Below are positions 1 through 64,000 of a stretch of 64,000 nucleotides of DNA, in pieces (the stretch's first letter is position 1; every line of letters starts with the position of its first letter). The notes below the pieces were generated by a model. The model did not search any database and had not been told where the DNA came from. It worked only from the letters and a program-made list of their open reading frames with translations. The position numbers were made by a program, and so were the translations under genes. This DNA is from Peribacillus simplex NBRC 15720 = DSM 1321 (lineage in GTDB: Bacteria > Bacillota > Bacilli > Bacillales > DSM-1321): contig NZ_CP017704.1 in the NCBI RefSeq assembly GCF_002243645.1, forward strand, positions 186,001 to 250,000, read 5' to 3'.

Positions 1-1073
1 ACTAGCTCCAATTGATCAGCTTTAGTATAAATCCTCACAGCCGGTTCACTCACACCATATGCACCTGTGTATTTAAATACAGTATCGGATGGCGCTTCGA
101 TTTTGGCTTGATTAAGCTCTTCCGGTTCATAATGCACGAATTCCCAGCCATATTTTTCAACTACTTCAATCAAGCCGATTTCGTCTTTCTTTATGGAAAT
201 TGTACAGAGCGCTTTAACGCTTTTTAAGGAAAACGATAATTCGGCTAGTGTTTCTGCAATCACCTGCTCAATTTCAGCAGCCGCTGTTCCCCTATTGCAC
301 CCGATACCGAGAGCAATGACTTTTGGACGATATACGATCCCATTTTCCAGGATCCTCTTTTCTGATTGGCTAAGCATGCGGTGAGTCACGACCAGAGCTG
401 CTTGCGGCTTTGCTTGAAGCGCTTCTTCAATGGATGGGTATACGATTATTCGTTCAGGTAATGCCGTTTCATAATGCCACCAGTTCCGTTCACCTGACTC
501 CTGTACAACGGCAACATGCTCTTCATTTACAACGGACGCACTTACTGGCGTCAATTTTTCTGCGGAATCCCAAATCCAACCGAAGCGCTGGCCGAATAAG
601 TCGACAGGAATCGTTTTTTGTACATCCGAAGCCGTGGTGATTATAGCTTTTGCATCAAGTGCTGCAGCCACTTCCTTAGTCAGTTCATTTGCTCCTCCCA
701 GATGTCCTGACAGTACACTGATGACATTTTCCCCTTTATCATCAATGACAACCACACCTGGATCCGTTTTCTTATCCTTCAAAATTGGTGCAATCATCCT
801 GACTACTGCCCCGAGTGAAATAATTAAAATGATTCCTTTATATTCCTTGAATAAAGCTGGTAATAGCATACGGACACTGCCCGAAAAAAGCTGGATCTGT
901 TTATGCTCTTCGTCCCCTTTTTCAAACTTGCTCATGTAATATAGATCGGAATTCGAAAAAACGGTATGTAATTTTCGTGCCAGCTCGACACCATGCTTTG
1001 TAATCGCCACGATTGCATAAGTATGAGACCGTTTAATGGGAGCAAGTTCCGCTTCTTTCAATTCAATGATCAT
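1..1073 (-). CDS. cbiG: CbiG, cobalt-precorrin-5A hydrolase (C-terminus beyond left edge)
   Basis: CbiG opens the delta-lactone ring of cobalt-precorrin-5A and releases acetaldehyde in anaerobic corrin synthesis. The frame is open from the ATG at 1073 to the window edge, about 357 codons. The N-terminal half carries SLGAVVRMIAPILKDKKTDP and the loop VISVLSGHLGGANEL. The C-terminal CbiG domain begins near KVIALGIGCNRGTAAAEIEQ and ends in view with GAYGVSEPAV, a CbiG signature. The ATG overlaps the cbiF stop in an ATGA, so the genes are translationally coupled. Only the last few residues should be missing. Family identity is clear from motifs; activity is inferred from family and operon. Confidence 0.93.
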   Translation of the reverse strand, partial: MIIELKEAELAPIKRSHTYAIVAITKHGVELARKLHTVFSNSDLYYMSKFEKGDEEHKQIQLFSGSVRMLLPALFKEYKGIILIISLGAVVRMIAPILKDKKTDPGVVVIDDKGENVISVLSGHLGGANELTKEVAAALDAKAIITTASDVQKTIPVDLFGQRFGWIWDSAEKLTPVSASVVNEEHVAVVQESGERNWWHYETALPERIIVYPSIEEALQAKPQAALVVTHRMLSQSEKRILENGIVYRPKVIALGIGCNRGTAAAEIEQVIAETLAELSFSLKSVKALCTISIKKDEIGLIEVVEKYGWEFVHYEPEELNQAKIEAPSDTVFKYTGAYGVSEPAVRIYTKADQLEL

Positions 1074-1846
1074 GGCTTAACACCTTTTCTGAAACCGTGG
1101 GTAAAACTCGCATCATAAAGTTTGGAACGGTATTCATCTTTATCATGAATGGTAGGGTCTAACGCCCATCCAGCCAAAATCATCGCATGCTTGCGGATAC
1201 CATTTTGACGCATATCATCATCTAAGTTCACTAACGTGGTTCGGACAATTTTTTGGTCCGGCCATGTTGCCCGTTGAATGACTGCTACCGGAGTATCATC
1301 CTTCCAACCGGCTTCCTGGAGTTCTTTAACGATTTTTTTGGTCAAGGTCGCACTCAAGAATAGGGCAATCGTACAGTGATGACTTGCCAAATCACGTAAC
1401 TTCTCAAATTCCGGAACAGGCGTACGTCCTTCAGCCCTCGTTAATATGAGTGTCTGAGTTAAATCAGGGATGGTCAACTCTGCTCCTATTGCCGCTGCTG
1501 AGGCAAATACCGAACTTACGCCAGGTATCACCTCATAACCAATACCCTCTTTCTTCAATAAGACAATTTGTTCCATGATTGCGCCGTACATGGCAGGATC
1601 CCCTGTATGGATTCTTGCAACCATCTTTCCTTCTTTAACACGCTCAACCATGATGCCAACAATTTCTTCCAAATGCATTCCAGCTGTTTTTAGCACCTCG
1701 GCATCGGGTTTTGCCTTAGCAATCAATTCTTCATTCACTAATGAATCCGTATATAAAATAACATCAGCCGTTTGAAGAATGTTCAATCCTTTTACAGTAA
1801 TCAAATCCGGGTCACCTGGGCCAGCACCTACAATATATATCTTCAT
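1070..1846 (-). CDS. cbiF: CbiF/CobM, (cobalt-)precorrin-4 C11-methyltransferase
   Basis: A 258-residue SAM-dependent tetrapyrrole methylase that methylates C-11 of the corrin precursor. The N-terminus [20 protein letters not shown] is the family SAM-binding signature. Further motifs are ARIHTGDPAMYGAIMEQ and YEVIPGVSSVFASAAAIGAELTIPD, diagnostic of the C11 enzyme. Length is usual for the family. It overlaps cbiL upstream and cbiG downstream by 4 bases each, in the middle of a tightly packed operon controlled by the B12 riboswitch near 9,340-9,597. Confidence 0.96.
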   Translation of the reverse strand: MKIYIVGAGPGDPDLITVKGLNILQTADVILYTDSLVNEELIAKAKPDAEVLKTAGMHLEEIVGIMVERVKEGKMVARIHTGDPAMYGAIMEQIVLLKKEGIGYEVIPGVSSVFASAAAIGAELTIPDLTQTLILTRAEGRTPVPEFEKLRDLASHHCTIALFLSATLTKKIVKELQEAGWKDDTPVAVIQRATWPDQKIVRTTLVNLDDDMRQNGIRKHAMILAGWALDPTIHDKDEYRSKLYDASFTHGFRKGVKP

Positions 1847-2550
1847 TTTCTCACCACCATCAATGTTAAGTATTCCAGTTCAAGTCCTTCCAATTCACTC
1901 ACTTTCCAAATCACTTCTTCATCGGAAGTGACTTTGGTTACGACCGAGGCCTTTTCAAGCAAGTCCAAATCTTTTAAAACGGTAATCATTAAATCGATGA
2001 CCTTTGCCACTTTGATGAACACCACGGCATCATGATCTTCGATCGCCTTCTTCATCGCTTCATAATCATCCCTTGCAGGAACTATAGCAACATGATCATC
2101 ACCATCAGCCAAAGCGATGCCCAGCCTTGACGCTGATCCATTAAAAGAAGAAATGCCCGGGACTGTCTTGATTTCGACTTCGGGATGCAACTCCTGCATC
2201 AATTTCATCATATGTATGAACGTACTATATAAAAGCGGATCGCCTTCCGTAACGAAAGCAACATCTTTTCCTTCATATAATTTTTGCCAAACTTTTTCAA
2301 CCGTTCCGTTCCATTCCCGATCCAAAATCGATTGATCTTTCGTCATCGGAAAAACAAGGCCCAGCATCTCCTTCTCTTCAGGACGAATGTAAACTTCAAC
2401 GATGCGATGGGCGTAGCTTTTACTTCCTTTTCTTTTTTTGGGATACGCAATGACCGGAGATTCCTGAATCACGCGAAATGCCTTTACTGTAATAAGCTCT
2501 GGATCGCCTGGGCCCACGCCTAGGCCATATAATGTACCAAGATTACTCAT
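1843..2550 (-). CDS. cbiL: CbiL/CobI, (cobalt-)precorrin-2 C20-methyltransferase
   Basis: A 235-residue tetrapyrrole methylase that adds the C-20 methyl group to cobalt-factor II/precorrin-2. It shows the SAM-binding start [18 protein letters not shown], the family segment [18 protein letters not shown], and [17 protein letters not shown] followed by [16 protein letters not shown], all typical of CbiL. It overlaps the end of cbiET by 8 bases and the start of cbiF by 4. Assignment to C20 rather than another methylase rests on the SKSYA/EGDP segments and on the operon order. Confidence 0.95.
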
Positions 2551-3763
2551 TCATGTCTTCCTTTCGTTGTGCCGTAATGATATAAACCGGATTAAGCGGT
2601 ACAAATCTGTTCATTCCCAATATTGGCTTACTTCTGGAGATTTGCGCATGCATGATGGAAGTGTGAAAACCAGCGTCCGCAAATGCCTCATTAGCCCGGT
2701 AAAGATTCTCAATCGTCGCAGCATTTAGAACGATCCTGCCGCCTTCGTTAAGCCGTTTGCAGCATGTACTGATTAGATCTACCATTTCGCCGCCAGTCCC
2801 GCCAATGAAAATCGCATCAGGATCCGGAAAAGTTTCTAATCCCTGCGGAGCTTTTCCATGAATAGCCGTTATATCGGTACGGAATTTACGTTGGTTTTGA
2901 TAACAGTTTTCTAAATCAGGCTCATTTTTTTCAATTGCGAAGATTTGGCCTTCTGAAGCAAGCTTAGCCGCTTCAATTGCCATTGATCCCGTACACGTTC
3001 CAACATCCCAAACTATGCTGTTTTTCCTGAGCTTCAACGCATGCAGGCTTAATACCCGAATTTCCTTTTTGGTTATGAGTCCCTTATCCGGCTTACGCTG
3101 GGAAAATTCCTCATCTTCTATCCCTAAGGACCAGCTTGGACCATCTGATTTTCTTTTCAAAATGACGACATTCAACGGGGAGAATTCCCGCTCCATCATT
3201 TCATCAAGTTCATACCAGCCAGAGTCTTCGGTTTCTCCTTGAAGATTTTCAGCCACAAATGCCCGGTATTCAGTCATTCCGAATGAAAGGAGATATTTAG
3301 CCAGTTGATTTGGACTATTTTCGATGTCTGTAAGCAAGGCAACTTTCGCTTTCCCATCAATCCTCTGGGCCAGCCCTTTCATACTGCGGCCATGAATACT
3401 AACTAGGAAGGCGTCTTGCCAGCTTTCCCCCATTTTTGCAAAAGCAAGCTGAATTGAACTGAAATATGGGTAAACCTCCATGTTGATTTTGCTGGAAAGA
3501 TAGCCTCCCATTCCATAAAACAATGGGTCACCGGAAGCTAAGACAACTGTTGGACGAGTTTCATCCTGAAGTTGTTCCACGACCTTTTTCAAACCGCCCT
3601 TTATGACAATCTTCTTGCCAGAATAGTTCGGAAAGAAGGATAAGACCCGTTCACCTCCGACCAGCACTTCACTTTCTTCTATCCATTGGGCATATTGGGG
3701 CAGTAAGCTTTCCTGACCGTTATCCCCTATCCCGATTAATTTAATCGATTGACTCAATTCCAA
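2543..3763 (-). CDS. cbiET: CbiET/CobL fusion, precorrin-6Y C5,15-methyltransferase (decarboxylating)
   Basis: A 406-residue two-domain enzyme that methylates C-5 and C-15 and decarboxylates the C-12 acetate. Residues 1 to about 205 form the CbiE tetrapyrrole methylase ([34 protein letters not shown]). Residues from about 225 form the CbiT Rossmann methyltransferase, with [19 protein letters not shown] and the SAM loop [16 protein letters not shown], then [16 protein letters not shown]. In Salmonella the two domains are separate genes; the fusion is the form in B. megaterium and in aerobic CobL. It overlaps cbiD by 23 bases. Confidence 0.95.
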
Positions 3764-4853
3764 CAGCCCTTCCCAGTAATTGTCCTTTCAACGAATAAAT
3801 CGCCGTTTCCATTTCAATGCCGCCCTTCACTTGGTTTATGGCAGAGTGACAGCAAGATTCACATAGTTTATTAAAAAAATCAAAATTATTGATCGCTGAC
3901 ATCATATCCCCGACTTGTGATGCTGTGTTTGCATTCTTGATTTCAAGTACAAGATCATCTTCAGCTCCGACACTTTGAGCTATTTCCGATAGAAAACCGA
4001 AGTCGACCGGGGCACTTTTTGAATGAACCATCATCACACCTTGGGCCACTTTGGAGAATTTACCCATCATACCGACCAGTGAGACCTTTTTAATTCCCTG
4101 CCTCTTACATTGCTTAAGTGAGAAGCCTACAAAGTCACCCATTTCAATAAAGGCTTCCTCAGGTAAATCCTGGAGAAGGCCCATTGCATACTTTTCACTG
4201 CGCCCGCCAGTGGTTAGGACAAGGTGCTCACACCCACTCGCTTTGGCGACACTGATAGCCTGGACGATACTTGCCATATAGGCGGAACTGGAAAAAGGGA
4301 CGACAGTGCCCCTTGTTCCCAAAATGGAAATGCCTCCCACAATCCCCAAGCGGCCATTTAATGTTTTTTTCGCTATTTCTTCACCTGCGGGCACGGAGAT
4401 GACGACTTTCACTCCTCTATTGATCTTAAATTCTTCCAATGTTTGTTGCACAGTGGTTAAAATCATTTTGCGCGGTACAGGATTAATGGCAGCTTCTCCT
4501 ACTGGAACGGGAAGACCGGGTTTGGTCACACGGCCCACACCGGTCCCTCCATCCAGGATAATCCCAGGTGCATCCGACCAGCTGACAGTAGAGATAATAT
4601 GTGCCAGATGGGTGGCATCGGGATCATCTCCGGCATCTTTAATGGTTTCCGCACTAACTGCATTTTCCGATATATCATATTTCTCAATAGTGAAAGTGGC
4701 ATCTCGGCCGATGGGCAAGGAAATCGTTGCTTCCTCAAGTGCATCCCCCGTGATCAAAGCGGTCAATGCCGCTTTGGTCACGGCTGTCGAACATGCTCCC
4801 GTCGTATACCCATGACGCATTTGTGAGGGGTCTTTTTTCACTTTCTTTTCCAT
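3741..4853 (-). CDS. cbiD: CbiD, cobalt-precorrin-5B C1-methyltransferase
   Basis: A 370-residue enzyme that methylates C-1 in the anaerobic pathway. CbiD is unrelated to the other cobalamin methylases. The start [20 protein letters not shown] is the CbiD hallmark; [15 protein letters not shown] and [20 protein letters not shown] follow, then [11 protein letters not shown]. Length is normal. The gene lies 5 bases downstream of cbiC and overlaps cbiET. A 169-codon open frame on the opposite strand inside it is a codon-bias shadow. Confidence 0.96.
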
Positions 4854-4858
4854 GTTTT

Positions 4859-5506
4859 TTAACTATCAGCTAAAAGGGAAATCGCGTTCAATGCTGCAAC
4901 AGTGACAGTACTTCCACCTTTTCGGCCAATATTCGTAATGAATGGCACTTCTGTGATCTTAGCCAGTTCCTCTTTAGATTCCGCTGCAGAAACAAACCCA
5001 ACAGGCATTCCAATGATTAAGTCCGGTTTTGCAATCCCTTCTTTAATAAGGCGAATGAGCTCAAGTAAAGCGGTAGGTGCATTGCCAATGGCATAAATGC
5101 CCCCTTCATTTTCATTAACGGCTTTTTGCATCGAAATGATCGCCCTTGTCGTATTCAAACGTTTTGCTTCGACCATCACATCTGGATCTGAAATATAGCA
5201 ATGAACGTCCCCGCCGTGTTTTTGAAATCTTTTTTTGCCTGTACCGCTCTCGATCATTTGCACATCAGCAATGACATGTCTACCTTTGCGAATGGCTTCC
5301 ACACCAGCTTGAATGGCATTTGGATGAATGATGACACTTCTTCCCAATTCAAAATCCGCTGAAGCATGAATGACCCGGCGGACGATCTTCCATTCATCCT
5401 CAGAAAAATCATGATTGCCCATTTCTTCAGCAATGATTGAAAAGCTATAATCATATATTTTGTCCGGGTCTACAGTTAGTGGTTTAAAATCCGTTTTAAA
5501 ATCCAT
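4859..5506 (-). CDS. cbiC: CbiC/CobH, precorrin-8X methylmutase
   Basis: A 215-residue enzyme that moves the methyl group from C-11 to C-12 to make cobyrinate. Family motifs are RRVIHASADFELGRSVIIHP, with the catalytic His of VIHA, then ADVQMIESG, AIGNAPTALLELIRLI and MPVGFVSAAESKEEL. It lies 12 bases after cbiJ and 5 bases before cbiD. An AGGAGG-type site precedes the ATG at 5506. Nothing is missing from the family core. Confidence 0.96.
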   Translation of the reverse strand: MDFKTDFKPLTVDPDKIYDYSFSIIAEEMGNHDFSEDEWKIVRRVIHASADFELGRSVIIHPNAIQAGVEAIRKGRHVIADVQMIESGTGKKRFQKHGGDVHCYISDPDVMVEAKRLNTTRAIISMQKAVNENEGGIYAIGNAPTALLELIRLIKEGIAKPDLIIGMPVGFVSAAESKEELAKITEVPFITNIGRKGGSTVTVAALNAISLLADS

Positions 5507-5518
5507 CTTGCATTCCTC

Positions 5519-6289
5519 CTAATTTTCATTTAGCTGTTTATTCAACTCGGCAATGACATGATCAAAACTGGAATGTACATTTTGATAGTCCACATCCGGT
5601 CGCGATATCATAATCGTCTCTATTCCACATTCCAACGCGGCTTCCAATTTCTCGTCAACCGCACCGACCTTGCCACTTTCTTTGGTTATCATCAATGTGA
5701 CGCCATACTGTTCATATAGAGCTTTATTTAATTCTTTGGAAAATGGACCTTGAATCGCAACGATATTTTTTTGTTCAATGCCCAGCTGCGCACATTTTTC
5801 CATATTGTCCATGCGTGGCAGCATTCTCGCTATGACTCTGGTATTCTCGAGCCCAACCAATTCTTTTGCGAACACGGCTAGGGTTTTACTTCCGGTCGTG
5901 AGCATAATGACTCCCCGTTTTGAAGCGGCAAGTTTGGCAGCTTCCTCATAATCACGGACAACTATCAATTTATCATTCTGAAACCGTTGGCTTTCACGCT
6001 CATAACGAATATAAGGAACATTGGCTGCCTTTGCTCCGTTAAGGGCGTTTTTGGATGCTTCTTCCGCAAATGGATGACTTGCATCAACTACAGCATGAAA
6101 ACCTTTTTCAGAGATTAAAGATGTCATATCCTCTGCAGTTAATCGGCCAATCCGGGTAGATATCCCTGCATCTTGCAAACTCTTAGCCGCCGACCCAGTT
6201 ACAACAGTTGCCAAAACCTTGAATCCCACCTGCTGCATCTCAATCGCTAATTCCCTTGCATCACTTGTACCCGCCAAGAACAAAATCAT
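5519..6289 (-). CDS. cbiJ: CbiJ/CobK, (cobalt-)precorrin-6A reductase
   Basis: A 256-residue NAD(P)H-dependent reductase of the macrocycle. The N-terminus MILFLAGTSDARELAIEMQ is the CobK/CbiJ signature, followed by VVDASHPFAEEASKNA and LTTGSKTLAVFAKEL; MITKESGKVGAVDEKLEAA near the C-terminus is also diagnostic. It overlaps the end of cbiX by 4 bases and is followed by cbiC, as in B. megaterium. Whether the substrate is the cobalt form is inferred from the anaerobic gene set (cbiX, cbiD, cbiG). Confidence 0.95.
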   Translation of the reverse strand: MILFLAGTSDARELAIEMQQVGFKVLATVVTGSAAKSLQDAGISTRIGRLTAEDMTSLISEKGFHAVVDASHPFAEEASKNALNGAKAANVPYIRYERESQRFQNDKLIVVRDYEEAAKLAASKRGVIMLTTGSKTLAVFAKELVGLENTRVIARMLPRMDNMEKCAQLGIEQKNIVAIQGPFSKELNKALYEQYGVTLMITKESGKVGAVDEKLEAALECGIETIMISRPDVDYQNVHSSFDHVIAELNKQLNEN

Positions 6290-7218
6290 TTTGACGTCCC
6301 CACCACTTGCCCATCATGATCGTGGTCATGATCGTGATCGTGATGATGGTCATGATCGTGATCGTGATCATGGTGGTGGTCGTGGTCGTGATGGTGATGA
6401 TGGTGGGCATGTCCATGTTCCTCGACATGTTTACGATAGTTTTCCAAATCACGTGCCCCACTTGACCTGCCTTCACTAGCTTCAATTACTCGCTCTTGGA
6501 GAATGTTCTGTAATGTTGGATGATACCCAAAATACTTCGCCAAAATGAATTCTCGATCATGATAATGCTCTTGATAGCCTATAAGCATATCCTCCATTCT
6601 TTCCATCAACACGCCTGTGAAGAGGAAATATGGCAGCATCACTACTTTTTTTGCCCCTAACCGGATGCATCGTTCAATACCTTCATCAACGTGCGGGTCC
6701 GTTACACCCATGAAAGCTGTTTCGACCCATTTAACGTTTAATTTTTCCCATAATAATCGTGAAATTTTATATATATCACTATTTGCATCAGCATCACTGC
6801 CACCTCGGCCAATTAGCAATATTGCTGTCTCAGCATGTTCAGCGGTTGTATCGAATCCCGCTTCCTCAAGACGGTCTGTCAGGATTGTCAATACATCATG
6901 GTGAACCCCGATCGTTTGGCCATATGTGAATTTCACTTCTGGATACTTGGTTTTCCCATCCTCTATTTCAGCTGGGATATGTAATTTCGAATGTCCTGCA
7001 TGCAACAAAATGATCGGTATGACGATAACTTCAGTAGCTCCTCGTTTTACACAATTATCAATGCCTTTAGATATATTCGGTACCGCAAATTCTAAGAAGC
7101 ACGTTTCTACTAGGAAGCGCTCGTCCATTGCCGGAATCATATTTTCAATAAAATGAAGGACTTCCTCATTTCCCGAAGCCAAGCGGCTTCCGTGTCCTAC
7201 GAACAAAACTGCTTTCAT
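6286..7218 (-). CDS. cbiX: CbiX, sirohydrochlorin cobaltochelatase with long His-rich tail
   Basis: CbiX inserts cobalt into sirohydrochlorin at the start of the anaerobic pathway. The 310-residue protein has two CbiX/SirB-like halves: residues 1-125 with LFVGHGSRLASGNEEVLHF and the metal-site LLHAGHSKLHIPAEI, and residues about 140-250 with ILLIGRGGSDADANSDI and LPYFLFTGVLMERME. From about residue 264 it turns into a His/Asp tail with 23 His in about 38 residues. I recall the long B. megaterium CbiX also carries an MxCxxC [4Fe-4S] motif; I see no such Cys cluster here. The tail probably buffers or delivers cobalt. Confidence 0.94.
   Translation of the reverse strand: MKAVLFVGHGSRLASGNEEVLHFIENMIPAMDERFLVETCFLEFAVPNISKGIDNCVKRGATEVIVIPIILLHAGHSKLHIPAEIEDGKTKYPEVKFTYGQTIGVHHDVLTILTDRLEEAGFDTTAEHAETAILLIGRGGSDADANSDIYKISRLLWEKLNVKWVETAFMGVTDPHVDEGIERCIRLGAKKVVMLPYFLFTGVLMERMEDMLIGYQEHYHDREFILAKYFGYHPTLQNILQERVIEASEGRSSGARDLENYRKHVEEHGHAHHHHHHDHDHHHDHDHDHDHHHDHDHDHDHDGQVVGTSK
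6313..6427 (-). repeat. Imperfect CATGAT/CGTGAT repeats encoding the His/Asp tail of CbiX
   Basis: A low-complexity run of 6-base units (CATGAT, CGTGAT, GATGGT on the plus strand) that reads as alternating His and Asp on the minus strand within cbiX. It also leaves long spurious open frames on both strands (6219-6479 plus, 6261-6485 minus), which should not be annotated. Such DNA is prone to replication slippage, so tail length may vary between strains. Confidence 0.8.
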
Positions 7219-7236
7219 TTACTTTCCCCCTCTTGA

Positions 7237-8874
7237 TTAGTCTTCACAAGGCGCAGGCTCAATGTTTATTTTGGGAGCGATGTCCTGATAAGAAAAATTC
7301 TGTATCTTTTTCGAACGTTTGAAGTATTTAAAAAGCCGCTCATTTGGATGGGCATTTTGCTTATACTCCCCGACAATGTCCGTAATCAGCTCAACTAGCT
7401 GTTCCGGTTCAATGCCTTCCGCAACCGGCTGACCTGGATGGGCTGTTCTTCCAACCGGTTTAGCTCCAAGAAATAAGTCGAACTTCCCTTTTCGGAAGAC
7501 AATCCCAATATCATCCATCACAGCACTATAACAAGCCATCCCACACCCATTAAATCCGATGTTCAATTCCTTGGGCATTTTCATTCCGCCAAGCACCCGG
7601 TGTATTTCATCTGCATAAGGAATGGATTCCGCTTTTTCACCATCACAGAAATCACAGGCTTTTAATGTCAGTACATCTCCAATCGGCGATAATAGAAAGT
7701 TTGCTGATTGCAACTTCCCCGTAATGACTTCCGGATCAGTTGTCGGAATCTTTAATACAATTTTATGATTTGGCGTGTATTCCATCGTTCCCTTTTCCCC
7801 GACAACCTCCGCAAGTGTCATCATTTGTTTGGGAGTGAATTGTTTATTCGCCACACCTGGACTAACGGCAAGCTCGAATACCGACTCTATTTTTTGCTGA
7901 ACAATCGGCTTAATGGATTGCTGAATGGTTTGGCCTTTGACTCTCGACAGGGCTTCCATTGCCATTTCAAAGGAAGCTGGCTTCTTTTCTGGTGCTTTTG
8001 TAAGTAATCCAACTCCTCCAGCAGACTCGGTAAAGGCTTCTTGATCTAACGCCCACGGTTCCGCTTCTTTTTGCAGACGCTGATGCGGCTTCAATGTTTG
8101 CTTTTCCGAATTCAAAGTATATTTCCTCTGATAGCCTCTTGGTGTGATGATTTTGTCATCATATAAAAAGGTGGATGAATTACCAATAATGACGGTGGTC
8201 AACATTCCAATATCGTGATTCAACATATCTTTCAAATTGGTTATGACAATATCCTGCCTATCGCGATAAGCACTTTTCACCAACCCAACAGGTGTATCTG
8301 GCGAACGGTAGCGGAGGAGAATTTTCTGTGTTTCAACAATTTGCCTGGTCCGCCTGCCGCTGCGCGGATTATAAAGTGCAATGACAAAGTCTGCCATTGC
8401 AGCTGCCTCAACCCTTTTAGCGATCAGTTCCCAAGGAGTTAAATGATCACTGAGGCTAATCGTACACGAGTCGTGCATGACTGGTGCCCCAAGTAAAGAT
8501 GCACAAGAGTTGATTGCAGAAATGCCAGGAATGACTTCAATGCCCACTCCAGTTTCTTCTTTCCAGCCTTTTTCAATCAATACTTCATAAACCAACCCTG
8601 CCATCCCGTAAACTCCGGCATCTCCGCTGGAAATTACCGCCACTTTCTTTCCCAGCTCCGCTTGTTTCACTGCTTCCTGTGCACGTGATACTTCTTCAGT
8701 CATCCCCGTACTAATAATCGTTTGATCTGTAAGCAGTCCCTGAATGAGCTCAACATAAGTTTTATAACCAATGATGTAGTCACTTTCTTGAAGGGCTTCG
8801 ACAGCACGTTTGGTAATGTGTTCAAAATTCCCTGGCCCAAAGCCCACGACGAATAATTTACCGTTTGTACTCAT
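7237..8874 (-). CDS. cbiH60: CbiH60, precorrin-3B C17-methyltransferase fused to a sulfite/nitrite-reductase-like Fe-S domain
   Basis: This enzyme performs the ring-contracting C-17 methylation. Residues 1 to about 245 are the CobJ/CbiH methylase (FVVGFGPGNFEHITKRA; AVISSGDAGVYGMAGLVYE; DFVIALYNPRSGRRTRQ). A linker leads to a C-terminal ferredoxin-like half of a siroheme sulfite/nitrite reductase, about residues 335-545. That half has LKACDFCDGE and NIGFNGCGMACYSAVMDDIG, giving a CxxC...CxxxC set able to bind [4Fe-4S]. The 545-residue layout matches B. megaterium CbiH60. It follows cbiW by 14 bases. Fusion and cysteines are seen; the role of the cluster is known from family work. Confidence 0.95.
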   Translation of the reverse strand: MSTNGKLFVVGFGPGNFEHITKRAVEALQESDYIIGYKTYVELIQGLLTDQTIISTGMTEEVSRAQEAVKQAELGKKVAVISSGDAGVYGMAGLVYEVLIEKGWKEETGVGIEVIPGISAINSCASLLGAPVMHDSCTISLSDHLTPWELIAKRVEAAAMADFVIALYNPRSGRRTRQIVETQKILLRYRSPDTPVGLVKSAYRDRQDIVITNLKDMLNHDIGMLTTVIIGNSSTFLYDDKIITPRGYQRKYTLNSEKQTLKPHQRLQKEAEPWALDQEAFTESAGGVGLLTKAPEKKPASFEMAMEALSRVKGQTIQQSIKPIVQQKIESVFELAVSPGVANKQFTPKQMMTLAEVVGEKGTMEYTPNHKIVLKIPTTDPEVITGKLQSANFLLSPIGDVLTLKACDFCDGEKAESIPYADEIHRVLGGMKMPKELNIGFNGCGMACYSAVMDDIGIVFRKGKFDLFLGAKPVGRTAHPGQPVAEGIEPEQLVELITDIVGEYKQNAHPNERLFKYFKRSKKIQNFSYQDIAPKINIEPAPCED

Positions 8875-8888
8875 TAAGACATCTCCTT

Positions 8889-9257
8889 TTACGCTTTGTT
8901 CTTTGAAATACCCGTATGAGCAGGAAAATCTGGATTTGGTGTCATTTCCCCATCATTGAATTGGTAGATCATTTGTGGAACAAACTCCCCATCATCAATA
9001 TGGCTGACAATCTGCCGACCGAAATCAGGCGTTTCCACTCGATACCAGTTTCCTTGGGGATAGGCAATCACAACACAGGCATCCTTACATCTTCCGTTAC
9101 AGCGTGTCCTGGTTGTATGGATTTTCAAATCCAGTCCTTTGGAAGTAATTTCATCGCGAATCGCTTGGGTTACTTCTTCCCCGCCCTTTTTCATGCAGCT
9201 GCTCCCATTACAAATCAACAGATGCGTATTTGTACCCGTCAAGTTCCAAGTAGTCAT
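8889..9257 (-). CDS. cbiW: CbiW-like (2Fe-2S) thioredoxin-fold ferredoxin
   Basis: A 122-residue protein with the four-Cys pattern of thioredoxin-like [2Fe-2S] ferredoxins: LLICNGSSCMKKGGEE near the N-terminus, then TRTRCNGRCKDACVVIAYPQ. It is the first gene of the cobalamin operon, the position of cbiW in B. megaterium, and probably supplies electrons to a pathway step such as the CbiH60 cluster; the partner is not established. A TCCTCC complement gives a strong ribosome binding site before the ATG at 9257. The terminator and B12 riboswitch lie directly upstream. Confidence 0.88.
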   Translation of the reverse strand: MTTWNLTGTNTHLLICNGSSCMKKGGEEVTQAIRDEITSKGLDLKIHTTRTRCNGRCKDACVVIAYPQGNWYRVETPDFGRQIVSHIDDGEFVPQMIYQFNDGEMTPNPDFPAHTGISKNKA

Positions 9258-9285
9258 CTTTTTCCTCCTGAATTCAGGGAAAAGG

Positions 9286-9320
9286 CAAAATAAAAAACCT
9301 TAACATTAGAGTCAAGGTTT
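9286..9320 (-). terminator. Riboswitch-controlled intrinsic terminator before the cbi operon
   Basis: On the minus strand, AACCTT and AAGGTT arms (9296-9301 with 9314-9319) are followed by a T-rich run into 9286. It lies between the B12 aptamer and the cbiW ribosome binding site, where B12 binding would favour termination. Confidence 0.7.
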
Positions 9321-9339
9321 AAAAAAACTATATGAATGA

Positions 9340-9597
9340 GGAGCCCCAGGCAAGCATGCCCAATCTCCTAAAATCGTCATAGTCCTTCTACCTTTCCCTC
9401 CGAAAAGTATCATGCAATTTTAAAAGCAGGTTTCCTGGCTTACGCTTCATTTTACTTTGTCCCTTCCCGGCATCATGCCAGTGGCTATCGACAATTTCAT
9501 CAGCGTTTACAGTAGCGGGGGCTGCATCGGATTTTCACCGTTTTCCCTATTATCCCTTGCTTATTCAGACAAGAGCACTTTTAAAAATGAAATATTT
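9340..9597 (-). promoter_or_regulatory. Cobalamin (B12) riboswitch of the cbi biosynthesis operon
   Basis: Read on the minus strand, this leader has the cobalamin aptamer blocks in order: CGGTGAAAATCCGATGC, CCCCCGCTACTGTAA, the GCCACTGGCATGATGCCGGG hairpin, and the B12 box AAGCCAGGAAACCTGC at 9425-9441. A downstream hairpin region and the terminator at 9286-9320 complete a transcriptional OFF switch. It controls cbiW through cbiG. Ends are approximate. Confidence 0.95.
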
Positions 9598-9603
9598 GGT
9601 TTT

Positions 9604-9632
9604 ATTATACATTCTAACTAACTTTATCTATC
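9604..9632 (-). promoter_or_regulatory. Probable sigma-A promoter of the cbi operon
   Basis: On the minus strand a perfect TATAAT preceded by TG (extended -10; plus coordinates 9604-9609) lies about 7 bases before the start of the riboswitch. No good -35 is present at 17 bases, which the extended -10 may offset. A second candidate, TTGAAT-16-TATGAT, lies about 25 bases further upstream. Confidence 0.5.
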
Positions 9633-9810
9633 ATATAACAACTTTATCAAAATTCAATAGTTTATTCCGACTGTTTAGAAAAGTTTAATAGTGTAAAACC
9701 AGTTACAATCCTTTCCTCGCAACAAACTTCGTCCCGAAAAAAAAGATAGTGTAGCTGGAATTATTTCTTTATGGTACACTATACGAGAATTTTCAAATAA
9801 TTACATAAGT

Positions 9811-10045
9811 TTTATGGTGTTGAATTCCTCGGAATTCAGCTTAAAAGGGAAGCCGGTGAAAATCCGGAGCGGTCCCGCCACTGTAAAGGGAAGTCCTATT
9901 ACTTTAACTTTAATCCACTGTCAAATGAGATGGGAAGGATGTAACGGGATGATGAACCTAAGCCAGGAGACCTGCCATGAAGTGTGAAACTGTTTCAGCC
10001 TACGAGGATGGGTGTGCGGATCAGGCAGAAAGGCCCATTGTTGGT
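9811..10045 (+). promoter_or_regulatory. Cobalamin (B12) riboswitch of the cbiMNQO importer operon
   Basis: The plus strand carries GCCGGTGAAAATCCGGAGC, GGTCCCGCCACTGTAA and the B12 box AAGCCAGGAGACCTGCC (9960-9976), the conserved blocks of a cobalamin aptamer. The hairpin at 10073-10103 follows as terminator, then cbiM. It is a second, separately evolved copy (arms and spacers differ from the leftward one). The region 9,640-9,800 between the two leaders holds the divergent promoters; I see no gene there. Confidence 0.95.
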
Positions 10046-10072
10046 TTATGCTGCAAAATTCCTGTTCATTAC

Positions 10073-10106
10073 GCACTTCTTTCCCTTGAGAGAAGTGCTT
10101 TTTATG
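10073..10106 (+). terminator. Terminator of the cbiM riboswitch
   Basis: GCACTTCT and AGAAGTGC arms around TTCCCTTGAG are followed by TTTTTAT. The position between aptamer and cbiM fits transcriptional attenuation. Confidence 0.85.
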
Positions 10107-10168
10107 TTGGGCGCCGCTTTTCTTCTAAAGATTGATCAGAAAAATTAAAAGTGTTGAAAGGAGAAAGA

Positions 10169-10912
10169 ATGAAAAGAACCAATTGGAAAATTCTTTATTT
10201 TGTCATTTTACTGCTTTTTGTCCCAAAACGGGCAATGGCCATGCATATCATGGAGGGCTTTTTACCCATTGAATGGGCTATATTCTGGTGGGCCGTGACG
10301 CTTCCATTTTTAATCTTGGGTTACCGGTCCATTAGGTCCAAAGTAAGGGAAAACCCAGAAACAAAAATGATACTTGGCCTATCGGGCGCATTTGTATTTA
10401 TCTTATCTGCCCTTAAGATTCCTTCCGTTACGGGAAGTTCTTCACACCCTACCGGAGTTGGATTGGGTTCCATTTTATTCGGACCATTGGCCATGAGTGT
10501 CGTTGGCTCCATCGTTCTGTTATTTCAAGCTGTTTTACTGGCTCACGGAGGATTGACGACATTAGGGGCCAATGCATTTTCCATGGCGGTTTGCGGCCCT
10601 TTCATTGCTTACTTTGTCTTCAAGGGCGCTACTAAATTGGGGTGGTCTTTCTCTCTTGCCGTTTTCTTGGCAGCTGCTTTTGGAGATTTAGGAACCTATG
10701 TGGTAACTTCCGTTCAACTTGCTCTTGCTTTTCCATCCGAGGTAGGAGGATTCATGGCCTCTTTCAGTAAATTTGCAGGGATTTTTGCCCTGACCCAAAT
10801 TCCCTTGGCAATTAGTGAGGGGTTATTGACAGTCGTCGTGATGAATTTCTTGAAAAAATACAATCTAGGCGAGTTGAAATTGCTGCGAGTTTTATCTAAG
10901 GAGGCCCGTTAA
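10169..10912 (+). CDS. cbiM: CbiM, substrate-specific membrane component of the ECF cobalt transporter
   Basis: CbiM binds Co2+ and forms the core of the importer. The ATG at 10169 follows AAAGGAGAA; an upstream in-frame GTG at 10151 would place the start before that site and is rejected. Residues 1 to about 24 form a signal peptide ending AMA, after which the mature protein begins [13 protein letters not shown], the Met-His cobalt-binding N-terminus of CbiM. Hydrophobic segments continue to the end, with the conserved [16 protein letters not shown]. cbiN follows 1 base after the stop. Confidence 0.96.
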
Positions 10913-10913
10913 C

Positions 10914-11225
10914 ATGAAAAAAAGTTTACTGCTGCTTTTCCTGGTCGTCATTCTTGCTACCATACCATTAATCACCCAACAAGGTACGGAATTTGGCGGT
11001 GCCGACGGCGAAGCTGAAGAAGCCATCACTAAAATCCAGCCGGAATACAAGCCATGGTTCAACAATATTTGGGAACCGCCAGGTGCAGAAACCGAAAGCT
11101 TATTATTTGCGTTGCAAGCTGCAATCGGAGCTGGTTTCATTGGTTATTTCATAGGTGTAACGAAGCAAAGGAATAAGCTAACCAAACAAGAAATTCCCGA
11201 AAAATCGAAGCATGTTACTCATTGA
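10914..11225 (+). CDS. cbiN: CbiN, small membrane component of the cobalt transporter
   Basis: A 103-residue protein with an N-terminal and a C-terminal membrane helix and an extracellular loop. Family features are the loop EFGGADGEAEEAI and YKPWFNNIWEPPGAETESLL. CbiN promotes loading of Co2+ into CbiM. An AAGGAGG site overlaps the end of cbiM, and its last 14 bases overlap cbiQ, so the genes are coupled. Confidence 0.95.
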   Translation: MKKSLLLLFLVVILATIPLITQQGTEFGGADGEAEEAITKIQPEYKPWFNNIWEPPGAETESLLFALQAAIGAGFIGYFIGVTKQRNKLTKQEIPEKSKHVTH

Positions 11226-11988
11226 TAAATATGCCTATTTCAATGGGCTAAAGGATGTACATCCGTTGGAAAAAATGGTTTTTGCACTCTCCCTTTTGCT
11301 ATTTTCGTTAACGGTAAGGGATATGACCGTTTCGCTCATCACTTTTACGGTGATGAGCGCTTTAATCATTTTTGCGGCAAAAATCCCGCTTTCCTATTAT
11401 CTTAAATTACTTCTATTACCAGGATTTTTTATAATATCAGGTACAATTACTATCCTTTTTTCTTTTACAAGCAAATTTACTTCGATTTCGAATATATGGT
11501 GGTCCTGGGAGGTCGGGAACTGGCAAATATTCATCAGCGATGATAGCGTAGGTACAGTGATCAATTTGATCACTGTCGTATTAGGCAGCATCAGCTGTTT
11601 ATATTTCCTTACCTTAACTACACCCATTACCGTCATCCTATCCGTGATGCGAAAACTTAAAGTGCCTTCCTTATTGGTCGATTTAATAGAATTGACCTAT
11701 CGCTTCATCTTTATTTTTTTAGAAACAGCTTTGGCCATTCACCAATCACAAGCTTCACGGCTGGGGTATGGTTCGTTAAGGAAAGGCATTCGATCTCTCG
11801 GATTACTAATCTCATCATTATTTTTAGGAGTATTGCAGCGCTCTGGACATTTGACGATGGCCATGAACGCAAGAGGCTATCAGGAGAACCTTTCCTATAT
11901 CGAGGATACTTACACCTATTCCTCACGCAATTGCCTGGTCGCGATTGTAATACTAGGAAGCTTAATCTTTATTAATGGATTTTTGTAA
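11212..11988 (+). CDS. cbiQ: CbiQ, T component (transmembrane coupling protein) of the ECF cobalt transporter
   Basis: A 258-residue membrane protein with about five helices that couples ATP hydrolysis by CbiO to CbiM. Near the C-terminus are the two coupling segments with the Ala-Arg-Gly type motif: ALAIHQSQASRLGYGSLRKG and HLTMAMNARGYQENLSY. It starts within the end of cbiN and is followed by cbiO after 18 bases. Confidence 0.94.
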   Translation: MLLIDKYAYFNGLKDVHPLEKMVFALSLLLFSLTVRDMTVSLITFTVMSALIIFAAKIPLSYYLKLLLLPGFFIISGTITILFSFTSKFTSISNIWWSWEVGNWQIFISDDSVGTVINLITVVLGSISCLYFLTLTTPITVILSVMRKLKVPSLLVDLIELTYRFIFIFLETALAIHQSQASRLGYGSLRKGIRSLGLLISSLFLGVLQRSGHLTMAMNARGYQENLSYIEDTYTYSSRNCLVAIVILGSLIFINGFL

Positions 11989-12006
11989 ATTGGAGGCAAC
12001 CCAAGA

Positions 12007-12852
12007 ATGGACGAGCATATTTTTCATATAGAAGGCCTCACCCATCAATTCGCAGATGGAACGTTCGCTTTAAACGATCTTTCGCTAACGGTCCAACAAG
12101 GTAAAAAAATTGCATTATTAGGCAATAATGGTGCTGGCAAATCGACTTTATTCCTCCATTTAAATGGTCTTTTACAACCTACAGCAGGAACTGTCAGATT
12201 CAATGGCAAAAAAATTAAATATGACCGTAAAGCATTATTATCACTACGAAAGCAAGTCGGGATCGTTTTTCAAGATCCTGACTCGCAGCTCTTTTCCGCT
12301 AATGTACAACAGGATATATCGTTTGGACCAATGAATTTAGGATGGGATAGAAATGCAGTCCAGGAGAAAGTAAATTGGGCAATGGCTGAAACAGAAGTAA
12401 CGGAACTGAAAGACAAACCTACCCATTTTTTGAGCCTTGGGCAAAAAAAACGTGTCGCCATTGCAGGGGTACTCGCCATGGAACCCGATGTCTGGCTCTT
12501 GGACGAGCCTACCGCTGGATTGGATCCTTATTTCTCAAGACAGATCATGGCTCTGCTGGACAGTATCCACCACCCTGACAAAACGATAATCCTATCAACT
12601 CATGATGTTAATTTAGCTTATCAATGGGCTGATGAAGTCGTTGTCATGAACGATGGTAAGGTCATATACCAAGGGGATCCTATATCCGTTTTCCATGATG
12701 AAGACGTTTTGCTGCAGGCACATCTGGAGAAGCCGTGGGTTTTTGAAATGTTTCAAGCCCTCCATCAATCAAGGAAACCTACAGAAAAGGACCTTTTCCC
12801 AAGAACGAAGGAAGAATTGCTTCAAAAGTTGGTGACAGAACGAATTTATTAA
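12007..12852 (+). CDS. cbiO: CbiO, ATP-binding subunit of the ECF cobalt transporter
   Basis: A 281-residue ABC ATPase that powers cobalt import. Walker A is LLGNNGAGKSTLFLHLNG, the Q-loop is VGIVFQDPDSQLFS, the signature is LSLGQKKRVAIAGVLAMEP, Walker B is VWLLDEPTAGLDP and the switch His is in ILSTHDVNLAY. GGAGG lies 9 bases before the ATG. The C-terminal 60 residues form the usual dimer or regulatory tail. It is the last gene of the cbiMNQO operon. Confidence 0.95.
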   Translation: MDEHIFHIEGLTHQFADGTFALNDLSLTVQQGKKIALLGNNGAGKSTLFLHLNGLLQPTAGTVRFNGKKIKYDRKALLSLRKQVGIVFQDPDSQLFSANVQQDISFGPMNLGWDRNAVQEKVNWAMAETEVTELKDKPTHFLSLGQKKRVAIAGVLAMEPDVWLLDEPTAGLDPYFSRQIMALLDSIHHPDKTIILSTHDVNLAYQWADEVVVMNDGKVIYQGDPISVFHDEDVLLQAHLEKPWVFEMFQALHQSRKPTEKDLFPRTKEELLQKLVTERIY

Positions 12853-12860
12853 TTATTTAT

Positions 12861-12900
12861 CCCCTAGCTCTTGTTTCATCTTTCCAAAAGCTAGGGGTTC
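12861..12900 (+). terminator. Hairpin after cbiO
   Basis: Perfect 9-base arms CCCCTAGCT (12861-12869) and AGCTAGGGG (12889-12897), 8 bases after the cbiO stop. The following T-run is short, so termination may be partial. Confidence 0.5.
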
Positions 12901-12953
12901 AAACCGAATAGCAGGCGATAATTCTTGTTCCTTAAAAAACAAAAATCCTATTA

Positions 12954-13172
12954 TTACTTTTCTTCCTCAGATCTTTCTTTTGCAAGCTCAATATCTCTTC
13001 CCTTTACATCATCTACAACTGCTTTTATTTCGCCTTCCGCATAAGTATCCGAGACTTGTTCGTGGGTTCTAGCCAATCCAGAAGATAAAGTATCTTCCCG
13101 TTTATAATCACTAACATCATATATTCTTCCGGCAATTTCTGAAGATTCATTTTTTGATTGCTTGCTATCCAT
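12954..13172 (-). CDS. yozQ: YozQ-like (DUF4025) small acidic protein
   Basis: A 72-residue hydrophilic, highly charged protein without Cys or membrane segments. The central EIAGRIYDVSDYKREDTLSS and GLARTHEQVSDTYAEGEI resemble Bacillus YozQ/DUF4025 proteins, whose function is unknown. AGGAG lies 8 bases before the ATG at 13172; the GTG at 13181 overlaps that site and is rejected. It is a single-gene unit between convergent neighbours. Family recognition is from memory of the motif. Confidence 0.72.
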   Translation of the reverse strand: MDSKQSKNESSEIAGRIYDVSDYKREDTLSSGLARTHEQVSDTYAEGEIKAVVDDVKGRDIELAKERSEEEK

Positions 13173-13292
13173 TTTTTTCACTCCTAGTTTTTAAATTATC
13201 AAATCATCGATTGACAGCAGTATTATAGACAAAGGTATTTTGTGTAAAAAACGAAGCAATATTCAATAATGATAAAAAAAGGAGGGAAAAGC

Positions 13293-13344
13293 AAAAAAAG
13301 CTTACAAGTAAAATCCCCTTTCAAGGACTTTACATGTAAGCTTA
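13293..13344 (-). terminator. Intrinsic terminator of the AGCS symporter gene
   Basis: Minus-strand arms AAGCTTACA and TGTAAGCTT are separated by about 30 bases and followed by TTTTTTTG, directly after the stop at 13353. Confidence 0.85.
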
Positions 13345-13352
13345 ATGAGAGC

Positions 13353-14780
13353 CTAGGCCTCCTTCTTCATATCCACATTATCGTTTGGGTCACCCCAACA
13401 TTCCACATTCTTCAAACCTTTAATATTGTTCACATGGAAGACAGGATTTTTCCCACTTTTCTTTTGCTTTTGATAATCCGCCAGTGCAGCAAATGCAATC
13501 TTCCCTAGTAATGCTATCGCGATCAGGTTGATAATGGCCATAAGGGCCATCAGCAAGTCAGCCATTCCCCAAACAAAATCAAGTGAGGCAAGCGAACCGA
13601 ATATCACCATCCCTACGACAGCAACACGATAGATGTTTAACCAAACCTTATTTTCATTGATGAATCCAATGTTCGACTCTCCATAATAATAGTTGCCCAC
13701 AATGGAACTAAAAGCGAATAACAGTACAATAATGGCAAGGAAAATACCCGCCCAAGATCCCAATGCCGTTCCAAGGGCATTTTGGGTAAGGACGATTCCA
13801 TCCGTTTCCTTCGATGTATAAAGACCTGAGAACAAAATGATGAAGGCAGTCGAACTGCAAATGATGAGCGTATCGACAAAAACACCTAGGGACTGAATGA
13901 GCCCTTGCTTGACAGGATGACTGACATCAGCAGTCGCACCAGCATTAGGTGCACTACCCATACCGGCTTCATTTGAAAACAAGCCGCGCTTAATTCCCTG
14001 CATCATGGCTGCTCCCAGTACTCCGCCAGCCACTTCTTTTATTCCATCGAATGCACTTTCAAAAATCAGAACAAAGACACTCGGTAACTCGGTAATGTTC
14101 ATGATGATTATAATCAAAGCCACTATCACATAGGCTCCTGCCATGATTGGGACGATTACTTCAGATACCTTTGCAACCATTTTGATCCCGCCAAAAATGA
14201 TGACAGCCGTGACGATAGCCAAGATGATTGCCGTAACCCACTTTTCAATCCCAAACGATTCGTTAAATGCGCTTGTAATCGTATTGGCTTGTACCGAGTT
14301 GAAAGCTAGTCCAAATGTAAGCGAAATCAACACTGCGAAAGTGATGCCCATCCAGCGGGCATTCAATGCTTTTTCCATATAATACGCAGGACCGCCGCGG
14401 AATGTATCCCCATCCTTGACCTTATAAATTTGAGCAAGTGTACTTTCAATGAATGCGGAAGCAGACCCGATCAGTGCTATTAACCACATCCAGAAAACGG
14501 CTCCAGGTCCGCCCATCGTGATCGCGATGGCAACACCTGCAAGGTTACCAGTTCCTACCCGCGATGCCGTGCTTATGCAAAATGCCTGAAACGATGTTAC
14601 ACCTTTTTTATCCGCAGTGGCCCCTTCTCCCAAAAGCCTGAACATTTCCCCTACCATTCTGAATTGAACAAACTTCGTGCGGACGGAAAAATAAAGACCC
14701 AATCCAATCAACATGATGATCAATACGGAAGACCATAAGACATCATTTGTCTCACTAATAAATTTTTCTAACATCTCCAT
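13353..14780 (-). CDS. Alanine/glycine:cation symporter (AGCS family)
   Basis: A 475-residue sodium-coupled amino-acid importer with about ten hydrophobic segments. AGCS motifs are seen: RVGTGNLAGVAIAITMGGPG, FWMWLIALIGSASAFIEST, KRGLFSNEAGMGSAPNAGAT and GNYYYGESNIGF. It resembles Bacillus AlsT-type proteins (Ala, Gly or Gln); the substrate cannot be read from sequence. The gene is monocistronic with its own terminator, and an inverted repeat at 14839-14867 may be an operator. Confidence 0.92.
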   Translation of the reverse strand: MEMLEKFISETNDVLWSSVLIIMLIGLGLYFSVRTKFVQFRMVGEMFRLLGEGATADKKGVTSFQAFCISTASRVGTGNLAGVAIAITMGGPGAVFWMWLIALIGSASAFIESTLAQIYKVKDGDTFRGGPAYYMEKALNARWMGITFAVLISLTFGLAFNSVQANTITSAFNESFGIEKWVTAIILAIVTAVIIFGGIKMVAKVSEVIVPIMAGAYVIVALIIIIMNITELPSVFVLIFESAFDGIKEVAGGVLGAAMMQGIKRGLFSNEAGMGSAPNAGATADVSHPVKQGLIQSLGVFVDTLIICSSTAFIILFSGLYTSKETDGIVLTQNALGTALGSWAGIFLAIIVLLFAFSSIVGNYYYGESNIGFINENKVWLNIYRVAVVGMVIFGSLASLDFVWGMADLLMALMAIINLIAIALLGKIAFAALADYQKQKKSGKNPVFHVNNIKGLKNVECWGDPNDNVDMKKEA

Positions 14781-14838
14781 TAAAACAAACCCCTCTACTT
14801 AACTATTATTATTATTATAAAAACATATACAACTATAA

Positions 14839-14867
14839 TTTATTTCCCAATCCATTGGGGAAATAAA
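14839..14867. repeat. Perfect inverted repeat, candidate operator of the AGCS gene
   Basis: TTTATTTCCC (14839-14848) and GGGAAATAAA (14858-14867) around a 9-base spacer, 59-87 bases upstream of the AGCS start. It lacks a T-run on either side, so an operator or RNA element is more likely than a terminator. Confidence 0.5.
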
Positions 14868-15093
14868 CAAATGAAGCCCATAAAAAAAAGGAAATCCCAG
14901 AATGAATCTCCAATACAAAAATATATTATATCCTAATACACAATTTTTTTCTTCATGAATTGGTGGAATTAATCGATAAATATAATATTTCAGTATCATT
15001 TCCTTAGATAATAATCTTTCTTCCTCACTTCATTTAACATTCACTACAACGTTAATTAAATTTCTATTCAAAAACAACTTAGATATAGTACAT

Positions 15094-15137
15094 AAAAGCC
15101 TCACACGTCCTGATTCCAGATTAACGTGCGAGGCTTA
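15094..15137 (-). terminator. Terminator of the acyl-CoA ligase/dehydrogenase operon
   Basis: Minus-strand arms AAGCCTCGCACGT and ACGTGTGAGGCTT form a 13-base stem with one wobble, followed by TTATG. It lies 93 bases after the ligase stop. Confidence 0.75.
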
Positions 15138-15229
15138 TTTTGCATTCATCTGCTCTATCTTATATTCTGGATTGCTGTAGGTCTCAAGGTTGAAATTAGC
15201 TCTTTAATGATATCCTTGTTCTGCCTCTC

Positions 15230-16804
15230 CTATATGGTTAGAATACCTTGTGCAAACATCTTTCTTAATTCTTTCTTATCAATTTTTCCAATCGGCGTTA
15301 ATGGAAACCTATCAAGAAAATAAGCTACTTTAGGAACCATATACTTGGAGGTTCTTTGTTTGCAGAAATCAATTAATTCCTCACTAGTACAGTTCAATCC
15401 TTCTCGCAGAGTTATCACGACACACACAACTTCTCCCCAATCTGGATGGGGAACGCCTATGCAAGCACTTAATGCAACAGAAGGGTGCTGGTTCACCACT
15501 CGCTCCACTTCTGAAGAATATACGTTCATCCCGCCTGTGATGATCATGTCTTTCTTCCTATCTACTATATAGAGGTAACCGCTTTCATCCCATTTACCAA
15601 TATCACCAGTGTAGAACCAGCCATCACGGATGTATTCTTGGGTAAGATCAGGTCTTTGATAATAACCTACCATCATTGCTGGTGATTTTACGATAATTTC
15701 TCCAAGCTCGGATGGTTTTACATCATTTCCATCTTCATCAATCAGTCGAACTTCGGTAAAAATGCACGGTTTTCCACAACTTTTCAAAATTTCCGAATTA
15801 TTATGATAAGCCCATAAATGAGCGCTTTTCGATAGTCTGGTAATGACAATATTACATTCTGTCATGCCGTATTGCTGGCGCATAATTGGCCCGAATACTT
15901 CAAAAGCTTCTTTAAGGCGCTTTTGTGAAATTGGTGACGCTCCGTAAAAGATATTGCGCATGGAGCTCATATCGTATTCCATCTTCTTTGTCTGATCAAG
16001 GAGTCTGTATAACATGGTCGGTACCATGAATGTCGTCGTAATTTTATGTTCTTTTATCGCCTGTATGAATGCTGCAGCGTCGAATGAGCCCATCACATAG
16101 ACATGGACGCCCGAAACAAGGGATCTCCAAAGTAATGAGCCGGCAGAATGCACAATAGGCGTACTTAGCAACACCCGGTCTCGGTCGTCTAGCGGGTCTT
16201 CGATAGCCGCAGAAAGCATGGCGGCGCCGAGTCCTTTCTGGGAATGCATGACCCCTTTGGGTGTACCAGTTGTCCCGCCTGTATATGACAGAAGGGCAAT
16301 GTCTTCCGCTTCAGCTAATGGCAAGTCTAAATTTTTTATTTCACCCCGCCATTGAAACTGTTCAAACTCCTCCGGATAATTAATATTAAAGCCTGGGAGC
16401 CCAATAACATGCACATCTTCCTTCTTCATTTCTTCTAAATACTCAAAAATAGTGTCAAAGTGTGTCTGTGTAGCTATTATGACCACTTCTGGTTTTGCTT
16501 CCTTTAAAATGAATTTTAATTCTCTTTTTCCCAGTTTTTCACTTAATGGCACTAAGGTAGCTCCACATTGCTGGATGGCCAAACCAAACATCACACTCTC
16601 CAAACTGTTTGGAATGATGGACGCTATGCGGACACCCCTGCCTGCACCTAAACGAAGTAAATAAGAAGAGATAAGTTCTGTTTTTTTCCATAACTCGTCG
16701 TAGGTTATCGTTTCTCCGGTTGGCAACAAGGTTATAGCGGGCAGTTCGCCGAATCGTTTCATTCCTTTATTCAACAATGACTGAAATGTCAAATTATGCA
16801 GCAT
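15230..16804 (-). CDS. AMP-dependent acyl-CoA synthetase (ANL superfamily)
   Basis: A 524-residue adenylate-forming enzyme that activates a carboxylic acid to its CoA thioester. The P-loop-like LLSYTGGTTGTPKGVMHS, the adenylate motif YGMTE, the YTGDIGKWDESGYLYIVDRK hinge and the C-terminal lysine segment LTPIGKIDKKELRK are all present, so it should be active. The substrate is unknown (medium/long-chain or aromatic acids). GGGAGG precedes the ATG. It follows the acyl-CoA dehydrogenase by 27 bases, so the two genes probably carry out activation and first oxidation of one substrate. Confidence 0.92.
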   Translation of the reverse strand: MLHNLTFQSLLNKGMKRFGELPAITLLPTGETITYDELWKKTELISSYLLRLGAGRGVRIASIIPNSLESVMFGLAIQQCGATLVPLSEKLGKRELKFILKEAKPEVVIIATQTHFDTIFEYLEEMKKEDVHVIGLPGFNINYPEEFEQFQWRGEIKNLDLPLAEAEDIALLSYTGGTTGTPKGVMHSQKGLGAAMLSAAIEDPLDDRDRVLLSTPIVHSAGSLLWRSLVSGVHVYVMGSFDAAAFIQAIKEHKITTTFMVPTMLYRLLDQTKKMEYDMSSMRNIFYGASPISQKRLKEAFEVFGPIMRQQYGMTECNIVITRLSKSAHLWAYHNNSEILKSCGKPCIFTEVRLIDEDGNDVKPSELGEIIVKSPAMMVGYYQRPDLTQEYIRDGWFYTGDIGKWDESGYLYIVDRKKDMIITGGMNVYSSEVERVVNQHPSVALSACIGVPHPDWGEVVCVVITLREGLNCTSEELIDFCKQRTSKYMVPKVAYFLDRFPLTPIGKIDKKELRKMFAQGILTI

Positions 16805-16831
16805 GTATTTTTTCCTCCCTTGAAAAAGGTT

Positions 16832-18004
16832 TTACCCTTTTAATAATGCTTTGGCAATTGTATTTTTTTGAATTTCTGAGGTACCGCTCAGAATCCGATA
16901 CATCCGTGCACTCCTGTACATTTTTTCTACTGGATGCCCTTTTACCAAGCCTTTGGAGCCAAAGATTTGGATAGCTTTATCAGCCACACGGCTATTTACT
17001 TCCGAAGCAAACAGCTTAGCCATAGACGTGCCGGCTCGATCCTCTTTTCCATGATCAATTTTTTCAACCACATCATAGACCATGCACCTTGCTGCATAGA
17101 TTTCCGTCGCCATTTCTGCGAGCATATGCTGAATTGCCTGGAAGTCACCAATGGGCCGGCCATGTTGGACTCGCGTTTTAGCATGCTCAATAGATAAAGT
17201 GAGAAGGTGTTGAGCCATTCCGATAAATCCGGCCGCATGGGAAGCGCGATTTGTGTTTATTCTCTTCAATCCGAGCAGCAACCCTTTTCCTGGTTCTCCG
17301 ATTATATTGGCGGCAGGCACTCGACATTGATTGAAATTCAATTCAGCATGTATGCGCTCTCCAGATAGGGGAACTTGAATGTCTCCCAGTTCAAACCCCG
17401 AATGTTCGGGTGTTTTTTTATCTACTAGGAAAGCAGTGATTCTTCCTTTTTCTCCTTCCTGAGATTCTTTCGCTATGACAATGGCGAAATCAGCATAGGG
17501 TGCAGCACTGATAAAGTGTTTTTTTCCATTCAATATATAATCATTTCCGTCTTTGACGGCTGTTGTTTCGATAGCAAAGGCATCCGATCCAGCATTTGGT
17601 TCTGTAAGTGCAAAGCAGCAGCTCGCTTCTCCAGTCACAACGGGCATCACATATTTTTCTATTTGCCCCTGTGTAAAACTTTCCAACATCTGACCAATTC
17701 TTAGCGGCCCGCCAATCTCGCCTATAACCTGCCCCCATAACACCGCTCCGGAACGGGCCAATTCTTCCTTGAACATACATAATCCTTTTAAGCTGACATC
17801 CTGTCCACCATATTTTTCAGGGAGGTTAATTCCGTAAAAGCCCAATTCCCTGGATCGTTTCCTTGCCCATTGTATGGCTTCCCTCGGTATATCCTCTTCA
17901 GCGTTCAATCCATGCTCCCTTTCATATGGAAGCAATTCATTTTGGATGAAATCCTGCAACTTTATTTGAAGTACCTCTAATTTCTCTTCCTGCGTCGTTA
18001 CCAT
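16832..18004 (-). CDS. Acyl-CoA dehydrogenase
   Basis: A 390-residue FAD enzyme that introduces the alpha-beta double bond into an acyl-CoA. Family segments are CCFALTEPNAGSDAFAIETT and the C-terminal YRSARMYRILSGTSEIQKNT; the latter has the GTSEIQ loop, so the catalytic base position can be expected upstream in AIQIFGSKGLVKG. Length is standard. It is the first gene of a two-gene operon with the ligase downstream. AAAGGGG lies before the ATG. Confidence 0.94.
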   Translation of the reverse strand: MVTTQEEKLEVLQIKLQDFIQNELLPYEREHGLNAEEDIPREAIQWARKRSRELGFYGINLPEKYGGQDVSLKGLCMFKEELARSGAVLWGQVIGEIGGPLRIGQMLESFTQGQIEKYVMPVVTGEASCCFALTEPNAGSDAFAIETTAVKDGNDYILNGKKHFISAAPYADFAIVIAKESQEGEKGRITAFLVDKKTPEHSGFELGDIQVPLSGERIHAELNFNQCRVPAANIIGEPGKGLLLGLKRINTNRASHAAGFIGMAQHLLTLSIEHAKTRVQHGRPIGDFQAIQHMLAEMATEIYAARCMVYDVVEKIDHGKEDRAGTSMAKLFASEVNSRVADKAIQIFGSKGLVKGHPVEKMYRSARMYRILSGTSEIQKNTIAKALLKG

Positions 18005-18142
18005 ATGTTTCCCCTTTCGGATTTAATTTTTTGTTAAACTATTTAAATATTTAAAATCTTATAAAATTAATTTTAAATGTAAATAATATTTAAGTAAAAT
18101 AAGTATATATGATGTAAATATAAAAAAAATTGATGTAAACAC

Positions 18143-18184
18143 AAAAAAATATTAGTTCCCTTTCATCATAGGAAACTAATATTT
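18143..18184 (-). terminator. Terminator overlapping the end of the LysR gene
   Basis: Minus-strand arms ATATTAGTTTCC and GGGAACTAATAT around TATGATGAAA, followed by TTTTTTTG. The first arm includes the LysR stop codon. Confidence 0.85.
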
Positions 18185-19081
18185 AAGAGTGGTGTAGAAT
18201 TCAAGACATTTAATAAACTCCCTGGCAGCTTTTGAAAAATGCTGCTTCTTAGAGCGAACATAACCGAATTCCATTGAATTATTTTCTAGCTCCACCAAAG
18301 GAATGCCCACAAGTTCCCCGCTTAGGAAATAAGGGTCGCTGTTAACCCCAATATCATAAGAAAAGGCAATCGCTAATCCCTCAGCGACGGTTTTTTTGAT
18401 GATCTCTGTATTATTAGTGAAAAACAAAATTTTCATCTCACCGTACTGATCAAAAAAACCTTTAATGAACGCCTTCATTCTTGGTCCATTGTAAACGACC
18501 AAATTTTGGTCCATTAGCTCTTGTGGGGTTATGCTTTTACGGTTGGCTAAAGGTGAGTTCTTACTGACCGACACAATCACTTTTGCTTCCATCAAGGGTT
18601 GAAACTCCAACTCATTTTCTTTTGGTTTAACCTTTGGAATATTTAATAGCCCGATGTCAATCTTATCATTCAGTACTTCATCGGTTATCTCCTGTCCCCC
18701 TTTCTCTTCAATCACGATTTTCACCTCGGGATACTTCTTCTTAAATAAGGCCAACGATTTAGGTAAAACCGTAAGAAATAAACCTTGTGTAGATGATAGG
18801 CGTAACTCTTTTTCCATCGTATCTGAATGTATTTGGGCACTGTCTCTTATTTCTTCCAATTTACTTAATACTTCAAGAGCTTTCTGGATGATTTCCTTTC
18901 CGTCTTCTGTAGGTATGGTTCCTAACCTTGACCGCTTGAAGATTTTTATACCTAATTCCTTCTCCAAACTCGTAATGGCCATGCTGATTCCAGATTGAGA
19001 GATATGGAGGCTTTCTGAAGCCGTGGAAATCGAGTTAACCTCGGCTACCTTTATGATATATTCCAATTGTTCAATATTCAT
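18176..19081 (-). CDS. LysR-type transcriptional regulator
   Basis: A 301-residue regulator. The start MNIEQLEYIIKVAEVNSIST at 19081 follows AGAAGGAGA; an upstream in-frame start at 19165 lacks a site and would add 28 unrelated residues. The winged helix occupies residues 1-60 (LHISQSGISMAITSLEKELG) and the effector domain about 90-300. It lies between the acyl-CoA operon and the MFS gene, all leftward, and probably controls one or both; the effector is unknown. Confidence 0.9.
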   Translation of the reverse strand: MNIEQLEYIIKVAEVNSISTASESLHISQSGISMAITSLEKELGIKIFKRSRLGTIPTEDGKEIIQKALEVLSKLEEIRDSAQIHSDTMEKELRLSSTQGLFLTVLPKSLALFKKKYPEVKIVIEEKGGQEITDEVLNDKIDIGLLNIPKVKPKENELEFQPLMEAKVIVSVSKNSPLANRKSITPQELMDQNLVVYNGPRMKAFIKGFFDQYGEMKILFFTNNTEIIKKTVAEGLAIAFSYDIGVNSDPYFLSGELVGIPLVELENNSMEFGYVRSKKQHFSKAAREFIKCLEFYTTLKY

Positions 19082-19199
19082 GGTTGATTCTCCTTCTAGC
19101 CTATTACTAATATCATACCTCGAACAGAAAGCCCTTTCAATTTTAGAGAAGTGGAAGCGGTACATCTAAACCTGTCTCCTCAAAAGCAGAATGCCAGTT

Positions 19200-20438
19200 T
19201 TATACAATGGTAGTTGTTTTTTCGTATTCTTTAGCGGGTTGTGCCTGATTATTTTTAATAGATACGGCAACAACCGTTCCCAATAGCGCTATTATTACCA
19301 AAAACAGAAAAGCTGCATTATAGGAGTCATTAAAAATACTGATAATCAAACCGAGGGCTAAAGGAGAAACCGCACCTGCAATTTGACCAGCAAAAGTTAC
19401 GAGTCCGGAGGCAGATCCCGTAAGTTCCTTTGGTGAGTATTTTATGATGATCGTATATAGAACGGTTCCAAAGAAAGACAGCGCTACGGAGTTGAGAGTG
19501 AGATAAGTGATGATAAGTGTTAGAGATGTGGCGTTAGACATTAAAAAGAGAAAAATTGCCGATAATAAAGCGCCTGCAGCGGCAAGATACTTCTCCCGGT
19601 TAGCCATATGCTTATCCAGAAGCCATCCGCTTACATTAAACATCAAGAAACCAAAAATATAGGGGATTGCCAATAAACCCCCGGCGGCTATTAAATCAAC
19701 CCCTTTTTCCTTAACTAAATATATAGGCATCCAAGTGATCAGACCATAGTTGATAATATTTGATATAAACTTGAAAGTTATGAGTTTCCAAATGTTTTCG
19801 ATTTTAAATAATAGTTTCAGAGCAACCTTTTTTTGTTTCGGTTTGTCTTTTTTAACCTCTTGAGTTTCTTGAGGCTTTAGAATGAACCAAATTCCGAAAG
19901 AAATTAATATCCCTAGAATCCCGGCAATGGTAAACATGCCCCGCCAACCGAAAGCTACCACCATGGAAGCGGCTAGTGCAGTACCTAATATCCCCCCAAT
20001 ATTTTGGGCAGACAAGAAAAACGAATTTGCCCGGCCCCGTTCTTCTTCCGGGAAGTTATCTCTTATAGTGGACATACTGGCAGGATAGAAAGGCCCTTCA
20101 CCTAACCCGAACAGAAAACGAATGAATAATAAAGACATAAATGACCATGCAAACCCAGACATTACAGTGAACAAAGACCAACTAAACAAAGAAACAGTAA
20201 CCATGACTCTGGCTCCATACTTATCGGTCATCCATCCACCAAGCGGTTGCATGAGTGAGTAACTAACAAAAAATATACTAATTAAAAAACCTGTCTGGGA
20301 CGTATTGAGATGAAACTCATCTGCAATTGGAATAATCCCGACATTTATGGCAACGCGATCAAAAAAGCTTAATATCATTCCAACAAATAAAAGGCCGCTG
20401 ATCATTAATTTTCGTTTCTTACTTGCATACAGCTGCAT
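19200..20438 (-). CDS. MFS transporter, ACS (anion:cation symporter)-like
   Basis: A 412-residue protein with about 12 membrane helices. The motif GGWMTDKYGARVMVT between helices 2 and 3 and GLGEGPFYPASMSTIRDNFP in helix 4 are typical of the ACS group, which imports organic anions such as hexuronates, phthalate or tartrate. The gene is upstream of the LysR gene and near the CoA ligase and acyl-CoA dehydrogenase, which suggests uptake of the carboxylate they degrade. Confidence 0.9.
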   Translation of the reverse strand: MQLYASKKRKLMISGLLFVGMILSFFDRVAINVGIIPIADEFHLNTSQTGFLISIFFVSYSLMQPLGGWMTDKYGARVMVTVSLFSWSLFTVMSGFAWSFMSLLFIRFLFGLGEGPFYPASMSTIRDNFPEEERGRANSFFLSAQNIGGILGTALAASMVVAFGWRGMFTIAGILGILISFGIWFILKPQETQEVKKDKPKQKKVALKLLFKIENIWKLITFKFISNIINYGLITWMPIYLVKEKGVDLIAAGGLLAIPYIFGFLMFNVSGWLLDKHMANREKYLAAAGALLSAIFLFLMSNATSLTLIITYLTLNSVALSFFGTVLYTIIIKYSPKELTGSASGLVTFAGQIAGAVSPLALGLIISIFNDSYNAAFLFLVIIALLGTVVAVSIKNNQAQPAKEYEKTTTIV

Positions 20439-20648
20439 TCCTGATCACTCCATTTTTTTATATTTTCACAAAACTAATTTTCTTAGGGAAGCGCTTACAA
20501 TTCCTTTTAAAATGCCAAAGATTGAAATTTCACTTTTCTCTTATTGATTTTTGTTCTGTGACTTTTAGGAGCGTTTCAATCTTAAAAAACAATGAATGAA
20601 TTTATTAAAACGAAACTGGATGCATACAAGATTAATTGATACATTCAA

Positions 20649-20681
20649 ACCCACGAGACTAAAAATTAGACTCGTGGGTAC
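20649..20681 (-). terminator. Hairpin after the alkylsulfatase gene
   Basis: Arms CCCACGAG and CTCGTGGG lie about 52 bases past the sulfatase stop, with a short T-run on the minus strand. Between this and 20438 (promoter region of the MFS gene) I see no gene. Confidence 0.5.
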
Positions 20682-20732
20682 GGATATTGGTCACCAATCG
20701 ATCCTGCTTTCCGAATATAAAGTAGTTGATTA

Positions 20733-22724
20733 TCACGGAGTAACGATATTAACCTTTGGTTGAAATTGATCCAGCAAAGACAGGAAATCTTCAAACTGCT
20801 CTTTATCACCGGAAATGGAAACTTTACCGGCCGCCTCCATTTTGGTTAAATCTTCACGTCCTAGAGCAATCTGATAGAAGGTTATTCTATCTAATGTTAA
20901 CGTTGCATCAGGGTTGGAGGCCATTTTCCCCTTTTTGAAATTCAGTACAGAATTATCCACATTAATCATGTAATTGGTTTTCGAATCTGTAAATGTCACA
21001 TTGAATGCCATTTTTTTATTTTCCGCTTTTGTTCCGTTTAATTTAATGGACAAGAATTTCAGGAAATCATCCATTGGCATATTGAGCAGCGTATCGAGAT
21101 TCATCATTCCGCCTGTTCCCTTCGAGTCTGCCACACCATTCCTTAACTCATCTGCGCCGGTAAGATAGAAATTACGCCACACAGAAGATTCAGCTGTGTA
21201 TCCTAATTGCTCATAAGCTTTAGCTAGTATGTTTTTTGCTTCTGTATTTTGGGGGTTAGCCATGACTACATGCTTTAAGACTTGAGCCACCCAGCGATAT
21301 TCCCCTTTTCTATAATCAAGTTTTGCCCGTTTAATGACCTTCTTTTCCCCACCCATATATTCTATATATTTAGCTCCCGATTCCTCTTGTGGTAATGGAT
21401 CCAAGTCGGATGGATTACCGTTAAAATATCCTAAGTAAAAGTTGTACACCGCTTTTACGTTGTGTTTCAATGTTCCGTAATACCCCCGATTGGCCCAAAC
21501 TTTATCCAACTTTTCAGGAAGCTTTAACTTTTCCGCGATTTCATCAGGTGTGAGACCTAAATTAGCTAATCGTATGGTTTGATCATGAATATATTTATAC
21601 AAATCACGCTGACTTTCCAACTGCTCTAGAACATGGTCTTTTCCCCATATGGGCCATGTATGGGCGGTAACCATAGCATCTATATCTTCATTTCCAAACA
21701 GATCCACTGTTTCATCAAGTGCTTTCACCCATTTTAAGGTATCTCTGGTTTTAGCTCCCCTTAATGTATAAATGTTATGTAACGTGTGTCCGGTGTTTTC
21801 GGCTACCACTAAAGTTTTGTAATCATTGATATAATAATGCATCTCAGATGGAGCTTCTGAATCCGGCGTCAATAAAAACTTAAATGTTATTCCGTCTATT
21901 TCCACCGTTTGAATATCATCCTTTACTTCCATTGTTGGAGGTAAATAGCTAAAAGTTCCGTTACTTAATCCCGGGCCAATACCAGAAGTAACAAACCCTC
22001 TTTCATTTGCGGGTAAAAGATTTCCAAACATATAACCTGCACGGCGAGACATTATATTACCTAAAAGAATGTTTTCACTTAGCGCTTCATCGTTAAAACC
22101 TGCGGGAACAATAATGGGCACATTAGCTGGATTTTCAGCGTACTGAGCAATGCCTTTTATACCACCAAAGTGATCCGCATGACTATGACTGATAACAATG
22201 GCACTTACCGGTTTTTGGGGTCGATGTTCAAAATACAGCTCCATCGCTGCTTTGGCCGTTTCAATTGTAGAAAGTGTATCCAAAACTATTAATCCTGTTT
22301 TTCCTTCCACAATGGTAAGCACTGATAAATCCTGGCCCCGAACTTGATAAACGCCATCTACCACTTTAAATAAGCCTGTTATATTTTGTAATTGTGCCTG
22401 TCTCCACAAGCTAGGGTTTACAGTAAAACTTGCCGACCGATCTTCTTTTATGAATGAATATCGATTACTATCCCATACTACGTCACCTTTTGAATTTTTA
22501 ATTGGATTCATATTCAAAGGCGCAATAAATCCTTTATGTGCATTCTTGAAATCTTCCTTATCTGTAAAATTCAGCTTTTCATAAAAAGCTTTATTTGCTG
22601 AAATTGTTGCATCTGTTGCCGGCATTGGCTCATCTGATGCAGCATTTGTAACAGAAGACCCTGCTAGTAAAACAAAAACAATGGGAACGGAAACCATTCC
22701 TTTTATAAAAGATACTTTGGACAT
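20733..22724 (-). CDS. Secreted alkyl sulfatase (SdsA1/BDS1-like metallo-beta-lactamase fold)
   Basis: A 663-residue type III alkylsulfatase that hydrolyses linear or secondary alkyl sulfates with two Zn ions. Residues 1-29 form a signal peptide ending VTNAASD. The metal motif ISHSHADHFGG is at residues 178-188 (H180, H182, D184, H185). Further conserved parts are VAENTGHTLHNIYTLRGAKT, the dimerisation helices about 400-530, and a C-terminal SCP2-like domain from about residue 545 that supplies a hydrophobic substrate pocket. It would release alcohols from detergents such as SDS outside the cell. The gene is monocistronic. Confidence 0.93.
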   Translation of the reverse strand: MSKVSFIKGMVSVPIVFVLLAGSSVTNAASDEPMPATDATISANKAFYEKLNFTDKEDFKNAHKGFIAPLNMNPIKNSKGDVVWDSNRYSFIKEDRSASFTVNPSLWRQAQLQNITGLFKVVDGVYQVRGQDLSVLTIVEGKTGLIVLDTLSTIETAKAAMELYFEHRPQKPVSAIVISHSHADHFGGIKGIAQYAENPANVPIIVPAGFNDEALSENILLGNIMSRRAGYMFGNLLPANERGFVTSGIGPGLSNGTFSYLPPTMEVKDDIQTVEIDGITFKFLLTPDSEAPSEMHYYINDYKTLVVAENTGHTLHNIYTLRGAKTRDTLKWVKALDETVDLFGNEDIDAMVTAHTWPIWGKDHVLEQLESQRDLYKYIHDQTIRLANLGLTPDEIAEKLKLPEKLDKVWANRGYYGTLKHNVKAVYNFYLGYFNGNPSDLDPLPQEESGAKYIEYMGGEKKVIKRAKLDYRKGEYRWVAQVLKHVVMANPQNTEAKNILAKAYEQLGYTAESSVWRNFYLTGADELRNGVADSKGTGGMMNLDTLLNMPMDDFLKFLSIKLNGTKAENKKMAFNVTFTDSKTNYMINVDNSVLNFKKGKMASNPDATLTLDRITFYQIALGREDLTKMEAAGKVSISGDKEQFEDFLSLLDQFQPKVNIVTP

Positions 22725-23111
22725 TTCATACCCCTTCCTAAGTCGATATCATGTCTATATTCCGAATGTTGAAGCAGTAAACTTTCTCTTTTTTTAGAAA
22801 TTTTTAGAATAATATGAATTTATTTTATAATTAATTTACCATTAAGTATATTTCCTATTTCTAATAGTAACTTCAATTTTATTTATATAAAAAACTACTT
22901 GTTTCCATAATGGTAATTCGTTTGTTAGGCTAACCGTAGGCTGAACAACCAAATACAAAATGCCCCTCTCGATAGAGAAGAGCTTTTATGCATGCGGTAT
23001 ATTCAATTTGCTATTACTTTTGCAAAGTAAGGTGGCCGGGGCCACACCCTTAACCACAAAACTGAAAACTTTGCCAATATTGTAATAGTAAACCAAGGTA
23101 GCTTTCATTAC
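22725..23111. other. Intergenic region between the alkylsulfatase and LysR genes
   Basis: It holds the sulfatase promoter region on the right of its start and, at 22960-22985, a minus-strand hairpin (GCTCTTCTC with GAGAGGGGC, two wobbles) followed by ATTTTGTATTT, a probable terminator of the LysR gene. A palindrome GTGGCCGGGGCCAC at 23032-23045 is GC-rich for this genome but has no assigned role. No gene seen. Confidence 0.5.
22960..22985 (-). terminator. Probable terminator of the LysR gene at 23112
   Basis: A nine-pair stem with two G-U pairs on the minus strand with a moderately T-rich tail, 127 bases after the stop. Confidence 0.5.
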
Positions 23112-23990
23112 TTATTGAAGAAAATTAACAAATTTAGACACCCCAATTTTATTAAAACGCTTGTTTTTCCTGACTAGCCATAAATTTCTTTTTATATCTA
23201 TTCTGGAAATACCCACTTCCCGCAAAAAGCCTTGCTCCAATTCCCTGGCCACTGTCAACCTTGGCAAAATGCTGATTCCAAGTCCAGCTTCAACCGCACT
23301 TTTTATCGCTTGTGTACTACCGATCTCCATGTAGCTTTCTATTTTTTCTAAAACCCCATGCTCCCTTAACATGTTTTCTACGATAAGCCGTGTTCCTGAA
23401 ATGGATTCACGCCAAATCATCCTTTCATTTCCCAATTCCTCTAGCTGAATTACTTTTCTGTCTTTCCATGGGTGGTCGGATGGACATACCAATATCAATT
23501 CGTCTTCGGCGAACTTGTCTACAATAAAATCGGTATTTTCCACAAGTCCTTCCACCAAGGCCAAATCAATGACATCATTTGATAAATCCTCCAGAACCCG
23601 GGGGGTATTTTTTATCGTTAATGTCACTTTTATTTCAGGCTGTTGTTTTTTAAATCTCCCAAGCAAGCTCGGCAACAAATACTCACCGATAGTCAAGGAT
23701 GCCCCTACTATGAGGTTTGCATTGTACTCGCCCGTTGATTGCTGAATCACTACTTTTGAATGGTTGAAGTCATTTACAATAGCTTTTGCGAAAGGGTATA
23801 ACAACTTACCTGCTTCTGTAACTCTCAGCCTTCCTTCCTCACGGTCGAATAACAAAGTGTTATAAAAATTTTCCAGTTGATGGATTTGTCTTGTTACAGC
23901 GGGCTGAGATAGGAAACTTAACCTCGCTGCCTGGCTTATACTTCCTTCATCAACCACTAAACAAAACATTTTTAGATTTTCTAATTTCAA
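23112..23990 (-). CDS. LysR-type regulator, divergent from the chromate transporter genes
   Basis: A 292-residue regulator. The TTG at 23990 is preferred: GGAGGT lies 7 bases before it and the protein then starts LKLENLKMFCLVVDEGSISQ, the normal LysR N-terminus. An ATG at 24005 would put the ribosome site inside the gene. The winged helix SFLSQPAVTRQIHQLENFYN is followed by the effector domain. It resembles CysL/YwfK-type proteins by its EEGRLRVTEAGKLL segment. It probably regulates the divergent chr pair. Confidence 0.88.
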   Translation of the reverse strand: MKLENLKMFCLVVDEGSISQAARLSFLSQPAVTRQIHQLENFYNTLLFDREEGRLRVTEAGKLLYPFAKAIVNDFNHSKVVIQQSTGEYNANLIVGASLTIGEYLLPSLLGRFKKQQPEIKVTLTIKNTPRVLEDLSNDVIDLALVEGLVENTDFIVDKFAEDELILVCPSDHPWKDRKVIQLEELGNERMIWRESISGTRLIVENMLREHGVLEKIESYMEIGSTQAIKSAVEAGLGISILPRLTVARELEQGFLREVGISRIDIKRNLWLVRKNKRFNKIGVSKFVNFLQ

Positions 23991-24138
23991 GAAAACGACC
24001 TCCATGTTTCTAGATAGTTTATTAAAATGATAGCATCATATTGGTAAATGGTGAAATGAAAATAGAGTGTAACATTCCCTGAATAAGTGAGCCTATTCAA
24101 TTATGGGCGACATTCTTTATAAAACGGATAAATCTTCT

Positions 24139-24161
24139 GGGTATAACGTTTTGTTATACCC
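24139..24161. repeat. Inverted repeat upstream of the chromate transporter genes
   Basis: Perfect arms GGGTATAAC (24139-24147) and GTTATACCC (24153-24161) around GTTTT, 82 bases before the first chr start and within the divergent LysR/chr region. It could be a regulator site or an RNA attenuator; the following bases (GATGATTTTG) are too poor in T for a strong terminator. Confidence 0.55.
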
Positions 24162-24242
24162 GATGATTTTGTTGCAATTTACCCATTCCATTTTCTTTGA
24201 TATGTTAATAATAAGTTTTAAACATAGCTGCAAAGGAAGTGA

Positions 24243-24875
24243 ATGATGTCAATGAAAGGACAATGGAAAACTCAATTCCAATTATTTTGGACATTTTTTA
24301 AAATAGCACCTGTCACATTCGGAGGCGGGTTTGCGATGATCCCTTTAATCGAAAAGGAAGTGGTCGAAAAGAGAAAATGGATGAAAAGCGAAGAAGTTAC
24401 GGATGTTTTTGCGTTATCTCAGTCCGTACCAGGAGCTGTAGCTATTAACTCCGCCACCTTTATCGGCCATCGAATTGCCGGAATGAAGGGTGCATGCGCA
24501 GCCATGATCGGTGTTTCATTACCTACCTTTTTAATTGTTCTGCTCCTAGGCATTTTGTATTTTTTCATTCAGGATAATCCGAAGATAGAATCCGCATTCA
24601 TATCGATCAGAGCTTCCATAGTAGCTATCATCGCCTATGCGGCTATCAAGATAGGAAAAACGTCTATTGTAGACAAATCAACTTTCTGTATTTTAATAGT
24701 AGGAATTCCAGCCCTTTTCTTTCTTCACCCTGTGATGGTTATATTAGCAGGAGCTGTAGCGGGTATTGTGACAATCTCCATTAAGAAAAAATTAGGTTAC
24801 GATGTCAAGATTGACAGAAAAGATATGAGAAAAGAAGAAAATGATTTCGAAACTTTTATGGGTGCTGGCATATAG
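24243..24875 (+). CDS. Chromate transporter, short-chain ChrA half (first subunit)
   Basis: A 210-residue membrane protein of the CHR superfamily. The conserved N-terminal half has FFKIAPVTFGGGFAMIPLIE and DVFALSQSVPGAVAINSATF, including the GGG-A-P and QS-PG-A motifs. About five or six hydrophobic segments follow and a basic tail. Short-chain CHR proteins work as pairs, and the second half follows after 48 bases. Chromate efflux or uptake of a related oxyanion such as sulfate is the known family role; the substrate here is not shown. Confidence 0.92.
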   Translation: MMSMKGQWKTQFQLFWTFFKIAPVTFGGGFAMIPLIEKEVVEKRKWMKSEEVTDVFALSQSVPGAVAINSATFIGHRIAGMKGACAAMIGVSLPTFLIVLLLGILYFFIQDNPKIESAFISIRASIVAIIAYAAIKIGKTSIVDKSTFCILIVGIPALFFLHPVMVILAGAVAGIVTISIKKKLGYDVKIDRKDMRKEENDFETFMGAGI

Positions 24876-24923
24876 GTAAATCAAAACAGGGTCTAACTAA
24901 TTTTAAAGAAAGCGTGTGATGGA

Positions 24924-25469
24924 ATGATGGAATTGTGGGAGTTGTTTAGCACCTTCTTTATTATCGGCTTTGTATCGTTTGGAGGCGGATACGCCATGAT
25001 TCCCATAATAGAATCGGAAGTCTCACAGCATGGATGGATGACGACACAACAATTTACCGATATAATCGCCATTTCCGGTATGTCCCCAGGACCTGTCACC
25101 GCCAATAGTGCCATTCTCGTTGGCTATTCGACTGCTGGATTAGCAGGAGCCATATCATCTGCTCTCGGAATCTTGCTACCTGCTATTATATTCGTAACCG
25201 TTATAGCCACCTTCTTCAGCAAATTGAATCATTATCCAGTTATTCAATCCATGTTTTATGGATTAAGACCCATTGTCACTAGTTTAATCCTCTTTGCAGC
25301 GATCAGTTTAGCACTTTCCAATCATATGATAGCACCGTACTTTTCATGGCATACGATAAGCTTATTACTCGTTTTTGGATTATCGTTATTTGCCCTAATG
25401 AAATTACGCTGGCACCCAGCCTATGTAATTATTCTTTCTGGTTTAGTTGGTGTAGTCCTCTATTCATGA
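24924..25469 (+). CDS. Chromate transporter, short-chain ChrA half (second subunit)
   Basis: A 181-residue partner of the preceding gene with the same motifs in slightly different form: FIIGFVSFGGGYAMIPIIES and DIIAISGMSPGPVTANSAIL. It has about six hydrophobic segments. An ATG at 24919 runs into a stop after two codons; the called start is the next ATG at 24924. The two short proteins probably form an antiparallel heterodimer equal to one long ChrA. Confidence 0.91.
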   Translation: MMELWELFSTFFIIGFVSFGGGYAMIPIIESEVSQHGWMTTQQFTDIIAISGMSPGPVTANSAILVGYSTAGLAGAISSALGILLPAIIFVTVIATFFSKLNHYPVIQSMFYGLRPIVTSLILFAAISLALSNHMIAPYFSWHTISLLLVFGLSLFALMKLRWHPAYVIILSGLVGVVLYS

Positions 25470-25705
25470 CAAATGTCGCACACACAACCATTATCAATAT
25501 GGACCGGAATTAAGCAGTTATTTTGGTAATGAAAAAAATTGTTTACCATAAATTAAAGAAATACCAAGCAGATGAATTGGAATTTCCAGTTTAGATGAAG
25601 ACGGCCTTGATTAGTTTCTGAACACTGAGGAACCCTTATACTGACATAAGAGCGAGGATGACTTTTGAATAATTTTTTTGCTTATGTTTTGTCACCCATA
25701 CAGAA

Positions 25706-25742
25706 AACACCCTGCATCCAATGATTCAGGGTGTTTTTTCAT
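25706..25742. terminator. Bidirectional terminator between the chr pair and the NhaC-type gene
   Basis: Arms ACACCCTG and CAGGGTGT around a 12-base loop, followed by TTTTTTC on the plus strand and preceded by a run that reads TTTTCTG on the minus strand. The stretch 25,470-25,700 before it contains no gene I can support. Confidence 0.8.
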
Positions 25743-25755
25743 TATTATTCTCATT

Positions 25756-27072
25756 TTAAGAAGTACGTTTCTTCATTTCATCATCTACCGGCTGAAATCG
25801 CGGATAGCCAATCAAGATGGCAACGACTCCACAAAGTCCAATTAGTATTGGGTAATATGAATACGGCAAGATGCTTATCGGAGAAATCTTTGCTACCCCT
25901 GCTGCAACAAGCAGTTGTGCCCCATATGGAATCAACCCCTGGATGCAACAGGCAAAAACGTCAAGCAAGCTCGCCGATTTACGTGGATCAATCCCATACT
26001 TTTCAGCAATATTTTTGGCAAGTGGCCCGGCAATGATAATGGAAATTGTGTTATTTGCCGTGGAAAGGTTCGTCAAACCAACAAGCCCGGCAATGCTGAA
26101 TTCCGCCCCTTTTTTTGTTTTGCTGTTTCGGGTCACGAGGTGGAGAAGATAATCGATTCCGCCATTATGCTTGATTACAGCTACCATGCCTGCAATTAAA
26201 ATGGCTAGGAAAGAGATTTCATACATTCCCGCCATCCCTTCTCCGATTTTTTGAATAACACCCAACGGTTGATAACTTCCATCCGCCAAGCCGATAATTC
26301 CGGCAAATACGATTCCGATGGAAAGGACCAGGAACACATTGACTCCTGCCAATGCAGTGATCAATACGCAAAGATATGGAAGAATCTTCACCCAATTATA
26401 AGAATGCTGGGAGATGTCGGCTTGTTCACCCATCGTTAAAATTCCAAGGATGGCACATGTGATGATGGCCGCAGGTAAAACGATGAAAAAATTCACTTTA
26501 AACTTATCCTTCATTTTCGTTCCCTGAGTTCGAACTGCAGCGATTGTCGTATCCGAAATGAAGGAAAGGTTATCCCCAAACATCGCACCACCAATAACGG
26601 CCGCCATTGAAAGGGCAAGCGAAATATCGGTTTGCTCACTAATTCCAACCCCAATAGGTGCTAGGGCAACAATCGTTCCCATGCTTGTCCCCATAGATAA
26701 AGAAATAAAACAAGCAATAATGAAAATCCCTACCATTAATAGATTTTGCGGAAAAACAGCTAAGGCAAGATTAACCGTTGACTCAACTGCCCCCATGCCA
26801 TTTGCAACTTCGGCAAAAGCGCCTGCTAAAAGGAAAATGATAACCATTAACATAATATTGGCGTCCCCGGCACCTTTACAGAAGATATCAACCTTATGAT
26901 TGAATGTCTCTTTCCGATTCATTGCCAATGCAGCTGCTGATGCAATTGAAATCGCTACAATCACCGGAAATGAATAAAAATCTTTAGTGATGATTCCGGA
27001 CCCTATAAATAAAATTAAAAAAACGACAAATGGGATCAATGCCCATGGATTCCCTTTATTGTTTGCACTCAT
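25756..27072 (-). CDS. NhaC-type Na+/H+ antiporter superfamily transporter, SAM-riboswitch controlled (putative methionine transporter)
   Basis: A 438-residue protein with about 11 membrane segments. Family motifs are SLSMGTSMGTIVALAPIGVG, GGAMFGDNLSFISDTTIAA and GLTNLSTANNTISIIIAGPL. The ATG at 27072 has AGAGGTG 5 to 7 bases upstream; the in-frame GTG at 27081 overlaps that site. A SAM-I riboswitch precedes it, so the gene is expressed when SAM is low. NhaC-family genes under S-box control have been proposed as methionine transporters (MetT); that role is inferred here from regulation only. Confidence 0.9.
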   Translation of the reverse strand: MSANNKGNPWALIPFVVFLILFIGSGIITKDFYSFPVIVAISIASAAALAMNRKETFNHKVDIFCKGAGDANIMLMVIIFLLAGAFAEVANGMGAVESTVNLALAVFPQNLLMVGIFIIACFISLSMGTSMGTIVALAPIGVGISEQTDISLALSMAAVIGGAMFGDNLSFISDTTIAAVRTQGTKMKDKFKVNFFIVLPAAIITCAILGILTMGEQADISQHSYNWVKILPYLCVLITALAGVNVFLVLSIGIVFAGIIGLADGSYQPLGVIQKIGEGMAGMYEISFLAILIAGMVAVIKHNGGIDYLLHLVTRNSKTKKGAEFSIAGLVGLTNLSTANNTISIIIAGPLAKNIAEKYGIDPRKSASLLDVFACCIQGLIPYGAQLLVAAGVAKISPISILPYSYYPILIGLCGVVAILIGYPRFQPVDDEMKKRTS

Positions 27073-27203
27073 GATGAACACCTCTTTTTATTTTTCCCAT
27101 GACTTGTGTCACAGCTATTATTCTGTTAATGGTTTTCGCAAATAACACCAATTTGAACTTGATTATCCAGTCATGGAGCTATAGCTAAAAAACTGTCGGC
27201 ATA

Positions 27204-27243
27204 AAAAAGACCCCTTCTATTAAACAACAAGAAGAGGTCTTTT
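27204..27243 (-). terminator. Terminator of the SAM-I riboswitch
   Basis: On the minus strand AAAGACCTCTTC pairs with GAAGGGGTCTTT (with a mismatch and wobble) around a 13-base loop and is followed by TTTTATG. It sits between aptamer and gene as expected for an S-box OFF switch. Confidence 0.85.
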
Positions 27244-27257
27244 AATTTATAAAAAAC

Positions 27258-27370
27258 ACCCTCCTTATCTTTCAGGCGAAAATCTGCCTGCTGGATTTGG
27301 CACAGCACTCCTATTAAGTCTGCTGCCGAGACATCTTCGGGCCAGTCCCTCCGTCTCTCTTGATAAGAAG
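27258..27370 (-). promoter_or_regulatory. SAM-I (S-box) riboswitch
   Basis: The minus strand reads CTTATCAAGAGAG, then CGGAGGGACTGGCCC, CGATG-type GAAGATGTCTCGGCAGC, and GTGCCAAATCCAGCAGG, ending GAAAGATAAGGAGG, the conserved S-box elements in order. A TATAAT-type -10 lies just upstream at about 27,373-27,382. Confidence 0.93.
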
Positions 27371-27691
27371 ATCTAAATTATATAATTTATCAAATATTAC
27401 GATGTCTACCAAAAAAGTACCAGGCTGGAAACTTGCCGAAACCATCTGAGTTTGTGAAAGTGACATCGAAAGTCGTATTGAAAAGCAAATATAAGAGTAC
27501 AGCATTTTGTCTATTTTCGCAAGGTTTAGTTTTATAGTATTTCACATACACTCCTTAATGATTATAAAGAGATCTTGACATGTGCAGTTAATCAGTTTAT
27601 TTCAATAATGAAACTCTTGTAATATTTGAATAAAACCTAAATATAGCCATTTTGGGACGGAACTAATATAAAAAAGAGGTCTAATGACCTC
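27370..27691. other. Intergenic region upstream of the SAM riboswitch
   Basis: It contains the promoter of the riboswitch transcript near 27,375-27,400 and the SRAP terminator at 27670-27692. A 63-codon leftward frame at 27314-27505 overlaps the riboswitch and is not real. I see no other gene. Confidence 0.5.
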
Positions 27692-27692
27692 T
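27670..27692 (-). terminator. Terminator of the SRAP gene
   Basis: Minus-strand arms AGAGGTC and GACCTCT around ATTA, followed by TTTTTATATT; the hairpin begins at the stop codon. Confidence 0.85.
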
Positions 27693-28363
27693 CAGCAAAT
27701 TTGTTGTATTAGGTTAGGTGAGTTATTTTTAGTCGAGTTCACATCAGTCGATACTTCAAATGCTTCCATCTGTTCCGAATCGAATGACTTTAAATACTGT
27801 TGCAGATATGCAGGATCATTAATGGATGGATTCAACCAATCTTTTTCATCTTCTGGTTTAAGGATAACAGGCATACGATCATGAATGCTGGTCATTATCT
27901 CATTAGGAACGGTTGTTATAACGGAGCACGAATAGATGCTGATGCCTTCAGGAGATTTCCAGGATTCCCAGAGACCGGCCATTCCAAATGGAGCATGGTT
28001 CTTCAGTTTTATTCGCATCGGTATTTTTCTCTCTGGTGTCTTCTTCCATTCATAAAAAGAGTCAGCAATTATCAAGCATCTCTTCTTCTTATACGCATTC
28101 TTGTAGCTTGCTTTCTCTGCAATGGTTTCCGCTCTGGCATTGATCATTTTATAGCCCACTTTTTCGTCTTTTGCCCAGAAAGGAATGAGTCCCCACCTAA
28201 GATATCCAAGTCGATTCCTTGCCCCGTCATTAATGACGGAGAGCACGGATTGGGAGGGAGCAATATTGTAGCTGAATTGGTATTCCCCATCAAATGATCC
28301 TTGAATATCAAACCGTTCTTTTATTTCTTCAATGTCAGTAAAAAGGGTGTAACGTCCACACAT
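27692..28363 (-). CDS. SOS response-associated peptidase (SRAP/YedK/HMCES-like)
   Basis: A 223-residue protein that forms a covalent cross-link with abasic sites in single-stranded DNA through Cys2. The start at 28363 gives MCGRYTLFTDIEEIKERF, placing the catalytic Cys at position 2 after Met removal; the longer frame to 28420 would bury it. Conserved segments are RWGLIPFWAKD, INARAETIAEKASYKNAYKK with the family Asn and Glu, ADSFYEWKK, and SIHDRMPVILKPED with the active-site His. B. subtilis homologues are YoqW/YoaM. No LexA box was recognised upstream. Confidence 0.93.
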   Translation of the reverse strand: MCGRYTLFTDIEEIKERFDIQGSFDGEYQFSYNIAPSQSVLSVINDGARNRLGYLRWGLIPFWAKDEKVGYKMINARAETIAEKASYKNAYKKKRCLIIADSFYEWKKTPERKIPMRIKLKNHAPFGMAGLWESWKSPEGISIYSCSVITTVPNEIMTSIHDRMPVILKPEDEKDWLNPSINDPAYLQQYLKSFDSEQMEAFEVSTDVNSTKNNSPNLIQQIC

Positions 28364-28423
28364 AATATCGCCTACCGTATTAAGATTTATTACAGTGTAA
28401 CAAATGGAACAGGCAGGCACAAA

Positions 28424-28579
28424 TCAGCGTTCTAAAATCCTGATGTCGGTAAATGGTTGATTAAATAATTCGCTGGAAATCAAAAGAGTGCCAAGGACTT
28501 CTCTTTCATCTTCAGCTTTAATGATTTCCGACAAAATTAAGGTACTGCCATTCCTGACCGTTACTTTATATTCATTCAT
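28424..28579 (-). CDS. 51-residue hypothetical protein
   Basis: An ATG at 28579 preceded by a GAGGGGGG site opens a 51-codon frame ending at the TGA at 28424. The product starts MNEYKVTVRNGSTLILSEII and ends TDIRILER; it is soluble and shows alternating hydrophobic residues typical of beta strands. It lies 60 bases upstream of the SRAP start in the same direction, so the two may be cotranscribed. I do not recognise a family. Confidence 0.6.
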   Translation of the reverse strand: MNEYKVTVRNGSTLILSEIIKAEDEREVLGTLLISSELFNQPFTDIRILER

Positions 28580-28944
28580 GTAATCCCCCCTCAAAAGGCT
28601 AGATGGTTGTTATTATAAACCAAAAACCCCCAAGTATCAGTATTGAACTTTGGAAGAGTCATGGTCAATCTTCTAATGGAGAGGCCGCATGGAGGTTCCT
28701 TTATACTTCTAAGGGTTAGTCGAACGAGGCAATGCCTGAGACCATAACTCCTTGTAAAGGAGGCGTAAAAAAGACTGTCCATGAATGATTCATGGACAAT
28801 CTGGGCACTGTCAAAGGTTATTCGATTCAATACTGATAATTTGATTATGGAGATAGCATTGAGGCAAGCCCCAACAGTCGGTACGAAAAGGCACGCTCTT
28901 CTAGAAGAACCAAATTGGAGTTGCCCCTATTCCAAGTCCATTCA
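28580..28944. other. Intergenic region downstream of formimidoylglutamase
   Basis: It holds a strong leftward terminator at 28764-28800 and otherwise no gene with support. Open frames at 28591-28830 (minus) and 28781-29143 (plus) cross the terminator or lie antisense to hutG and have no ribosome site. Confidence 0.5.
28764..28800 (-). terminator. Intrinsic terminator, perfect palindromic stem
   Basis: TGTCCATGAAT and ATTCATGGACA arms (28776-28798) with almost no loop, followed on the minus strand by GTCTTTTTTACG. It is 147 bases past the hutG stop. Confidence 0.75.
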
Positions 28945-29901
28945 TTATTTAAAATGCAGCAAAACCTCATTTATTAAATGTGCTGCCAATGTAACGGTTT
29001 TATTATTTTCGTCCAACGAAGGATTCACTTCCGAGATATCAAAGGAGAGGATCTTTTCATTCGATACGATATGCCTAATAATGGCACGGACCAATTTCGG
29101 ATTCAGTCCAAACGGCGATGGAGCACTTACCCCAGGTGCGTAGGCTGAATCAATAACGTCCGTACATAATGTAAGAATAATGTAGTCATTTTCCTTAACG
29201 AATTCATTTATCCGCCGCTTAGTTTCATCCATTTCGTTCAATGACAAATCTTCTTCCAATATGTAGTCGACCTTACTTCTCTCAGCAGTTTCAAACAGTG
29301 CCTTCGTATTCCCCTGCTTCTGAATTCCGACACATAAATATCCACAACTTTGATCTTCGTCCAAAATCTGCTTAAACATCGTTCCTGATGAACTTTCTTT
29401 TTCATATGGCCTCATATCAAAGTGAGCGTCAATATTAATAATCCCTAATCTAGCTTTTGGTCCAATGGATTTCCTAATCCCAAGATAATGGCCATACAGG
29501 GTCTCGTGTCCTCCCCCAAGTATGATAGGAATCGCTTTAGTCTCCAATATCCCGGCAACAGCTGATCCCAATTGGGATTGGGCGGCCTCCATCTCTGTAC
29601 TTTCACATATTACATTTCCAGCATCCACCAGCTCGATTTGGGAAGGTAAATGACAGGGTAATTTTGCCAATGACTGCCTAATATGATCGGGACCCTCTGC
29701 AGCACCAATCCTGCCCTTATTCCTTTTTACGCCTTCATCACATTTGAAGCCAATCAATCCAAAGGTCCTTGATGCATTGGAAGAGATGGCTAATTCCGAA
29801 ATCGGTGCCAAACGTACTCTTTGGTGGTATCTGAAGCTGTCCATGTCAGATTGGGAATCAATTCTTCCATTCCAATATTTTAAAGTCGGATTAGTATACA
29901 T
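28945..29901 (-). CDS. hutG: Formimidoylglutamase-like ureohydrolase (HutG)
   Basis: A 318-residue arginase-fold enzyme expected to cleave N-formimidoyl-glutamate to glutamate and formamide in histidine breakdown. Manganese motifs are GGGHETLYGHYLGIR and INIDAHFDMRP. The third motif reads LTLCTDVIDSAYAPGVSAPS, where many ureohydrolases have DLDV, so one Asp position is Cys here. RRNKG-type KRNKGRIGAAEGPDHIR is typical of HutG. AAGGAG precedes the ATG. No hutH, hutU or hutI is in the window; a divergent LysR gene 123 bases away probably regulates it. Confidence 0.85.
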   Translation of the reverse strand: MYTNPTLKYWNGRIDSQSDMDSFRYHQRVRLAPISELAISSNASRTFGLIGFKCDEGVKRNKGRIGAAEGPDHIRQSLAKLPCHLPSQIELVDAGNVICESTEMEAAQSQLGSAVAGILETKAIPIILGGGHETLYGHYLGIRKSIGPKARLGIINIDAHFDMRPYEKESSSGTMFKQILDEDQSCGYLCVGIQKQGNTKALFETAERSKVDYILEEDLSLNEMDETKRRINEFVKENDYIILTLCTDVIDSAYAPGVSAPSPFGLNPKLVRAIIRHIVSNEKILSFDISEVNPSLDENNKTVTLAAHLINEVLLHFK

Positions 29902-30024
29902 AATTTCTCCTTTATTTAAAAAATTCCGAAATATCTTTTTTTAAAATTATAAATGAGATAATATATAATTACCAATACAAAAATTCAATAAATCTATAGT
30001 TTAAAGCTATAGAAAGGAGAATAT

Positions 30025-30927
30025 ATGGACCTTCGTCAACTTCGGTATTTCACTACCATTGTCCAGGAAAAGAATTTCTCAAAAGCGTCAAAAATACTGC
30101 ATATATCTCAACCTTCCCTAAGTAATGCCATAATGAAAATAGAAAATGAAGTTAGTTTTCAGCTTTTGGAACGTAATACAAGGGGGCTTGAGCTTACGGA
30201 AGCAGGGGGGATTTTTTATACTAGATCTGTTGATCTGTTAAGAAGATTCGATAATATGCAAGTGGAGCTTAAGGAAATGAAGGATGTTGGAAGCGGAACA
30301 GTATCTATAGGTTCCATAGAGTCATTCAAATTTTGGTTCCCGAAGATAATCAGGAATTTTAAAATCAATTATCCTAATATTCATATAAAAGTCAGGGAAA
30401 TATTAGGGGAAGAGAAGGTTTTCGATTCGTTAAACCGGTATAATGTTCATTTCACCATCACGAACCAGCCCATCAACAACGATGAAATTCTGTCCACTCC
30501 CCTTTATAATGAAAAATTCATGCTTTTGATCCATAAAGATGACGAGTTAAACGAAAAAGAATCCATCACTTTCCAAGACATTGCAAAGAAAGAATTGATC
30601 ATCAGTACAACTGGATTTCAAACAAGAGATGATATCTTAAGAGCATTTAAAGGTGAAAATGCAATTCCCAATATCCTATACGAAATAGAAAGGCTTGAAA
30701 CAGCTTGCAGTTTGGTAGAAGAAGGGCTTGGGGTTACAATTTTACCGGAAAGCTATATTAAATCCGCTGCTATACCAAATACTGCAATTCGCGCAATCGA
30801 TTCGAACTTTTTGGAAAGGACTGTTTACATTGCTTATTTGAAAGATCGTTATCTATCTCCTGCGGTATATAGGTTAATAGAGGACATACATAGCTTTTTT
30901 AAGAGTGATGTTAGGTTCGATGACTAA
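30025..30927 (+). CDS. LysR-type regulator, divergent from hutG
   Basis: A 300-residue regulator with an N-terminal winged helix (MDLRQLRYFTTIVQEKNFSK; LHISQPSLSNAIMKIENEVS) and effector domain from about residue 90. The AAAGGAG site lies 6 bases before the ATG. It resembles GltC/CynR-like LysR proteins in overall form. The shared 123-base intergenic region with hutG suggests control of that gene; the effector could be a histidine-pathway intermediate, but this is inference. Confidence 0.9.
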   Translation: MDLRQLRYFTTIVQEKNFSKASKILHISQPSLSNAIMKIENEVSFQLLERNTRGLELTEAGGIFYTRSVDLLRRFDNMQVELKEMKDVGSGTVSIGSIESFKFWFPKIIRNFKINYPNIHIKVREILGEEKVFDSLNRYNVHFTITNQPINNDEILSTPLYNEKFMLLIHKDDELNEKESITFQDIAKKELIISTTGFQTRDDILRAFKGENAIPNILYEIERLETACSLVEEGLGVTILPESYIKSAAIPNTAIRAIDSNFLERTVYIAYLKDRYLSPAVYRLIEDIHSFFKSDVRFDD

Positions 30928-30945
30928 AAAAGAACCCAACGAAAA

Positions 30946-30983
30946 ACATCCCCTTATGCACATTGCACAAGGGGAATGTTTCA
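30946..30983 (+). terminator. Terminator after the LysR gene
   Basis: ACATCCCCTT...TGCA and TGCA...AAGGGGAATGT arms (30946-30979, one mismatch and a bulge) followed by TTTC; modest T-run. Confidence 0.6.
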
Positions 30984-31065
30984 TTCCATTGCTCTGGCCA
31001 TTTTCCTTGATTTCCTTATTTACATCTTGCTAAAGGAATTTCAGTCTATATTCATCAGGATAAAA

Positions 31066-33141
31066 TTAATTCGTGACACTACCATCTTCGTCTGGATCTT
31101 CAATATCAGCCGGATCTTTTTCCAATAGTGCCTCTTTGTCTTTTTCGTTCCATTTTGCTTTATATCCTAATGATTTCGCTACTCTTAACACCGGTAGATA
31201 CGATTTTTTATCTGGTTTAAATGTTTCTAAGTCCCCTGATTGGATTACACCCAAACCAAGTAGCAATTTGTCTGATTGAATATAGGGTTTTTCATCTATC
31301 AGTTTCATTTGTTCAGCTGTATAAGGATAAACGGCTCCATTCACTTTTAAGGTAAACGGTCCCTTTTTTTCTTCTTTTATTTCTTTTGGCTTTTTCGATT
31401 TATAAGAAACATTATAAACTCCTTGAACAGTTCCTTCTCTCGTATTATCGGCTCCTCCATACATTTTCCCCTTTTCATAATCAAAAATAACAGCTTGCAC
31501 ATTTCCGATATGTTGGGGTTTTTCTTCATAAACATGGCCTTTTGCCATTAACTCCAACCTTGTATTTTGTTCAATTCCCGGTTCCCATCTAACTGTCGGA
31601 TAACCAGCAGAATAAATGCGTGGCGCAAGTATCGCATCTTGAATTAGCATTTGATGATCAAGTACATTCATAATCGTTTCAGATACCGATGCGATTATCG
31701 TCGCCCCGCCTGGTGAACCAATGGCCATGAAGGGGTTGCCATCTTTTAATACGAAGGTCGGGGACATACTGCTTCTTGGTCTTTTTCCTGGTTCCACCTG
31801 GTTAACTCCACCCGGTGTGGCATCAAAATCCGTCATTTCATTATTAAGCATGAATCCATAATCAGGTACCATGATACCTGATCCGAATACTTGCTCGATT
31901 GTAGTCGTATAAGCAACCATATTTCCCCACTTATCCATTACAGAAAAGTGAGTCGTTTGTCCGATCGGGGTTTTCTCTTCTTTTACCTTCTCCATTGAAA
32001 TGGGTTCTTTGCCCTCATACTTCCATGGATCGCCTGCTTTGACATCAGCTGTTGATCTATTTGGATTAATGAGTTTTCTTCTTTCTTTTATATAATCTTC
32101 ATCCAATAGTCCTTTTGTTGGTACATCATAAAAATCTTCATCTGCCATATAGGCAGCGCGATCGGCAAAAGCGAGATGCATGGCTTCGGTTAGATAATGT
32201 AGATACTCAGGGGAGTTCGCCCCCATCTTTTGTACATCGAATCCTTCCATTAGCTCCAGGATTTGTTGGACAGTCAAGCTGCCTGAACTTGGTGAAGCTG
32301 CCCCCACCACTTCAAAGCCCCTATATTCCGATTTAATTGGCTTCCTCTCTTTCACTACATAGTTTTCCAAATCCTCGGTTGTCATCGTTCCTTCTCGTTT
32401 TTGAACTTCTTTGGTAAGTGCTTCCCCGATTTCACCTTTATAAAAAACATTAGAACCTTGTTTTTTTATTAACTTAAGAGTCTTTGCCAGATCTGGCTGA
32501 ACGAGGGTGTCTCCCTCTTCCAATTGTTTTCCGTTTGGCACAAAAACTTTTGCAGCCGCTTGGTTATTTTCTAGTTTTTTTACATTTTCATCGATATATT
32601 GTGCTGTTATCCAATTGACTTTAACCCCTTTTTCAGCTTGTTTAATGGCCGGGTCCATAACTTGTGATAATTTCAATGTTCCATATTTCTCAAGTGCAGC
32701 TTCCATCCCCTTAAGGGTTCCAGGGACTGCAACAGCTTTACCAGTTGTGTGCCGTTTACTAAAAGGAACAGGTTTTCCCTTTTCATCTAAAAATAGTTCA
32801 GGCGTAACATTTTGCGGTGCCATTTCGCGGCTATCGATCATCGTTATTTTATTTTCTTTCTTATTATAAATCATGATAAAACCACCGCCGCCAATTCCAG
32901 ACATCATCGGTTCAACTACATTTAACGATAATTGAATGGCTGCTGCTGCATCGACTGCGTTTCCACCTTGTTTTAATATCTTTATACCCGCTTCAGCTGC
33001 TAAAGGGTGGGAAACTGATACGATTCCTTTTGTAGCCCCCTTTCCCATTGACTCGTCTATTCCAGGGACACTTGCAAAAGCTGGTGTGATCATACAAAAG
33101 AAACTGAAAGTAACTAAAATAAAACTTTTTAAAAATTTCAT
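31066..33141 (-). CDS. ggt: Gamma-glutamyltransferase precursor with C-terminal extension
   Basis: A 691-residue secreted GGT that hydrolyses or transfers gamma-glutamyl groups from glutathione, polyglutamate or gamma-glutamyl peptides. A signal peptide covers residues 1-24. Autocleavage should occur before Thr396 in GQTTHFSVMDKWGN. Substrate-loop motifs RPRSSMSPTFVLKDG and AIGSPGGATIIASV are present. From about residue 595 there is an extra segment of about 95 residues (TLKVNGAVYPYTAEQMKLID; LPVLRVAKSLGYKAKWNEKD) resembling the copper amine oxidase N-terminal-like domain of surface proteins, then an acidic tail. It lies 202 bases after the TRAP permease. Confidence 0.93.
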   Translation of the reverse strand: MKFLKSFILVTFSFFCMITPAFASVPGIDESMGKGATKGIVSVSHPLAAEAGIKILKQGGNAVDAAAAIQLSLNVVEPMMSGIGGGGFIMIYNKKENKITMIDSREMAPQNVTPELFLDEKGKPVPFSKRHTTGKAVAVPGTLKGMEAALEKYGTLKLSQVMDPAIKQAEKGVKVNWITAQYIDENVKKLENNQAAAKVFVPNGKQLEEGDTLVQPDLAKTLKLIKKQGSNVFYKGEIGEALTKEVQKREGTMTTEDLENYVVKERKPIKSEYRGFEVVGAASPSSGSLTVQQILELMEGFDVQKMGANSPEYLHYLTEAMHLAFADRAAYMADEDFYDVPTKGLLDEDYIKERRKLINPNRSTADVKAGDPWKYEGKEPISMEKVKEEKTPIGQTTHFSVMDKWGNMVAYTTTIEQVFGSGIMVPDYGFMLNNEMTDFDATPGGVNQVEPGKRPRSSMSPTFVLKDGNPFMAIGSPGGATIIASVSETIMNVLDHQMLIQDAILAPRIYSAGYPTVRWEPGIEQNTRLELMAKGHVYEEKPQHIGNVQAVIFDYEKGKMYGGADNTREGTVQGVYNVSYKSKKPKEIKEEKKGPFTLKVNGAVYPYTAEQMKLIDEKPYIQSDKLLLGLGVIQSGDLETFKPDKKSYLPVLRVAKSLGYKAKWNEKDKEALLEKDPADIEDPDEDGSVTN

Positions 33142-33343
33142 GACTTAGTCTCCTTTCAAAATAAAACAAATTAGGGTTTTACCATAAGGCAACAGGAAGT
33201 ACGAACAGATGACTTTAGTAGGAATATGCTGGTTGAGCTCGATATAAAAGCAGTCTGCACATTCTCAATGATGTTTCACTTCAAAAAATCACCCCCCAAA
33301 TGGTTCAGCTCTACCCTTTACTTCTGGTTTGATATTCGAAGAC

Positions 33344-35338
33344 TCAATTTTTCTCTATACTTTGCTTATGTTTCAAGATATTGGGGCTATCGTGATTGTC
33401 ACCCTTCCAAAGATATTGCAAAGCCAACAATACAATAAATGCAGATACCCCAATGATGTCCGATATCGTTTCAGGATAGATTAATAGTAAACCAACGATT
33501 ATAGCGAGTACTCTTTCCAACCAGTGCATCCCCCTCATCCAGTAGCCTATAACACCCGCACCAATTGCGATCATGCCTGACATTGCTGTAAGTACGACCC
33601 AGACAACCTCCATCCAAGTTGTATCGATCATCAACATTTGTGGGGAAAGAACAAATATATATGGAATGATAAATGCAGCGATGGCAAGTTTTGATGACTC
33701 AATCCCCGTTTTTATCGGTTCACCGCCTGCCACCCCTGCCGCTGCAAATGCCGCTAAAGCAACTGGAGGAGTTATATCAGCTATAATGCCAAAATAGAAG
33801 ACAAATAAATGTGCAGATAAATCAGGAACACCAAGCAATATGATCGCAGGTGCTGCAATCGTCGATGTGATTACATAATTGGCGGTCGTAGGTGAACCCA
33901 TTCCTAAAATAAGTGCCGCTACCATTGTCAGCATCAATGTTGGAATCAAATATCCGCCAGACAAATCGATCAAACCATTAGCCAGCTTCAGCCCTAATCC
34001 AGTTTTCGTAACGATTCCTACAATAATGCCGGCTGCTGCGGTTGCGGCTGCAACCGCAAGTGCCGTTCGAGCTCCATCCACCAATGCATAAATGATATCG
34101 ATGAATTTCATGCGGACATCCTTGTTTATGAATCCTACAAGAACAGAGATTGCAATGGAATACAGTGCTGCATGTGTAACCGTGATATTCAGCATGAGTA
34201 AGAAGATAATGGCAAGGATCGGTATTAGTAAATAAAATTTGCCGAACACTTCCTTCTTACTTGGCATCTCTTCTTTCGTTAATCCACGAAGCCCAAGTCG
34301 TTTCGCTTCAAAATGGGTCATGATCCAAATTCCTGAAAAGTAAAGGATAGCTGGAATCGCAGCCGCCTTTGCTATATCCCAATACGTTATTCCATTCCCA
34401 ATGAACTCAACCATTAAGAATGCCGCTGCCCCCATTACCGGAGGCATCAATTGACCGCCTGTCGAAGCGGCCGCCTCCACTGCCCCTGCGAATTCCTTCT
34501 TATAACCAAGATTTTTCATCATCGGTATCGTAAATGCTCCTGAAGTGACAACATTAGCTACAGAGCTTCCGCTAATCGTTCCTTGAAGAGCACTGGAAAA
34601 AATCGCAACCTTTGCAGGTCCCCCTATCCTTCTGCCTGCAATGGCGGTTGAAAGATCATTGAAGTATTGACCGACACCTGTCCGGACTAGAAAGGATCCA
34701 AACAGTAAAAATAGGAAGATGAATGTCGATGACACCGCTAACGGAGTACCTAAAATGCCCTCTGTCGAGAAGAACATCGTTTGCACCAAACGTTCCAGAG
34801 TTAAACCGCGATGAGCAAGGAACCCAGGCATATACTGTCCAAAAATTCCATAGAAAATGAATAATGAAGCAATGACCATAATAGGAAGACCCACTGCACG
34901 CCTGGTTGCCTCCAAAACCAGCAGAATGGCCATTAGGCCAACCGCAAAATCCAATGCGCCCAAACGTCCTACATTCATGACGATATCTTCGAAAAATAAG
35001 GGCCAATATGCACCTATCCCGATACTAACGATCGCTAAAATGATATCGTACCAGGCAATTTGAAACTTTCCTTTTTGACGCTTCTTCCTGTTTGCAGGAA
35101 ATAGTAAAAAAATCAAGGAGAGCGCAAACCCTAAATGTATCGTCCGTTGGATTTGTGCTGTAAAAACGCCAAAAATAGCAGTATATAATTGGAATAACGA
35201 AAAAGCCAAGAGTCCAAAAAACGCAATGTGTCCCAAGACACCAGTTAATTTCCTTGTCCCGGCTTCAGGATCATATTTTGCCAATAACTCCTGTTGTTCT
35301 GCTTCGGTTAAATACTTCGTTTTTTCTTGATCAGCCAC
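33344..35338 (-). CDS. TRAP transporter permease, fused 4TM/12TM (DctQM type)
   Basis: A 664-residue membrane protein with small and large TRAP subunits in one chain, the form that partners TAXI binding proteins. Conserved regions are SSALQGTISGSSVANVVTSG, GAVEAAASTGGQLMPPVMGA and LGMGSPTTANYVITSTIAAP. A GTG start follows GGAGTGAAG and overlaps the DUF1850 gene by 8 bases. It probably imports a carboxylate or glutamate-like solute using a sodium gradient. Confidence 0.94.
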   Translation of the reverse strand: MADQEKTKYLTEAEQQELLAKYDPEAGTRKLTGVLGHIAFFGLLAFSLFQLYTAIFGVFTAQIQRTIHLGFALSLIFLLFPANRKKRQKGKFQIAWYDIILAIVSIGIGAYWPLFFEDIVMNVGRLGALDFAVGLMAILLVLEATRRAVGLPIMVIASLFIFYGIFGQYMPGFLAHRGLTLERLVQTMFFSTEGILGTPLAVSSTFIFLFLLFGSFLVRTGVGQYFNDLSTAIAGRRIGGPAKVAIFSSALQGTISGSSVANVVTSGAFTIPMMKNLGYKKEFAGAVEAAASTGGQLMPPVMGAAAFLMVEFIGNGITYWDIAKAAAIPAILYFSGIWIMTHFEAKRLGLRGLTKEEMPSKKEVFGKFYLLIPILAIIFLLMLNITVTHAALYSIAISVLVGFINKDVRMKFIDIIYALVDGARTALAVAAATAAAGIIVGIVTKTGLGLKLANGLIDLSGGYLIPTLMLTMVAALILGMGSPTTANYVITSTIAAPAIILLGVPDLSAHLFVFYFGIIADITPPVALAAFAAAGVAGGEPIKTGIESSKLAIAAFIIPYIFVLSPQMLMIDTTWMEVVWVVLTAMSGMIAIGAGVIGYWMRGMHWLERVLAIIVGLLLIYPETISDIIGVSAFIVLLALQYLWKGDNHDSPNILKHKQSIEKN

Positions 35339-35837
35339 TAATCTTCACTCCCTTCAACTGTTCCCATAAAGAAATTCTTTCCGATGAAATCCTGACCCAT
35401 GTCCCTGGTTTAATATAGTCTGCCAATGTATAAGTTTTTTCATCGTATATTAAACGATGGTTAGCTCTGACTTGTCCTACTCGTAAATCTATATAGGCGA
35501 AATTGCGATTCATATTTTTTATGAAATAGGTACCGTCTTTCTCTACGAATACTTCCTCCCCCTCTGCATTAGAAGGCATACCGACTGCAAAATCATTATA
35601 AGCAAGTTCGGTTTGTTCGATTTGCTTATCCGATAACCGATATGATTCCAAAACATCCGTGAGGTGGATGGAGTGTGTATACTTAATCTTGAATTCTTTT
35701 TCTTTTTTCAATGGAAAGTATGCGACTAATTTCCCTTGGTCCTCGAAGGAAAAGATAATTACATGCTTATAAGGAATAAATAATAAAAAAGCGATGAACA
35801 GAGGTATACCAAAAGCCATGAATCTCGGGAATTTCAT
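35331..35837 (-). CDS. DUF1850 protein associated with TAXI-TRAP transporters
   Basis: A 168-residue protein with one N-terminal hydrophobic helix (FMAFGIPLFIAFLLFIPY) and an outward beta-rich domain containing FKIKYTHSIHLTDVLESYRL, the DUF1850 core. The ATG at 35837 with AAAGGGG upstream is chosen over an in-frame TTG at 35852 that overlaps that site. DUF1850 genes commonly sit beside TAXI-TRAP permeases; their role is not established. It overlaps the permease gene. Confidence 0.88.
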   Translation of the reverse strand: MKFPRFMAFGIPLFIAFLLFIPYKHVIIFSFEDQGKLVAYFPLKKEKEFKIKYTHSIHLTDVLESYRLSDKQIEQTELAYNDFAVGMPSNAEGEEVFVEKDGTYFIKNMNRNFAYIDLRVGQVRANHRLIYDEKTYTLADYIKPGTWVRISSERISLWEQLKGVKISG

Positions 35838-35871
35838 AGGTACCCCTTTCAAAACCAGATATCCGATTCAG

Positions 35872-35913
35872 AAAAAAACGAAGCCGATAGGTCACATTAA
35901 GCGAGCTACCGAC
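35872..35913 (-). terminator. Intercistronic terminator between the TAXI and DUF1850 genes
   Basis: Minus-strand arms GTCGGTAG (35906-35913) and CTATCGGC (35883-35890) pair with two wobbles and are followed by TTCGTTTTTTT. A leaky terminator here would give more binding protein than permease. Confidence 0.6.
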
Positions 35914-35922
35914 CCAATCACA

Positions 35923-36897
35923 TTACTTGGAAACACCTTTTTCTTTAAAGTATCTTGCTGCTCCAGGATGAACTTCCATATCCCCTAACCCTTCAAGTGC
36001 AGTCTTTGCTGTAATGAACTTGCCTTTAGCATGTGTGATTTTATCTGTGTTGTCATAAACAGCTTTAGTCATTTCATAAACTAAATCTTCATCAAGATCC
36101 TTTGTAACCACTAACATCGCTTTAACAGCAACTGTTTTCACCTCGGATTTGATTTTGTACGTACCACTTGGAATTGTTTCTGCAGCATAGTATGGGTACT
36201 TTTTAACCAATGCTTGAATCTTGTCCTCTGCAATAGGCAGGATAAAAATATCATTTTGGACGGATAGCGCCTCAACTGCACCAGTCGGCGTGCCTGCCGT
36301 AATGAAAGCTGCGTCAATATTGCCTGCTTGGATTCCTTCAGCCGACTCATCGAATGATAGATTTTGTCCTTTAATATCTTTTTCAGACAACCCATGTATC
36401 TCCAGGATTTGCATGGCATTGATGTAAGCACCAGAACCTGGTGCGCCAACTGATACCTTTTTACCTTTCAAATCCTCAATTGATTTAATTCCACTCTTTG
36501 CAGTCGCTACAATTTGTACCGTTTCAGGATATAATGAGCTGATCGCTTGTATATTATCTATGGGTTTCCCATCGAACATTTCTTTTCCTTCAAGTGCATA
36601 TGCCGCGATATCCGTTTGCGAAAAAGCGATTTCAGCTTCTCCAGCTCTTAAAGTTTCCATGTTTTCAGCGGAGGCACCAGATGTCTGAGGTGTTATATTC
36701 GCTTTTGTTTTATCGGAAATGATTTTTCCAATTTGTCCTCCAAGTGGATAGTATGTACCTCCCGTTCCACCAGTCAACAGACTCAGGTTTTGGTTTCCGC
36801 CGCCCGAGACACCTGCTTTACTGTCTCCGCAAGCCGCGATAATACCGGTTACCGTCAAAATCAAAACCAATAAAAAGCACTTATGAAATTTTTTCAT
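35923..36897 (-). CDS. TAXI-family TRAP transporter solute-binding lipoprotein
   Basis: A 324-residue extracellular binding protein. Residues 1-22 are a lipoprotein signal with the lipobox IIAACGDS, the Cys becoming lipidated. The mature protein has LSLLTGGTGGTYYPLGGQIG and GASAENMETLRAGEAEIAFS, typical TAXI motifs, and GKKVSVGAPGSGAYINAM. It is the first gene of the TAXI-DUF1850-TRAP operon, with GGGGGAG before the ATG. Known TAXI ligands include glutamate or glutamine-like solutes; the ggt gene downstream would fit but does not prove that. Confidence 0.94.
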   Translation of the reverse strand: MKKFHKCFLLVLILTVTGIIAACGDSKAGVSGGGNQNLSLLTGGTGGTYYPLGGQIGKIISDKTKANITPQTSGASAENMETLRAGEAEIAFSQTDIAAYALEGKEMFDGKPIDNIQAISSLYPETVQIVATAKSGIKSIEDLKGKKVSVGAPGSGAYINAMQILEIHGLSEKDIKGQNLSFDESAEGIQAGNIDAAFITAGTPTGAVEALSVQNDIFILPIAEDKIQALVKKYPYYAAETIPSGTYKIKSEVKTVAVKAMLVVTKDLDEDLVYEMTKAVYDNTDKITHAKGKFITAKTALEGLGDMEVHPGAARYFKEKGVSK

Positions 36898-37337
36898 AAA
36901 ACTCCCCCCTCATTTATTTTCTTCATCCGCAAAAGATGATAGTTTTATTATTCTACCGACCACCTCACTTTACCTTTTTTTACAAAAACAGACATATAAA
37001 CCAAAGGAACTAGTATTTGATTAAAAACTTTTATATAAATCGAAATAACAAGCATAAATGTGTAAAAACACCTATTAAAAACAAGGAAAACACGCTATTA
37101 AATAGTAATATTTTACCTTTTATTACCTATTTCCCCTTTCTTTAAGGATAATATTGACTCTTCCATTTTAGAAATATATTATTGTTATAAACTTATTAGT
37201 CTATATTATAAAATGACCTCCCTAGCATATTTCTAGCTTTTAATCGTTGTTTCCAGCTTTTTCTTGAGAGGGAACATTAGAAGTCCACCCTTTCTATTAC
37301 CAGCCATTTTTTCCTTTTATTTTCAAATCCAACTGAA
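36898..37337. other. Divergent regulatory region between the TAXI operon and LysR gene
   Basis: Very AT-rich, 440 bases, without a gene. An imperfect inverted repeat AATAGTAAT / ATTACCTATT near 37,098-37,128 could be a LysR-type site. Several TATAAT-like sequences prevent a firm promoter call. Confidence 0.4.
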
Positions 37338-38261
37338 ATGGGTGATTGTTTGAATTTCCTATCCCTCCGCTATTTCATAGAGGTTTCTAACCATCTTAGT
37401 TTCAGTGAGGCTTCCAAAACCCTGCATATATCCCAGCCCGGACTTAGCCAACAGATTTTATCCCTCGAAAAACAATTAGGCTTTAAATTATTGAATCGTA
37501 CGACAAGAAAAATTACATTGACAGAAGAAGGGGAGTACATCTATAAAAAACTAGCTCCTTCCTTTGAAGATATTGAGAAAACAGTGAATTACATAGTTGA
37601 AAATAAAACCATCCCCAAGCCTAAACTGAAGATTGCTACTGTCCCCTCTGCAGCTAGCATATTTATCCCGAAGCTATTGAAAAAGATTGTGGGAGAATAC
37701 CCGGAAACAGAATTTTACGTTCATGAAACAACATCCTCAAGGGCTGTAAAACTCGTAAACCAACAAAATTATCACATCGGTTTCATCCGAACGCCCATTC
37801 ACAGTAACATCATCGCCAATGAAGGATTAAGCATGATTGAATTCATGAGGTTTCCTTTACAATTGGTCGTTTCCATTGACCATCCGCTAGCCCAAAAGGA
37901 TGCTATACATTTATACGAAGCAAAAGACGAACCTTTTATCCATTATGATGCCGTGCAAGCACACTCCCTTCAATTCCTTTTGGAAAAGGCTTGTCTAACT
38001 GCTGGATTTTCACCTAAAGAATTATGTAAAGGCTCTGAATTACTGACTATCGCCAATCTAATATCCAATAACCTAGGCGTAGCACTCATGCCGGAAGATA
38101 TGGTAAGTTTGTTGGGAAAAAGCAAAGTCAAAGCCTTGAACATCGATAACTCGGAATTATCAAGTTCCATATCTGCAGTTTGGAAAAAAACGGATGCATC
38201 AATGCTGACTACGCATATTTTGAAAACGTTAAAAAATGATCATGCTTTTAGCGATATATGA
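37338..38261 (+). CDS. LysR-type regulator, divergent from the TAXI-TRAP operon
   Basis: A 307-residue LysR protein: winged helix with LSLRYFIEVSNHLSFSEASK and LHISQPGLSQQILSLEKQLG, then an effector domain. The ATG at 37338 and a TTG at 37350 (protein starting LNFLSLRYF) are both possible; GGGTGATTG just before the TTG may be its ribosome site. It probably regulates the divergent transporter operon. Confidence 0.88.
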   Translation: MGDCLNFLSLRYFIEVSNHLSFSEASKTLHISQPGLSQQILSLEKQLGFKLLNRTTRKITLTEEGEYIYKKLAPSFEDIEKTVNYIVENKTIPKPKLKIATVPSAASIFIPKLLKKIVGEYPETEFYVHETTSSRAVKLVNQQNYHIGFIRTPIHSNIIANEGLSMIEFMRFPLQLVVSIDHPLAQKDAIHLYEAKDEPFIHYDAVQAHSLQFLLEKACLTAGFSPKELCKGSELLTIANLISNNLGVALMPEDMVSLLGKSKVKALNIDNSELSSSISAVWKKTDASMLTTHILKTLKNDHAFSDI

Positions 38262-38599
38262 GATTCTTGGTTGGAAAAAGCTACGAAACGACTCTTAGTG
38301 AGAAAGGACCAATTTTCGTAAATTCAATAATAATGGTAAGCTCATCGACCTTCTGAATAATTCAAAAAAGAATAAAAAGTTATTTACGTTGGGTGAGGTT
38401 AAAAAAAAGCCCAATTTCTCGTTTATGACACTGAGAAATTGGGCTATATTATTTTGCCTCCTAAACTTCGCTAAGTACTATCCTTAAATGATAGCTTGTT
38501 GGCGCTGGGGCGGGACCCCGGTATTGAGTTTTAGGTTTCACTTAACGAATTAAAACGTTCAAATGTGCGAACCACCCATATTGGTAGTGACTAATTATA
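38262..38599. other. Intergenic region between convergent LysR and sigma-54 regulator genes
   Basis: The only clear element is the terminator at 38400-38447. A GC-rich patch near 38,505-38,525 stands out but shows no motif I recognise. No gene seen. Confidence 0.5.
38400..38447 (-). terminator. Strong bidirectional terminator
   Basis: Arms AGCCCAATTTCTC and GAGAAATTGGGCT around a 12-base loop; TTTTTTTT follows on the minus strand and ATATTATTTT on the plus strand. It serves the sigma-54 regulator gene and the LysR gene. Confidence 0.85.
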
Positions 38600-40642
38600 T
38601 CAGTGCATGGCATGCTTTGACTTAAGAAAATATAAATACTCTATTCCCTCAGCGGTGATCTTAGTTCCTGCCCTTCCTCTTCCTTTGACGACAAATCCTT
38701 CGATTTCTAAAAAATCCAAGCGGCGTCGGATCTGCTGAGGGGACAAGACAAAGTCCGAATCTTGACTTTGACTCGAAATCAGCTCTCTGCTTGCCGCTTT
38801 TCCTTTATCGTTACATTGCTTGATTACTTCCAAGATGAAAGCGCGCTCCTGAATTTCCAGCATACTTTTACAGACGGGATAATCTGCCGTCACACTGTCT
38901 TCCGCATGCCCGTGCATGAACGGAAGATCACTTTTCGTCACGACATTCCCCTCACAAACCGTCAGCATGTAATCGATTGTGCTTTTAAGTTCCCGTATGT
39001 TGCCGGGCCATTCATATTGCATGAAATACTCCAAAACGTCGTGCTCTACTTTTACCCACTTCCCGCTTTTTGTGATGAGATGCTTTATCAAAAGTGGAAT
39101 ATCCGCTTTTCTCTCTTTGAGTGACGGTATGTAAAGATTGAGTACATTCAGCCGGTAAAACAAGTCTGTTCTGAATGAACCGTCCCGCATCTTATCATGA
39201 AGATTTTTATTCGTCGCGGTAATCACCCTAACATTAATAGGAATGATTCTTTTGCCCCCAATTCTACGGATTTCCCCCTCCTGAAGAACTCGAAGTAGAT
39301 GGGATTGAACGGTGAGACTTATGTCACCAATTTCATCCAAAAAGATAGTCCCGTTATCCGCCATTTCAAACAGTCCTTTCTTGCCTCCCCTTTGTGCCCC
39401 TGTAAATGCCCCTTCTTCGTAGCCAAACAATTCACTTTCAAGTAACGTTTCTGTTAAAGCGCTACAGTTGACAGCCAGAAACGGCCCGTTCTTTCGCAAT
39501 GAATGGTCATGAATAGCATGAGCAAACAATTCTTTCCCAGTTCCTGTCTCTCCCTGAATCAAAATCGGATGCTCCGACAGGGCAAGCTTCTTGGCAATCT
39601 GTTTACGCTCTTTCATTACTTCATCCTCGGCGATAATATCATCAAAGCAGTATTTTGTATAAAATCCTTTATTTCGCATTTCCCTTTGAGCGGTCTTTTC
39701 TATTTCAAAGGCTTGATGAACGCTTTTGAAGGTTGCGACGATTGTATTTTCTTTAATCATTTGTAACCGGAAAATTACGACATCCACGCCGTCTATATTG
39801 AAGAACTTGCTGTCATCATTACTTTCCATGATGAAATCGATAATATCCCGGCGATTCATTACATGCTCTAGATACTTATTAACCACATCTTGTGCATCAA
39901 CATGGAACAAAGCCGCAAGCTGATTATTGAATACCGTTATCAGCCCTTCCTCGTTAACTACTAATATTCCGTCATCGACAGTCCCCAACACATTTTGGAT
40001 ATGATCGCTCATCTGCTTGGCATCACGCTCTGCATATAACAGCTTACGTTGTAATTCAATGATATTGCTAATATACCTTTCTGAAATCTTCGAAGATATA
40101 TCCTTTTGTAAACCGCAGCATTCTACAACTTCCAGAATTGTTGTTATATCAAAAAGACGCACGCCTATATCGATTACTTCTTTTATGTAAGAGGGGCACA
40201 GATGTGTTTCTCCTGGTGAAACGGCTATTTGGACATTCTCATAAAATAAAATCCCCTTCCTGAAAGGGATAAATTGAACATGATCGATACCAAGCTGATA
40301 TAAGGATTCAATAAGGTTTATAGTTGCATCATCATCATCATTCACCAAAAGAACTGCCGAACCCACTGGTATTCTTAATAGCTTGTCAATGTATTCATGA
40401 TTAACAGTTCTCTTTCCCACAATTATTTTCTCGGCATTTACGCTATACAATCCCTTTTTCTTATCATAAGCGGCATCTGATGAATACAAGATAAGCCCAT
40501 CTCCCAGAGATCGTGGTATTCCCTCATCGGCAGCATGGCTTTTGACATGAACATAGTCTCCCAGCAGTTGTTCCAGTTGCTCCTGCAAGGCTTCCTTTGT
40601 TTTTGAGCTTCCCGCTATAAGTGTAAGTGATGATTTTGACAT
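38600..40642 (-). CDS. Sigma-54 enhancer-binding regulator with PAS domain
   Basis: A 680-residue activator of sigma-54 promoters. The start MSKSSLTLIAGSSKTKEALQ at 40642 has AGGTAGGTG upstream; 18 further in-frame residues to 40696 are rejected. An N-terminal domain of about 200 residues I cannot name is followed by a PAS domain (about 205-300) and the AAA+ domain: Walker A GETGTGKE, sigma-54 contact loop GAFTGA, Walker B GTIFLDEIGD. The C-terminus is not a clear Fis helix; LSPQQIRRRLDFLEIEGFVV with GRAGTKITAEG looks like a winged helix. It faces a -24/-12 promoter at 40756-40771 and should control the yfcC-iadA operon. Confidence 0.92.
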   Translation of the reverse strand: MSKSSLTLIAGSSKTKEALQEQLEQLLGDYVHVKSHAADEGIPRSLGDGLILYSSDAAYDKKKGLYSVNAEKIIVGKRTVNHEYIDKLLRIPVGSAVLLVNDDDDATINLIESLYQLGIDHVQFIPFRKGILFYENVQIAVSPGETHLCPSYIKEVIDIGVRLFDITTILEVVECCGLQKDISSKISERYISNIIELQRKLLYAERDAKQMSDHIQNVLGTVDDGILVVNEEGLITVFNNQLAALFHVDAQDVVNKYLEHVMNRRDIIDFIMESNDDSKFFNIDGVDVVIFRLQMIKENTIVATFKSVHQAFEIEKTAQREMRNKGFYTKYCFDDIIAEDEVMKERKQIAKKLALSEHPILIQGETGTGKELFAHAIHDHSLRKNGPFLAVNCSALTETLLESELFGYEEGAFTGAQRGGKKGLFEMADNGTIFLDEIGDISLTVQSHLLRVLQEGEIRRIGGKRIIPINVRVITATNKNLHDKMRDGSFRTDLFYRLNVLNLYIPSLKERKADIPLLIKHLITKSGKWVKVEHDVLEYFMQYEWPGNIRELKSTIDYMLTVCEGNVVTKSDLPFMHGHAEDSVTADYPVCKSMLEIQERAFILEVIKQCNDKGKAASRELISSQSQDSDFVLSPQQIRRRLDFLEIEGFVVKGRGRAGTKITAEGIEYLYFLKSKHAMH

Positions 40643-40707
40643 AAAAACACCTACCTGTCTTTTAATTGGTACTATTATATCACCAAAAAGAACCAATAAA
40701 GACCTTA

Positions 40708-40730
40708 AACTTTAATCCAACCTTAAAGTT
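40708..40730. promoter_or_regulatory. Inverted repeat, candidate activator site
   Basis: Perfect arms AACTTTAA (40708-40715) and TTAAAGTT (40723-40730), 26 bases upstream of the -24 element and 66 bases from the regulator start. It may be the enhancer of the adjacent sigma-54 activator, although enhancers usually lie further away. Confidence 0.45.
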
Positions 40731-40755
40731 CCCATAAAAATCAATTACCCAATAT

Positions 40756-40771
40756 TGGCACAGAATTTGCA
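40756..40771 (+). promoter_or_regulatory. Sigma-54 (-24/-12) promoter of yfcC-iadA
   Basis: TGGCACAGAATTTGCA matches the consensus TGGCAC-N5-TTGCA exactly, with GG (40757-40758) and GC (40769-40770) 12 bases apart. It lies about 147 bases upstream of the transporter start, with a sigma-54 activator encoded divergently. Confidence 0.92.
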
Positions 40772-40917
40772 TGTATAAAAGCATTGAAGTACCTATGTAC
40801 TTGAAAAGGAGGGAAACAGCAGAATAGGAAATAAACAGATGATAGTCGATAGGCCGGCAATATTTTGTAAGCGTATTACTTCCATGCACTTATTTTAAAA
40901 ACAAAGGAGAGACACTT

Positions 40918-42339
40918 ATGAGCCAAATAGAAGAGAAGGCTGTTTCGCTTGAAACAACGGGAAAAAAGGAGAGAAAAATCAATGTTTTTGTATTGCTGCT
41001 CTGCATTCTCGCAATAGCAACTCTATTCACTTACATTTTGCCGGCCGGGGAATATGCACGGATTGAAGCAGATGGACGGACAACTGTTGACGCCAGTTCT
41101 TTTAAATGGATAGAATCTGCACCGGTCGAATTTTTCGATATGATAAAAGCGATTCACACCGGAATGGTAGAAGCCGGAAATATTATCTTTTTCTTATTGA
41201 TAATCGGAGGGTTTTTCGGTGTTTTACGAGCAACAGGGACGGTTGATGTGCTTATCGCCACAATGGCTCGGAAGTTGGCGACACGTGAAAAGCTATTGAT
41301 TCCTGTCGTGATGCTGTTTTTTGCTGTAGGCGGCTCCTTAATGGGAATGGCGGAGGAAACACTAGCTTATCTTCCTCTTATCATTCCGCTGGCGTTGGCT
41401 CTCGGATTCGATACAATTACAGGAACCGCCATCGTCATTGTTGGGGCATTGTCAGGGTTCACGACTGCCATCATGAATCCATTCACAGTAGGACTTGCGC
41501 AAGGGATTGCTGAATTGCCGATGTTCTCAGGAATAGGGTTGCGTCTGATTTTATTTATTATCGTCTACCTTGTTTCCGTTCTTTATATCCATCGTTACGC
41601 AATGAAGGTAAAGAAAAATCCTTCCATCGGAATCTATGGAAAATATACAAAAGAAGAATCGAAAAAACTGCTGCAATCAAGTGTGAAGTTAACAGCAAGA
41701 CATAAGTTCATCTTAGGCAGTTTCTTAATTAACTATATCGTCTTGGCGTTTGGAGTCATCAAGTTCCAATGGTACATGACAGAAATCGCTGCATTATTCA
41801 TTATATTGACAATTGTCATTGGAATCATCGGAAAATTGTCTGCAGATCACATCGTCAGCTCCTTTACCAATGGATCTGCAGCCTTGCTCGGCGGCGCTTT
41901 GATAATCGGCGTATCACGTGCCATTCTTGTCGTATTGAATGAGGGACATATCGTCGACCCTATGCTGCATCAAATATCTGAAGCTATTCAGCATATTCCC
42001 TCCTATTTAAGTGTTGCCGGCATGTACAGCTTCCAAACTCTCATTCATTTTATTCTAGCTTCCGGCACCGGTCATGCGATGTTGACCATGCCAATTATGG
42101 TTCCGCTCGCAGACTTATTGGATATTACACGCCAAACTGCAGTGTTGTCTTTCTCTTTTGCGGACGGAATTGGAAATATGATTTTCCCGACCGCAACCAC
42201 CTTGATGGCAGGCTTGGCAATCGCGGGCATACCATGGACGAAATGGGCGAAGTGGATTCTGCCGCTGGTACTCATTCAATATCTCATCGGATTGATAGCT
42301 GTCATCTCGGCTCACTTCATCGGTTATGGTCCATTCTGA
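40918..42339 (+). CDS. YfcC-family membrane transporter
   Basis: A 473-residue protein with about 12 hydrophobic segments. Motifs are TYILPAGEYARIEADGRTTV near the N-terminus, GGSLMGMAEETLAYLPLIIP and GFTTAIMNPFTVGLAQGIAE, and the C-terminal ASGTGHAMLTMPIMVPLAD. These mark the YfcC/ArcD-like family of putative amino-acid or dicarboxylate carriers. AAAGGAGAG precedes the ATG. It is first in the operon with iadA (36 bases downstream), which suggests it imports isoaspartyl or other acidic dipeptides, or exchanges aspartate. Confidence 0.9.
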   Translation: MSQIEEKAVSLETTGKKERKINVFVLLLCILAIATLFTYILPAGEYARIEADGRTTVDASSFKWIESAPVEFFDMIKAIHTGMVEAGNIIFFLLIIGGFFGVLRATGTVDVLIATMARKLATREKLLIPVVMLFFAVGGSLMGMAEETLAYLPLIIPLALALGFDTITGTAIVIVGALSGFTTAIMNPFTVGLAQGIAELPMFSGIGLRLILFIIVYLVSVLYIHRYAMKVKKNPSIGIYGKYTKEESKKLLQSSVKLTARHKFILGSFLINYIVLAFGVIKFQWYMTEIAALFIILTIVIGIIGKLSADHIVSSFTNGSAALLGGALIIGVSRAILVVLNEGHIVDPMLHQISEAIQHIPSYLSVAGMYSFQTLIHFILASGTGHAMLTMPIMVPLADLLDITRQTAVLSFSFADGIGNMIFPTATTLMAGLAIAGIPWTKWAKWILPLVLIQYLIGLIAVISAHFIGYGPF

Positions 42340-42375
42340 TATAAAACACGAATTAATAACAGGAGGAGAAACGCA

Positions 42376-43548
42376 TTGCTTACTTTAATAAAAAATGGCG
42401 AGATATACTCACCTAATTACTTAGGACGGAAAGACGTTTTGATTACAGGCGATAAAATCGCATTCATAGATGACAGAATCGAGGTTCCTGAAAACTTTGC
42501 CCCTATTCAAATCATTGATGCGACCAATCTTTTGGTTGTTCCAGGTTTCATAGATTCACATGTTCATATTATTGGCGGAGGCGGCGAGGGCGGATTCAAA
42601 ACCCGCACCCCCGAGCTGATGCTTACGGACATTACGACTTCAGGTATTACAACGCTTGTCGGCTTGCTTGGAACGGACGGGACTACGCGTAGAATGGAAA
42701 GCCTGCTTGCCAAGGCCCGTGCGCTTGAAGAAGAGGGTATTTCCTGTTTCATACATACAGGTTCCTACCAAGTGCCAGTAAAAACATTGACAGGAAAAAT
42801 CGAAGATGACCTTATTTTTATCGACAAAATTATCGGTGTCGGGGAGATTGCCATCTCCGACCATAGATCATCAGAACCCACTTTTGAGGAATTGACAAAA
42901 ATCGCCGCAGCGGCACGCAACGGCGGTATTCTGTCAGGAAAAGCAGGTATATTAGAAGTTCATGTAGGAGACGGAGATGGCGAGCTCTCGTTGTTACATG
43001 CAATTGCTGATAAAACCAACATCCCGATTCGGCAGCTCCATCCGACACATATCAACCGAAATGAAAAATTATTCAAGGCGGGAATTGATTACGCTAAGCG
43101 GGGCGGGTACGTAGACTTTACTACAAGCACCATACCTCAGTTTCTGGATGATGGCGAAGTGAAGTGCAGCATGGCCTTGCGCATTATGCTTGAAGAAGGG
43201 ATTCCAGTCGGACACATCACCTTCTCTTCAGACGGGCAAGCAAGCCTTCCGTTTTTCAACACCCATGGGGAGTATGCAGGCCTGCAAGTAGGAAAAGTAT
43301 CTTCACTATATCAGGAAGTGCGTGATTCTGTTTTAGAAGAAGGAATCCCCCTTGAAACGGCACTGAAGGTCATCACCACGAATCCCGCACAAGTGCTGAA
43401 ACTTTCAAACAAGGGCAGTATCCAAACCGGGAAGGATGCTGATATCGTATTATTGCAAAAGGAAACTTTGGCAATCGCCACTGTAGTGGCAAGAGGACAA
43501 GTTATGGTAGAAAAGGGCATTCCGTTGATAAAAGGAACATTTGAATGA
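42376..43548 (+). CDS. iadA: Beta-aspartyl (isoaspartyl) dipeptidase
   Basis: A 390-residue amidohydrolase that cleaves beta-aspartyl dipeptides formed in damaged proteins. Metal-site motif VPGFIDSHVHIIGGGGEGGF is at about residues 54-73; GEIAISDHRSSEPT follows, then LHPTHINRNEKLF, and TFSSDGQASLPFFN contains the catalytic Asp. The start is TTG at 42376 with AGGAGGAGA 6 bases upstream, and no nearer ATG fits. It pairs with the YfcC transporter under sigma-54 control, giving a uptake-and-cleavage unit. Confidence 0.94.
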   Translation: MLTLIKNGEIYSPNYLGRKDVLITGDKIAFIDDRIEVPENFAPIQIIDATNLLVVPGFIDSHVHIIGGGGEGGFKTRTPELMLTDITTSGITTLVGLLGTDGTTRRMESLLAKARALEEEGISCFIHTGSYQVPVKTLTGKIEDDLIFIDKIIGVGEIAISDHRSSEPTFEELTKIAAAARNGGILSGKAGILEVHVGDGDGELSLLHAIADKTNIPIRQLHPTHINRNEKLFKAGIDYAKRGGYVDFTTSTIPQFLDDGEVKCSMALRIMLEEGIPVGHITFSSDGQASLPFFNTHGEYAGLQVGKVSSLYQEVRDSVLEEGIPLETALKVITTNPAQVLKLSNKGSIQTGKDADIVLLQKETLAIATVVARGQVMVEKGIPLIKGTFE

Positions 43549-43672
43549 GTTAGACAGAATAGCCGTTATCGAATAATTTTCACGTCTCGGGTTGTTTAAG
43601 ATTCCGTATTAGGGATCACCTGGAATAAATATTGTGAAGAATTGCTATAGAGGCGTTACTTTAAACAAACTA

Positions 43673-43719
43673 AAAAGTCGAATTCCTAGCTGTAAAGGAT
43701 TTCGACTTTTATTTTTTTG
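43673..43719 (+). terminator. Terminator of the yfcC-iadA operon
   Basis: AAAAGTCGAA-TCCT and AGGA-TTCGACTTTT arms followed by ATTTTTTT. Confidence 0.85.
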
Positions 43720-43860
43720 CAGTCACATTAGCCTGTCCCCTTTGTTGAACTATCAACCTATTGCTTCATTAGGGAACAAAACCTGTTACGCCTCGAAACA
43801 CTTTATTTTTAAGGGATTATAATCTACTTTACTTTTCATTTCCATTAAAATCAGGATAAT

Positions 43861-43905
43861 CGAGACCCCCCTATCTCTCACAATTTACATTAGGGGTCTC
43901 TCCTA
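43861..43905 (-). terminator. Probable terminator of the ferredoxin reductase gene
   Basis: Minus-strand GAGACCCCTA pairs with TAGGGGGGTCTC around a 17-base loop; the tail is only weakly T-rich. Confidence 0.55.
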
Positions 43906-43955
43906 TGTGCTTTTTAATTCATTTCTTCAGAAGACCTTGTTGCTAGATATATAGC

Positions 43956-44948
43956 TCAACCAAATAAGGAAGTACTATGCATCGGCTGAACTTTCGCCAT
44001 AGGATCAATATAGGCTTTAGCATTATTAACTGCCGTAGGACCTTCACCAAATCCAGAAGCAATTAATTTAACCTTTCCATCATATGTACAAATATCCCCG
44101 GCTGCGTAAATGCCTGAAATATTTGTTTCTTGTTTGGAATTAACGATAATTGCATTTTTATTGATGTTTAGACCCCATTCTTTAATCGCACCAAGAGAAG
44201 AGACAAAGCCGTAGTTAATAATTAAATCATCTACGTCAACCACTTCTTTTTGTTGAGTCTTAGTGTGTTCTAAAACAATTTGATTAATCTGATCTGCTCC
44301 AACCAGTTCGGAGGGAATATAAGGTGTTTTGACTTCAACAGAGGAATTCAATAATTTTTCTACACTATGTTCATGCGCACGGAATTTATCTCTTCGGTGG
44401 ATCAATGTTACCTTTTCAGCAATTGGCTCTAACATAAGGGCCCAATCAACAGCAGAATCTCCACCACCTAGAATCGCCACTTTTCTTCCTTTAAAGCGGT
44501 TCATATCATTCACGAAATAATGCAAATTCTTATTTTCGAACTGTGTTGAATCTTCCAATTCCAATTTACGAGGCTGAAAAGCTCCATTTCCAGCAGTAAT
44601 GATCACTGATTTAGAGAAATGAGTATCGAGGTTTGTGGTGATCTTAAATGTTCCGTCTGCTTGCTTTTCCATCTGTTCAACTGCTTCTTCAAGACAAATT
44701 GTTGGTTCGAATACTTTCATTTGTTCTTTTAAATTCTCTATCAATTCCTGTGCCCTTACTTTTGGAAATCCAGCTATATCATAAATGAATTTTTCGGGAT
44801 AAAGAGCCGAAAGCTGTCCTCCCAATTGAGGAAGACTTTCAAGGATTTTCACCTTCGCCTGCCTCATTCCCCCATAAAACGCCGTAAACAAGCCAACTGG
44901 GCCTCCGCCAATAATTGTTATGTCATAGACCTTCTTTTCTTCTGTCAA
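43956..44948 (-). CDS. Ferredoxin--NADP+ reductase, thioredoxin-reductase-like (YumC type)
   Basis: A 330-residue FAD enzyme that passes electrons between NADPH and ferredoxin. FAD motif [20 protein letters not shown] and NADPH motif [19 protein letters not shown] are clear, with the C-terminal FAD contact [20 protein letters not shown]; there is no CxxC active site, which separates it from thioredoxin reductase. The TTG at 44948 with AAGGAG 8 bases upstream is preferred to the GTG at 44957, which overlaps that site. A ferredoxin gene lies upstream in the same direction, its likely partner. Confidence 0.92.
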
Positions 44949-45175
44949 TGTAATCACTCCTTGTACTTCTAGGTTGGTTGTTCCTACTGAACATAGATAA
45001 AGGGATAGAATTAATGATTATTCGAGTAATCCTTCCTTTTTCTCGTTCCAACAAATGATGGATAAAGACTGTTGAAAATCCACCATTTCTAAAACAGACT
45101 TCCAATTTCCTAATTAATAAAACTATATATCTATTATCAATAGTAATAAGGCCTTAATGCATGTATCTAGAAATA

Positions 45176-45442
<267 letters not shown>

Positions 45443-45524
45443 TCAATAATCTAAGCTTCTGTTTTATACAAGGCATTTCTAAATATGGTGTAGAAGCCTT
45501 AAGCAATTCCAATTTGTTTTTTTC

Positions 45525-46319
45525 TTACTCAATATCGTTCAAAAATTCCAAAATGCTCGAATTAAACTTTTCAGGATTTTCCTGGTAACACAAATGACCG
45601 CCTTCTGGAATTATCACTAGCCGGGAGTTTATTAGTTCTTCATGAATTGCTTCCGATTCCTTTATGGGAGTTACAGTATCCAACTCACCACAAATTACAA
45701 GAACAGGAACTTCTATATGAGATAACAATCTCATTTGATTTAGATGATAAAGTGAGTTGGCTACCGACCGATATCCTGCCGGTCTTATCTGTGTCATGAT
45801 CTCTTTTACTCGCTTATAGACTTTTTCTGAAGCATGGGGAGATAGCAATGCTTTTATCCTCTTATCCGCTATCTCCTCAGTAGAAAGGTTTTCAATTGAA
45901 AATAATCGATTTTTCAATTTCGTCTCGTTCTCTTCTGGGGTAAGAGCAGCAGCCCCTCTTGTCGAGTCGGCTAATATAAGTTTATTAACCTTATTAGGGT
46001 ACAGGCTACAGTACTCTATCGCAATTGCCGCTCCCATTGAATGGCCAAGTAGATAGATTTTTTCCAACTTTAGCTGATCTAGCATGCCGTTCAGAATACG
46101 TGCAAAATCTTTAAAATTTCTAAATTCTTCTGCTGGATCTGAACTTTTCCCATAACCCGGAGCATCCCATGCAATTACTGTATAATGCTCCTTTAATTCC
46201 TGGATTTGCTCATTCCATGACTGTGAATTATTACTCATACCATGTAATAATACTAAAGGTTCTCCATTACCTTCTATTTCATAATGAATACTTAAATCTT
46301 CTACTTTTACGTATGGCAT
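45525..46319 (-). CDS. Alpha/beta hydrolase
   Basis: A 264-residue alpha/beta-fold enzyme with complete triad: nucleophile Ser in LLGHSMGAAIAIEY, Asp in ICGELDTVTP and His in EGGHLCYQENPEKF. The oxyanion segment is LLHGMSNNSQSW. It resembles meta-cleavage-product hydrolases, esterases and 3-oxoadipate enol-lactonases, which cannot be separated by eye. AAGGAGGG precedes the ATG. Position beside ferredoxin and a dihydrodiol-dehydrogenase-like SDR suggests aromatic or terpenoid catabolism. Confidence 0.88.
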   Translation of the reverse strand: MPYVKVEDLSIHYEIEGNGEPLVLLHGMSNNSQSWNEQIQELKEHYTVIAWDAPGYGKSSDPAEEFRNFKDFARILNGMLDQLKLEKIYLLGHSMGAAIAIEYCSLYPNKVNKLILADSTRGAAALTPEENETKLKNRLFSIENLSTEEIADKRIKALLSPHASEKVYKRVKEIMTQIRPAGYRSVANSLYHLNQMRLLSHIEVPVLVICGELDTVTPIKESEAIHEELINSRLVIIPEGGHLCYQENPEKFNSSILEFLNDIE

Positions 46320-46503
46320 AATATCAGTCCCTCCTTATTTATTTTGGCAATTCTTTGAACAATAGAGTTTAAGACTGCTGAACTTTTCAAGGCAAATCTC
46401 TAACTCTTAAAACACCTATTCTTGAAATATCTTTCTTAAAATAGCGAATGATTTACTACATTTATATTTCGCTTGGAAATAGCTTTCGTTTTGATCTGAT
46501 AAA

Positions 46504-46546
46504 GAAAGTGCTTCCTTTCCTGAAGATAAGCAGGAAAATCCACTTC
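46504..46546 (-). terminator. Possible terminator of the SDR gene
   Basis: Minus-strand hairpin with outer GAAGTG/CACTTTC and inner TTCCTG/CAGGAA arms, followed by TTTATC. The rest of 46,320-46,598 shows no gene. Confidence 0.4.
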
Positions 46547-46598
46547 CGCTTCTGTCTTACAATTTAGCTAAAAACAGTATTTTAAAAACTTTGTCAGC

Positions 46599-47387
46599 CT
46601 AGCCAAGTCCTCGAACTGACAATCCGCCGTCGCTGGAAATGACTTCACCTGTGATCGCGCGTGATTCGTCAGAAGCTAACAGTACATACGCCGCAACGTG
46701 ATCTTCCGGCATCTGGGCGAGTTGAAGAATATTCCGTTTTTTAATGCTGCTTGCTTTAGTATCATTATCGACGATTTTCACAAATGGACTCAGTGGTGGA
46801 ATCACCGTGAGTGCTGTCAATGTACCCCCTGGTGCTACCGCATTTACCCGGATAGAAGGAGATAGTTCGAACGCAAGCTGGCGCATCAATCCAATTTGGG
46901 CGTGTTTGCTGGCTGTGTACCAAACACCGCCGCCATCTGGATAAAAACTTGCACCGGACACGGTAAAAATAATATTGCCATTTGTTTTTTTCAGTTCTTC
47001 AAGAGCGGCTTTCGCTCCGAAAAAAGAGCCTTTTACGTTAATATTGAGAAGAAAATCATACGCTTCGGAAAGCGCCTCAGGAGTCACATCGGCAAATTTG
47101 GCAAATCCATCGAACACGCCGGCATTCGCAACGAAAACATCTAACTTTCCGAATTGCTCAACAGTAGCTTGGACCGCTTGCTCATTGTCTTCGTATTTGC
47201 TTACATCTCCCTGATATGTAAGGATATTTTCACCAAATTCTTCTTTCATTTTCGCTAACGTGTCTTTAGAGCGGGCGATAATGCTTACTTTTGCCCCTTC
47301 TTGTATAAAACGGCGTGTGACAGCTTCTCCAATTCCAGAAGCTCCCCCTGTAATCAATACGACTTTATCTTTTAAGGCCATGCCCAT
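46599..47387 (-). CDS. SDR dehydrogenase, like cis-dihydrodiol dehydrogenases (BphB/HcaB)
   Basis: A 262-residue NAD-dependent short-chain dehydrogenase. The cofactor loop is VLITGGASGIGEAVTRRF, NAG motif VFVANAGVFDGFAKF, catalytic Ser in FTVSGASFYPDGGG and the YTASKHA Tyr-Lys pair. The GASFYPDGGGVWYTASKHA region and SPSIRVNAVAPGGT strongly resemble BphB/HcaB enzymes that oxidise arene cis-dihydrodiols to catechols. The ATG at 47387 with AAGGGG upstream is preferred to the GTG at 47396. Two inverted repeats at 47504-47540 lie 117 bases upstream. No ring-hydroxylating dioxygenase is in the window. Confidence 0.88.
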   Translation of the reverse strand: MGMALKDKVVLITGGASGIGEAVTRRFIQEGAKVSIIARSKDTLAKMKEEFGENILTYQGDVSKYEDNEQAVQATVEQFGKLDVFVANAGVFDGFAKFADVTPEALSEAYDFLLNINVKGSFFGAKAALEELKKTNGNIIFTVSGASFYPDGGGVWYTASKHAQIGLMRQLAFELSPSIRVNAVAPGGTLTALTVIPPLSPFVKIVDNDTKASSIKKRNILQLAQMPEDHVAAYVLLASDESRAITGEVISSDGGLSVRGLG

Positions 47388-47503
47388 TGTCTCCACCCCT
47401 TCTGTTATCTTTCAAACGTGATGAACGGTTATACAAAGATCTAGGTTCCAATCAAGTATACGGTCTTGTATGCTAGCATATATTTTTTCAAAATGACTAC
47501 ATG

Positions 47504-47540
47504 TTGTTTTTTATACAAAACAATGTTTTTTATATAAACA
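47504..47540. promoter_or_regulatory. Operator-like inverted repeats upstream of the SDR gene
   Basis: A perfect repeat TTGTTTT-TTATAC-AAAACAA at 47504-47523 is followed at once by a second related palindrome, TGTTT-N7-AAACA, at 47524-47540. The first shares its arms with sites at 49157 and 49257 upstream of the MFS gene. Confidence 0.7.
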
Positions 47541-47688
47541 ATTCTAAAATGTAATCGCTTTATTGTCAATGTTAGCTGTAAAAAAAACTGAAACTATCGT
47601 TCGGGAATACGTTACTTGTTCTATATCAATCTGTGGTTATCCTTACTCCTTTGTACTCGTCAATAAGTATTCAAAATTTTATTGTGGC

Positions 47689-47722
47689 TTCTCAGTAAGG
47701 TAGCACCCCTTCTTACTGAGAA
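47689..47722 (-). terminator. Hairpin after the MFS gene
   Basis: Perfect 11-base arms TTCTCAGTAAG and CTTACTGAGAA, 40 bases past the MFS stop; the tail on the minus strand (GCCACAATAAAATTTT) is not T-rich at once. Confidence 0.5.
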
Positions 47723-47761
47723 ACCCTTCTAAAAAACGTATTATATTAACTTTTTAGCGCT

Positions 47762-49039
47762 CTATAAAGTTACTTTGTTTCCTGTCATATTACTTAGGTG
47801 ATATTCGGCAACTTCTTGTTTTATCATAAACAAGTACGCAACAAATCCAAGAGTGGCTGCTACAATCAGCATGGCAATGGAGGGACCAAAATCACCGCCA
47901 GATAAATCGCGGCTCCACCCCATAATATAGCTTGAAAATCCACCCATAATATTTGTGAATCCCATTAAACCGGCTGCGCGGCCCGCTGTTTCAGGTGTTG
48001 AAAATTTGATGATGAAGAAATTGGTTAGATGAAACATTCCTCCCTGAGTTCCCATAGCAAGCCCCATGGAAACGCCTGCAAAAATAGGATTTGGTGCAAT
48101 GACAGCGATTGTCAAAAATACAGCTGTTAGTATGAAAAGAATCGTCGCAAGCAAACTCGGGCGCTTCGTTTTGTCCGCCAGAAATCCGCCAGCCAGGACA
48201 AATCCAAGCGCGAATAGCCACGATAATGAAGTAATACCAGTCATCGCTTCCCTTTCAAAGCCTTTGGCCTCAACGAGATATGTAGGAAGCCAAATACTGA
48301 TTCCAAAGAAAAGAAAGGACGACATCAAATTGCCAAACCAGACAACCCAATAACGATAATCCTTTGCGAAGAATTGCTTAGACTGCACATCATCCGCTTC
48401 TTTTTGGCGAATATAGGAGACTTCTTCTTTACTCATGCGTGGATGTTCTTCTGGCGTATTACGAGTCAAAAACAGGAACATTGGAATATTTATAAACAAG
48501 TTAAAGGCGGCGAGAGCAAAGAACGCGGCCTGCCAATGAAATGTTGAAATGATTAGAATGAGCATAACGGTACCCACTGCCGGGCCAAGGTAGTTTCCAG
48601 TAATCCAGAATGACTGTGCCCTGCCAAGCTCTCGTTTATTAAACCAATTCGAAATGAATTTACCCGATATCGGGATCATCATACCTTCCCCAATTCCGAG
48701 GATGACTCTACTAATTAAAAACATTTCGTATGAAGTGGACAGCCCTCCCATGACCATTGTCGCTGTCCATACCAGTAAACCTAAAACTGCTGTTTTCCGT
48801 GCCCCTAACTTGTCGATAATAACTCCCCAAAAAATGTTGGAACAGGAGTATGAAATCATGAATATAAAGGAGATCAAGCCAATTTTCGCATTTTTATCCG
48901 GGCCAGTTAAACCAAGATCACTTAAAAATCCCGGATCGGTTTGGATAACAGAGATACCTACTTTATCAATCTGACCGAAAAACCAGAAGAAAAAAATAGG
49001 AATCGCAATGTACAACCATCTTTTTTGACCTTGTAACAT
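47762..49039 (-). CDS. MFS transporter, ACS-like
   Basis: A 425-residue protein with about 12 membrane helices. The loop 2-3 motif appears as GVIIDKLGARKTAVLGLLVW and helix 4 as RVILGIGEGMMIPISGKFIS, as in organic-anion carriers for phthalate, 4-hydroxyphenylacetate or hexuronates. AAGGGGG precedes the ATG. Two operator-like repeats 118-237 bases upstream match those before the SDR gene, so the two should be co-regulated and the substrate probably feeds the same pathway. Confidence 0.9.
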   Translation of the reverse strand: MLQGQKRWLYIAIPIFFFWFFGQIDKVGISVIQTDPGFLSDLGLTGPDKNAKIGLISFIFMISYSCSNIFWGVIIDKLGARKTAVLGLLVWTATMVMGGLSTSYEMFLISRVILGIGEGMMIPISGKFISNWFNKRELGRAQSFWITGNYLGPAVGTVMLILIISTFHWQAAFFALAAFNLFINIPMFLFLTRNTPEEHPRMSKEEVSYIRQKEADDVQSKQFFAKDYRYWVVWFGNLMSSFLFFGISIWLPTYLVEAKGFEREAMTGITSLSWLFALGFVLAGGFLADKTKRPSLLATILFILTAVFLTIAVIAPNPIFAGVSMGLAMGTQGGMFHLTNFFIIKFSTPETAGRAAGLMGFTNIMGGFSSYIMGWSRDLSGGDFGPSIAMLIVAATLGFVAYLFMIKQEVAEYHLSNMTGNKVTL

Positions 49040-49156
49040 GTTATTTCCCCCTTATAATAGGCTCTTTGAATGCGCTTTCATGATTTTCGATAAAGAAAAT
49101 GTCTATCATACTATCAAACTTCACCAGCTCCTCCTTTCAAAAGATGACAGTAACTC

Positions 49157-49176
49157 TTGTTTTATATAAAAAACAA
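49157..49176. promoter_or_regulatory. Operator-like inverted repeat 1 upstream of MFS
   Basis: TTGTTTTATATAAAAAACAA, a perfect 7-base palindrome with a 6-base centre, identical in arms to the site at 47504-47523. Confidence 0.7.
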
Positions 49177-49256
49177 TGTTACCGATATTTAATGTTATAT
49201 TGAATTTTCATAATAGTCAATAATATTTAGATTAATATTTTTCCAACAGGAAAAAG

Positions 49257-49276
49257 TAGTTTTATATAAAAAACAA
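49257..49276. promoter_or_regulatory. Operator-like inverted repeat 2 upstream of MFS
   Basis: TAGTTTTATATAAAAAACAA, one base different from the copy at 49157, exactly 100 bases further upstream. An IclR regulator is encoded at 51024-51779 and is the nearest candidate binder. Confidence 0.65.
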
Positions 49277-49279
49277 AAC

Positions 49280-49316
49280 AAGGTATAGTTTCGATAAAAA
49301 AACGAAACTATACCTT
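49280..49316 (-). terminator. Strong intrinsic terminator-like hairpin
   Basis: Perfect 14-base arms AAGGTATAGTTTCG and CGAAACTATACCTT around 9 bases; on the minus strand it is followed by GTTTTGTTTTTT. It would end a leftward transcript coming from about 49,300-49,650. Confidence 0.7.
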
Positions 49317-49496
49317 CTCTTCATTGACTTTCCCTGTATCACATAAAACCGGATAACGTTTCTGCAAATTCTCGAGCCTTAGGTAATGCAACTCAATAAT
49401 TATTTTTGAAACTTCATTAACCGAAGCGAGAAAATGTCCATCATGCAAAAAAACTGGAGATGCTACGGACTGAGATTTACGAGGTCCAGAGTCCGT
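49308..49496 (-). pseudogene. Possible 3' remnant of a leftward gene
   Basis: A 62-codon open frame without a credible start ends in TAG at 49308, inside the terminator hairpin. It reads SQSVASPVFLHDGHFLASVN near the middle and VNEEKV at the end. A TGA closes it upstream. The even amino-acid composition suggests former coding sequence; the family is not recognised. Confidence 0.3.
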
Positions 49497-49600
49497 TCAA
49501 GTAAAAGGTTTTAACCGGGGACAGGATGGCGGTTTCTCCATAGGAGATAACCATGTATCCCGGTCCAACATCCCAACTTATGTTGCGGCTTGAACCGCAA
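49465..49600 (-). ncRNA. Cluster of hairpins, candidate structured RNA or element end
   Basis: Adjacent inverted repeats: ACGGACT/AGTCCGT (49465-49496), CCGGG/CCCGG (49515-49563) enclosing GGTTTCTCC/GGAGATAACC (49531-49552), CAACAT/ATGTTG (49566-49585) and TTGCGG/CCGCAA (49583-49600). GC content is higher than the flanks. Direction is assumed leftward because of the terminator at 49280-49316. No known RNA family recognised. Confidence 0.35.
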
Positions 49601-49779
49601 TTCCACAATCCCTGCGATAGGTAACCCCAAAATCGAAGAATGATTCTTCACTATATCCGCTCATTCATTGTCTTTCTTTTATAACTATTCTTTATAAATA
49701 TATAAAAATTAACTATTTTTATTATTTATCACTCAATGTTAGCCTTTTGTTATACGACATTTGAAAGGATGAGAGATGA

Positions 49780-50802
49780 ATGACTATACAATATTCTCAG
49801 TTCACAGTATTCGGATTGGGTCCCATCGGAATTGAAATTCTACGCAGTGCTTACCAAACCAATCCACAATCGATTATCGGTGTTGTCGATATTGATCCCG
49901 ATAAGGTAGGAAAGGATATTGGCTCTTTAATCAATGAAAAGGAAACGAACAAGTGTGTAGTCTCCCATATACAGGAAGTAAATACTGAAGCTGACCACCC
50001 TATCGCATTACATGCAACCGGTTCCAACGCACAACAAGTTTGGCCCCAGATCAAAGAGCTTCTAGATCACGGCTTTTCAGTGGTTTCCACCTGTGAACAG
50101 CTTTCCTTCCCTTGGCATCGCTACCCTGTACTTGCAAAGGAAATAGATGATTATGCTAAAGCAAAAGGGCTTAGTGTCATTGGGACCGGAATCAATCCAG
50201 GTTACATCATGGATACTATGGCCATTTCTTTTACAACAGTATTGACCACGGTTAACCAAATCAAGGTCAATCGTAAAGTTGATGTTTCGAAAAGGCGCCT
50301 CCCCTTACAAAAAAAGGTCGGAATCGGGATGACCAGAGAAGAGTTTGAATTTTTAGCTGAACGGAATAAAATTGGGCATGTAGGTCTTGAGGAGTCTGTT
50401 AGGTTAATCGCTTATGGGCTGAATTGGGAACTTTCAAGTGTTATCAATACCATTGAACCAACGATTGCAAGCGAAAATATGACCGTTCCGCTAACTACTA
50501 TAAAACCAGGGGATGTTAATGGGCTACATCAAATCTCCACGGGCATGACCGTGGACGGAAAAGAAATTTCCTTGGATTTAACGATGTCTGCAGGAATTAA
50601 ACAAGAAGATGAAATCGTTATTGATGGGAACGAAACCCAAAGGTTGATTGTTCCCAACGGAATTTTTGGAGATACCGCAACCGCTGCGATGATTATCAAT
50701 ACCGCTAAGCAAATTGATGCCCTCCGTAAACCAGGTTTACTTACAATGGCTGACATCGGGGTGCCGAGAAATATAAATCAATCTGACTTTGTGCATATTT
50801 AA
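49780..50802 (+). CDS. DapB-like NAD(P)H-dependent dehydrogenase (2,4-diaminopentanoate dehydrogenase-like)
   Basis: A 340-residue protein with an N-terminal Rossmann fold (FTVFGLGPIGIEILRSA; GVVDIDPDKVGKDIG) and a C-terminal domain like dihydrodipicolinate reductase. The central motif IGTGINPGYIMDTMAISFTT is typical of the 2,4-diaminopentanoate dehydrogenase/amine dehydrogenase group. Its own substrate is unknown. It is divergent from the MFS gene and convergent with the IclR gene, and AAGGATGAG lies before the ATG. Confidence 0.82.
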   Translation: MTIQYSQFTVFGLGPIGIEILRSAYQTNPQSIIGVVDIDPDKVGKDIGSLINEKETNKCVVSHIQEVNTEADHPIALHATGSNAQQVWPQIKELLDHGFSVVSTCEQLSFPWHRYPVLAKEIDDYAKAKGLSVIGTGINPGYIMDTMAISFTTVLTTVNQIKVNRKVDVSKRRLPLQKKVGIGMTREEFEFLAERNKIGHVGLEESVRLIAYGLNWELSSVINTIEPTIASENMTVPLTTIKPGDVNGLHQISTGMTVDGKEISLDLTMSAGIKQEDEIVIDGNETQRLIVPNGIFGDTATAAMIINTAKQIDALRKPGLLTMADIGVPRNINQSDFVHI

Positions 50803-50846
50803 TGGCTAACCAACAATCTTGCGTATAAGTCTTACTGTATTAGAAA

Positions 50847-50876
50847 GGGTGAACCGCGAATGGTTCACCTTTTCGT
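50847..50876 (+). terminator. Terminator of the DapB-like gene
   Basis: GGTGAACC and GGTTCACC arms around GCGAAT, followed by TTTTCG. Confidence 0.8.
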
Positions 50877-50906
50877 CCTGGCCAGATAGTATTGCATGCC
50901 AACATG

Positions 50907-50934
50907 ACAAAAAACCACCATAAGCGGTGGCTCT
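50907..50934 (-). terminator. Terminator of the IclR gene
   Basis: Minus-strand CCACCGCTTATGGTGG followed by TTTTTTG; 90 bases past the IclR stop. Confidence 0.75.
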
Positions 50935-51023
50935 GTTTCTTACATATAGAATCCACTATCTTATGTAAGTTATCTTATTTCAGGAAAATATATTCCGAAA
51001 ATGACGTGATTTTTCCATTTTCA

Positions 51024-51779
51024 TTAATATGTTTGAGAACCCAGTTTCACGGAAATGGCCTTGGCGGCTTTCGTTACTTTGTCAATCAATTCAGGCAAGC
51101 GCTCTTCCTGAAATCTTGCTTCAATCCCAGCTACACTAATACCAGCTACTATTTGACCTTTACCATTAAGTATCGGTGCACTCACCGCTTTTGTATAATC
51201 CTCAAGTTCTGATGAAGTTATCGTGTAACCATCCCCTCTCGCTTCATCCAAAGCATGACGGAGTTTAGTTTTATCCGTTATCGTTCCAATGGCGATTGGT
51301 TTTAATTGAACGCTTCCTAAATAATTTTCCCGCTCTTCTTCCGGCAAATACGCTAGGATGATTCGAGAATCTCCAGCGTACAATGGCGAACGTCTACCAA
51401 TGGATGTATAAAGGCGAACAGGATGCAGGGTGTCCACCTTTTCAATATACATCGCTTCATCCTTATCCCTCACAATTAAATTCACTGCTTCTTCAACATC
51501 ATCCCGAAGGTCTTTCATGATGGGATAGGCGATTGACCTGATATCCAAACGCTCCCCTACCAGTTGGCCAAACTGAAGGAATATCAGTCCAAGTGAATAA
51601 TGGCCATCATCGTCCCTTGTTAAAAACCCCATTTCCTCCAATGATCCCACCATACGGTGTAACGACGTTTTCGGCAAATTGGAAAGTTCCATCATTTCAT
51701 TAAAAGTCAGTTTCGGATGATTTAAGAAAAGGGTTAGGATTTGCATGGATTTCACGACCGTTTTGTTATGTCCCTGCAT
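51024..51779 (-). CDS. IclR-family transcriptional regulator
   Basis: A 251-residue regulator. The ATG at 51779 (MQGHNKTVVKSMQILTLFLN) has AAAGGAGA 7 bases upstream; 19 extra in-frame residues to 51836 are rejected. The winged helix is at residues 8-65 (MMELSNLPKTSLHRMVGSLE) and the GAF-like effector domain at about 80-250 (VRLYTSIGRRSPLYAGDSRI; SAPILNGKGQIVAGISVAG). IclR proteins often control aromatic catabolism; it is the nearest candidate for the repeated operators at 47504, 49157 and 49257. Confidence 0.92.
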   Translation of the reverse strand: MQGHNKTVVKSMQILTLFLNHPKLTFNEMMELSNLPKTSLHRMVGSLEEMGFLTRDDDGHYSLGLIFLQFGQLVGERLDIRSIAYPIMKDLRDDVEEAVNLIVRDKDEAMYIEKVDTLHPVRLYTSIGRRSPLYAGDSRIILAYLPEEERENYLGSVQLKPIAIGTITDKTKLRHALDEARGDGYTITSSELEDYTKAVSAPILNGKGQIVAGISVAGIEARFQEERLPELIDKVTKAAKAISVKLGSQTY

Positions 51780-52067
51780 ACATTGTCTCCTTTCATGATA
51801 CATGTTTTCCTTAACTATCATTCTATTATAAAACATGAAAGAAAGGATGTAATATAACTGTTTCCATATGTTGTTTTTTGAATATGCTCTGACCCTGTAT
51901 TCTCATTTGATTTTCCGACTTGACTTTCATTCTGATCGAATCATTAGATTTTGCTTTTTCCCTGTATTGCAAATTGGAATTACCAATGGGTTATTGGCTA
52001 ATCAAGCTCATAGTAAGAGCCTGAATTGGGAAATGCTGAAGCGTTAGCGAATTAAGTTGCATGAGAA

Positions 52068-53810
52068 TTACAAAAATCCATTCACCATAGGCATTTTCAA
52101 AATTACTTTTGTACCTTTCCCTTCACTAGATTGAAGGATAAGGTTTCCACCGGAAGCTCTGGCTCTTTCCTCCATACTGAATAAGCCTACTCCACGGGTA
52201 ACTTTTTCTATATCAAAGCCCTTTCCTTTATCTTCTATTTCCACTCGAACTTCTTTCTCTATTTCCCAGATCGTCACTGTAGCTTCTTCGGTTTGAGCAT
52301 ATTTCCGAATATTTGTTAATGCTTCTTGGATAATACGGTAAATAGTAATTTCTTTGTTTGTATTTAGACGGCAATTCAAATAGCATTTAAAATGGACCTT
52401 GATATGGTGATGTTCTGAAAATTGCACCAATAAAGAGCGAATGGCAGGGAACAGACCAAGATCATCAAGTACCGATGGCCTTAATTCCCATGATAGTTGC
52501 CGGAGTGCTTCGATAATTTCGGTCGCTTCATCCTGCATCTGATTTAACAGGGGATGATCCATTTCTGTCTGCAGCCTGTTAATCGTTATAAGGTGGCTGT
52601 ATAAGTTTTGTCCGATATCATCATGAAGCTCTCGGGAAATGCGTTTTCTTTCTTCTTCCTGCACATCAATGATTTTCCCCGTCATTTTCTGAATCTTTTC
52701 TTCCGCAAGCTTGCGCTGGGTCACTTCATAACGAATCGCTAAATATTGGTAAGGTTTATTGTACTCATCAAGAAAAGGGACTATTGTCGTATCCACCCAA
52801 TAATAAGTACTATCCTTGGTCTTATTTTTAATCTCTCCTTTCCATACTTCCCCTGCTGAAATTGTTTTCCAAAGACTGCTGAAAAACTCTCTTGAATGAA
52901 ATCCCGAGTTAATAATTCGATGATCCTGTCCAATCAACTCTTCTTTTGAAAACTTTGAAATCCGGCAAAATTGATCATTGACATATTTGATGGTCCCTCT
53001 ATGATCGGTTATTGCTATAATTGAGGAAGCATCCAAAGCAAATTGAAAATCGGTCATTTTATTTACGGATTTTCCTAATTCCTCTACAACTCGTTTATAT
53101 TCGGTAATTTCCTTCCGAACTGCCAGGTATTTATAGGGGTTCCCTTTTTCATTTAAGAATGGGACAATTGTGGTATCCACCCAATAATAGGTTCCATCCT
53201 TCGCTTTGTTCTTAATTTCACCCCGCCATACACTTCCTGATGAAATTGTTCGCCAAAGTTCTTGCATAAATCCCTTTGAATGATAACCTGAATTGATAAT
53301 TCGGTGGTCCTTCCCAATAAGCTCTGCTTCTGAATATTGTGATACCTCACAAAATTTCTTATTAACAGATTTTATCTTGCCTTTTTCATCTGTAAAAGCG
53401 ACAATCGTAGATTCATCGAGTGCGTACATTAAATCAACCAGCTCATTTATGGGATAGGATAGCTGTTGATTAAGCCTTGATTGGTCTTTCACTTTATGGA
53501 ACACAACTAAGTAATAGACCTCTTTTTCAAGCGAAAAAGCATTCACCCTGAAAAAAAGTGAAAAAGCATGACCATCCCTGTGGATTCCGAACTGGTGGAT
53601 AATTTCCCCTTCACCACTGGCCTGAAGATTTGCTCCTGGCATAAGATTCAAAAGCTTTTCTCCTATTAATTCATGATTTAAATAACCAAAACTTTCACAT
53701 ACCTGTTGATTCGCAAAAGAGATGACGCCAGATTCATTGACGAGAATTGTCGCATCGCTGGACCCAGAAGAAATCTCTTTTTCCATTTTTAAATGATTAT
53801 TCCAGTCCAT
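52068..53810 (-). CDS. Sensor histidine kinase with three PAS domains (NarL-partner type)
   Basis: A 580-residue cytoplasmic kinase. PAS1 is at residues about 15-110, PAS2 about 125-240 and PAS3 about 255-368. PAS2 and PAS3 are near-duplicates (GKDHRIINSGYHS and GQDHRIINSGFHS; YYWVDTTIVPFL in both). HisKA_3 follows with H396 in RISRELHDDIGQNL, then HATPase with IIQEALTNIRKYA and IEDKGKGFDI. No membrane segment and no NreB-type Cys4 set is seen. It is last in the nre group and should act on the NarL-type regulator at 54282. Confidence 0.92.
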   Translation of the reverse strand: MDWNNHLKMEKEISSGSSDATILVNESGVISFANQQVCESFGYLNHELIGEKLLNLMPGANLQASGEGEIIHQFGIHRDGHAFSLFFRVNAFSLEKEVYYLVVFHKVKDQSRLNQQLSYPINELVDLMYALDESTIVAFTDEKGKIKSVNKKFCEVSQYSEAELIGKDHRIINSGYHSKGFMQELWRTISSGSVWRGEIKNKAKDGTYYWVDTTIVPFLNEKGNPYKYLAVRKEITEYKRVVEELGKSVNKMTDFQFALDASSIIAITDHRGTIKYVNDQFCRISKFSKEELIGQDHRIINSGFHSREFFSSLWKTISAGEVWKGEIKNKTKDSTYYWVDTTIVPFLDEYNKPYQYLAIRYEVTQRKLAEEKIQKMTGKIIDVQEEERKRISRELHDDIGQNLYSHLITINRLQTEMDHPLLNQMQDEATEIIEALRQLSWELRPSVLDDLGLFPAIRSLLVQFSEHHHIKVHFKCYLNCRLNTNKEITIYRIIQEALTNIRKYAQTEEATVTIWEIEKEVRVEIEDKGKGFDIEKVTRGVGLFSMEERARASGGNLILQSSEGKGTKVILKMPMVNGFL

Positions 53811-53830
53811 ACATAGTCCTCCTGTTGCCC

Positions 53831-54292
53831 TTAAATTGAGTTATTTAATTCCTTTTCCAATTTTTTCGCTGCATCAAGGATCGTATGTTGGTCACTTTCA
53901 GAAATAGGCTGATTTGTTCTATTACCTACTAATAATACTCCTTTGAGAACACCTTTTAATTGAATTGGAACTGCGAAAGCGTAGCTGAGATTTTCCGCGA
54001 GCATGATAGGATATTCTAGTGCTTTGCCAAGGATATTATTAGGAAAATCTTCAATTTTCATCGACCTGCCTGTTGATATGACCTTACCTGCAATCCCTTT
54101 TCCATATCGAACAGTTATTCTTTTGTATTTATCATTTCTGTTCCCAGCGGCATAATGCCAGCTTACGTCTGGTCCGTTGCTGTTTTGTAAAGCAAGGCCA
54201 ACAAAATCACAGTTCAATTCTTCTAGTACTTGTTCACACGCTTGTTTATATGGATGATCTTTTCTCGATTTATTGCACCCGTTAAATTCCAT
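53831..54292 (-). CDS. nreA: NreA-like nitrate receptor (GAF domain)
   Basis: A 153-residue single GAF domain. NreA of Staphylococcus binds nitrate and relieves its inhibition of the NreB kinase. Here VSWHYAAGNRNDKYKRITVR, RYGKGIAGKVISTGRSM and ALEYPIMLAENL match that family, with Trp45 and Tyr94-Pro95 at places I recall as nitrate contacts. The ATG overlaps the response regulator end by 11 bases and the triple-PAS kinase follows after 20 bases, so receptor, regulator and kinase are coupled. Confidence 0.87.
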   Translation of the reverse strand: MEFNGCNKSRKDHPYKQACEQVLEELNCDFVGLALQNSNGPDVSWHYAAGNRNDKYKRITVRYGKGIAGKVISTGRSMKIEDFPNNILGKALEYPIMLAENLSYAFAVPIQLKGVLKGVLLVGNRTNQPISESDQHTILDAAKKLEKELNNSI

Positions 54293-54935
54293 ACCCTAAT
54301 AACCCCTTTTTTAAAGCAAATGCAACAAGTTCAGGTCTTGTTTTCATCTGAAGCTTCTCCATTAGGTTTCCTTTATGGGTTTCAACCGTTTTCACGCTTA
54401 TGACAAGCTGTCCGGCAATTTCTTTATTGGAAAATCCTTTCGCAATCAATGTCAGTACCTCTTTTTCACGGTCCGAAAGAAGATTAAAAGTATCAGGGAT
54501 CCCCTGCTTCACACTACCTATGTATACTTCCATTAACCTTTTTGTTGCAGATGGATGAAGGTAAGCATTTCCGGTCGATACAGAGCGAATAGCTACCAAT
54601 AACTCTTCATGCGGTGCACTTTTTAAAATACAACCTGAAGCCCCAGCTTGAATAGCTCTGAACAAATATTCTTCATCATCATGCATAGTAAGTATTAATA
54701 TGGCTACTTCTGGCATTAGTTTTTTCAGTTCTGAAGTTGCTGATAAACCATCTTTCCCATGAGGCATGCTTAAATCCATGACTACCACATTAGGCTGAAG
54801 TTCTAGTGCTTGCTGTATTCCTTCGTTCCCCTCGGAAGCCTCCCCTATCACTTCCATATCAGCATGATTATTTAATAGCATCTTTAAGCCCATTCTTACA
54901 ACGGCGTGATCATCGCAAAGCAAAATTTTTATCAA
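54282..54935 (-). CDS. nreC: NarL/NreC-type response regulator
   Basis: A 217-residue regulator: receiver domain 1-120 with DD at 8-9, phospho-acceptor D54 in VVMDLSMPHG and K105-region LKSAP; a LuxR-type helix-turn-helix at about 150-210 (LSDREKEVLTLIAKGFSNKE; SVKTVETHKGNLMEKL). The start is TTG at 54935 with GGGGGAG upstream. By context and family it is NreC-like and should activate the nitrate reductase operon under nitrate and low oxygen. Confidence 0.9.
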   Translation of the reverse strand: MIKILLCDDHAVVRMGLKMLLNNHADMEVIGEASEGNEGIQQALELQPNVVVMDLSMPHGKDGLSATSELKKLMPEVAILILTMHDDEEYLFRAIQAGASGCILKSAPHEELLVAIRSVSTGNAYLHPSATKRLMEVYIGSVKQGIPDTFNLLSDREKEVLTLIAKGFSNKEIAGQLVISVKTVETHKGNLMEKLQMKTRPELVAFALKKGLLGYGI

Positions 54936-55035
54936 AGCTGCTCCCCCTTAGCTTTGTTTGTATATGTATTATTATAAATAAATATGAAACAACAACGGGG
55001 ATTGCTCAATTAGCAAACCCCTTGTTTAGTCCATT

Positions 55036-55686
55036 TTAATATAATGGAAGAGAAATCTCTATAGAGGTCCCCTCATCGATTTTTGAATATATGATACATT
55101 TTCCGCCAATCAAATGCATTCTTTCACTCATGGCAGCAAGTCCGCTCAACTTATTCATAGCGGTTTCAACCTCAAAACCTTTCCCTGAATCTTTAATCAT
55201 AATCAATAACCTGCTTTTTTTCCATTTGAATATTATACTTGCCTTCGTTGTATCAGCATACCTTGCTATATTCACCAATGCTTCTTGGCAGACTCTGAAA
55301 AGTGTAATGCTATCTCTATCTGAAATTTGCGATTCAACACCTAGATTCTCTACCCCAACTTCAATGCCATATGTTGAAGTGTATAAATTTATATAACTTT
55401 TCATTGCAGAAACCAGCCCCAAAGTTGTAAGGCTAGGAGGATGCAATTCTAAAGCCAAGAGCCTGATTTCTTGAATTGTCTTTTCCAATAGCTGGTTCAT
55501 ATCACCTGCATAGCTTTTCATGGCAGGCTGTTCGATTGCCTTTTCAATGAGCTGCATACCTGTAAAAAGACTGTAGAGGGACTGTCCCACGCCTTCATGA
55601 AGCTCCATTGCAATTCGTTTAATCTCTTCTTCATGAGTTTGAATAATATAAGAACTAATGTTTTTTTTGAGTGGCTGAGTATTCAT
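55036..55686 (-). CDS. Short sensor histidine kinase without sensor domain
   Basis: A 216-residue protein with only HisKA_3 (RIAMELHEGVGQSLYSLFTG, His at residue 30) and HATPase (FRVCQEALVNIARYA; MIKDSGKGFEVE; GLAAMSERMHLIGGK). The ATG at 55686 with AAGGAGG upstream replaces the in-frame GTG at 55692. All catalytic boxes are present. With no input domain it may be driven by NreA or by the PAS domain of the NarK fusion encoded just upstream; the partner is inference. Confidence 0.88.
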   Translation of the reverse strand: MNTQPLKKNISSYIIQTHEEEIKRIAMELHEGVGQSLYSLFTGMQLIEKAIEQPAMKSYAGDMNQLLEKTIQEIRLLALELHPPSLTTLGLVSAMKSYINLYTSTYGIEVGVENLGVESQISDRDSITLFRVCQEALVNIARYADTTKASIIFKWKKSRLLIMIKDSGKGFEVETAMNKLSGLAAMSERMHLIGGKCIIYSKIDEGTSIEISLPLY

Positions 55687-55892
55687 TCCCACCCTCCTTA
55701 CTCGTTTTTCGCAAATTATCGGTCAGCCCGACTAAATACGCCACGCCCTCCCAAAAGTTACGCTTTCGGTCGAGCGATGTAAAAGCTGACGTAGATTTTT
55801 TTGTCCAGTGGGAAAGTAAGCACTAGTACTTCTTGTACGTAGAAAACTCCGCTTCAAGACTGGGAATTCAATGATTTACTGCCCATAGTTTT
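55687..55892. other. Intergenic region between narK-PAS and the short kinase gene
   Basis: 206 bases without a gene. On the minus strand CTACGTCAGC near 55,780 and GGGCTGAC near 55,710 form a long-range inverted repeat around a GC-rich segment; role unknown. It may hold a separate promoter for the regulatory genes. Confidence 0.35.
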
Positions 55893-57398
55893 TTATGCTT
55901 TTTTCACTTTATGACTTGAAATGTCACTAAACATTCCGGCATATTGAACAACATCCCCAGCATCATTTTTTATTGCACTAATTGTCAGCCATTGTAGATA
56001 TTGTTGTCCATCCTTTCGGCTATTCAAGATTTCACCTTGCCAGAAACCATTTTCTTCAATAGATTTCCACATATCCTCATAAAAAGTCTGAGGCTGTTTA
56101 CCTGACTTAAGTATACTAGGATTCTTTCCAATTACTTCATTTTCCTGATAGCCAGTAATCCTTGTAAACGAAGGGTTTACTGAAATGATTTTACCACTGG
56201 TATCGGTGATCAAAATGCCTTCTATTGTATTGTAAATCACTTCGTTGGCAAGCCCCATTTTACCTTGGAAATACATCCAGACTACTAAAATCAAACTTGC
56301 AAGGGCAACTTCTGACAATGCCATGAACCCGATTGCATAATGGCCTGTGATATTGAATAACAAGGATAGAATTAACGGCGGGAAAAATCCTCCCATACCT
56401 CCCATTGCGGACACAATTCCATTCACAATACCGGCCTGCTTTTGGAAATACATGGGCACAAGCTTAAAAATAACACCATTTCCTATTCCAGCGCAGAGAG
56501 CAATACTTAAACAGCCAAATGTGTACCAGCCAATTGTTGGAGCAAAGGATAGGACCATTGCTGAAATCGTATAAATTCCAAAAACAAACATGAGCAGAAT
56601 AAGAGAATGGAAGCGGTCGGCAAGCCACCCGCCAATAGGTCTCATAAGAGTAGCAAGAACAATAAAGCCTGCTGTCCTTACACCTGCATCAACTTTATCT
56701 AATCCAAAGTTCGCTACAAGAAAGTTTGGCAGATAAATAGTAAATGCAACAAAAGAACCGAATGTTATAAAGTAAAATAAGCTTAGAAGCCATAGTTTTT
56801 CATTTTTGTAGACACCCTTAATTTGTTCTAAAAGCGGTGTCTTTACTCTCAGTTCCTTTTTATCCCCTAATAGGAAGTTACCTGCGATAAATACTGCCAA
56901 AATCACAAGATAAAGCTGTACGGTTGTTGACCAGCCAAACTTCGTAGCTACAACAGGTGCTGCAAATGCTGATATAGCCGTTCCGAGGTTTCCTGCACCG
57001 TAAATTCCGTTTATAAAGCCATGGCGTTCCTTAGGATAGTACTTCGGTAAAGAGGTTACTCCAACAGAGAATACGGCTCCCCCAATACCAAGAAATAGCC
57101 CTCCAATCAACAAATCAGCAAGAGAATCCGCAATACTGATATAATAAACAGGGAATAACAGCGATATAAAGCTAATCAGGAAAATTTTCCTGGCCCCGAA
57201 CTGATTGGCGTAAAAGCCAAGGGGAATGCGAAGAATAGATCCTAAAATAACTGGAACAGCTGTTACCAGTGCAAGCTGACCATCCGGTATTGCGATATCT
57301 TCTTTAATAAAAGGCAGCAGGGACGAAATTAATACCCACACCATAAATCCGACAACGAGGTTTAAGGTTTGTAATGGAAGCTGAATTTTTCTAAACAT
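55893..57398 (-). CDS. narK: NarK-type nitrate/nitrite MFS transporter fused to a PAS domain
   Basis: A 501-residue fusion. Residues 1 to about 375 form a 12-helix NarK/NasA-type carrier with LVVGFMVWVLISSLLPFIKE, the helix-5 nitrate signature GAGNLGTAISAFAAPVVATK and the second signature GIVNGIVSAMGGMGGFFPPL. From about residue 382 a complete PAS/PAC domain follows (GILITDTSGKIISVNPSFTR; ILNSRKDGQQYLQWLTISAI). No kinase or output domain follows PAS. The ATG at 57398 is chosen; a GTG at 57407 is also possible. It overlaps the upstream small gene. The PAS domain may sense redox state and gate transport, or signal uptake to the neighbouring kinases. Confidence 0.92.
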   Translation of the reverse strand: MFRKIQLPLQTLNLVVGFMVWVLISSLLPFIKEDIAIPDGQLALVTAVPVILGSILRIPLGFYANQFGARKIFLISFISLLFPVYYISIADSLADLLIGGLFLGIGGAVFSVGVTSLPKYYPKERHGFINGIYGAGNLGTAISAFAAPVVATKFGWSTTVQLYLVILAVFIAGNFLLGDKKELRVKTPLLEQIKGVYKNEKLWLLSLFYFITFGSFVAFTIYLPNFLVANFGLDKVDAGVRTAGFIVLATLMRPIGGWLADRFHSLILLMFVFGIYTISAMVLSFAPTIGWYTFGCLSIALCAGIGNGVIFKLVPMYFQKQAGIVNGIVSAMGGMGGFFPPLILSLLFNITGHYAIGFMALSEVALASLILVVWMYFQGKMGLANEVIYNTIEGILITDTSGKIISVNPSFTRITGYQENEVIGKNPSILKSGKQPQTFYEDMWKSIEENGFWQGEILNSRKDGQQYLQWLTISAIKNDAGDVVQYAGMFSDISSHKVKKA

Positions 57399-57678
57399 CC
57401 TGACCACTCTCTCTTCTAATTACATATTGTAATCTCGCATTTTCGTCAAAAGCTGACCACTCATTTTCATTTTTAGTCACATTGGATATCAACGGGACAG
57501 CGAAAAAATTAATGTCGTCAAAGTAAATACGCAGATGTGTTATATCAGGACAAAGCTCCACCTTAACAATCGTTTTAGAAACGAAAGGAGCTTTACCCTG
57601 GACATCATCATCTAAGATGGCTACACTTGCTTTTTCCGATATTAATGGTTGTATATCTTCTATTTTAATGTGTTCCAC
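57391..57678 (-). CDS. Small unknown protein A of the nitrate operon
   Basis: A 95-residue soluble protein starting at a GTG (57678) that follows AGAGAGGA by about 10 bases; the open frame extends to 57711 but would run into the upstream gene. It contains VEHIKIEDIQPLISEKASVA, a central SKTIVKVELCPDITHLRIYF and ends IRRESGQDV. Beta-rich in appearance, one Cys. The family is not recognised. Overlaps with both neighbours imply coupled translation with the transporter. Confidence 0.7.
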   Translation of the reverse strand: MEHIKIEDIQPLISEKASVAILDDDVQGKAPFVSKTIVKVELCPDITHLRIYFDDINFFAVPLISNVTKNENEWSAFDENARLQYVIRRESGQDV

Positions 57679-57976
57679 AGGTATTGCATCCTCTCTTTGC
57701 CGTGTAAACATTCATTTGAAAACCCTGCAAATATTCCCAGAATGTATCTTCTGCATGATTCTCGATAAATTCAATTGTTTCCACTACAGACTCCCAATTG
57801 CTCATTCCCTTTACTTCGGCAACTACAATATCGGCCCCATCTATTGACTTTTCATCTAAATACCAGTTAAGACGGACATCTTTAAAAAGGTCTGAAAGGA
57901 GCTTATCGATTTCAGCAGCAAAATTTCCAGATGCTTCTTTTACAAAACAAAAATCAAAGTATGTTTCACTGTTCAT
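57665..57976 (-). CDS. Small unknown protein B of the nitrate operon
   Basis: A 103-residue acidic protein. The ATG at 57976 has AAGGCG upstream; a GTG at 57985 is an alternative. It starts MNSETYFDFCFVKEASGNFA and ends YTAKRGCNTCGTH with a C-terminal CxxC two residues from the end, which could bind metal or join a redox exchange. No family recognised. It lies between the small membrane protein and protein A in an unbroken chain of overlapping or touching genes. Confidence 0.72.
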   Translation of the reverse strand: MNSETYFDFCFVKEASGNFAAEIDKLLSDLFKDVRLNWYLDEKSIDGADIVVAEVKGMSNWESVVETIEFIENHAEDTFWEYLQGFQMNVYTAKRGCNTCGTH

Positions 57977-57981
57977 TTGAT

Positions 57982-58173
57982 TCACGCCTTTTCGTTTTTC
58001 GTTTTTTTATAAGTAAATAACGCTAAGGGAAACACCACTATGTTTAATCCCCCAAATATTAAAACATTTACATAATTTTCATAATAATATTGATGAACCA
58101 TAAATTGGGTAAATACAATATTCATCATAAAGAAGGCACAAAGCAACGCGACACCAATAAACTTAAGCCTCAT
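57982..58173 (-). CDS. Small two-helix membrane protein of the nitrate operon
   Basis: A 63-residue protein with two predicted membrane helices (FIGVALLCAFFMMNIVFT and VLIFGGLNIVVFPLALFTY) and a short basic tail. It overlaps the end of the Rieske gene by 11 bases. No family recognised; size and position suggest an anchor or assembly subunit of the reductase complex. Confidence 0.72.
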   Translation of the reverse strand: MRLKFIGVALLCAFFMMNIVFTQFMVHQYYYENYVNVLIFGGLNIVVFPLALFTYKKTKNEKA

Positions 58174-58690
58174 AACGCTTCACCCTTACTGCGTATACCC
58201 CGCCATTTTCAACTTTCACCTGAATCTCAGGCAGCGGCCTTCTTGGCGGACCGGCAGTTGGAGCACCTGTTTCAACATCAAATTTTCCATGATGACAAGG
58301 ACAAACCATCTCTCCTTCTTCCTTCACCCAGAAAACCGGGCAACGAAGATGTGTGCATGCATTTTGGTAAGCTACGTATTTCTTTTCAGACAATCTGATC
58401 AAAATAGCATCATCATGATCACCTGGAAATTTAAACTCTACTGCGTCACCAATTGCAATTTTGCTTACATCTGTGATTTTTTTGTGGGGATACTCCTTTT
58501 CCCCAAGACCCATCAATTCTTTAGCCGCTACCGCTCCCCAAGGAAGGGAGGAAATTGCGAATACACCAGCAGCTCCCACTAATGTTTTCATGAACCCACG
58601 TCTGTCGAGCTTTCTTTCATTATTCCGTTCAATATTGTGGGTGTAATTATCTTCATTAAAGGGAATTTTATTATTTTTATCTGACGGCAT
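58163..58690 (-). CDS. Rieske [2Fe-2S] protein with Tat signal
   Basis: A 175-residue Rieske protein. The N-terminus has the twin-arginine motif LDRRGFMKTLVGAAG and a hydrophobic helix (VFAISSLPWGAVAA), so it should be exported folded and probably stay anchored. The cluster ligands are in CTHLRCPVFW and VCPCHHGKFD (two Cys, two His), with a GAPTAGPPRRPLP loop typical of QcrA-like proteins. AGGAGGG precedes the ATG. Inside the operon it probably exchanges electrons with menaquinol or with the cytochrome-b-like subunit outside the membrane. Confidence 0.93.
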   Translation of the reverse strand: MPSDKNNKIPFNEDNYTHNIERNNERKLDRRGFMKTLVGAAGVFAISSLPWGAVAAKELMGLGEKEYPHKKITDVSKIAIGDAVEFKFPGDHDDAILIRLSEKKYVAYQNACTHLRCPVFWVKEEGEMVCPCHHGKFDVETGAPTAGPPRRPLPEIQVKVENGGVYAVRVKRYEA

Positions 58691-58701
58691 CTTAATCCCT
58701 C

Positions 58702-59262
58702 CTAAAATAGCTTCGTTATCCCCTGTAAAATACCAGGCAAATTTACTTTAACGTTCGTTTCACCTTCAAGATACGGCATGCTAGTCACCCATTTTCCATT
58801 ATCTAGATGAAATTGTTTTTTCTTAATTTCAATTTCTTTATCGGTCAGCCACTGGAGTGTATTAGACGGGCAAACACTTGCACACATTGGCGGGATACTG
58901 TCTTTTGTCCGGTCGATACATAAATCGCATTTGTACATTAAGTTTTGTTCAGTGTCAAATTTTGGTATTCCGTATGGACAAGCAATCGTACAGTTTTGGC
59001 AGCCAATACATTTTTCAACGAGAGCGGATAATACGGCCCCTGTTTCATGGATTTGGATTGCCTGGGCTGGACAGCTTCTTGCACAGGCCGGATTCACACA
59101 ATGAAGGCACATTAGAGGCATGGTTTGCCGATTAACCATAGGGTTTACATCATAAACATAGTTTCTATTCCGTTCTTCATGCCCTCCGCATTGTGTACAT
59201 GCTGCAAGGCATGAACGGCATCCTATACAGTTTTCAAGTTCTAAGTACAGCCTCTTTTTCAT
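58702..59262 (-). CDS. Four-cluster [4Fe-4S] ferredoxin subunit (NrfC/DmsB-like)
   Basis: A 186-residue electron-transfer subunit with 16 or more cysteines in four sets: ENCIGCRSCLAACTQC, MCLHCVNPACARSCP, EKCIGCQNCTIACPYG and YKCDLCIDRT with MCASVCP. This is the pattern of the iron-sulfur subunit of molybdopterin enzymes. There is no signal peptide, so it is cytoplasmic. The ATG directly follows the stop of the catalytic gene. It should pass electrons from the membrane subunit to the catalytic subunit. Confidence 0.94.
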   Translation of the reverse strand: MKKRLYLELENCIGCRSCLAACTQCGGHEERNRNYVYDVNPMVNRQTMPLMCLHCVNPACARSCPAQAIQIHETGAVLSALVEKCIGCQNCTIACPYGIPKFDTEQNLMYKCDLCIDRTKDSIPPMCASVCPSNTLQWLTDKEIEIKKKQFHLDNGKWVTSMPYLEGETNVKVNLPGILQGITKLF

Positions 59263-61431
59263 TTATTGCACCTTCTTTATTTCAACTTTTTCCAATTGAG
59301 CAGCACATGCCTTATATTCCGGCATACGGGAGATCGGATCAAGTGCTGCAATGGTTAATAGATTGATAGATTGCTCGTGACCAAAGTGGTACGGAACAAA
59401 TACAGTATCTTTACGAATTGCTTCTGTAATTTTCACTTTATAGATTGCCTCGCCTCTTCGGGTATGTAGGCGGACTCTTTCTTCATGTTCCATATTGTAT
59501 TTTTTTGCTGTTTCCGGATGTACTTCGACGTATGGCTCCGGACACATATCACGCAAGAACTGGATTCTTCTCGTCTGGTTCCCAGATAAGTAGTGGTAAA
59601 CGACACGTCCAGTTGTTAAACGAAGCGGATATTTTTCATCTGGCTCTTCAGCAGGGGGACGGTAAGGAAGCGCACAAATTTTCGCTTTGCCGTCTGCGTG
59701 ATAGAATTTTTTATCCAGGAACATATGCGGCGTTCCCTTATCATTTTCATCCTTACAAGGCCAAAATACTCCGTCCTGTTTGTCGATTTTATCCCATGTA
59801 GCACCGTAATAATCGGCATATCCCCCTTTACTAGCCAGTCTGAATTCATCAGCTATATCTTTTGCTGTTTTCAAATAGGAAAAATATTTTCCTCTTCCAA
59901 GACGTTCTGCAAGTTCTACTTGTATTTGCCAATCAGGCTTAGATTCACCGATTGGTTCTTGTGCCTTATTTATCTTAATAATTCTTCCTTCAAGGTTTGT
60001 AACTGTTCCTTCATCTTCTGACCACGTTACAGACGGCAGGATCACATCCGCAAACTCTGCTGATTCAGAAAGATAGAAATCCGAACACAACATAAAATCC
60101 AGGTTTTTCATCGCACTTCTGACGAAATTTAGATTCGGCGCAGATACTGCAGGATTAGAACATAGCAGATACAATCCGCGGATCGTTTTTTGTTCCATCA
60201 GTTCAAACATTTCATAAGCAGAAACACCCGGCTGAGGCATTTCTTCCGGAGTAATTTTCCATACTTTACAAACTTCTTCAACATGTTTAGGATTTGTAAT
60301 TTTACGGTATCCTGGCAATAAATCCGCTTTCTGGCCATGTTCCCGTCCACCCTGTCCGTTGCCTTGACCAGTGAATGTTGCTACACCAGACTTCGGACGG
60401 CCAATCTTACCTGTTACAAGCGCCATGTTTGTATATCCAGATACATTGTCAACACCCTTATGCTGCTGTTCAATTCCACGGGCAAACATGACAACTGCAT
60501 TCGGTGCTTTTCCATAAATCTCTGCTGCGCGAATAATTTTTTCAGGTGCCACACCTGTAAGCTCACTCGTATATTCCAGTGTGAATTTTTGTACAAGCTC
60601 TTTTGTTTCTTCAAATCCGTTTGTATGATTATTAATAAACTCTTCGTCAGCATAACCATTTTGAATTAATAAATTTAAGATTCCATTAGCAAGGGCAAGA
60701 TCCGTTCCCGGTTTCAGGTCAAGGTGCACATCTGCTCTTCTCGCAACTGGCGTTTCGCGGGGATCCACCACGATAATGTAACCTCCTCTTTCTTGAACGT
60801 TCCAGACTCGGAACATAGAAGTCGGATGACATTCTGCTGTGTTGCTTCCTGCAATAAATAAGCAATCTGTTTCATGAATATCTGTCCAGGGTAATGTTGA
60901 ACCTCTATCTACACCGAAAGAACGAAAGAATCCCCCGGCCGCACTTGACATACAGAAACGGCCATTATAGTCAATGTAGCGTGTTCCAAGTGCCACACGT
61001 GCAAATTTCCCTGTTAAATAGCATTTTTCATTTGTCATTGATACGCCGCTGAAAACGGATAATGTATCTTTTCCATATTTATTTTGAAGCTCACTGAACT
61101 TTTTCACGATTAAATCATACGCTTCATTCCAGCTTGCTTCACGGAAGCCTTCCTTTGTTCCTTTTAATGATGCATCATCACGAATAAGCGGTTTTAAAAT
61201 GCGATCATCATGGTTCGTCTGCTGGTAAGCTGTAACCCCTTTGGGACACATTTTCCCTACCGTTACAGGCCAATCATAACGTGGTTCAACCCCAATGATT
61301 TTATTTGTCGCTCTATTTACCCTTAAATTCATCCCACACTGCATTCCACAATATGCACAATGCGTTTTGACCAATGATTCATTCGGGTGTATTACATTCT
61401 CTACTTCTTTAAAAAACTTATCCCTTTGCAT
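59263..61431 (-). CDS. Molybdopterin nitrate reductase catalytic subunit (Nap/Nas/NarB-type)
   Basis: A 722-residue bis-MGD enzyme. The N-terminal [4Fe-4S] site is C25, C28, C32 (HCAYCGMQCGM) and C62 (KMCPKGV). C160 in YNGRFCMSSAAGG is the likely Mo ligand, as in Nap/Nas enzymes (Nar has Asp). Other family parts are GSNTAECHPTSMFRVW and TGQGNGQGGREHGQKADLLP. The C-terminal MGD-binding domain starts near LTTGRVVYHYLSG. There is no Tat signal, so it works in the cytoplasm. Lack of a NasC-type C-terminal [2Fe-2S] domain fits the separate ferredoxin subunit. Formate dehydrogenase is the main alternative, but NarK, NreA and NreC argue for nitrate. Confidence 0.88.
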   Translation of the reverse strand: MQRDKFFKEVENVIHPNESLVKTHCAYCGMQCGMNLRVNRATNKIIGVEPRYDWPVTVGKMCPKGVTAYQQTNHDDRILKPLIRDDASLKGTKEGFREASWNEAYDLIVKKFSELQNKYGKDTLSVFSGVSMTNEKCYLTGKFARVALGTRYIDYNGRFCMSSAAGGFFRSFGVDRGSTLPWTDIHETDCLFIAGSNTAECHPTSMFRVWNVQERGGYIIVVDPRETPVARRADVHLDLKPGTDLALANGILNLLIQNGYADEEFINNHTNGFEETKELVQKFTLEYTSELTGVAPEKIIRAAEIYGKAPNAVVMFARGIEQQHKGVDNVSGYTNMALVTGKIGRPKSGVATFTGQGNGQGGREHGQKADLLPGYRKITNPKHVEEVCKVWKITPEEMPQPGVSAYEMFELMEQKTIRGLYLLCSNPAVSAPNLNFVRSAMKNLDFMLCSDFYLSESAEFADVILPSVTWSEDEGTVTNLEGRIIKINKAQEPIGESKPDWQIQVELAERLGRGKYFSYLKTAKDIADEFRLASKGGYADYYGATWDKIDKQDGVFWPCKDENDKGTPHMFLDKKFYHADGKAKICALPYRPPAEEPDEKYPLRLTTGRVVYHYLSGNQTRRIQFLRDMCPEPYVEVHPETAKKYNMEHEERVRLHTRRGEAIYKVKITEAIRKDTVFVPYHFGHEQSINLLTIAALDPISRMPEYKACAAQLEKVEIKKVQ

Positions 61432-62500
61432 TCTGGTTTGCCTCCTTAACTTTTATCTCATGAATAGGGGAACCGGAAAATTGAGCGATCCGGTATTTTC
61501 TACGGCAAGGTAGGCACATTTCAGCGAGATGGTGGCCTTCCTTCGTTTGAAATTCGATATTATTCACGCTTAGAACCTCTACGACATCTTTTGATTGTTC
61601 TGTTGAAACAAACTCATCACCACATACTTTGCATCCTTTCATGGATTGTTCCGCGTAATGCTCTCTGTAGTTTCTTGCAAATACACTCATTGGGCGAAAA
61701 GGTATGTGAGCAAGTTTTCCGAATGGAAGATAAATCAATGTAATAATGACTGACCACTGGTGAATCAGGGACATGGCTGGCTGTCCTGCACCGTGCAAAA
61801 AGATGTTCATAAACGTTAGTGCCAATCCTGTAATGCTGACTAATAACAGCATATATAAAGGAAGAAAGTCATACATGAATTTTTGTTCTGCTCTTGCCTG
61901 CATATTTTTCAAGCGGCGGTATAGAGCCATGCATACTCCAGTAATAACCATCACAGCTGTAATGTTCAGAGCGTTATATGATAAGTTCGCAATGATCCCA
62001 TCAGCTGGTACTGTTATTACCTGGATCCCCATTGCGATGATGTTGTAGTAGCCATTGTCGTCCATGGTGAAGTACATCCATCCAAATACTAGAGGGAATG
62101 TCACGAAGCAGGAAAGAATACATCCCCATCCGATTAGAACGTGCTGAGTCCATCGGTAAATTCCCCTATTCCAGATGAAATTGTATGTAGCTAAATGTTC
62201 AACTGATGTTTTAGGCGTTGATTTTCTAAATAGAAGTTTGATGCCTTTTTTTATAAAAATCTTTGTTGGCGGCCTTTCTCCCCATGCGATAAACCTGTAA
62301 AAGAACCCCCCAATAAAAATAATCGTCCCCACCATATAGCCATAAAGGTTTAAATCTACGTGTGTAAACATTCTCGTACCAATAAACGATAAGAATACAA
62401 GTCCGCAAACTGCTAGAAACATAGACTTAGCAAAATGTGATGCAAAAGCATTATCAATCGATTTTCCTGTTTTTTGATTTGCTGCGACTTTTGCCTGCAT
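61418..62500 (-). CDS. Cytochrome-b-like membrane subunit with Cys-rich C-terminal tail
   Basis: A 360-residue protein with about six membrane helices. His residues near helix ends, in WTQHVLIGWG and SLIHQWSVIITLIYLPFGKLAH, resemble haem-b ligands of NarI-type subunits. After about residue 285 a soluble tail carries GCKVCGDEF and EMCLPCRRKYR, a CxxC...CxxC pair that could bind Zn, [2Fe-2S] or [4Fe-4S]. GAGGAGG precedes the ATG; it overlaps the catalytic gene by 14 bases and is first in the operon. It should oxidise menaquinol or link the Rieske protein to the cytoplasmic subunits. Confidence 0.85.
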   Translation of the reverse strand: MQAKVAANQKTGKSIDNAFASHFAKSMFLAVCGLVFLSFIGTRMFTHVDLNLYGYMVGTIIFIGGFFYRFIAWGERPPTKIFIKKGIKLLFRKSTPKTSVEHLATYNFIWNRGIYRWTQHVLIGWGCILSCFVTFPLVFGWMYFTMDDNGYYNIIAMGIQVITVPADGIIANLSYNALNITAVMVITGVCMALYRRLKNMQARAEQKFMYDFLPLYMLLLVSITGLALTFMNIFLHGAGQPAMSLIHQWSVIITLIYLPFGKLAHIPFRPMSVFARNYREHYAEQSMKGCKVCGDEFVSTEQSKDVVEVLSVNNIEFQTKEGHHLAEMCLPCRRKYRIAQFSGSPIHEIKVKEANQNAKG

Positions 62501-62538
62501 TACTATTCCTCCTCATTACAAACAATTACCATACCCTT

Positions 62539-62606
62539 ATTGTAAGAGCTGCCCCGTTTTTTCCATATCGGGGGACTTCCCTATCCTAAGGGGAAAATTC
62601 CCCTAT
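62539..62606 (-). promoter_or_regulatory. Promoter and activator-type palindromes of the nitrate operon
   Basis: On the minus strand TATGGA (62562-62567), 17 bases and TACAAT (62539-62544) form a promoter with a poor -35. Just upstream are TAGGGAAGTCCCCCG (62569-62583) and the palindrome GGGGAATTTTCCCC (62590-62603, within a wider TAGGGG...CCCCTTA). GC-rich palindromes of the TAGGG-N4-CCCTA type are what I recall for NreC targets in staphylococci. Confidence 0.6.
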
Positions 62607-62611
62607 CTTTT

Positions 62612-62644
62612 AAAATAAAAAAACAGTTCTGATGTGCAGAACTG
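62612..62644 (-). terminator. Leftward intrinsic terminator upstream of the nitrate operon
   Basis: Minus-strand CAGTTCTG and CAGAACTG around CACAT, followed by TTTTTTTATTTT. It insulates the operon from transcription entering from the right. Confidence 0.85.
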
Positions 62645-63183
62645 CCTGTACTATATTTCAATTTTCAAGTTTTCTCTTTTCCAGTTTTTATATTTTATTT
62701 TGCAATGGAGGAAATGCTGATGGAAGTTTTTCTAGATGTTAGTATGCTTAAGGGATGTTTGTTGTTTTTGCAGTCTTTGCATATGATAAAATCGATTACC
62801 GAAAACAAATGTTTTTTAATGAAAATAAGTATATAGAGGTGAAATTATAGAGACATAATCTCACAAAAAGATATTAGTATTCAAGATTTTTATTGACTGA
62901 AAGAAGAACTGCACATACATAGTAAAATGGGATAGAGAATTCTGATAGATCGAAACATTTAATCAGATAGGAGCGATAAAAATCCACATAGAAATTCAAC
63001 GGTTAATACTAAGCTTAAATGCAAGATAAAGTAATTCTTGATACAGTCATTAAAGAAAATACTTGTTGGAGTCACATCAGCCATCAAGTATTAAGGTAAA
63101 ATAAAGCAACAATTTATTTAAAAAACTGCCTTGAATAAAGAAAATAAATAGAGGCTCCATCTTTCACTTATTATGTATTAACA
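62645..63183. other. Long AT-rich intergenic region without recognised gene
   Basis: About 540 bases between two leftward terminators. The only candidate is a 38-40 codon rightward frame near 62,717-62,838 (starts ATGCTGATG after GGAGG) without family likeness; not called. The second terminator at 62612 implies some leftward transcript may end here, which makes a small RNA possible, but I see no defined structure. Confidence 0.4.
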
Positions 63184-63220
63184 AAAAAAGAAAGTACCCT
63201 TTTAATAAGAGTACTCTCTT
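63184..63220 (-). terminator. Terminator of the pxpC-like gene
   Basis: Minus-strand GAGAGTACTCTT pairs with AAGGGTACTTTC (one mismatch) around TTATTAA-like loop, followed by TTTTTTT. Confidence 0.75.
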
Positions 63221-63251
63221 CCTTTTGTTACTTCTTGATGAAGTTACTATA

Positions 63252-64000
63252 TTACATGCTGTTTTTTAGAGCTAATGAAATCGAAACCTTTAAATCTTTT
63301 AATTGTTGTTCTTTTTGAAGGAAATGCTGCTCGGCTTCTTTTAAGGTTACTCGTAAAAATTGAATAGCTTCCCCTGGTTTGACCTGAGCAATTAATGGTA
63401 AATCTGCAGTAATCACTTGAGCTATCTTAGGATACCCTCCCGTTGTTTGGCTATCCGCAAGAAGAATAATAGGGTTTCCATCAGGAGGAACTTGAACAGA
63501 CCCGTTAGTTACTGCTTCAGACAATAGCTCCCTTTTATCCTGTAACTCTAACAAAGGACCTGATATTCTATAGCCCATACGATCAGATTGGTTTGAAACT
63601 TTAAACAAATTCTCTGCAAAACTAACTTTACTAGAGTCCGTAAAATAATCGTACTGGCTTCCATCTATGAAACGAATAACTGGCATGCGACTTGGCATAA
63701 ACTCCTTTTCATTGACAAACCACTTTGGAGCGATAAACGCTTCTTTAAACTCCCGGTTATCTAGAATCGTAGAAGTTTCATTAAAATCCACAACATCATC
63801 TACTTTTAATGCTCTTCCCTTATATCCCCCAATTTCCCCTCTTAGATATGTACTTTTACTATTCATAACTGTAGAAATAGCGTATCCTCCCGCTACAGAC
63901 AAATAAGTCCTACAACCTGATTTACATCCCGCGAATCGAAGAATAGAGCCTTTTTTTACATAAACAGGCTTCCACATTGGAACAGCTTGACTGTCAATAG
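63252..64000 (-). CDS. pxpC: 5-oxoprolinase subunit C-like (PxpC/KipA, biotin-dependent carboxyltransferase family), N-terminus beyond right edge
   Basis: The frame is open to the window edge, and the sequence before the internal Met (IDSQAVPMWKPVYVKKGSIL) is a normal family segment, so the start lies beyond position 64000. Family parts in view are GCKSGCRTYLSVAGGYAIST, RSTYLRG-type SKSTYLRGEIGGYKGRALK, SDRMGYRISGPLLEL, GSVQVPPDGNPIILLADSQT and TGGYPKIAQVI. PxpABC opens 5-oxoproline to glutamate with ATP; KipA is an older name from sporulation kinase control. pxpB and pxpA would be expected further right. Confidence 0.9.
   Translation of the reverse strand, partial: IDSQAVPMWKPVYVKKGSILRFAGCKSGCRTYLSVAGGYAISTVMNSKSTYLRGEIGGYKGRALKVDDVVDFNETSTILDNREFKEAFIAPKWFVNEKEFMPSRMPVIRFIDGSQYDYFTDSSKVSFAENLFKVSNQSDRMGYRISGPLLELQDKRELLSEAVTNGSVQVPPDGNPIILLADSQTTGGYPKIAQVITADLPLIAQVKPGEAIQFLRVTLKEAEQHFLQKEQQLKDLKVSISLALKNSM

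Follow-up and report, generated by a model that had tools for sequence, protein, structure and literature searches.

The gene cluster at positions 52068-62605 of the window (a 64,000-nucleotide stretch of the Peribacillus simplex NBRC 15720 = DSM 1321 genome) is of a kind frequently found in soil bacilli and probably specifies a nitrate-reducing enzyme that is linked to the membrane and built on a nitrogen-assimilation part. Our favoured reading, which we consider likely, is a dissimilatory nitrate reductase that draws on menaquinol and has a catalytic subunit of the NasC (assimilatory) lineage. Twelve tightly packed genes run leftward (Table 1); their intergenic gaps, in transcription order from CytB to HK1, are -14, 0, 11, -11, -4, -47, -17, 200, 100, -11 and 20 bp, with overlaps at six of the 11 joints. 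This agrees with the sequence-only reading, which had described a leftward run of mostly overlapping genes for a cytochrome-b-like protein, a Nap/Nas-type catalytic subunit, a four-cluster ferredoxin, a Rieske protein, a NarK-PAS fusion, two kinases, a regulator and NreA; all were found at the place and on the strand given. It had also claimed that a narJ-like chaperone, a NarG-type subunit and an FAD subunit are missing, and family searches of the operon proteins detected none of them within the 12-gene run.

Table 1. Features of the operon and its upstream region (window coordinates)
Feature	Description	Position	Strand	Basis
CytB	NarI-like membrane cytochrome b, 360 aa, six predicted TM, C-terminal C-x2-C...C-x2-C domain	61418..62500	-	PF02665
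Cat	NasC-type Mo-bisMGD catalytic subunit, 722 aa	59263..61431	-	NCBIfam NasC, active site, trees
Fer4	DmsB/NarH-type ferredoxin, 17 Cys counted, four [4Fe-4S] clusters predicted	58702..59262	-	
Rieske	[2Fe-2S] protein, RRxF Tat-type signal anchor	58163..58690	-	PF00355
SmTM	Membrane protein, 63 aa	57982..58173	-	clade A profile
SmA	Small protein, C-terminal GCxxCG	57665..57985	-	predicted fold
SmB	Small protein, CPDxTHxRxYFD motif	57391..57711	-	
NarK-PAS	NarK-family nitrate/nitrite transporter with fused PAS domain	55893..57407	-	TIGR00886, PAS
HK2	Short HisKA_3 kinase, no sensor domain match	55036..55692	-	
Regulator	NreC/NarL-type response regulator, TTG start	54282..54935	-	
NreA-like	GAF protein	53831..54292	-	NF038250, PDB 4pau
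HK1	HisKA_3 kinase with three PAS	52068..53810	-	
Site 1	GC-rich palindrome upstream of operon	62590..62605	-	
Site 2	GC-rich palindrome upstream of operon, 22 bp from site 1	62567..62584	-	

The catalytic subunit and its partners

Cat scores 877.9 bits with the NCBIfam NasC model, below its cut-off of 1100. It is of neither NarG type (narG model, 50.9 bits versus a cut-off of 1084) nor NapA type (NAPA model, 341.7 bits versus 930.55), and the tree likewise separates it from NapA. Its active site contains Cys160-Met161 and Thr354 in place of the Sec/Cys-His pair and Arg333 of formate dehydrogenase. Cys-Met at the molybdenum ligand and Thr at the Arg333 position are shared by all 30 aligned module subunits, and the Cys-Met motif occurs in 79 of the 80 named loci (the best 80 of 478 relatives, all clade A), the sole exception being a locus whose module genes are broken into short frames (L086). 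In the phylogeny, the module rows form one clade (support 94/94) that is sister to Bacillota NasC (12 rows; joint support 100/100), while formate dehydrogenases are set apart (100/99). Placement among the formate dehydrogenases, which had been named beforehand as a possible refutation of the sequence-only reading, was not recovered, and the active site is that of a nitrate reductase. Bacillus NasBC shares the active-site residues, and Cat is 41-47% identical to the host's NasC. It differs in its promoter sites and in having a NasB-type FAD protein: no such electron donor is present in the module operon, which instead encodes a cytochrome b, a four-cluster ferredoxin, a Rieske protein and a small membrane protein.

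CytB matches PF02665 with an E value of 1.3e-4 (22.1 bits, slightly below the cut-off of 22.9). Across 27 rows from clades A, B and C, the invariant residues are His120, His247, His265 and Cys290/293/329/332. The spacing of 18 within the His pair is presumably that of NarI. Four histidines are expected of a NarI-type b subunit, compared with the three invariant membrane histidines found here; one bis-His heme is clearly predicted, a second is not. Positive-inside loops predict that the C-terminal cysteine domain lies on the cytoplasmic side; the structure model of CytB (pLDDT 55) is too poor for its fold search to be meaningful. The Rieske protein carries its RR-x-F signal in 79 of the 80 named loci (best 80 of 478), its CTHL...CPCH motifs are conserved, and its relatives include AioB. 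By eye, neither Cat nor Fer4 has a Tat-type signal. In combining a catalytic subunit with a four-cluster ferredoxin and a NarI-like b subunit the module follows the plan of NarGHI, from which it differs by lacking NarJ and a NarG-type catalytic subunit and by having an additional Rieske protein. The haloarchaeal nitrate reductase, in which NarGH is combined with NarB (Rieske) and NarC (cytochrome b), also shares a Rieske protein and a cytochrome b with the module; it is of NarG type, is exported and uses a bc1-type cytochrome b, in which it would differ from the module.

Matches to the clade A profile of SmTM follow the Rieske gene in 9/9 clade B and 4/4 clade C loci, although two clade C matches are weak (E 0.011 and 0.054). 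At the SmTM position, a set of genes on Deinococcus plasmids that resembles the module encodes a DUF6755 protein. The two have place and size alone in common: the SmTM profile misses the Deinococcus protein and PF20540 misses SmTM, and we rejected the assignment of SmTM to DUF6755. SmA and SmB were seen in clade A only (78 and 77, respectively, of the named loci, the best 80 of 478). SmA has no Pfam match above cut-off, and a ferredoxin-like beta-alpha-beta-beta-alpha-beta fold is predicted for it (pLDDT 89.7); its fold search gave no PDB match at E 0.001. The NapD chaperone belongs to this predicted fold class, and SmA might, as a guess from the model, be a NapD-like chaperone.

Conservation, distribution and promoter sites

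We use 'module' for the core of CytB, Cat, Fer4 and Rieske plus SmTM, all five of which recur across clades A, B and C. The neighbourhood search proposed in the sequence-only reading revealed strong conservation: the order CytB-Cat-Fer4-Rieske is kept in all 36 relatives chosen for having CytB, one of which has an Mrp-like gene between Fer4 and Rieske (L081), and all four genes are present in each of the 80 named loci (best 80 of 478). Because of this conservation, chance clustering can be ruled out. So can restriction to Peribacillus, since the hosts among the matches listed also include Cytobacillus, Neobacillus, Niallia, Robertmurraya, Aquibacillus and Thalassobacillus. Of 397 genomes sampled from the order, 90 contain the module and 70 contain NarG; neither NarG nor NapA is present in 67 of the 90 module genomes. 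Mutual exclusion of module and NarG was rejected (both in 16/90; odds ratio 1.0, p 1). A phylum-level sample of 398 genomes, with few members of the order, gave no sign of a wider spread: two have the module, both from that order. The best match of B. bataviensis NasC, an 80% match to a Paenibacillus protein according to the available text of PMC3475470, speaks against limitation to one order.

NarK-PAS scores 218.5 bits with TIGR00886 (cut-off 311.7). A NarK gene is present in 54 of the 80 clade A operons (best 80 of 478); in the remaining 26, none was found downstream within the stretch examined, which was shortened in two cases. The NreA-like protein matches NF038250 with 105.8 bits, below the NreA cut-off of 175, and PDB 4pau with E 3.7e-22. 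In the alignment it keeps W45, G-[IL]-A-G and Y-P-I of 4pau, which we take to be the residues lining the nitrate pocket of NreA. In the NreABC kinase, a CxxC motif provides ligands of the oxygen-sensing [4Fe-4S] cluster. Neither HK1 nor HK2 contains a CxxC, the only cysteines of HK2 being at positions 135 and 199, and the four-cysteine feature is thus missing from both. Staphylococcal NreABC shares with the module operon a GAF nitrate receptor, a kinase, a regulator and a GC-rich palindrome; it differs in the CxxC pair of its kinase, the lack of a second, PAS-bearing kinase and its target operon.

The palindrome of site 2 is the sole exact match in the host genome. Of the 97 unique clade A promoters, 93 carry a GC-rich, NreC-like palindrome (0.9% of shuffles) and 55 carry two separate ones (0.02% of shuffles). 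In clade B, all nine promoters contain FNR boxes with at most two mismatches (15% of shuffles), seven of them exact, and Crp/Fnr-family genes lie near five loci. Neither motif was found in the three clade C promoters. An exact TnrA-like box was found in 1/97 clade A promoters, at the shuffle level of 1.2%, which lends no support to TnrA control of the module.

Besides Cat, the host genome encodes three PF00384 proteins, one of them within a nasABC-DE-like cluster (L019). None of the four is NarG, the narG model reaching at most E 8e-12. The nas cluster has a NasB-like 790-aa protein, identified by place and eye, and a TnrA-like box (same consensus) that is absent upstream of the module operon. 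In the draft assembly of Bacillus sp. DNRA2, all seven PF00384 proteins could be classified; three are module subunits and none is NarG or NapA. This strain reduces nitrate to nitrite anoxically, according to the accessible part of PMC10653820, whose authors state that it has nap, which counts against a dissimilatory role of the module. Among the four PF00384 proteins of P. butanolivorans DSM 18926, the Cys-Met/Thr type is represented by the module subunit alone; Table 1 of PMC9262404 lists this species as positive for nitrate reduction and, against the dissimilatory reading, as lacking anaerobic growth. The same table gives P. frigoritolerans as nitrate-variable. Further candidates are present in seven of 11 named module genomes: NarG-length frames in four, NasC in two and an unread 867-aa frame in one.

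Proposed electron path and competing readings

In the proposed mechanism, menaquinol would be oxidized at the NarI-like cytochrome b with release of protons outside, and electrons would cross the membrane via heme b to the four-cluster ferredoxin. They would then pass through the catalytic [4Fe-4S] cluster to Mo-bisMGD in the cytoplasm, where nitrate would be reduced to nitrite. NarK-PAS would import nitrate and export nitrite, and the Rieske protein, which its Tat anchor would keep on the outer side, may participate at the quinol site. The NreA-like receptor, both kinases and the regulator would activate the operon via the two palindromes. A dissimilatory role is in keeping with the promoter sites, the transporter and both genotype-phenotype cases. 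Against the favoured reading count the operons in which no NarK was found, the clade C promoters with neither motif, the further candidates in seven of 11 module genomes, the nitrate-variable P. frigoritolerans and the single clearly predicted heme of CytB.

Formate dehydrogenases provide the best PDB matches to Cat, which reaches 652 bits with the formate dehydrogenase model (cut-off 666), and the AU test at the 0.05 level does not reject a tree joining the module to these enzymes (p-AU 0.06). That the enzyme is a formate dehydrogenase or reduces some other oxyanion is nevertheless highly improbable, given the exchange of the formate-site His and Arg for Met and Thr, the context of NarK, NreA-like protein and FNR, and nitrate reduction by species with no other candidate; for formate dehydrogenase the active site is decisive, although the tree test by itself would permit it. 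An alternative assimilatory nitrate reductase, linked to the membrane and supplying nitrite to NasDE/NirBD, would suit the NasC type of the catalytic subunit. It is also how the B. bataviensis genes are interpreted in the available text of Heylen and Keltjens (PMC3475470), and it agrees with the anaerobic growth of six Peribacillus strains in Table 1 of PMC9262404 (four negative, one variable, one weak). The separate, TnrA-box-bearing nas cluster of the host, the FNR boxes of clade B and NreC-like sites of clade A, the NreA-like protein and kinases within the operon, and the dissimilatory nitrate reduction of DNRA2 (PMC10653820, in its accessible part) all argue against this reading, and we consider it unlikely.

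The signal on the Rieske protein, the absence of any seen by eye on Cat and Fer4, and the presence of AioB among the Rieske relatives would also be expected if Cat, Fer4 and Rieske were exported together and nitrate were reduced outside. Arsenite oxidase is co-exported in this way on its Rieske Tat signal. NarK in 54/80 operons (best 80 of 478) and the NreA-like protein indicate cytoplasmic nitrate, and the cysteine domain of CytB is predicted to be cytoplasmic, which makes co-export rather improbable. It is conceivable, if doubtful, that menaquinol oxidation is split in a Q-cycle-like manner between the Rieske protein on the outside and the NarI-like cytochrome b, one electron going to Rieske and an outer acceptor and the other across the membrane to the NasC-type cytoplasmic reductase; this would define a fourth class of nitrate reductase.

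Earlier descriptions and implications

The sequence-only reading had claimed that no enzyme with exactly these parts has been described. For the whole operon, we found no description in the mostly open-access literature that was searched. The claim does not stand for the nasC-FeS-Rieske part, which Heylen and Keltjens reported in 2012 from B. bataviensis and Bacillus sp. 1NLA3E and interpreted as an alternative assimilatory system (PMC3475470, available text). The catalytic, FeS and Rieske genes are the same as ours, matched by description only; the available text of that account includes no cytochrome b, small proteins, Nre-like genes or respiratory role.

According to the accessible part of a 2020 survey (PMC7331816), the canonical four-cluster and membrane-anchor subunits do not accompany any enzyme of the formate dehydrogenase/Nas/Aio/Nap clade, and Nas functions only in assimilation. 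If the dissimilatory reading holds, the module contradicts both statements. If the electron-splitting reading were true, nitrate respiration would conserve energy in a new way. As the module is more frequent than NarG in the order sample (90 versus 70 of 397 genomes), surveys of narG and napA may undercount nitrate reduction in soil bacilli. The module may account for nitrate reduction in strains without the usual respiratory enzymes, and nitrate-reducing strains that lack both narG and napA gain a testable candidate.

Operon content and conservation

In the 5.65-Mb Peribacillus simplex genome, the nitrate-reduction module forms an operon of 12 genes with intergenic gaps of −47 to +200 bp. The first encodes a NarI-like cytochrome b (CytB) that scores just below the NarI cut-off. 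Pfam and NCBIfam assign a Rieske protein, a Fer4_11 ferredoxin, a molybdopterin oxidoreductase (the catalytic subunit, Cat), a NarK transporter with a PAS domain, two HisKA_3 kinases (short HK2 and three-PAS HK1), a LuxR-type regulator (RR) and an NreA-like GAF protein. The 63-residue membrane protein SmTM makes up, together with SmA and SmB, the three small proteins of unknown function listed in the sequence-only reading. Two adjoining genes appear unrelated.

Coordinates of the operon, SmTM and the adjoining genes in the window
Feature	Position	Strand
Operon, 12 genes	62500 to 52068	−
SmTM, 63-aa membrane protein	57982-58173	−
IclR regulator	51024-51836	
Diaminopentanoate dehydrogenase-like protein	49780-50802	

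Protein searches matched CytB in 14 of 43 genomes of the family, 94 of 397 of the order and 2 of 398 of a phylum sample. Dropping four weak order-level matches (E 4e-5 to 8e-4) left 90 genomes, that of the window included: 29 with at least 76% CytB identity, which constitute clade A, and 61 at about 35–44%, which represent clades B and C pooled, not separated singly. The order CytB, Cat, ferredoxin, Rieske is kept in all 36 loci fetched from CytB-bearing genomes (24 clade A, nine B, three C). An SmTM profile match lies 3' of the Rieske gene in 9/9 clade B and 4/4 clade C loci (L235 being the fourth), two of the latter weak (E 0.011 and 0.054); the best E for SmA and SmB profiles among 1401 frames of clade B/C loci was 0.018.

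In 80 named clade A loci, the best 80 of 478 relatives, genes were counted on the module strand only. Cat, ferredoxin and Rieske genes each occur in 80/80 (fragmented in L086), SmTM and SmA in 78 and SmB in 77. HK2 is present in 68, RR and HK1 in 67 and NreA in 66; NarK-PAS occurs in 39, another NarK in 15 and none in 26. Three of these loci (L097, L144, L160) end at contig ends, and in six (L105, L109, L111, L114, L116, L121) the regulators lie on the opposite strand, hence outside these counts. In L063, NarK-PAS is divided into two ORFs (293 and 194 aa), and the short ORFs of L086 (P. frigoritolerans T7-IITJ) perhaps reflect an assembly error. Niallia endozanthoxylica carries two modules (L098, L102) ~34 kb apart on a single contig, one copy without SmA, SmB and regulators; Bacillus sp. 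DNRA2 carries three (L233, L234, L235), a clade C copy alongside two from clade A. A motif search of clade B/C neighbourhoods (L070-L081) found a radical SAM protein, an Mrp-like ATPase and a YwiC-like membrane protein recurrently. The L072 radical SAM protein matches TIGR04053, kin of heme b/d1 synthases; small proteins 3' of clade C modules (L073, L074, L080) resemble truncated hemoglobins by eye; and L076 736-2442 and L079 12408-13076 are ORFs of short tandem peptide repeats.

CytB relatives (~33% identity) on four Deinococcus plasmid records were the sole matches in the plasmid collection searched. The two records read share Cat, ferredoxin, Rieske, DUF6755, transporter and gene order with the module. 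The SmTM profile gives no match to DUF6755 of these loci, and an open-access literature search found no paper mentioning DUF6755.

The catalytic subunit and its membrane partner

The top curated model for Cat is NasC (877.9 bits, below the cut-off of 1100), followed by formate dehydrogenase (652 bits versus a cut-off of 666), and the best PDB matches are formate dehydrogenases. As a residue test, 30 module rows were aligned with E. coli FdhF, E. coli NapA, proteobacterial Nas and the P. simplex NasC. All 30 carry Cys-Met at the position of the formate dehydrogenase Sec/Cys-His or Cys-Gln, and Thr at that of Arg333. In a 41-row tree, which contained two very long rows (AioA and L020 of P. simplex), the module groups with Bacillota NasC (support 98/92), separate from formate dehydrogenases (99/99); no order is fixed among NasC, Deinococcus, clade C and clades A+B. 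A 43-row tree, from which both of these and eight clade A rows were left out and which gained 11 rows for NasC and one for clade C, has values of 100/100 and 100/99; in it, module rows form a single clade (94/94, not starred). A tree constrained to join the module to formate dehydrogenases retains a p-AU of 0.06, which leaves the phylogeny by itself short of decisive; more weight falls on the aligned active-site residues. The N-terminal cluster motif of L113 Cat (Bacillus dakarensis) is short by four residues in the alignment. Protein L021 and its relatives L212, L213, L216, L220, L221 and L227 are formate dehydrogenase-like, kin of B. subtilis YjgC/ForC, with Gln replacing FdhF His141.

Hydropathy and charge suggest six CytB helices with both termini inside; a seventh hydrophobic stretch (153-171) is ambiguous. 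His120 and His265 are predicted on the inner side and His247 on the outer side. His247 and His265 are 18 apart, as in NarI. The predicted inner tail holds Cys290, 293, 329 and 332, which do not vary among 27 rows, and the pattern recurs in 80/80 named loci (best 80 of 478 relatives).

Promoters and control

Clade A promoters (the window, 24 and 80 loci) number 105, or 97 with near-copies merged. As the palindrome pattern was derived from some of these, shuffles serve as control. A TAGGGRRDTTCCCY site with at most two mismatches occurs in 93/97 (0.9% of shuffles) and in 0/12 clade B/C promoters. Two separate sites occur in 55/97 (56 if overlapping matches are counted apart) versus 0.02% of shuffles, 53 of the 55 spaced 20–23 bp. 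The 18-base form has one exact match in P. simplex, upstream of the operon, and eight with two mismatches versus 2 for a reversed control. According to reviews, nitrate genes carry a GC-rich palindrome that NreC-P binds (PMC8139620, PMC5694512); from likeness to these descriptions, not to site letters, we infer that the clade A palindrome may be an NreC site.

TGTGA-N6-TCACA occurs at up to two mismatches in 9/9 clade B promoters (seven exact), 0/3 of clade C and 28/105 of clade A (one exact; 15% of shuffles at two mismatches). Six proteins picked by eye near five clade B modules all match Crp/Fnr-family models, under equivalog cut-offs. An exact TnrA-like box occurs in 1/97 clade A and 1/9 clade B promoters (shuffles 1.2%); it is absent upstream of the window operon and present 92 bases upstream of the P. 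simplex nasA-like gene.

Genotype, phenotype and likely function

NarG scores above cut-off in 70/397 genomes of the order and NapA in 13/397; of the 90 module genomes, 16 have NarG, 11 NapA and 67 neither. A PF00384 search covered 11 named module genomes, four read out in full. The module subunit is the sole Cys-Met/Thr type in P. butanolivorans DSM 18926 (4/4 proteins read; the others are two Cys-Gln/Arg types and one L020-like), Cytobacillus oceanisediminis 2691 (5/5) and Sporosarcina globispora DSM 4 (6/6). A published table lists P. butanolivorans DSM 18926 as positive for nitrate reduction and negative for anaerobic growth (PMC9262404); a literature search found no phenotypes for the other two strains. 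All seven PF00384 proteins of DNRA2 were read: three are module subunits (two from clade A, one from clade C), and the remaining four resemble neither NarG nor NapA. Its cultures are described as converting nitrate to nitrite and ammonium once oxygen is consumed, the authors crediting nap with the first step, nitrate reduction (PMC10653820); the gene so named is probably a module subunit. DNRA2 also has two formate dehydrogenase-like frames (L230, L232) with one in-frame TGA, likely selenocysteine. Among the other seven genomes, an additional NasC accompanies the module in C. firmus NBRC 15306 and P. frigoritolerans FJAT-2396; NarG-length frames occur in N. vireti, N. novalis, Niallia endozanthoxylica and Thalassobacillus devorans; and B. 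methanolicus DE0196 has an additional 867-aa PF00384 frame, known by length alone.

The enzyme is very likely a nitrate reductase, and likely dissimilatory and membrane-linked. Two DMSOR surveys class NasC as assimilatory (PMC7331816, PMC10100899), and Heylen and Keltjens (2012) assign nasC BABA_16882 and the FeS and Rieske genes beside it, a set that Bacillus sp. 1NLA3E shares, to an alternative assimilatory system (PMC3475470). The sequence-only reading knew no described enzyme with exactly these parts; a description of nasC, FeS and Rieske genes like these dates from 2012. A 2026 paper describes nitrate reduction in the presence of oxygen by a Neobacillus that lacks napA; narG, which is present, is the gene proposed there (PMC13199352). 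For the dissimilatory, membrane-linked enzyme, we infer menaquinol as donor, a cytoplasmic site and a role for the Rieske protein. The module is a variant in which a catalytic subunit of NasC type is combined with a membrane chain that resembles that of Nar and includes a Rieske protein.
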